IMG/VR virus record: IMGVR_UViG_3300005529_000348
Coordinates: 1 to 22,998 of that record
Strand: one strand, 5' to 3'
DNA from: a virus
Length of the DNA stretch: 22,998 bases
This document shows positions 1 to 22,998 of this stretch, one piece after another. The notes under the pieces were generated by a model, which did not search any database, was not told the origin of the DNA, and saw only the letters and a list, made by a program, of their open reading frames with translations. Numbering within the stretch: position 1 is the stretch's first letter; every line of letters begins with the position of its first letter. The position numbers and the translations under genes are program-made.

Positions 1-25
1 GGCTCGGCAACGCGGAGGGGTTCTG

Positions 26-277
26 ATGTTCTACGGCACGGCTTCCACTCCGACGGGTGATCCGCCGTTCGGCATGCGAATCCAGCGCGGAATGTGCTCC
101 ACGGGTTGTCCGTACTACACCTGCTGCTCAGACGATTGCCCGTGGCGCGAAGGCACCGGCCAGTTCGTGGTGGTCGCTGCAGAGCGGGAGCCGACGTTCC
201 CGTTCCCCAAGGCGAAGCCGCAGCCGCGCCGGCCGTTCCACGAGAGGATCAACCGGAAGCCGTGGGAGCGGCGCTAG
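26..277 (+). CDS. Small cysteine-rich phage protein, unknown function
   Basis: This 83-residue protein is not recognised. A strong ribosome binding site (GGAGGGG, 14-20) lies five bases before the ATG. The start overlaps a TGA at 24-26 that closes a frame entering from the left edge (codons from 3), so the gene is probably coupled to an upstream gene, plausibly terminase, that is outside the window. Five cysteines are packed between about residues 24 and 38 (CSTGCPYYTCCSDDCPW), a spacing that could bind zinc or form disulfides. The C-terminal third is basic and proline-rich. It is transcribed in the same direction as the portal cluster and 23 bases before the next gene. Being a real gene is likely from the SD, overlap and packing; no function is inferred. 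Confidence 0.6.
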   Translation: MFYGTASTPTGDPPFGMRIQRGMCSTGCPYYTCCSDDCPWREGTGQFVVVAAEREPTFPFPKAKPQPRRPFHERINRKPWERR

Positions 278-300
278 AACGTTTCAACAGGGAGAAGACC

Positions 301-795
301 ATGCCAGGACCAGACGAGATGAACGGCCACGCGATCGCGCCGGACATGACGAGCGAGAACCCGGACCGCGACGTGGAGGAGCAGGCGGCCCGCGAAGCCT
401 CGATGCCGACGCCCGAGCAGCGCCAAGCGGTCATCGACGCGGCGACGCAGAGAATCCGCGACGCGGAAAAGCAGCACGCCGCTCTCCACGTAAACGGCGC
501 GCATCCGCAGCCGGACCAGACCGCCGTCCAGAAGGCGGAGGCCGTCGTCGACGCGCAGCTCCGTCAGGTGATCGGCGTGACGATCCGGGGAATCCTGGTG
601 TCGTCGCCGGGCTTCCCTTCGGACGTCATCTGCCGGTCCATAGCCCGGGTGACCGGCGCGCTGCTCTGCGATGCCGTGCACGCCGATCTCGCGTTGATGC
701 TGAAGCACAGAGCGGGCATAAAGGACGCGTTCAAGGCCGGCGTCGATTCAACAAAGGTCAACGGCGGCGCAGCCGCGGTGCCAGCCAAACGCTGA
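301..795 (+). CDS. Hypothetical protein upstream of portal
   Basis: A 164-residue protein of unknown function. The ATG at 301 is preferred over an earlier in-frame start at 94 because it is preceded by GGGAGAAG at SD distance and avoids a long overlap with the cysteine-rich gene upstream. The first 80 residues are polar and charged, probably partly disordered, with a Gln/Lys/Ala-rich helix near residues 38-62. The C-terminal half (about 85-145) looks like a compact helical domain with hydrophobic residues (VIGVTIRGILVSSPGF, then DVICRSIARVTGALL). No catalytic motif is visible. It lies 12 bases before the portal gene, so it is probably co-translated with it. It could be a small head-packaging accessory protein, but only its position suggests that. 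Confidence 0.6.
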   Translation: MPGPDEMNGHAIAPDMTSENPDRDVEEQAAREASMPTPEQRQAVIDAATQRIRDAEKQHAALHVNGAHPQPDQTAVQKAEAVVDAQLRQVIGVTIRGILVSSPGFPSDVICRSIARVTGALLCDAVHADLALMLKHRAGIKDAFKAGVDSTKVNGGAAAVPAKR

Positions 796-807
796 TCGAG
801 GGGTTCG

Positions 808-2388
808 ATGGGGGAGATCACCGTCCAGGGTTCGGAACTCGGCAACGCGCTGACCGAGATGCTGATGGCTCCGGAGATCATCCCCGGAGACCAGCCCTCC
901 TACGAAATCTGCAAGACGCTTTGGATTTACCACCCGCTCGGCAAGAAGATGGTCGAGTCGCCGATCGAGATGGCGCAGTGCCAGGAGCGCGAGATCAGCG
1001 TTCCTGCCAGCCCGGAGAGCCGCTGCGTCGCGGCCTTCCGGAAAGAATGGGAGACCATCGGCGCCGACGACAAGATCCTCAACGTCATGTCGACCTCGCG
1101 GGCCTACGGAATCGCCTCCATCGCGCTGATGGCGCAGGACGTGCCGGCGAACCAGCCCGTCGACCCGAAGGCCTACTGGAAGCTGCAGCTCAGCTTCAAC
1201 ATCCTCGACCCGCTGAACACCGCGGGCTCGCTGGTGCTGAACCAGGACCCGAACTCCATCGACTTCCAGAAGGTCGTCGGGGTGTCGGTCGGCGGCGTCC
1301 CGTACCACCGCAGCCGCACCGTGACGATGATGCACGAGCGGCCGGTCTACATCGCCTACACGTCGTCGGCGTTCGGCTTCGTCGGCCGGTCGGTCTTCCA
1401 GCGGGCGCTGTTCCCGCTGAAGTCCTTCATCCAGACGATGGTCACCGACGACCTGGTGGTGAAGAAGGCGGGCGTCTTCATCGCCAAGCTGAAGGCCGCC
1501 GGCGCCATCATCAACAACGTCATGCAGCGCATGGCCGGGCTGAAGCGCCTATTCGTCAAGGAGGCGACGAACGGCAACGTGATCTCGATCGGCACGGAGG
1601 AGGAGATCGAGACGCTCAACATGCAGAACGTCGACAAGGCGTTCGGCATGGCGCGGAAGAACATCCTGGAGAACATCGCCGTCTCGGCCGACATGCCGGC
1701 GGAGTTCCTCAACAGCGAGACCTTCGCGGAGGGGTTCGCCGACGGCACCGAGGACGCGAAGCGGGTCGCGCAGTACGTCGGGCGGGTCCGCCGGCAGATG
1801 CGGCCGCTCTACGCGTTCTTCGACGGGATCGTGATGCGGCGCGCCTGGAACCCGGACTTCTACAAGATCATCCAGGAGGAGTTCCCGGACTATAGGTCGA
1901 TCCCCTACGAGCAGGCGTTCTACAAGTGGAGCAACAGCTTCACCGCTGAGTGGCCGAACCTCCTGACCGAGCCGGACAGCGAGAAGGTCAAGACCGACGA
2001 CGTCAAGCTGAAGGCGATCATCGCGACCGTCGAGGTCTTCGGGCCGATGATGGACCCGGAGAACAAGGCGACGCTGCTGATGTGGGCGCAGGACAACATC
2101 AACGAGAACAAGCTGATGTTCACCGACCCGATGGTCCTCGACTTCGAGGCCCTTCGGACCTACGTCCCGCCGCAGCCGATGGTCGAGCCCGGCGAGCCGA
2201 AGCCGTTCTCCGCGGCCGACGCCGCCGAGTCGATCCGCACCGGCAAGGGCGCGCCGCACGGCCGCCGGCGCCACCTCACGAACGCGGAGCTTCTCGACCT
2301 CGTCGACATGATGCAGAAGGCGGACCCGCAGGGCTTACCGCCGCCCGAGGCGACGCGTATGCTGACGGGACCGCGCATCGCGGCTTGA
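808..2388 (+). CDS. Phage portal protein (DUF1073 type)
   Basis: This 526-residue protein is most likely the portal, the dodecameric ring at the capsid vertex through which DNA is packaged and to which the neck and tail attach. It resembles the DUF1073 portal family. Seen here are an N-terminal region with KTLWIYHPLGKKMVESP, a central helical part (VDKAFGMARKNILENIAVSADMP, with FLNSETFAEGFADGTEDAKR after it) and a C-terminal segment (PYEQAFYKWSNSFTAEWPNL) typical of these portals. Length is normal for the family. The ATG has GAGGGG about five bases upstream. Databases sometimes name this family after the anti-CBASS protein Acb1 because some members are linked to it; I see no 2H-phosphoesterase HxT/HxS pair here. 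Its position before the MuF, protease and capsid genes supports the call. Confidence 0.88.
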   Translation: MGEITVQGSELGNALTEMLMAPEIIPGDQPSYEICKTLWIYHPLGKKMVESPIEMAQCQEREISVPASPESRCVAAFRKEWETIGADDKILNVMSTSRAYGIASIALMAQDVPANQPVDPKAYWKLQLSFNILDPLNTAGSLVLNQDPNSIDFQKVVGVSVGGVPYHRSRTVTMMHERPVYIAYTSSAFGFVGRSVFQRALFPLKSFIQTMVTDDLVVKKAGVFIAKLKAAGAIINNVMQRMAGLKRLFVKEATNGNVISIGTEEEIETLNMQNVDKAFGMARKNILENIAVSADMPAEFLNSETFAEGFADGTEDAKRVAQYVGRVRRQMRPLYAFFDGIVMRRAWNPDFYKIIQEEFPDYRSIPYEQAFYKWSNSFTAEWPNLLTEPDSEKVKTDDVKLKAIIATVEVFGPMMDPENKATLLMWAQDNINENKLMFTDPMVLDFEALRTYVPPQPMVEPGEPKPFSAADAAESIRTGKGAPHGRRRHLTNAELLDLVDMMQKADPQGLPPPEATRMLTGPRIAA

Positions 2389-2401
2389 CGGGGAGAGCAT
2401 C

Positions 2402-2605
2402 ATGGCGAACGAAAAAGAAGTTCAGGAAGAAGGGATGGGCCTGCTGGTGGCCGGCATCAAGGCGCTGCGGGACTTCCTCGACGGGAAGGCGTTCTTTCAG
2501 ATCGAAACCCAGACCGGTGCCGCTCCGCCAAACTTCGACCGATCCGCCCCGTCTGCGCCTCCCGGCAGCGTCCGTCGCGTGCGCTTCATGCGCGATCAGA
2601 CGTGA
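2402..2605 (+). CDS. Small hypothetical protein after portal
   Basis: A 67-residue protein of unknown function. A good SD (GGGGAGAG) precedes the ATG, and the gene begins 13 bases after the portal stop. The N-terminal half is an acidic then amphipathic helix (KEVQEEGMGLLVAGIKALRDF). The C-terminal half is proline- and arginine-rich and probably unstructured. Its stop codon overlaps the start of the next short reading frame (TGATG). It may be a small portal-associated or head protein, but that rests on position alone. Confidence 0.6.
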   Translation: MANEKEVQEEGMGLLVAGIKALRDFLDGKAFFQIETQTGAAPPNFDRSAPSAPPGSVRRVRFMRDQT

Positions 2606-2787
2606 TGGCGCGGCCCTGGCCGCCGCGCTCGGCCTACGCGCGCTTCTGGCTTCGCCATCGGCTTCGCCGGTTCTTCCGTTCCGGTCGCCCGACTCAGGTT
2701 ACGGTTTCGGAAGTGACCCGCGCGGTGTGGCCGCTGGGGATCGGCGCGCCGACGGAGATGCCGTCAGGATTCCGGAGGTCCGCGTGA
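2605..2787 (+). CDS. Very small basic hypothetical protein (uncertain)
   Basis: A possible 60-residue protein starting at the ATG that overlaps the previous stop (TGATG); a GTG at 2602 would add one residue. It is rich in Arg, Trp, Phe and Pro (RFWLRHRLRRFF) and resembles no family I recognise. There is no clear SD, so it would depend on re-initiation by coupling. Its end overlaps the GTG of the next gene (GTGA). The composition is unusual and could be a GC-rich shadow, so confidence is low. The main support is the neat start and stop overlaps on both sides. Confidence 0.35.
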   Translation: MARPWPPRSAYARFWLRHRLRRFFRSGRPTQVTVSEVTRAVWPLGIGAPTEMPSGFRRSA

Positions 2788-3005
2788 CCGTCACGGCGTT
2801 CCCGCTGAGCAAAGCGACGCCGCCCGGTCAGCGTCTGCGGACCGAGGAGCCCTGCTCGGTCGTCATCCTCCCAACGGTGCGGATCGAGCGATACGAGGAG
2901 TCCGCCGAGGCCGCGTTCGAGGCTTTGTCGCCGTCGGCGCAAAAACGTGCGGCGCGGATCATGAAGCGGTACACCGAGGCGAAGCGAGATGCCGAAGCAA
3001 CGTGA
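2784..3005 (+). CDS. Small hypothetical protein, GTG start
   Basis: A 73-residue protein starting at GTG 2784, chosen because GGAGG lies at 2774-2778 and the start overlaps the upstream TGA (GTGA). The frame is open far upstream, but no good start exists there. The sequence is a plausible small fold: a beta-rich N-terminus (VTVTAFPLSKATPPGQRL, then SVVILPTVRIERYEE) and a C-terminal helix rich in Ala, Lys and Arg. It overlaps the MuF-like gene by 17 bases, which suggests coupling. Function is unknown; it is a portal-to-MuF spacer gene of the head cluster. Confidence 0.55.
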   Translation: MTVTAFPLSKATPPGQRLRTEEPCSVVILPTVRIERYEESAEAAFEALSPSAQKRAARIMKRYTEAKRDAEAT

Positions 3006-4128
3006 CCGCTTCCAGGAGGTCCTGACCGAAGCCATCGACGACATGATGGAGCACGGGTTCGACTCGGTCGAGCGCGTGCAGCACTGGACGAGGCGGCTCG
3101 CCGAGGCGGCCGGGGAATCGTCCCGCATGTCGGAGCAGGATCTCGCCAAGATGCTCCGCGAGGAGCTGGCCAGAACCTACAAGCGCATGGTCGAGGACGG
3201 CGGCCTCGTCAAATTCCATCCCGGCGTCCAGCGGTTCACCATCGACAAGCTGAAGCCCGCCATGCGGTCCGAGCTCGACCGCCGGATCATGGCGTCGGCC
3301 GACCTCATCAAGCTGAACCGCGAGCAGGCCATCGCGAAGACGCTGCAACGCTTCCAGGGCTGGTCGACCAGCATCCCGCCGAACGGCGTTTCGGGGGAGA
3401 AGAAGGCGGCGGTCAAGGCGAACGTCCGGAAGTCGCTGACGCAGCTCCCGTTCGAGGAGCGCCGCGTCCTGATCGACCAGGGCCACAAGCTGACGGCGGC
3501 GATCTCCGAGATCGTCGCCTCCGACGGCGGGGCCATCGCCGGCCGGTGGCGATCGAACTGGCGGCAGGCCGGCTACGACTACCGCGAGGACCACAAGGAG
3601 CGAGACGAGCAGGTCTACCTCGTCCGCGATTCGTGGGCCCACCAGCGCGGCCTCGTGAAGAAGGGCGGCAACCCGTTCTACGACGAGATCACGGCGGTCG
3701 GGCAGGAGCCGTTCTGCCGGTGCTACATGGTTTGGCTCTACAACCTTCGCGACCTCCCTCAAGACATGCTGACCGTGAAGGGCAAGGACGCGCTCGGCGA
3801 GGCGCGCGCCAAGGTCGGCCGGTTCGCCGACTCCGAGAAGGCGCCGAAGGAGCAGGTCGACTACGTTACCGCCTGGGCCGACCCGGAGACGCGCTGCGCG
3901 CGCTGCTCGATGTTCGTCCAGATGAGCGCGGGCGAGGTCGGCAACAAATGCACGGCGGTCGAGGGGACCATCGACGCCTCCGCGCACTGCCGCCTGTTCA
4001 AGCCGGCGCGGGCGAAGACCGACGTCGCTCCCAAGGTCGGCGCCGCGGCGGACGTCCTCCGGATCGAGCGGGTACGCGCGCTGATCGCCGACGCGACGTC
4101 CAAGGCCGGGCTCGACCTCAGCCGGTAG
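2989..4128 (+). CDS. MuF-like minor head protein with C-terminal HiPIP-like cysteine domain
   Basis: This 379-residue protein matches the phage Mu gpF-like head morphogenesis family, which acts near the portal during capsid assembly and may be ejected with DNA. The N-terminal about 170 residues are helical. The MuF-like core is around 185-255: RWRSNWRQAGYDYREDHKERDE, then GGNPFYDEI and PFCRCYMVW (Cys 243 and 245). Residues about 292-340 form an extra module with cysteines 303, 306, 321 and 334, that is C-x2-C-x14-C-x12-C, ending CRLFKP. That spacing resembles high-potential iron-sulfur proteins and small phage proteins sharing this pattern; a zinc site is the alternative. The start is set by GAGG upstream and by the tight overlap with the previous gene. 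The MuF call is firm; the metal site is inferred. Confidence 0.82.
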   Translation: MPKQRDRFQEVLTEAIDDMMEHGFDSVERVQHWTRRLAEAAGESSRMSEQDLAKMLREELARTYKRMVEDGGLVKFHPGVQRFTIDKLKPAMRSELDRRIMASADLIKLNREQAIAKTLQRFQGWSTSIPPNGVSGEKKAAVKANVRKSLTQLPFEERRVLIDQGHKLTAAISEIVASDGGAIAGRWRSNWRQAGYDYREDHKERDEQVYLVRDSWAHQRGLVKKGGNPFYDEITAVGQEPFCRCYMVWLYNLRDLPQDMLTVKGKDALGEARAKVGRFADSEKAPKEQVDYVTAWADPETRCARCSMFVQMSAGEVGNKCTAVEGTIDASAHCRLFKPARAKTDVAPKVGAAADVLRIERVRALIADATSKAGLDLSR

Positions 4129-4147
4129 CTTCGGTTAACATCGATTC

Positions 4148-4314
4148 GCAGCGTGGCGAAGTGCCGAAAGGCACTTGCTGCACGAGCGAGGCGGCGGGGG
4201 AGCGAACCCGCGCTGAACAGGCGGCGCGCTAACCGTGCTTGCGAATGGCGGCTCGGGGGCGTGATGCAGGCTACAGGTGGGGCTGCGACCGCCGGCTGAA
4301 GGCCCCCAGTGCCG
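4148..4314 (+). ncRNA. Possible structured RNA in the gap before the tRNA
   Basis: Bases 4129-4350 hold no convincing gene. The strand can fold into two notable helices. First, GCAGC (4148-4152) pairs with GCTGC (4177-4181) and encloses AAGTGCC-GAAA-GGCACTT (4159-4176), giving 12 pairs, a GAAA tetraloop and a one-sided six-base bulge. Second, CGGC (4249-4252) and GGGGGC (4255-4260) pair with GCCCCC (4302-4307) and GCCG (4311-4314) across a small internal loop. No T-run follows either, so neither is a standard terminator. I match it to no known RNA family. High GC makes chance pairing common, so this is only a candidate. Confidence 0.25.
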
Positions 4315-4350
4315 GAGTAGCGACCGGCCCTCGCGCGATTAAAAAGTTCT

Positions 4351-4425
4351 GCGGTCCTAGCTCAATGGCAGAGCAGGAGCCTTCCAAGCTCACGACGCGG
4401 GGTTCGATTCCCCCGGACCGCTCCA
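4351..4425 (+). tRNA. tRNA-Gly (anticodon TCC), encoded CCA
   Basis: A full cloverleaf can be drawn. The acceptor GCGGTCC (4351-4357) pairs perfectly with GGACCGC (4415-4421), the discriminator is T4422, and CCA is encoded at 4423-4425. The D-arm is GCTC-AATGGCA-GAGC. The anticodon loop CTTCCAA (4381-4387) places TCC at 4383-4385, reading GGA/GGG glycine codons. The T-loop is TTCGATT with a GGGG/CCCC stem. Two weak spots are visible: a G.A mismatch at the top of the anticodon stem (27-43) and a C.C at the base of the T-stem (49-65). It sits inside the late cluster, so it is probably phage-encoded rather than an attachment site. Confidence 0.9.
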
Positions 4426-4465
4426 CCGCCCGCGCTGCTCTCCTGATTGTTCCTCGCACATTTCG

Positions 4466-4473
4466 TGTTATAG
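4466..4473 (+). promoter_or_regulatory. Promoter-like motif TGTTATAG
   Basis: The sequence TGTTATAG lies 31 bases before the ATG at 4505, in an AT-richer patch between the tRNA and the next gene. TTGTTC at 4447-4452 could serve as a -35 element if TATAGA (4469-4474) is the -10, giving a 16-base spacer. Similar motifs lie in other long gaps of this cluster (see findings). It is a weak prediction made from sequence alone. Confidence 0.3.
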
Positions 4474-4504
4474 AAGTTCGACCACGTTGGGGGGAACGTA
4501 AGCG

Positions 4505-4768
4505 ATGCCGCTCGAGCCCGGCTCCTCGCAGGAGGTCATCTCCCGTAACATCGCGACCGAGGTCCGCTCCGGCAAAGACCCGAAGCAGGCCGCCGCGATC
4601 GCCTACTCGAAAGCGCGCGAAGATGCCGACCACGACCACGTCACCGTTGGAAAGGGACCGCTCTCCCGCGTGGTGTCCGTGGGGATGATGATGGACGCCA
4701 TCCAGTGCGCGGCAGATCAGGTCGCGGACCTCGCGATGCGCGTCGACGCTCTCATGGCGAAGCGATGA
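4505..4768 (+). CDS. Small phage protein with PLxxGxS...GKxxxQAxAIA motif
   Basis: An 87-residue protein. Its N-terminal half ([19 protein letters not shown], then [16 protein letters not shown]) matches a motif common in small phage proteins, often near head genes and sometimes fused to head-maturation proteins. The biochemical role of the motif is not known to me. Residues about 55-87 form a second helix ([20 protein letters not shown]). The start has GGGGGGAA eight to nine bases upstream. It ends in ATGA overlap with the Nudix-protease gene, so the two are translationally coupled. That coupling and the motif's usual neighbourhood suggest a part in capsid assembly or maturation; this is inference. 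Confidence 0.7.
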
Positions 4769-6696
4769 CCAAGGCCGCAGGAATCCTTTTCGTCACCGCG
4801 GACGGCAAGGCGCTGTTCCTGAAGCGCGGCCCGTCCGCGCCGGACTGCGCTGGCTGCTGGGACTTCCCCGGCGGCGGACGCGAGGGCGACGAGACCGCCG
4901 AGCAGACCGCGCTGCGCGAAGCGATCGAGGAGGTCGGGAAAATCCCGGCCGGCACCAGAGTTTTCCACACCCGAACCAGATCACCCCGGCCGGAAACGGT
5001 CGGCGTGGGGGTCGGCGCGGCGCCTTTACTCCCTGTTCAGGCCGCCGCGCCGCCTTCCCCCGTTCCGTCCCCTGCGATGAGCCCGGACGTCGACTTCACG
5101 ACGTTCGTCCAGCGGGTGCCGGAGGAGTTCGTCCCGGACATCAACGACGAGCACGAGGGATGGGCATGGGCGCCGATCTCGTCTCCCCCGGAGCCGCTTC
5201 ACCCGGGCTGCAGAATCGCGCTGGAACGCTTGTCGATGGACGAGTTAGGGGTCGCGCGGGCCATCGCCGACGGCAGGCTGATCTCGCCGCAGCGATACGA
5301 GAACATGACGATGTTCGCGATCCGGATCACGGGGACCGACGTCGCCTACCGGAACGCGATCGACGAGTTCGTCTACCGCAACCCCGACAACTATCTGACC
5401 GATGAATTTCTGGCCCGGTGCAACGGTCTCCCGGTGGTCTGGCTGCGCCGCTCCGGCGACGAAGAAGGCTTCCATCCGAAGGGCTCGCTGCTCAACAGCG
5501 AGGAGTTCGGCGAAAGAGTTGTAGGATCGATCATGTTGCCGTATATTGCCGGCAACGAAGTCTGGGGCGTCGCGAAAATCTTCGACGATGCCGCAGCCGC
5601 AGAGATGGAGGCGAAGCAGCTCTCGACGTCGCCGGCGGTGTTCTTCCGAAACCTGTCCGACAACGCGAAGCTGAAACTCGAGGACGGATCGACGCTCCTG
5701 ATCGAAGGGAAGCCGAGCCTCCTCGACCACGTCTGCATCTGCGAGCAAGGGGTTTGGGACAAGGGTCGCGATCCGACCGGCGTCCGTTCCGAAGCACGAG
5801 GGGACTCAGCTATGACGCCAGAGGAAAAGGCCAAGGCCGACGCGGAAGCCAAGATGAAGGCGGACGCCGAAGCGGAGGAGGCCAAGAAGAAGGCCGACGC
5901 TGAGAAGGAAGAAAAAGAAAAGGCGGATGCGGCCAAGAAGGCCGACGAGGAGAAGGACAAGAACCCCTTCGCCGACGCCATGAAGTCGATGGCCGACAGC
6001 GTCGCTAAGATCGGCGACGCGGTGGTCAAAATCGGCGCCCGCGTCGACTCGATGGAGGACGACGCGAAGAAGAAGGCCGACGCCGAGGCCGAGGAGAAGC
6101 GCAAGGCCGGCGACCCCGAGCAGCTCAAGGCCGACAAGTCCCGCAAGGACGCCGAGGAGAAGGCCGCCAAGGAGAAGGCGGACGCGGAGGAGGCCGAGAA
6201 GAAGAAGGCCGACGCCGCCGCCCTCAAGACGGTCTCCGACCGCATCGACGAGGTCAAGGGCATGCTCCCGAAGCAGATGACCGACAAGGACTTCCACGCC
6301 GTGGCCGACAGCCAGGCGCGCGCGGACTCGGTCTTCTCGCTGTTCGGCGAGCGCGCTCCGATCCCGCTGCAGGGCGAGACCGCCTCGCTCTACGACCGCC
6401 GCGTCGCGCGCCAGCTCGTCAAGCACAGCCCGACGTGGTCCAAGATCGACATCACCTCGGCGGCGTTCGCCGACGACGCCGCCTTCGCCATCGTCCGGGA
6501 CCAAGTGTTCGCGGACGCCCAGAAGGCGGCGATGAGCCCGTCCGCGCTGCCGAACGGTGGCCTGCGGATGATCTCGAAGCCGAGCGGCGGTCATATTATC
6601 AACGAGTTCCACGGCGATCCGGACTCGTGGATGGGACCGATGGCCGGCGCGACCCGCCGGTTCGTCACCCGCATCAACGAGCGGCAGCCGAACTGA
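4765..6696 (+). CDS. Nudix + DUF2213-like head maturation protease + scaffold polyprotein
   Basis: A 643-residue multidomain head protein. Residues 1-60 begin a Nudix fold with a perfect Nudix box at about 37-59 (G-x5-E-x7-REAIEEVG; E52, E55 and E56 metal-binding). A Pro/Ala-rich stretch at about 73-107 interrupts it before the fold resumes ([14 protein letters not shown]). Residues about 175-335 resemble DUF2213-type prohead proteases: H237 in FHPKG, S287/S289 in QLSTSPAV and H322 in LLDHVCIC would give a His-Ser-His set like family S78. Residues about 350-485 are a Lys/Ala/Glu/Asp coiled-coil typical of scaffolds, followed by a C-terminal domain to 643. The start overlaps the upstream stop (ATGA). 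Expected role: assemble the procapsid, then cleave head proteins. What the Nudix part hydrolyses is unknown. Confidence 0.85.
5812..6696 (+). CDS. Nested in-frame scaffold protein (internal start)
   Basis: An internal ATG at 5812 (Met350 of the polyprotein) is preceded by AGGGGA at 5799-5804 with a seven-base spacer, one of the better SD sequences in the window. It falls exactly at the junction between the protease domain and the charged coiled-coil. Starting there gives a 294-residue protein holding only the scaffold helix and the C-terminal domain. This copies the arrangement of lambda C/Nu3 and related phages, where a free scaffold is made from an in-frame start inside the protease gene, giving excess scaffold over protease. 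The SD and domain boundary are seen; actual use of the start is inferred. Confidence 0.6.
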   Translation: MTPEEKAKADAEAKMKADAEAEEAKKKADAEKEEKEKADAAKKADEEKDKNPFADAMKSMADSVAKIGDAVVKIGARVDSMEDDAKKKADAEAEEKRKAGDPEQLKADKSRKDAEEKAAKEKADAEEAEKKKADAAALKTVSDRIDEVKGMLPKQMTDKDFHAVADSQARADSVFSLFGERAPIPLQGETASLYDRRVARQLVKHSPTWSKIDITSAAFADDAAFAIVRDQVFADAQKAAMSPSALPNGGLRMISKPSGGHIINEFHGDPDSWMGPMAGATRRFVTRINERQPN

Positions 6697-6737
6697 CCGT
6701 CGGCTGAACCCATCGATCCACCGGAGACCGAAAGACC

Positions 6738-7628
6738 ATGACCGCCCAAGTCGCTTTCAACCCCTACGTCCAGACCGCCGGCAACGCCGGGCTGTTCAAC
6801 GTCTCCTCGAAGGGTCTCCGCCAGGGCACCGCCTACCCTGACCCGGCGACCCGGTACGCTCTCCGGACCGGCGTGCTGGACGTCAACGAGACGCTCCCGA
6901 TGTGGGGCGGCGTCGGCATCTATGAGAACATCCCGACCTACGGGGCGGCGGACCCGAACACGACGCTGGGCCCGGTCGTCGGCCGCGCGAACGGCCTGAC
7001 CGGCTCGAAGCAGCTCGCCGGCTTCTCGGTCTTCGACCAAGCCTACGGCATGATCACCACGCCGCAGAGCAACGTCCCGCTGATCGGCAGCTACGGCCAG
7101 GTCATGAGCTACGCGCTCGGCAGCAACGCCCGCATCGCGGTCAAGTGCGACGCCGCGCTGGTGGACCTCTGGGGCCTCACGATCCAGTCCCAGGTCTCGT
7201 GGGACTTCGTGAACCAGCTCCTCGTGCCGTATCTCGGCACGCTGACTATCTCGTCGGGCACCTACAACAACACCACGGGCGTGGTCGTGCTGACCATGTC
7301 GGCGCCGATCACCTTCGACGCGGGCGACGCGATCGTCGTGTCGAGCCTGACCGGCACCGGCGCCTTCGCCAGCCTGGACGGGACCTTCACGTCGATCCCG
7401 ACGACCAGCGGCAGCACGGTGACCTACAACGCCGGCGCGGGCCTCGGCGCCGCGACGATCACCGGCGGCTCGCTGACCCTCGGCTCCGGCGCGTCTTCGG
7501 CGCTCCCGGTCAAGGTCCTCGACGTCCAGGCCGGCAACTGCGAGACGGTCTCCTACGACCCGGCGACCGGCTACGCGAACTACAACTTCGACGGCAACTG
7601 CGCGGTGATCCAACTCACCAAGCCCTGA
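6738..7628 (+). CDS. Head accessory/decoration-type protein preceding capsid
   Basis: A 296-residue protein just before the major capsid gene, where many myoviruses encode a decoration, cement or second capsid protein. Residues 1-165 (GVLDVNETLPMWGGVGIYE, then FSVFDQAYGMITTPQSNVP) and about 255-296 (LPVKVLDVQAGNCETVSYD, then NYNFDGNCAVIQL) read as one fold. They are interrupted by a Thr/Ser/Gly-rich beta segment at about 167-248 (GVVVLTMSAPITFDAGDAIVV, then LDGTFTSIP) that resembles domains inserted in other virion proteins here. The ATG follows a CGGAGACCGAAAG leader with GGAG at SD distance. The structural role is likely; the exact function is unknown. Confidence 0.6.
   Translation: MTAQVAFNPYVQTAGNAGLFNVSSKGLRQGTAYPDPATRYALRTGVLDVNETLPMWGGVGIYENIPTYGAADPNTTLGPVVGRANGLTGSKQLAGFSVFDQAYGMITTPQSNVPLIGSYGQVMSYALGSNARIAVKCDAALVDLWGLTIQSQVSWDFVNQLLVPYLGTLTISSGTYNNTTGVVVLTMSAPITFDAGDAIVVSSLTGTGAFASLDGTFTSIPTTSGSTVTYNAGAGLGAATITGGSLTLGSGASSALPVKVLDVQAGNCETVSYDPATGYANYNFDGNCAVIQLTKP
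7236..7481 (+). repeat. Dispersed beta-domain copy 1 (in head accessory protein)
   Basis: Encodes residues about 167-248. The pattern is GVV-x-LTMSAPI, then a GDAIVV strand, a DGTF turn and STVTYNAG, which matches the layout of the other copies (G-x-VTAT, GxxVxI, NGTF, TFTY). It separates two parts of the host protein that otherwise read continuously. Divergent from the rest; assignment is by pattern only. Confidence 0.5.
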
Positions 7629-7656
7629 GCCGTAACAGACTGACCGCGGGGGGATA

Positions 7657-7684
7657 GGGTGCGGGACCGACAGGCTCCGCACCC
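7657..7684 (+). promoter_or_regulatory. Stem-loop before the major capsid gene
   Basis: GGGTGCGG (7657-7664) and CCGCACCC (7677-7684) form a perfect eight-pair stem with a 12-base loop in the 92-base gap between the accessory and capsid genes. There is no T-run, so a simple terminator is unlikely. It may be an mRNA processing or stability element that raises capsid expression; this is inferred from position. Confidence 0.45.
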
Positions 7685-7720
7685 AACTCCGAAGACGACA
7701 GAGGAACTTCAGGAGCCGAC

Positions 7721-8737
7721 ATGATCCAGGCCAACGCCTTCGTGACGCTGAACCCGTCCTTCATCGAGCCCGAGTTCCTGGTCCAGTACAGCCAGCACTC
7801 CGGCTTCATCGACACGCTGGCGGAGGGCAAGCTCCGGGTCCGGCTCGCCGAGGACGACCTCGTCGTCTACATGAAGCAGCTCAACCTGCGGACCAAGATG
7901 GCGGCGGGCACGGCGGCCTCGAACGAGCTTCCCGGCGTCGACATCGCCGCCTCGATGCTCTCGGCCCCGACCTACCTGCAACGGGTCCGCTCGCAGTACG
8001 ACCACCACGACGTGGCGGCCGGCGGGCGCTGGGGCTTCTCGGTGGTCGAGGCCTACCGCCTCGGCATGCGCCAGGGCCACTTCCAGCTCTGCCGCGACGC
8101 CAACCTGTTCGGCTTCAACCCGCAGAACGGCGAGGGCCTGCTCAACGCCCCGGGCGCGACGGCGATCAACCTGCCGCCGGACAGCACGGGCGCGACGACC
8201 GTCACGACCTACGACAACGGCGAGATGGCGTTCTTCCTCGCCCAGCAGGTCCTGAACATCAAGTCGCGGACCTACCAGCTCGGCATGGGACGCCGGTTCA
8301 CGATCCTCGGCCCGCAGCGCACGCTCGGCCTGTTCGAGTACAACGTCGTCCAGCTCGTGCAGTACCAGCGCATCGGCGCCGGCACCGCGTCGACCGCCGG
8401 CACCGTCAAGGAGATCCTGATGGCTAACGGCGACACGCTGGTGTGGGCCTACGACGACACGCTGATCGGCCAGGGCGACGCCGGCGCCGACGCGGTCATC
8501 CTCATCATGCCGGAGGTCGAGAAGCCGACCGGCAACTCCCCGGACACGAACGAGTTCGCCAAGCTCCTGCCGGCGGCGAACGTCTGCGCGACGCAGTACG
8601 CCGACATGGCGGCCCCGCGGGAGATCATCTCCCCGCTGGCCGGCGGCGCGACGGACTTCCTCCAGGAGTGGCGCATCACGTCCGGCTGGGTGCCGCGCTC
8701 GCAGGCGCTGACCATCATCTCGATGCCCTACTCCTGA
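7721..8737 (+). CDS. Major capsid protein (DUF2184 type)
   Basis: This 338-residue protein resembles the DUF2184 family of major capsid proteins, expected to have the HK97 fold and form the head shell. Recognisable stretches include LVQYSQHSGFIDTLAEGKLR, WGFSVVEAYRLGMRQGHFQL, the central RTYQLGMGRRFTILGPQRTLG, and the C-terminal FLQEWRITSGWVPRSQALTI. The length is normal for the family. The start has CAGGAG upstream. It follows the protease/scaffold and accessory genes, as expected, and is the only gene here followed at once by a strong intrinsic terminator, which fits a highly expressed product needing separate dosage. Whether its N-terminus is removed by the protease cannot be read from sequence. 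Confidence 0.85.
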   Translation: MIQANAFVTLNPSFIEPEFLVQYSQHSGFIDTLAEGKLRVRLAEDDLVVYMKQLNLRTKMAAGTAASNELPGVDIAASMLSAPTYLQRVRSQYDHHDVAAGGRWGFSVVEAYRLGMRQGHFQLCRDANLFGFNPQNGEGLLNAPGATAINLPPDSTGATTVTTYDNGEMAFFLAQQVLNIKSRTYQLGMGRRFTILGPQRTLGLFEYNVVQLVQYQRIGAGTASTAGTVKEILMANGDTLVWAYDDTLIGQGDAGADAVILIMPEVEKPTGNSPDTNEFAKLLPAANVCATQYADMAAPREIISPLAGGATDFLQEWRITSGWVPRSQALTIISMPYS

Positions 8738-8762
8738 TCGGCGGAGGCGTGCTACATTTCGA

Positions 8763-8797
8763 GGGCGGGTCGGGAAACCGTCCCGCCCTTTTCGTTT
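8763..8797 (+). terminator. Intrinsic terminator after major capsid gene
   Basis: GGGCGGG (8763-8769) and CCCGCCC (8782-8788) enclose a T.T mismatch, a three-pair CGG/CCG helix and a GAAA tetraloop (8774-8777). The hairpin is followed at once by TTTTCGTTT. This is a classic rho-independent terminator, lying 21 bases or so before the next ATG. In a continuous late operon it probably gives partial termination, lowering expression of downstream genes relative to capsid. Confidence 0.85.
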
Positions 8798-8817
8798 CAA
8801 AACAGGGAGAGACCACC

Positions 8818-9399
8818 ATGAGACTGTACGTCGCCAACTGCACGAAGCAGAACCGGATCGTGTTCTTCCGGACCGAGATCAAGAAGGACGCGCAGAACCA
8901 GCGTCCGCAGCCCGCCAAGCAGCAGGCCATCCCCCCCGGCCGCCAGGTCATCATGGGCGGCCCGGCGCTCGACAAGGAGCAGGTCGCCACGATCGAGGCC
9001 CAGCTCCGCACCATCGGCGCCGTCAGCGAAGGCGAGGTCGGCGGCCTGCGCGGCAAGGTGACCCCGCTGATCTTCTCGGTCGACCAGCCGGTGCCGTCGA
9101 AGTCCATCGTCCGGGTGCTCGGCATCAACTCCGGCGTCCTCGTCCAGGCCGGCCAGGACCGCCGGCGCAAGGCCGCGATCGCGGCGGGCGAGACCGTCAC
9201 GGACCGCGTCCAGGACGCGCTGGCGCAGCAGGGCATCAGCGCCGACGTCGCCAACGAGGCGAAGATGTCGATGGAGATCGAGCAGCTCGAGCGCGCCGAG
9301 GGCGACACCCAGGGCAGGATGATCGAGGAGGGCGTGATCCTCGACCGCAAGGCGCCGCCCGACAAGTCGCAGAAGAACGTCAAGCGTCGGAACAAGTGA
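8818..9399 (+). CDS. Hypothetical protein after capsid
   Basis: A 193-residue protein of unknown function. The ATG at 8818 is chosen because AGGGAGAG lies at SD distance and it follows the terminator; the frame is open further upstream only as a shadow of the capsid gene. The N-terminal part looks folded (MRLYVANCTKQNRIVFFR, then PPGRQVIMGGPALDKEQVATI). The C-terminal part is long, charged and probably helical (KMSMEIEQLERAEGDTQGRM), ending in a very basic tail KSQKNVKRRNK. The position between capsid and connector genes suggests a head or head-completion role, but no family is recognised with confidence. Confidence 0.65.
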   Translation: MRLYVANCTKQNRIVFFRTEIKKDAQNQRPQPAKQQAIPPGRQVIMGGPALDKEQVATIEAQLRTIGAVSEGEVGGLRGKVTPLIFSVDQPVPSKSIVRVLGINSGVLVQAGQDRRRKAAIAAGETVTDRVQDALAQQGISADVANEAKMSMEIEQLERAEGDTQGRMIEEGVILDRKAPPDKSQKNVKRRNK

Positions 9400-9405
9400 G
9401 CTGAC

Positions 9406-9927
9406 ATGGCTTCTCCGGGACCGACCCTGGCAGGCTTCATCGCGTTCGTCAGGAACGCGGGGTTCGACACCACGGTGGTCCCGGATTCGTCCGTCTGGCT
9501 GAAGTACGCGCTCGCCAACGCGATGGCGATCGTCAACCCGGCGCTCAGGGCGGTCTGCCTGCCGACGCAGGACGCGGTCGGCGTTTCGATCTCGGACGGC
9601 CGAACGATCTACACGGAGGCGGTCTACAACCTCGGGACCGACAACCTCGTCAACTACGCCCCGGACCTTCCCGGCGCACCGAACGTCGACGGCAGCGAAC
9701 CGCCGCAGCCGATGTTCGCGTACCTCCGCACGAAGTGGAACATCTTGGGTTTCGTCTCCGGCGTGATACAGTCGGCCGGCGACGAGGGGACCAACGAGTC
9801 GATGGTCGTCCAGGAGGCGGCGAAGAACTTCACGCTCTCCGACCTGCAGAACCTGAAGACGCCGTGGGGGCGGACCTACCTCGGGCTCGCCCAGATGTAC
9901 GGCCCCACGACCTGGGGCATGAGCTAG
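9406..9927 (+). CDS. Putative head-tail connector protein
   Basis: A 173-residue protein beginning six bases after the previous stop. The layout resembles small head-tail adaptors of the gp6/DUF4054 kind: an N-terminal helical region (LAGFIAFVRNAGF, then VWLKYALANAMAIVNPAL), a middle segment (TIYTEAVYNLGTDNLVNYAPD) and a C-terminal helix/loop (FTLSDLQNLKTPWGRTYLGL). Adaptors bind the portal and form the first ring of the neck. The position after the capsid and before the neck genes supports this, but the family match is by overall pattern, so other structural roles are possible. Confidence 0.6.
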   Translation: MASPGPTLAGFIAFVRNAGFDTTVVPDSSVWLKYALANAMAIVNPALRAVCLPTQDAVGVSISDGRTIYTEAVYNLGTDNLVNYAPDLPGAPNVDGSEPPQPMFAYLRTKWNILGFVSGVIQSAGDEGTNESMVVQEAAKNFTLSDLQNLKTPWGRTYLGLAQMYGPTTWGMS

Positions 9928-9936
9928 GAGCGCGCG

Positions 9937-10518
9937 ATGTCGCAGAAGAACGGCCTTCTCGGTCCGAACGGTGCAACCCCTGTCCTCAACGGCGGTGCGC
10001 TGTGGCAGTTGATGACCACGTCGGCGCTCACCCAGATCAAGGCGGCCTCCGGCGTCCTCGAGCGCCTCGGCATCAACACCGCCGGCACCGGCTCGGCCGT
10101 CGCGTTCTACGACGGTCTCTCCTTCACGGTCACGATGACCATCGCGGCGCCCGGCGTGGTCACATGGCCTGCCGGACAGAAGCCGGTGGCCGGCACGGCC
10201 GTGAAGTTCAGCACCACTGGCGCGTTGCCGACCGGGCTGACGGCCGGGACGACCTATTACGTCTCGACGGCCTCGGCGACCGCCAACGCCGCGGCGCTCG
10301 CGGACACCCAGGCGCACGCGCTCGCCGGCACGAACTCCATCACCACCACGGGAACGCAGAGCGGCGTTCACACCGCCTGGGACGTCTCGCGGCCGATCGG
10401 CTCATGGTCGACCACAGCGCAGGGGTCTCCGGAGATCGGAGCCGCCTGCACCTACGGCATCATCGCCAACCCGACGGACGGCGGCGGAGCAGCCAACCTG
10501 ACGGCCTATTACGTCTGA
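9937..10518 (+). CDS. Virion structural protein with FCCH-like beta domain
   Basis: A 193-residue protein. Residues 1-60 and about 148-193 (ending ACTYGIIANPTDGGGAANLT) look like one small structural domain. Between them, residues about 62-148 form a beta-rich module with FSTTGALPTGLTAGTTYYVS, a motif that databases often label as a ubiquitin-activating E1 FCCH-like domain in phage proteins; no link to ubiquitin is implied. The start (9937) has TAGGAGCGCG upstream. A role in the head or neck, possibly exposed on the surface, is inferred from location and the inserted module. Confidence 0.6.
   Translation: MSQKNGLLGPNGATPVLNGGALWQLMTTSALTQIKAASGVLERLGINTAGTGSAVAFYDGLSFTVTMTIAAPGVVTWPAGQKPVAGTAVKFSTTGALPTGLTAGTTYYVSTASATANAAALADTQAHALAGTNSITTTGTQSGVHTAWDVSRPIGSWSTTAQGSPEIGAACTYGIIANPTDGGGAANLTAYYV
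10120..10380 (+). repeat. Dispersed beta-domain copy 2 (FCCH-like, connector-region protein)
   Basis: Encodes residues about 62-148, with GVVTWPAG, GTAVKFSTTGALPTGL and TTYYVSTAS. It follows the same plan as the other inserted domains but keeps a longer, FCCH-type version of the hairpin. The flanking halves of the protein appear to belong together, which suggests insertion. Confidence 0.5.
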
Positions 10519-10584
10519 CGTGCTGACCGCCATCAAGCTGTGGCTGATCTTCAACGAGATCGTTCTCGTGCTATCGTTGCGGCC

Positions 10585-11037
10585 ATGATCCTCCACCTCG
10601 GCGTCATCGACCTCCCATACGCCAACGCCCCGCGCGGGAAGCGCGCCAAGGTCTCGCGCGGCACCCAGACGACGGGCGACGTCGCGACGTGGCTGGAGAA
10701 CCGCTACGGGCTGATGGAGACCTACGTCCGGGTCCACGAGAACGTGATCGCGGACTCCGTCGGGGACTCGATCAAGGGCGCGATCGAGACGCTGGCGATG
10801 GGCGGCCGCATCGACCACGACCCGTTCGGCACGGCGACGTCGAAGATCGAGGACGACTTCAAGCAGTTCCTGTCGAGCGGCGAGGTCGACACCGTCGGCA
10901 TCCCCGGCACGCCGACGAAGGCCGCGGAGCGCGGCGTCAACCACCGCCTGAAGCATCCGTACCGCCGGCGCAAGGCGAGGCCCTCGTTCCTCGACACGAC
11001 GCTGTTCCAGTCGTCGTTCAAAGCGTGGGTGGATTGA
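10585..11037 (+). CDS. Neck/tail-completion type structural protein
   Basis: A 150-residue protein starting at ATG 10585, giving MILHLGVIDLPYANAP. An upstream GTG at 10540 would add 15 residues but has no SD and no clear extra domain. Conserved-looking blocks are TTGDVATWLENRYGLMETYV, GTPTKAAERGVNHRLKHPY and PSFLDTTLFQSSFKAWVD; I recall these as a recurrent, functionally uncharacterised phage family found between connector and sheath genes. Its position and size fit a neck or tail-terminator role. The SD is weak (GTTGCGG), so expression may rely on a local promoter-like motif at 10569. Confidence 0.6.
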   Translation: MILHLGVIDLPYANAPRGKRAKVSRGTQTTGDVATWLENRYGLMETYVRVHENVIADSVGDSIKGAIETLAMGGRIDHDPFGTATSKIEDDFKQFLSSGEVDTVGIPGTPTKAAERGVNHRLKHPYRRRKARPSFLDTTLFQSSFKAWVD

Positions 11038-11048
11038 CCGCCGATCCG

Positions 11049-11056
11049 TGTTAAAG
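11049..11056 (+). promoter_or_regulatory. Promoter-like motif TGTTAAAG
   Basis: TGTTAAAG lies 30 bases before the ATG at 11086, almost the same distance as the TGTTATAG motif before 4505. TTGACC at 11034-11039 is too close to be its -35 element in a normal sigma-70 promoter. Could mark a tail-operon promoter or another regulatory site. Confidence 0.3.
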
Positions 11057-11085
11057 AATCCGAGAGACGTTCGGAGGGCTCCACG

Positions 11086-11409
11086 ATGCCGGGATTGGTC
11101 AACAGAACCGAGGCGGTCAAGAAGCCGACCCACCACCAGTTCATCCCCGGCATCGGCCACCTCGACCACGGCGCCGAGCCGTCGCTCCCTGCGGGGCGCG
11201 GCGGCAAGAAGAATTGCGATCCTCCTCCCGGCACAAGGGACGGCAGCCTGCACAAGATGAAGGCCTCGTCCGGGATCGTCGTCGTCATGAAGTGGATCAC
11301 CGCCGCGAGATCCTGGGGGCCGAAGCGACCCGGTGTCGGAAACCGCATGGCGTGGACCCCCAAACACCTCAGCGTCGCCGGCTGGGAGCTGATCGGGCCG
11401 GCCGCGTGA
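11086..11409 (+). CDS. Hypothetical protein, tail cluster
   Basis: A 107-residue protein of unknown function with a good SD (CGGAGGG) upstream. The first 55 residues are Pro/Gly/His-rich and probably flexible; the rest contains a short hydrophobic strand (SGIVVVMKWITAARSWG) and ends GWELIGPAA. No motif is recognised. Its stop overlaps the GTG start of the next gene (GTGA), so the pair is coupled, and it may act with that protein in neck or tail assembly. Confidence 0.6.
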   Translation: MPGLVNRTEAVKKPTHHQFIPGIGHLDHGAEPSLPAGRGGKKNCDPPPGTRDGSLHKMKASSGIVVVMKWITAARSWGPKRPGVGNRMAWTPKHLSVAGWELIGPAA

Positions 11410-12443
11410 GCATCGCCGACGAATCCTCGGCCGCGAAGACCCCGCTCGGCTCGGACCTCGCGGCCGGGGTTGAGGCGATCAGCCTCAACCAGACGATCCA
11501 GTTCACGCTCTACAAGAGGCTGGTGCTGCCGCTCGACGGCTACGTGTTCTGGGTGAGGGCGTCGCTCTACGGTCCGTCCGCGCTTCCCGACAAGGCCCTG
11601 ATCGGGAGGGTGGGCCCGAACCAGCCGCCGTCCGTGTCGAGCGCGGCGCGCACGTTCGTCGCCAAGGGATCGCTGCACTACTCGACGGACACCCGCCAGG
11701 AGGAGAGCGAGAACTACGCGGCGAACCGCGTGGTCTTCACCGCCGAGGAGCTGGTCAACCCGCTGAACGAGACGGCGCCGAACACGCTCTGGATCGGGGA
11801 GTGGGAGGGCCTCCGCTTCGCGTTCTCGAGCCGCGGGCCGTACTACCGGCAGGCCGACCTCCACCACTACGTCGGCTTCGCCGTCTACTCCGACATGGCG
11901 ACGCAGATCATCGACGACCCCAGCGGGTTCGATTCCCGCAACGTCGTCGTCTCCAACAGCCTGCCGGCGTGGCTCGCCCTGAACGGCTACAACCCGGGCT
12001 ACGGGTTCGGAAACCCGAGCCTCGTGCTCTACCCGTCCTTCCTGACGCCGTCGAACTTGGAGCCGCCGTACGCCGCCGTGCACATCCCGCCGGAGGCGAC
12101 GCGGACGCTGGCGATGGCGCCAAGGATCGATTCCAGGACGTCGACGCATTCGCAGCTCTGCGCGGACCTCGTCAGGATCACGCTGTGGGGCACCCGCAAC
12201 TTCTCCGCCCTCGACTTCGTCGACTGCGTCAACCAGTACAGCTCGGACTTCGGCGCGATCGGCATGATGAACAGCCCGGTGGTCCGCGACGAGAAGCGGA
12301 CGCAGACCGAGCTGGGCACGCTGGCGATGAAGAAGACCGTCGAGTTTGAGGTCTCCTACCTGCAGAGCCGGATCAACGACGTCGCCATGCAGGCGATCCA
12401 GCGCGCGACGGCCGCTTTCTCGGTGGGCGACGCCGCGGCCTAG
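11406..12443 (+). CDS. Phage structural protein, neck/tail region, GTG start
   Basis: A 345-residue protein. GTG at 11406 is chosen because it overlaps the previous stop (GTGA); the open frame further upstream runs through the preceding gene in another frame. It belongs to a phage family that I recall as common but uncharacterised in this gene position: IQFTLYKRLVLPLDGYVFWV near the N-terminus, then FVAKGSLHYSTDTRQEESEN, and a C-terminal block LVRITLWGTRNFSALDFVDC followed by GMMNSPVVRDEKRTQTELG and FEVSYLQSRINDVAM. It probably forms part of the neck or tail-proximal structure, since it sits between connector genes and the sheath. No enzymatic motif is seen. Confidence 0.65.
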   Translation: MSIADESSAAKTPLGSDLAAGVEAISLNQTIQFTLYKRLVLPLDGYVFWVRASLYGPSALPDKALIGRVGPNQPPSVSSAARTFVAKGSLHYSTDTRQEESENYAANRVVFTAEELVNPLNETAPNTLWIGEWEGLRFAFSSRGPYYRQADLHHYVGFAVYSDMATQIIDDPSGFDSRNVVVSNSLPAWLALNGYNPGYGFGNPSLVLYPSFLTPSNLEPPYAAVHIPPEATRTLAMAPRIDSRTSTHSQLCADLVRITLWGTRNFSALDFVDCVNQYSSDFGAIGMMNSPVVRDEKRTQTELGTLAMKKTVEFEVSYLQSRINDVAMQAIQRATAAFSVGDAAA

Positions 12444-12524
12444 TGCAATTTCATCGGCGATGCTGTAGAAGGGTTTCAGCGAAGCCGCGCGCCCGGCGCG
12501 CCGATCTCGGGGGAGCCGTTTCCG

Positions 12525-13619
12525 ATGCCTCAGAATCCCACCAAGTCCACCTTGTTCGTCACCCAGATCGTCGCCGGCAACGGCATCGACATCACGCCGA
12601 ACGAAGGCACCGGCATCGTCGAGATCGCGGTCTCCGGCGGCACCGAGAACCCGGTCTCCATCACCGGCGGCGCGAACCCCTTCCCCATCACGGGCGAAGC
12701 CGCGGCTAACGCCACGGCGGCTGGCGGCGACGTCACCCTCACGGGCGCGGCCGGCGGCGCGACCAGCGGGCGGGGCGGCAACATCGGCCTGACCGGCGGT
12801 GCGGCGTCCGGCGGCAACAGCGCGGGCGGCACCGCTCCGATCACGGGTGGCGCCGGCCACGGCAGCTCGGCCGGCGGCGCGGCTCCCGTAACCGGCGGTG
12901 CCGGCGGAGCCACGGGCGCTGGCGGCGCCGCATCCCTGACGGGCGGCGCGGGCGGCGCGACCTCCGGGGCCGGCGGCGCGGCCACCGTCCAAGGCGGCGC
13001 GGCCACGGCAGGAAACTCCTCGGGCGGTCAAGCCTCGGTCGCCAGCGGCGCCAGCACCGGAACGGCGGCGGGAGTCTCGACGCCCATCACCGGCGGCGCG
13101 GGCGGGACCGGCGCGGGCGGCAACGGCGGCTCGGTCCCGATCACGGGCGGCGCGGCCGGCGCCGGCTCGAATGGAAACGGCGGCGACGTCGTCCTCGGCG
13201 GCGGCGCGCTGGACGGCACGGGCGCGGCCGGCAACATCGTCGAGCGCAGCGTCAAGCTCGTCCACCAGGGCAACCCGACGGCGGCAACGACCTCGGCCAC
13301 GCTCACCGCTGCTCAGGTCCTCGCCGGGATCATCACGGTGAACCAGGGAGCGGCCGGCGCCTCGGCGCAGCAGCTTCCGGCGGCGACCGCGATGGACACG
13401 GCCTTGCCGAACTCGGCGGCCGGCGACGCCTTCGACTTCTCCGTCATCAACATCTCGACCGTCGCGGCCGAGTCCGCGTCGCTCACCACGAACACCGGCT
13501 GGACCCTGGTCGGCGACATGGACGTGCAGGCGAACTCCGCCGCGACCACCAAGTCGGCCGGCCGCTTCCGCGCCCGGAAGACCGGCACCGGAGCCTGGGT
13601 TCTCTATCGCCTGTCGTGA
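12525..13619 (+). CDS. Glycine-rich repeat protein, putative fibre/adhesin or decoration
   Basis: A 364-residue protein in three parts. Residues 1-66 are a beta-rich N-terminal domain (TQIVAGNGIDITPNEGTGIV). Residues about 67-234 hold about ten glycine-rich units of 15-19 residues on the pattern GG-x-x-(hydrophobic)-TGGAGGATSGA. Residues about 238-364 form a C-terminal domain (SAQQLPAATAMDTALPNSA, then FSVINISTVAAES and FRARKTGTGAWVLYRLS) of a type I recall from phage fibre-like proteins. Glycine-rich repeats of this kind can form polyglycine-II or collagen-like rods, as in the phage S16 adhesin Gp38. A head fibre, neck whisker or receptor-binding role is inferred. SD GGGGGAG precedes the ATG. 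Confidence 0.6.
   Translation: MPQNPTKSTLFVTQIVAGNGIDITPNEGTGIVEIAVSGGTENPVSITGGANPFPITGEAAANATAAGGDVTLTGAAGGATSGRGGNIGLTGGAASGGNSAGGTAPITGGAGHGSSAGGAAPVTGGAGGATGAGGAASLTGGAGGATSGAGGAATVQGGAATAGNSSGGQASVASGASTGTAAGVSTPITGGAGGTGAGGNGGSVPITGGAAGAGSNGNGGDVVLGGGALDGTGAAGNIVERSVKLVHQGNPTAATTSATLTAAQVLAGIITVNQGAAGASAQQLPAATAMDTALPNSAAGDAFDFSVINISTVAAESASLTTNTGWTLVGDMDVQANSAATTKSAGRFRARKTGTGAWVLYRLS
12723..13226 (+). repeat. Tandem glycine-rich coding repeats
   Basis: About ten imperfect units of 45-57 bases encoding GGxxx(I/V/L)TGGAGGA-type repeats, with many copies of GGCGGCGCGG-like DNA. Unit lengths are multiples of three and vary by one or two codons, as expected from slippage or unequal exchange within a coding repeat. 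Not a CRISPR: the units are contiguous and have no unique spacers. Confidence 0.75.
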
Positions 13620-13661
13620 TGACGGGTTGACGTCGACAAACGGAAACGAGGTCCGGTCAAC

Positions 13662-15299
13662 ATGACGAACCCGATCGTCAACATCCAGGTCAGCCAGCAG
13701 CAGGCGCCGACCCCGTCGAAGCTCCAAAAGAGCGGGGCCATGCTCTCCCAGGGCGCGACGAACACGTCGCCCGGGACGTTCACGCTGCTCACCAAGGCGG
13801 CCGACCTCACGGCGATCCTGAACGGCGCGCTCGCCCTCGCCACGATCACGTGGTCGGCGAACGTCGCGACGGCGACCGCCAGCGCGCCGCACGGCATCCC
13901 GGTCGGCGAGAGCGTCCTCGTGACGATCGCCGGAGCCACGGCCGCCGCCTACAACGGCACTTACCTCGCGACCAGCACCGGAACGACGACCTTCACCTAC
14001 TCGCTGCTCACGAACCCGGGCGGCTCGGCCTCGGTGCCGGGCACCTACACGCTCGAGGACGTCTCCGAGCTCAACGCGATGGTGACGTCGTTCTTCGGCC
14101 AGGGCTCCGCGCAGGCGGTGTGGGTCCTCGAACTCGGAGAGGGCGACGTCGCGGCCGGGGTGGCGTTCCTGACGAGCTGGATCGCCGCCAACCCGAACAC
14201 GTTCTACAGCTACCTCGTGCCGCGCTTCTGGGACGGCGTCTCCCAGTTCGTGACGTTGCTCCAGAGCTTCAACGGCCTGGCGGCGAAGACCTACTTCTTC
14301 ATCACCACCACGCTGCAAAACTGGCGGCTGTACCCGAACACGGACAAGTGCGCGCTCGCTCTGATCGAGGCGCCGAAGTACGGGGTGTGGCCGGCGAACG
14401 TCCTGACGGCGGCGTCCTACAGCGGTGGGATCGTCACGGCGACCACGACCTCGGCCCACGGCGTCGTCGCCGGCCAGTATTTCACGATCTCCGGCATGAC
14501 GCCGTCGGGCTACAACGGCACGTTCCTCGCGCTGCAAGGCACGACGGGCTCGACGCTGAAATACGCCCTGGCGTCCGACCCCGGAGCCGAGTCCGTCCTC
14601 GGCACCTTGGTGGCGAGCCTCTACTCGTCGACCGGAGTCCCGTCGACCGAGTTCTCGATGGCGGCGGTCTTCCAGGTCACGCTGAACTACGCGCCGGGGC
14701 CGACCAACCGGATGACGACGCTGAACCTCGCCTACCTGTTCGGGGTCACGCCGTTCCCGACTCAGGGAAACGCGGCGCTGCTGTCGACGCTGAACGCCGC
14801 GAACATCAACGTGGTCGGCACGGGGGCGGCGGGCGGCATCTCGTCGACGGTGCTGATCGGCGGCAACACGCTCGACGGCAAGCCGTTCCGGTACTGGTAT
14901 TCGGTCGACTGGGCGCAGATCAACGTCCAGTTGAACGTCAACGCGGCTCTGATCAACGGGTCGAACAACCCGCAGAACCCGATCGACTACAACCAGAACG
15001 GCATCAACGCGCTCCAGCAGGTCGCGGCGACCACGATGGCGACCGGCGTCTCCTCCGGGTTGGTGCTGAACCCCGTCAAGCAGACGACGCTGACCGCGGC
15101 GGACTACACCCAGGCGGTGGACAAGGATACCTTCGGCGGCACGACGCTGGTCAACGCCGTCCCGTTCGCCAGCTACGTCGCGCTCAACCCGAACGACTAC
15201 GGCTCGGGCATCTACAACGGCTTCTCGATCAACTACACGCCTCTGATCGGTTTCGAGGAGATCACCTTCAACATCAACGTCTCCAGCTTCGCGGGCTGA
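13662..15299 (+). CDS. Contractile tail sheath protein (DUF3383 type)
   Basis: A 545-residue protein resembling the DUF3383 tail sheath family, whose contraction drives the tube through the host envelope. The N-terminus (IVNIQVSQQQAPTPSKLQKS) and the C-terminal half (LNYAPGPTNRMTTLNLAYLF, then YWYSVDWAQINVQLNVNAAL, and PLIGFEEITFNINV) are typical. Two beta-domain insertions interrupt it, at about 58-130 and 248-319; without them the protein would be about 400 residues, a usual size for the family. The next gene is the tube, as expected. The start has AGGTCC upstream. Confidence 0.85.
   Translation: MTNPIVNIQVSQQQAPTPSKLQKSGAMLSQGATNTSPGTFTLLTKAADLTAILNGALALATITWSANVATATASAPHGIPVGESVLVTIAGATAAAYNGTYLATSTGTTTFTYSLLTNPGGSASVPGTYTLEDVSELNAMVTSFFGQGSAQAVWVLELGEGDVAAGVAFLTSWIAANPNTFYSYLVPRFWDGVSQFVTLLQSFNGLAAKTYFFITTTLQNWRLYPNTDKCALALIEAPKYGVWPANVLTAASYSGGIVTATTTSAHGVVAGQYFTISGMTPSGYNGTFLALQGTTGSTLKYALASDPGAESVLGTLVASLYSSTGVPSTEFSMAAVFQVTLNYAPGPTNRMTTLNLAYLFGVTPFPTQGNAALLSTLNAANINVVGTGAAGGISSTVLIGGNTLDGKPFRYWYSVDWAQINVQLNVNAALINGSNNPQNPIDYNQNGINALQQVAATTMATGVSSGLVLNPVKQTTLTAADYTQAVDKDTFGGTTLVNAVPFASYVALNPNDYGSGIYNGFSINYTPLIGFEEITFNINVSSFAG
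13833..14051 (+). repeat. Dispersed beta-domain copy 3 (sheath, first insertion)
   Basis: Encodes sheath residues about 58-130: NVATATASAPHGIPVGESVL, then AAAYNGTYLATST and TTTFTYSLLTNPGG. Shares the V-TAT-PHG-VG-V-I-G-YNGT-TFTY skeleton with copies 4 and 5. It would probably form a knob on the outside of the sheath subunit. Confidence 0.7.
14403..14618 (+). repeat. Dispersed beta-domain copy 4 (sheath, second insertion)
   Basis: Encodes sheath residues about 248-319: GGIVTATTTSAHGVVAGQYF, then MTPSGYNGTFLAL and STLKYALASDPG. The DNA shares a 16-base identical stretch, GTCACGGCGACCACGA (14433-14448), with copy 5 in the plug gene (19275-19290). Confidence 0.7.
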
Positions 15300-15305
15300 C
15301 GCACC

Positions 15306-15752
15306 ATGGCCGGAAACCCACTCATCGACCAAGGCGTCCTGAACCTTCTCAAGGCGTCGGCGGTCTGGAACGACCATCCGGAGCTGAACGTCACGGCGTC
15401 GTTCCTCGACCGGGACGGCATCACGCTCCGCCTTGAGGGCGAGGCTTCGCTCCAGCACAACACGATGACGGGGCTCGTGCAGTCGCCGCAGCCCTACCTG
15501 CCGGTGAGCATCGTCATCGCTCTGCTGCGGACCCAGCCGCTGTCGGACGCCTACAAGACGCAGATGGAGAACTCGTCGCTGATCGGCGCCGGCACGATCT
15601 GGCCCGACGTGCAGGGCGGCGGCCTGTCGTCCTACCCGTTGCTCAACATGTCGATCCAGAGCGTCGGCGAGCTGGTGCTCAACGGCACGACGCCGATCTA
15701 CGGTGTGACCTGCCGCGGATATTATTTGGTCAATTCGAATCTGTGGAATTGA
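15306..15752 (+). CDS. Tail tube protein
   Basis: A 148-residue protein matching myovirus tail tube proteins in size, order and sequence: LLKASAVWNDHPELNVTASF, then TMTGLVQSPQPYLPVSIVIA and ALLRTQPLSDAYKTQME, ending YYLVNSNLW. Stacked hexamers of it would form the rigid inner tube contracted through by the sheath. It begins six bases after the sheath stop with a weak SD, so it is likely coupled to the sheath. Its last codons lie in an unusually AT-rich patch that carries a stem-loop. Confidence 0.82.
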   Translation: MAGNPLIDQGVLNLLKASAVWNDHPELNVTASFLDRDGITLRLEGEASLQHNTMTGLVQSPQPYLPVSIVIALLRTQPLSDAYKTQMENSSLIGAGTIWPDVQGGGLSSYPLLNMSIQSVGELVLNGTTPIYGVTCRGYYLVNSNLWN

Positions 15753-15754
15753 TC
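15728..15754 (+). promoter_or_regulatory. AT-rich stem-loop over the tube gene stop
   Basis: GGTCAATTC (15728-15736) and GAATTGATC (15746-15754) form a nine-pair stem (one G.T) with a nine-base loop, straddling the TGA at 15750-15752. The patch is much richer in A+T than its surroundings. There is no T-run after it. It could be an mRNA processing or stability element that uncouples abundant tube protein from the scarce chaperone, or an operator. Confidence 0.4.
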
Positions 15755-15779
15755 GGGCTGGCCGAACAGGGAGCCGTCC

Positions 15780-16493
15780 GTGAAGATCGACAAGCGTCTC
15801 AACTTCGTCGTGCCGATCTACGGCGACGAGCAACCCCTCCTCGACGACAAGCGGCAGCCCGTCGTGAAAGACGGCCGGCCCGTCATGCACGAGCCGGTGG
15901 TCGCGCACGTCCACTCGACGCCGCTCTCGGTTGAACTTGTCGACCGCTATTTCATGACGCTGGCGCAGACCTACTCCGCGATCTTCTCGCGCGGCCTCGG
16001 CATCGCCGGCGGCCCCGCGATCGCCATGAGGCTTCTGCGCCAGATCGCGATGGAGAACAACGCGTGGGCGGACGGCCCCGACGGCTCTCCCGGCGTCGAG
16101 CGCGGCTTGGTCGAGGAGGTCCGCCGGCTGACGAACGTCGCCGCGCTGGTCGACGGCTCCTGGCAGCAGGTTCCGCTCAAGGTCGCCGCGCAGCGCGGCG
16201 TGATCGACGACGAGGACGTCTCGGAGGTGGAGAACGCCATCGTTTTTTTTATCTGCATCTCTGCGGTTCTAAACCGGTCGATGCGGCGGCCGATGCTGGA
16301 AGCTGCTGCAGAACTGTGGGGGGCGCAGATCACGTCGTCCAGTTGTTCGGAGTTGATGAGTTCATTGCTGAGGTCGAGAGGGACCGGCAATTCTGGCGAG
16401 ACGTCCCCTGCACCGGGACCTGCGGCGCCGTCCCGCGGCGGAGGGTCTGCGAATGCGACCTTGGACGGGAAACCGTCGTCGGTGCCAGTTTAG
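15780..16493 (+). CDS. Tail assembly chaperone, short form
   Basis: A 237-residue protein starting at GTG 15780, preceded by AGGGAG at SD distance. It lies between tube and tape measure, where tail assembly chaperones (lambda G/GT type) are encoded. The N-terminal domain is KIDKRLNFVVPIYGDEQPLL, with HVHSTPLSVELVDRYFMTLA after it; the middle is helical. The zero-frame C-terminus (RRPMLEAAAELWGAQITSSS, then a Pro/Ser/Gly-rich tail) is plausible as a native end. An eight-T run at 16243-16250 lies inside it and allows the -1 shift described in the next entry. Expected role: coat the tape measure and recruit tube subunits. It is not part of the finished virion in well-studied phages. Confidence 0.75.
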   Translation: MKIDKRLNFVVPIYGDEQPLLDDKRQPVVKDGRPVMHEPVVAHVHSTPLSVELVDRYFMTLAQTYSAIFSRGLGIAGGPAIAMRLLRQIAMENNAWADGPDGSPGVERGLVEEVRRLTNVAALVDGSWQQVPLKVAAQRGVIDDEDVSEVENAIVFFICISAVLNRSMRRPMLEAAAELWGAQITSSSCSELMSSLLRSRGTGNSGETSPAPGPAAPSRGGGSANATLDGKPSSVPV

Positions 16494-16606
16494 ATTGGGC
16501 GGCGAACTCCGGCTTCCCTGCCCTGATGAAGGGAACGGTGCTAGAAACGTCGGCGCACGAGTTCCGGCGGACCGTCGACCGCCGGCCGAGGGCCGGAGGC
16601 GCCTGA
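15780..16606 (+). CDS. Tail assembly chaperone, -1 frameshift long form (join 15780..16250, 16250..16606)
   Basis: A ribosomal slip of -1 at T_TTT_TTT (16244-16250) moves translation into a second open frame that continues to the TGA at 16604-16606, giving about 275 residues (157 from the first frame plus 118). Support: the heptamer is in the correct phase; only the -1 frame is open (the other frame stops within ten codons); the second frame stays open for over 350 bases; and it ends one base before the tape measure ATG, removing an otherwise unexplained 114-base gap. The extension contains FGVDEFIAEVERDRQFWRDV and is moderately Cys-rich. This mirrors the lambda gpG/gpGT system, in which the extension binds the tube protein. 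Direct proof of the product is lacking. Confidence 0.7.
16244..16276 (+). promoter_or_regulatory. Programmed -1 frameshift site
   Basis: The slippery heptamer TTTTTTT is at 16244-16250, in phase as T_TTT_TTT within an eight-T run, the longest homopolymer of this kind I notice in this GC-rich window. A small hairpin, CGGTT (16264-16268) and AACCG (16272-16276) around CTA, starts 14 bases downstream and could stimulate slippage. The hairpin is weak; the slip site itself is strong. Confidence 0.72.
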
Positions 16607-16607
16607 C

Positions 16608-18296
16608 ATGACCGTCAAGAGCATCATCGACGTCGACATCACCGGAAAATATCCGCAGTTCTTCAAGCTGTTCGAGAGCTACCAGAAGGCGCTGAAGTCG
16701 CAGCCCGCCGCCTGGAAGCTGGTGACCGAGAAGATCGACGGTACGAAGACCTCGTTCGACAAGGTCGTCGACAAGATGGTCGCGGCCAACGTCCAGGCCC
16801 GCCTGATGGAGAAGGCGCAGGAGCGGGCGAACCAGCTCACGCGCACCGGCGCGGACCGGTGGGCCGCCATGGCGCGGTCTTCCCGCGATTTCGCCGCCGG
16901 CATCCGCGACGCGACCTCCAACCTGATCCGGATCGGAAGCTACATCGGGCTCGGTGGCGGTCTGATCGGCGCCGGCAGCTTGTTCGGGCTCGACCGTTTG
17001 GCCGGGGGCGTTTCGGCGACGCGGCGCTCCGGGCTCGGGCTCGGCATCGGCTACGGCGACCAGCGCGCGTTCTCGACGAACTTCGGCCGGCTGGTGGACC
17101 CGGAGAGTTTCCTGTCCGGGGTCGCAGGGGCGAAGCTCGACGTCACCCGCCGCGTCGGGCTGCTCGGCGCCGGGCTCTCGGAGGGCGAGATCGGCGGCGA
17201 CACCGGGGCCACGGCCGTCGCGCTGCTGAAGCGGCTGAAGTCGATCGCCGACACGACGAACCCCGCGCTCTACGCGCAGGTCATCCAGTCCCGCCGGCTC
17301 GACCAGTTCACGTCGCCGGAGGATCTTCAGCGGCTCCGCAACACCGGTCCGGCGGAGTTCAACCGGCTGGTGTCGTCCTACGGCAAGGACCGCTCCAGCT
17401 TCGCGCTCGGCGGCAACATCGCGGAGCGGTGGCAGGACTTCTCCACCCAGCTCAGCCGGGCCGGCGAGAACATCGAGGCGGTGTTCGTTCGAGGCCTGAC
17501 GCCGTTGGTCCCGGGGATCACGAAGCTGTCCGACTCGGTGGCGAAGGCCGTCGAGACGCTGCTCTCCAGCGACAAGCTGAAGGGTTGGCTCGAGCAGTTC
17601 GGGGTGGGGATCGAGAAGTTCGCGAAGTACCTCGGCAGCGACGACTTCGAGACGAAGGTGAAGTCCGTCGTCGACAACGTGGCCAAGCTCGGGTCCGCGA
17701 TCGGCTGGCTGCTCGGGAAGCTGCCGGGCGAGGCCACCAACGTGGCCGGAGCCACCACGGGGGCCGTGATCGGCGGAGCCCTCGGCGGCCTGCCGGGGGC
17801 GGCGGTCGGCGGCTACGTCGGCAGCAAGCTCCCGGTGACGCAGACGCTGTGGAACCTGCCGTTCGGAGCGATCGGCGTGACGGCGTCTCCGTTCAACAAC
17901 CCGGGCAACATCCGTCCGCCTGGACGATCCACAGGATTCTTGGCGTTCCCGACCCCGGAGGCCGGCGTCAAGGCGATGGCGGAGCAGCTCCGCATCTACG
18001 GGCGCCGCGACGGAATCAACAGCGTCGGCGGCATCGTGTCGAAGTACGCCCCGGCGACGGAGAACAACACGGCGGCCTACATCGCCGACGTCTCCAAGAA
18101 GACCAGCTTCGGCGCCGGCGACAAGCTGGATCTCAGCAATCCCGACGTGCTGGCGAAGGTGCTCTCGGCTATGATCTCGCACGAGCAGAAGCCCGGCAGC
18201 TACGACCGCTACAAGGACGCGAAGATCGTGGTCGAGGTCATCAAGCCGACGGGCTCCGACACCGCCGTGTCGGTCAACGGCGTGAAGGGGAACTGA
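16608..18296 (+). CDS. Tape measure protein with C-terminal P5-like peptidoglycan-associated domain
   Basis: A 562-residue protein, short for a tape measure; at about 0.15 nm per residue the tail would be roughly 80 nm. Residues 1-105 are helical and charged, followed by a glycine-rich hydrophobic stretch (SYIGLGGGLIGAGSLFGLDR, about 111-130), more helices, then a second hydrophobic Gly/Ala-rich stretch at about 376-408 (VAGATTGAVIGGALGGLPGA). These could insert in host membranes during ejection. Residues about 428-527 (FNNPGNIRPPGRSTGFLAFP, then YAPATENNTAAYIADVSKK) resemble the structural protein P5-like domain seen in phage tape measures and virion lysins, probably acting on peptidoglycan. 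The ATG is one base after the frameshift ORF stop, with GGAGGCG upstream. Confidence 0.8.
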   Translation: MTVKSIIDVDITGKYPQFFKLFESYQKALKSQPAAWKLVTEKIDGTKTSFDKVVDKMVAANVQARLMEKAQERANQLTRTGADRWAAMARSSRDFAAGIRDATSNLIRIGSYIGLGGGLIGAGSLFGLDRLAGGVSATRRSGLGLGIGYGDQRAFSTNFGRLVDPESFLSGVAGAKLDVTRRVGLLGAGLSEGEIGGDTGATAVALLKRLKSIADTTNPALYAQVIQSRRLDQFTSPEDLQRLRNTGPAEFNRLVSSYGKDRSSFALGGNIAERWQDFSTQLSRAGENIEAVFVRGLTPLVPGITKLSDSVAKAVETLLSSDKLKGWLEQFGVGIEKFAKYLGSDDFETKVKSVVDNVAKLGSAIGWLLGKLPGEATNVAGATTGAVIGGALGGLPGAAVGGYVGSKLPVTQTLWNLPFGAIGVTASPFNNPGNIRPPGRSTGFLAFPTPEAGVKAMAEQLRIYGRRDGINSVGGIVSKYAPATENNTAAYIADVSKKTSFGAGDKLDLSNPDVLAKVLSAMISHEQKPGSYDRYKDAKIVVEVIKPTGSDTAVSVNGVKGN

Positions 18297-18297
18297 C

Positions 18298-19056
18298 GTG
18301 TCGATCTCGGCCGGCCTCGCCGCCTTCAAGATCAGCTTCCAGCTCTCCCCGATCATCCTGACCGGCGGCATCGCCGCGTCGATCCCGGGCGGCGCCTTGC
18401 CGATCATCGCGCTGACCGAGGCGCTGAACTTCTTCGACGGGATCTTGTCGGGGGCGACCGGGCTCGAAGACCTCGACAACTTCTTCGCCAACTTTCACCC
18501 GCTGCCGGGCGCCACGCTGATCGACCAGTCCGTGGGCGAGTACCCGTTCGCGAACCAAGCCGTCGCGGCGAACGCGGTGATCCGCAACCCGAACGTGATC
18601 TCGCTCCGGATGATCTGCCCGGCGCGCAACGAGCTCGGCTACGCCGTTAAGCTGGCGACGATGACCGCGCTCCAGGCGACGCTGGCGCAACATAATGCCT
18701 CCGGGGGCACTTATGTGGTCGCGACCCCATCGTTCTTCTTCACGGACTGCTTGCTCCTGCGGATGACGGACGTGACGCCGGAGCGGTCGAACCAGGCGCA
18801 GGAGGTCTGGCAGCTCGACTTCCGGAAGCCGCTGCTGACCCTGCAGGACGCCGTGCAGTCGCAGAACAGTCTCATGGGGAAGATCACCTCCGGCGTTCCG
18901 CTGGGCTCCGGCACGCCGGCGTGGTCCGGCCTCGGGCCGCAGGTCGGAAACCCGGCGAGCCTCGGCACCATCGGCACGATGCCATCGGCGGCGAACCCGG
19001 CCGGTTCGCTGTCGTCGTCGCCTCAGCAGGTGTTCTCCGCCGGGGGCTCGCAATGA
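18298..19056 (+). CDS. Tail/baseplate protein, GTG start
   Basis: A 252-residue protein starting at GTG 18298, two bases after the tape measure stop and preceded by AAGGGGA at six bases. The N-terminal 40 residues are hydrophobic (FKISFQLSPIILTGGIAASI). The middle (LIDQSVGEYPFANQAVAANA, then VISLRMICPARNE and LLLRMTDVTPERSNQAQEVW) has the look of a baseplate or tail-tip adaptor. The last 60 residues are Gly/Ser/Pro-rich and flexible. The position between tape measure and plug/hub fits a tube-baseplate initiator. I do not match it to a named family; the stop overlaps the next start (ATGA). Confidence 0.65.
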   Translation: MSISAGLAAFKISFQLSPIILTGGIAASIPGGALPIIALTEALNFFDGILSGATGLEDLDNFFANFHPLPGATLIDQSVGEYPFANQAVAANAVIRNPNVISLRMICPARNELGYAVKLATMTALQATLAQHNASGGTYVVATPSFFFTDCLLLRMTDVTPERSNQAQEVWQLDFRKPLLTLQDAVQSQNSLMGKITSGVPLGSGTPAWSGLGPQVGNPASLGTIGTMPSAANPAGSLSSSPQQVFSAGGSQ

Positions 19057-19544
19057 CGACGTTCGTGAACTTCCAGCCGACGCAGACGCAGCCGTTCCAG
19101 TTCCAGGCCACACTCGACGGGACGTCGTACAACGTCGTCGTGACGTGGTCGCTGTTCGGCGCCCGCTTCATGGCGAACGTCTTCGCCCTGGACGGAACGC
19201 TGGTCGTCTCCCGCGCGCTGGTCGGGACCGACGGCGGCAAGCAAATCCAGTCGCTGTCGTGGAGCGCGGGCGTTGTCACGGCGACCACGATCGCCCCCCA
19301 CGGGTGGAGGGTGGGACGTCCGGTCGCTCTGACGGTCGCCGGGGCGTCGCCGTCCGGTTACAACGGGGCGTTCGAATGCACGCCGAACTCCGACACGGAG
19401 TTCACCTACAACGTCGCGACGAACCCTGGAGGAGCCATGGTCTTCGGCTCGGCCACGTTCCTCGTCGACCTCGTCGGCGGCCTGTTCTCGACGTCGACGA
19501 TGATCTACAGGGCCGGCACGCGGCAGTTCGAGATCAGCCCGTGA
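19053..19544 (+). CDS. Baseplate plug protein (Pam3 gp18-like) with inserted beta domain
   Basis: A 163-residue protein starting at ATG 19053, overlapping the previous stop (ATGA). The N-terminal part (FQFQATLDGTSYNVVVTWSL, then FGARFMANVFALDGTLVVSR) is characteristic of the small baseplate plug family described from cyanophage Pam3, which seals the tube at the baseplate. The C-terminal part (FLVDLVGGLFSTSTMIYRAG, then TRQFEISP) completes it. Between them, about residues 65-136 are an inserted module (VVTATTIAPHGWRVGRPVAL, then SPSGYNGAFECTP and TEFTYNVATNPGG) like those in the sheath. Without it the protein would be about 90-100 residues, usual for the family. Confidence 0.75.
   Translation: MTTFVNFQPTQTQPFQFQATLDGTSYNVVVTWSLFGARFMANVFALDGTLVVSRALVGTDGGKQIQSLSWSAGVVTATTIAPHGWRVGRPVALTVAGASPSGYNGAFECTPNSDTEFTYNVATNPGGAMVFGSATFLVDLVGGLFSTSTMIYRAGTRQFEISP
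19245..19460 (+). repeat. Dispersed beta-domain copy 5 (baseplate plug)
   Basis: Encodes plug residues about 65-136, with GVVTATTIAPHG, SPSGYNGAF and EFTYNVATNPGG. It carries the same 16 bases (19275-19290) as sheath copy 4 and the same GYNG turn, which suggests recent common descent inside this genome or between close relatives. Confidence 0.7.
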
Positions 19545-19551
19545 GGTCCGC

Positions 19552-20577
19552 ATGCGATACTACCGAATCGTCATAAGCGATCCGGCCTCCGGGAAGGTCT
19601 TCACCCCGCCCGGGTTCGACGGGCTGCTCGGCGGCGCCTCCTACACCAGCCAAGTCAACGGCGCGCCGCTTCCGAACGCATGGAACGTGGTTCTCGACGT
19701 CCCCGTGATCGGGCAGGCGACCCCGCAGGGCAACGCGCTTGTTCGGGTGTGGGGGATCAGCCTCCAGGAGATCGGTCAGGCGAACGACCTCGTCGGCAAG
19801 AACATCTCGATCTTCGGAGGGATGCAGAAGGGCCTCCCGCTGGCGAACCCGGCGCAGGCCGGCCTGCTGGCGAAGGGCACCATCTTCCAGGCGTTCGGGA
19901 ACTGGATCGGAGTCGACCAGACCCTCGACCTCGTCGTCATCCCGGGGACCTCGACGTCGGCGGCGCCGGGCGGACCGGGATCGCTCGACGCGCCGAAGAA
20001 CATCGTCCTGAACTGGAAGGCCGGCACGCCGCTCTCCCAGGCGCTGAAGCAGGCGCTGTCGACGGCGTTCCCGAACTACCCGGCGACGATCTCGATCAGC
20101 GAGAACATCGTTCGGCAGAACGACGAGGTCGGCTACTTCCCGACGCTGGGACAGCTCGCCAGCTACGTGCTCGACGCCAGCAAGGAGATCGTGAAGACGA
20201 CCGGATACCCCGGCGCGTCGGTCACGCTCGCCAACGACGCCATCGCGATCTCCGACGGGACGCAGCAATCGTCAGCGGCCGCGAGGGCGATCTCGTTCAT
20301 CGACCTCGTCGGCCAGCCGACCTGGATTCAGGCGCCGAACATCCAGTTCCACACGATCATGCGCGCCGACCTCAACGTCTGGGACAAGATCACGATGCCG
20401 GCGACGCTGGTGACGAACTCCCAGCAGGCGAACTCCGCGCTTGTGAACCAGAGGGCGTCGTTCCAAGGTGGCTTCCGGATCGTCAGCATGAGGCACGTCG
20501 GAGACTTCAGAAGCCCGTCGGCGGATTCCTGGGTGACGGTTTTCGAGGCGGCGCCGAACGTCGTCTCAGGGACGTGA
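19552..20577 (+). CDS. Baseplate hub protein (gp27/gpD-like)
   Basis: A 341-residue protein with the size and order of a baseplate hub, the ring that joins the tube to the central spike. Indicative stretches: NAWNVVLDVPVIGQATPQGN, VRVWGISLQEIGQANDLVGK (an OB/barrel-like part), then LSQALKQALSTAFPNYPATI, YFPTLGQLASYVLDASKEIV and the C-terminal FQGGFRIVSMRHVGDFRSPS, which resembles the end of hub proteins. The ATG follows GAGGTCCGC at SD distance, seven bases after the plug stop. The next gene is the spike, as expected. Assignment is by position and general hub pattern. Confidence 0.7.
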   Translation: MRYYRIVISDPASGKVFTPPGFDGLLGGASYTSQVNGAPLPNAWNVVLDVPVIGQATPQGNALVRVWGISLQEIGQANDLVGKNISIFGGMQKGLPLANPAQAGLLAKGTIFQAFGNWIGVDQTLDLVVIPGTSTSAAPGGPGSLDAPKNIVLNWKAGTPLSQALKQALSTAFPNYPATISISENIVRQNDEVGYFPTLGQLASYVLDASKEIVKTTGYPGASVTLANDAIAISDGTQQSSAAARAISFIDLVGQPTWIQAPNIQFHTIMRADLNVWDKITMPATLVTNSQQANSALVNQRASFQGGFRIVSMRHVGDFRSPSADSWVTVFEAAPNVVSGT

Positions 20578-20581
20578 CGAG

Positions 20582-21355
20582 ATGGCCGGCAACTGGCTGA
20601 AGACTCCCGTCGCGCGGACGCTCAACACGTTCGCGGAGAACAAGGTCAAGTCGGCGCTCGACCTGCTCGGCCAATCGCTGCCGGCGTCGGTGGTGTCGCG
20701 CCAGGGCGCGATCGTCACGGTCCAGTTCCTAGTCCAGAGCCAGTTCACGCTGCCGAACATTCAGGTCCCGCTGATCGGCTCGGAATACGTCCGGCTGCCG
20801 ATCCAGCCCGGATGCCTCGGATGGGTGATGACGGCGGACGCCTACCTCGGCGGCGTCTCCGGGCTCGGCGGCGGGACGGCGAGCCTCGTCCCGCGAGCGA
20901 ACCTATCGATGCTGGTGTTCTCGCCGATCGGCAACAAGAGCTGGTCGGCGTCCGACGACGACATGAAGACCGTCATCTACGGGCCGGACGGCGTCATCCT
21001 TCGAGACCAGGAATCCAAAAATAAGATCACCATCGACAAGACCGCCGGGATCACCGTCGACATCACGGCCGGAACGTTGACGATCAACGTGCCTGCGGGC
21101 CAGAAGGTCACCGTCAACGGGAACGGCATCTTCAACGGAAACCTCGAGGTCACCGGGGGCCTGGCGCTCGGCGGCAACATCACGGACCAGGACGGCACGT
21201 CGGTCTATCCCGGCAACATCCACACCTCCGGCGCGATCGTCGCGGGCTTCGGCACCGGCGGGCAGGTCGGGCTCCAGACCCACAGCCACGCGCAGCCGAA
21301 CGACAGCCACGGCGACACCGAAGCTCCGACGGCCGCGCCGACGGGAGGGACCTGA
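20582..21355 (+). CDS. Central spike / baseplate puncturing protein (gp45/gpV-like)
   Basis: A 257-residue spike. The N-terminal half is an OB-fold-like domain (SVVSRQGAIVTVQFLVQS, then PIQPGCLGWVMTADAYLG). Residues about 130-215 are a beta-helix (KNKITIDKTAGITVDITAGT, then LTINVPAGQKVTVNGNGIF). The end (GLQTHSHAQPNDSHGDTEAP) carries His234-x-His236 and a following His243; the HxH motif binds iron at the tip of P2 gpV and Mu gp45-type spikes. It would trimerise and pierce the outer membrane. The ATG is five bases after the hub stop and its end overlaps the gp25-like gene (TGATG). Confidence 0.85.
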   Translation: MAGNWLKTPVARTLNTFAENKVKSALDLLGQSLPASVVSRQGAIVTVQFLVQSQFTLPNIQVPLIGSEYVRLPIQPGCLGWVMTADAYLGGVSGLGGGTASLVPRANLSMLVFSPIGNKSWSASDDDMKTVIYGPDGVILRDQESKNKITIDKTAGITVDITAGTLTINVPAGQKVTVNGNGIFNGNLEVTGGLALGGNITDQDGTSVYPGNIHTSGAIVAGFGTGGQVGLQTHSHAQPNDSHGDTEAPTAAPTGGT

Positions 21356-21705
21356 TGAGAACCTACGGCAGGATCACGAACCAGGACGGCACGAAGTCGT
21401 GGCGAGAGGTCCAGACCGACGCCGACGGCTTCGACGACTGGGTCTACGTCACCGCGCTCTGCCAGGTGCTGCTGCTGAACCTCGGGGAGTCCCCGTTCTT
21501 CGCGCAGTACGGAATCCCGGCGAAGCCGACCATCGTCCAGCAGGCCCAGCCGGACTACTACGTGTCGAGGACCCAGGCGCAGTTCGCCCCGCGGTTCGCG
21601 AGCCTGATCGTCGCGAAGGGCGGCAATGATCCGCCGAGCTACCGCGTCAACGTCACGACGAACCAGGGCGCCAGCGCCTCGGTCACCGTGCAGATTCCGC
21701 AATGA
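21355..21705 (+). CDS. Baseplate wedge protein (gp25-like)
   Basis: A 116-residue protein of the T4 gp25 / P2 W-like wedge group, which forms the inner baseplate ring and starts sheath assembly. Diagnostic blocks: MRTYGRITNQDGTKSWREVQ, YVTALCQVLLLNLGESPFFA and QYGIPAKPTIVQQ, then PDYYVSRTQAQFAPRFASL. Length is normal. The ATG overlaps the spike stop (TGATG), indicating coupling. A 39-base gap with a short palindrome separates it from the baseplate J gene. Confidence 0.82.
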   Translation: MRTYGRITNQDGTKSWREVQTDADGFDDWVYVTALCQVLLLNLGESPFFAQYGIPAKPTIVQQAQPDYYVSRTQAQFAPRFASLIVAKGGNDPPSYRVNVTTNQGASASVTVQIPQ

Positions 21706-21706
21706 T

Positions 21707-21717
21707 GTGTTAAACAC
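21707..21717 (+). promoter_or_regulatory. Palindromic promoter-like motif GTGTTAAACAC
   Basis: GTGTT-A-AACAC is an inverted repeat in the gap between the wedge and J-like genes and contains the TGTTAAA core seen at 11049. It could be a -10-type element or a small operator. It begins two bases after the wedge stop and 28 bases before the TTG start of the next gene. Confidence 0.3.
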
Positions 21718-21744
21718 GGCGGCCGAAGCGGGGGAGATCGAACC

Positions 21745-22998
21745 TTGGCGGACTTTCCGGTCGTCCTGACCACATCCGGCGCCGTGCCGACGCCGCCGGC
21801 CGTCATCCGCGCGGAGATCGAGGCGCTCGTCGCCTCGACGAACCCCGGATACACCGCGAACCTGCCCGGCTCGCTGATCGAGGACGTCCTCAGCACGCAG
21901 GTCGCCGGCATCGCGGAGTGCGATTCGGCGCGCGTCGAGCTTCTCAACTCGCTGACCCCGTTCGGGGCGAACGACTTCCTGCTGTCGGAACTTGGCCAGA
22001 TTTACATCGGGCCCGGCTCCGCTCCGGGCACGCCGACGAACACCTCCGTGTTCGTGCGCTTCTTCGCGCAAGACGCCGAGACCTCGGCCGCGCTCGCCGG
22101 ACAGGTCATCACGCGCGGGTTCACGGTCGGCGACGGGACCTACCAGTACGTCGTTCAGGACGACGGCCTGACCGACGACAGCGGCTTGGTCACGCTCTAC
22201 TGCATCTCGCCGACCCCTGGAATCTGGACGGTGCCGGCCGGGACAGTCACCAACGTGGTCACTCAGCAGCCGACCGGAGTGACGATCTCGTGCTCGAACC
22301 CGGCGTCGGGGATCGTCGCCGCGGACGCGGAAAGCTCCGAGGCCTACCGAGCGCGCGTCCTCCAGGCCGGGCAGGCGATCGCCACCGGGATCGTGACGTT
22401 GCTCAAGACCGCTCTCGGCAACGTCTCCGGGGTCCAGCAGCGTCTCATCTCGGTCCGGCAGCAGGGCCAGCTCTGGGAGGTCATCGTCGGCGGCGGCGAT
22501 CCTTACGAGGTCGCCGGCGCGATCTTCGACTCCGGGCTCAACATCGCCGGCCTGACCGGATCGATCCTCTCCGTGACGGCGATCACCCAAGCCAACCCCG
22601 GCGTGGTGACCACCGACCTCAACCACGGCTACTCCGACGGGCAAGACGTCACGATGACCGGGATCGTCGGGATGACGCCGCTCAACGGCGTGCCTGTGAC
22701 GATCACCGTCGTCGACGAAAAGAGGTTCAGCATCGGCGAGGATACCCGGTTCCTGCCGGCCTACATCAGCGGCGGCGTGTGCTCCCCGAACCTGCGGAAC
22801 GTGACCGTCAACATCAACGATCCTCCGGACATCTACTCGGTGACGTTCGTCTCGCCGCCGACCCAGACCGTGACGATCGCCGTGGCGTGGAACACGACGG
22901 CGCCGAACTTCACGTCGCAGGCCGCGGTCGCGCAGCTCGCCTCCGCCGCGATCGCGAAATACGTCAACGCGGTCACGGTCGGCGCGCCCCTCAGCCTC
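21745..22998 (+). CDS. Baseplate J-like protein (partial, TTG start)
   Basis: 418 codons lie inside the window and the frame is open at the right edge. The TTG at 21745 is chosen because GGGGGAG (21730-21736) is at SD distance and the translation starts ADFPVVLTTSGAVPTPPAVI; no ATG or GTG lies between the upstream stop and this point in frame. Family-like blocks: NPGYTANLPGSLIEDVLST, VELLNSLTPFGANDFLLSEL, YQYVVQDDGL and WEVIVGGGDPYEVAGAIFDS. J-like proteins form the wedge arms of the baseplate. A beta-domain is inserted at about residues 273-346 (VVTTDLNHGYSDGQDVTM), between GLTGS and NVTVNINDPP. The C-terminus is not in the window. Confidence 0.8.
   Translation, partial: MADFPVVLTTSGAVPTPPAVIRAEIEALVASTNPGYTANLPGSLIEDVLSTQVAGIAECDSARVELLNSLTPFGANDFLLSELGQIYIGPGSAPGTPTNTSVFVRFFAQDAETSAALAGQVITRGFTVGDGTYQYVVQDDGLTDDSGLVTLYCISPTPGIWTVPAGTVTNVVTQQPTGVTISCSNPASGIVAADAESSEAYRARVLQAGQAIATGIVTLLKTALGNVSGVQQRLISVRQQGQLWEVIVGGGDPYEVAGAIFDSGLNIAGLTGSILSVTAITQANPGVVTTDLNHGYSDGQDVTMTGIVGMTPLNGVPVTITVVDEKRFSIGEDTRFLPAYISGGVCSPNLRNVTVNINDPPDIYSVTFVSPPTQTVTIAVAWNTTAPNFTSQAAVAQLASAAIAKYVNAVTVGAPLSL
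22561..22783 (+). repeat. Dispersed beta-domain copy 6 (baseplate J-like protein)
   Basis: Encodes residues about 273-346: PGVVTTDLNHGYSDGQDVTM, then TPLNGVPVTITVVDEKRFSI. It keeps the VVTT-x-HGYSDG-V-TG-LNGVP-FSI order of the family, with a more divergent turn. Confidence 0.65.

Follow-up and report, generated by a model that had tools for sequence, protein, structure and literature searches.

A probable programmed -1 ribosomal frameshift at an eight-T run in a putative phage tail assembly chaperone gene with a long dual-coded overlap

Does the gene that precedes the tape measure gene in this phage DNA encode one tail protein or two? The question arose from a preliminary description of the window (the whole stretch of 22,998 bases analyzed here, whose record is that of a virus fragment), which proposed a programmed -1 frameshift in a tail assembly chaperone gene. 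PHROGs and Pfam assigned genes of the window to portal, tail sheath, tape measure (with a C-terminal lysozyme-like part), baseplate hub and baseplate J functions, a set indicating a contractile-tailed phage. The tail sheath gene (13662-15299, + strand, as are the other elements of the locus described below; phrog_205, 3.9e-28) is followed by a putative tail tube gene (15306-15752), assigned from its position between the sheath and chaperone genes and matching phrog_6566 (2.7e-41), a family of unknown function. Directly downstream are the ORF under study (15780-16493) and the tape measure gene (16608-18296; phrog_2276, tail length tape measure, 2.8e-24; phrog_873, 4.6e-35), which has a transglycosylase-like C-terminal region and a homologue in all eight IMG/VR relatives tested. 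The ORF had no Pfam hit, and its putative chaperone role is suggested by gene order, the flanking genes being the phrog_205 sheath and the phrog_2276 tape measure.

The structural genes of the window showed some further features. A module of about 80-100 aa (..GVVTATT..PHG...G..V.I.G..PSGYNGTF..) is repeated in several structural ORFs: twice in 13662-15299, in 18921-19544, in 6738-7628 and possibly in 21745-22998, a stretch of which was called E1_FCCH by Pfam. Sheath residues 54-151 aligned with the 18921 ORF at 38% identity (E 1.5e-18), residues 248-324 did likewise (2e-10), and the 6738 ORF aligned with sheath residues 256-345 (5e-6). Alignments of the sheath to two relatives (G002 and G003) split at the second module stretch, as if it were absent there. 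The module may represent a mobile domain that decorates proteins of the virion. Between the genes on the portal side and those on the capsid side lies a 663-aa ORF (4705-6696) with a NUDIX domain at its N-terminus (PF00293, 6.7e-13) followed by a lysine/alanine-rich coiled-coil-like stretch, and 12525-13619 encodes a 364-aa glycine-rich repetitive protein (GGAGGATSGAGG...) without a Pfam family.

The zero frame of the putative chaperone gene starts with GTG at 15780, stops at 16491-16493 and encodes a 237-aa product with a conserved N-terminus (MKIDK). It contains a run of eight T (16243-16250), read in the zero frame as GTT (16242), TTT (16245) and TTT (16248) followed by ATC, so the heptamer T_TTT_TTT at 16244-16250 has the phase required for a tandem -1 slip, as had been claimed. 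The preliminary description was also correct in that only the -1 frame stays open: from 16250 it runs for 118 codons to a TGA at 16604-16606, whereas the +1 frame has four stops within the overlap. A single base (16607) separates the -1 stop from the tape measure ATG at 16608, again as described. The two frames overlap in the window for 80 codons plus the zero-frame stop (16251-16493), about 240 nt.

The slip-site run is the only T-run of at least 7 in the whole window, which has 67% G+C. In the 14 other genes of the window phenylalanine is encoded by TTC 161 times and by TTT twice (2/163), and GTT accounts for 15 of 362 valine codons; with this codon use Val-Phe-Phe would be spelled GTT TTT TTT with a probability of about 6e-6. 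The slip site is not due to chance. Within the window by itself, the open -1 frame says little, since it was obtained with a probability of about 0.6 (0.61) by synonymous redraw and of 0.16 by permutation within the overlap. Comparison with relatives was therefore needed, and it is conservation that makes the case.

Homologous loci were collected from 4 IMG/VR contigs (30-56% identity) and 14 phage records, from 72 and 47 further IMG/VR loci, for which the Chronis and Rac-SA53 homologues, respectively, served as queries, and from E. coli prophages; peptide-pattern searches of genome collections found no relatives. Laboratory E. coli W also carries a homologous prophage (WFL_RS07635). TTTTTTT was present at the same place and in the same phase in 111 distinct sequences, the window included, down to about 30% identity. 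The run was of 8 in 104 of these loci and of 7 in the other 7, and the base 3' of it was always A (111/111). The preceding codon was GTT, ATT, GCT, TGT or ACT, with T as its final base in 111/111, and a T ending before two phenylalanines is not demanded by protein selection. The -1 frame was intact in all 111 heptamer loci, with 93-118 codons (64 in L059, which is cut by the contig end), whereas the +1 frame had at least one stop in each. The end of the -1 frame usually reaches 11, 4 or 1 bases past the start of the tape measure gene. These results bear out the earlier view that the site is selected for in a GC-rich genome. A missing T-run, or a -1 frame interrupted by stops, in close relatives had been named as evidence to the contrary; both the heptamer and the intact frame were retained throughout the 111 loci, and there were exceptions of two kinds beyond them. 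Four further loci carry G_TTT_TTT, a one-base change leaving a run of 6, and keep a full -1 frame of 107 aa. In two others (L096 and L149) the zero frame is broken upstream and the T-run is retained; in L149 the run is of 9 T and the -1 frame is also broken near its end.

The same comparison bears on two other ways in which a T-run could give rise to this arrangement. The run is a homopolymer within a metagenomic contig, and a sequencing or assembly error could have split what is truly one continuous gene. This is scarcely credible, since 111 distinct loci, taken from many studies, from isolates and from complete E. coli genomes, all have the same phase, and since both frames are conserved (see below), so that neither end can be spurious. 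Alternatively, RNA polymerase could add one U at the T8 run, and the edited mRNA would then be read into the -1 frame. Slippage of this kind occurs in bacteria at runs of A or T (cited in PMC3711429, PMC5009743), and a run of eight is long enough to raise the suspicion. On the other hand, such slippage would be expected to keep the run at about nine or more A or T with no need of a codon phase, whereas the runs of intact loci were of 6-8, never of 9 or more, and the phase for tandem slippage was always kept. That the exact phase persists while the run falls to 7, or to 6 with an in-phase hexamer, makes transcriptional slippage an improbable explanation, and favors a slip by the ribosome.

The effect of the overlap on the evolution of both frames was determined in two ways. 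In 10 of 10 pairs the alignment of the -1 overlap scored 5.0-11.4 standard deviations above redraws synonymous in the zero frame, none of 500 redraws reaching the observed score. Zero-frame third positions were variable in 88 of 90 codons upstream, as against 45 of 76 and 35 of 62 in the overlap of two close clades (Fisher test, 1.7e-10 and 9e-11); the clade sets comprised 42 and 58 sequences, which are kin within each clade, so that columns are not independent events. The least variable positions in the overlap were the zero-frame first positions, which are the second positions of the -1 frame. Suppressed variation at third positions, with the lowest variation at first positions, is the pattern expected if both frames are read. 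The aligned -1 products share the motif YG..F..[ED][VI][ED]..R.[YF]WR...L.WAA..GF....SA.EFR, whose LDWAA...EFR part lies 3' of the zero-frame stop in the window and is thus not a shadow of the zero frame. The zero-frame C-terminus is kept as well, most loci ending in [IVL]P[SVAG]. These substitution patterns indicate that protein-level selection acts on both frames, and the overlap of 53-80 codons (about 160-240 nt) is under dual constraint over an unusually long distance. Conservation of both frames in relatives, a check that the preliminary description had suggested, was therefore observed, and its claim of two heavily constrained C-termini in fully overlapping frames holds.

Two local features of the C-termini were also noted. 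The [IVL]P[SVAG] ending (16482-16493) is kept although the preceding tail is variable and disordered, and is perhaps a short binding motif. In the -1 extension, at about 16400-16465, the window and one other locus (L002) have a cysteine-bearing insert (CTGTCGAVPRRRVCECD and CACERKARTCECD, respectively) that is absent from most relatives and possibly binds metal.

Selection on the -1 frame could also be explained if it were a gene in its own right, located downstream and translated from a start codon of its own, and no fusion were made. The Rac-like group does have an ATG one codon past the slip, a short CDS is annotated in this region of RothD, and phrog_14324 spans 97 positions, roughly the length of the extension by itself. 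However, no start is conserved (the slip is followed by TAT CTG CAT in the window), conservation of the -1 frame sets in at the slip codon itself, with an invariant Tyr, and the T-run would require another explanation. We therefore consider a separate gene very unlikely, though somewhat less so than an assembly error.

The locus thus combines an in-phase slip sequence, a shifted ORF reaching the tape measure start and conservation of both products, as frameshifted chaperone genes do. We conclude, with a probability of about 0.88, that a programmed -1 ribosomal frameshift yields short (237 aa) and long (275 aa) tail assembly chaperones from this one gene. The frameshift put forward in the preliminary description is supported by conservation in 111 loci; the ribosomal mechanism and the chaperone function are inferred. 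The simplest reading is tandem slippage of two tRNA-Phe on U_UUU_UUU. Most ribosomes would complete the zero frame and release the 237-aa protein. A minority, with tRNA-Phe in both the P and A sites on T_TTT_TTT, would slip back by one base in tandem, re-pair perfectly on UUU UUU and read on in the -1 frame to give 275 aa (157 shared and 118 new), with one base left between its stop and the tape measure gene. If both forms are expressed as proposed, the lambda gpG/gpGT pair suggests a division of labor in which the short one would coat the tape measure and the long one bring in tail tube subunits. In E. coli a synthetic U_UUU_UUU promoted far less frameshifting than did A_AAA_AAG (PMC5009743); a low shift rate would fit a product ratio like that of lambda, 30:1 as cited in PMC5009743.

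Elements that might stimulate the shift were also sought. No conserved downstream stem or pseudoknot was found (MFE z -2.2 to 1.2 over 17 loci), and the 97-nt fold of the window (z -1.7) was rejected as a stimulator since it is not shared by other loci. Shine-Dalgarno-like pairing showed no excess over synonymous nulls (mean P 0.47). The upstream GGAGGTG of the window and GGAGGT of L003-L005 and L100 were likewise discarded, the loci overall not exceeding those nulls.

The zero-frame product matched phrog_11810 (2.6e-36) over residues 40-210, in frame across the slip (residues 155-157), and the -1 product (16250-16606) matched phrog_14324 in the window (1.3e-6) and in 13 of 13 aligned members. 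Both PHROGs entries are given as unknown function. The AF2 model of the zero-frame product had a pLDDT of 82.6 and was good up to residue ~201, with the slip inside helix 144-163, whereas that of the extension was poor (56.6). Since the slip falls inside a confidently predicted helix, frameshifting would swap the C-terminal part rather than merely add to it. About 80 zero-frame residues, some 45 of them confidently modelled, are replaced; according to the model, 118 new residues would take the place of a folded part (~158-201) and a disordered tail. We regard it as about an even chance that frameshifting in this way exchanges the C-terminal part of the chaperone, giving two alternative C-termini from one DNA stretch, and does not append a domain.

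Sequence searches of the PDB with both frames gave nothing significant. The zero-frame model had only weak matches there (best Foldseek E 0.86, best Z 2.6; Foldseek and VIA), and the low-confidence extension model had none in a Foldseek search. Among BFVD predicted structures, matches to proteins named tail assembly chaperone were few and weak (E 0.17-1.6).

These results provide a likely function and the missing fusion product for two protein families, both of unknown function, with members in many enterobacterial prophages and metagenomic phages. The long, doubly constrained overlap offers a good natural example of dual coding, and a test of whether the T part must add to the end of the G part or may replace it.

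The arrangement resembles that of P2, where E+E' is made at a TTTTTTG slip site in a gene flanked by those for the tail tube and the tape measure protein (PMC3091744, PMC3931495). Both have a contractile tail, the same gene position and a -1 shift on a T-run, and E' also runs into the tape measure gene; on the other hand, E' reaches 37 nt back into E by these papers, as against ~160-240 nt here, and the PHROGs scan gave no protein-family link to P2 E. The run at the slip is T6G in P2, T7G or T7C in Smp131 and xanthomonad prophages, and T7 or T8 followed by A here. In Pakpunavirus/Vandenendeviridae, which are also myophages with a poly-T slip motif and a -1 frame conserved in all genomes, the chaperone gene has an invariant GTTTTT and an extension unannotated in databases (PMC12846349). 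With TTTTTTG in P2, T7G in Smp131 and GTTTTT in Vandenendeviridae, there is clear precedent for a T-run shift in the chaperone of a myophage; our literature search found no paper naming the exact heptamer together with tail assembly. The direct homologues of both frames are phrog_11810 and phrog_14324 (the group of Rac-SA53, Chronis/Certevirus, QDWS and Yersinia vB_YenM_06.16-1), which differ in being entered as two unrelated families, the fusion being unannotated in all records examined (phage records and E. coli prophages). Lambda G/GT likewise has two products with a shared N-terminus, a -1 shift, the same gene order and proposed short-major and long-minor roles. However, the lambda slip occurs close to the 3' end of g, so that GT mostly adds a domain, whereas here about 80 zero-frame residues are replaced. 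The locus is thus a well-supported further case of the known frameshift-chaperone type, and the trait that distinguishes it is the long dual-coded overlap.
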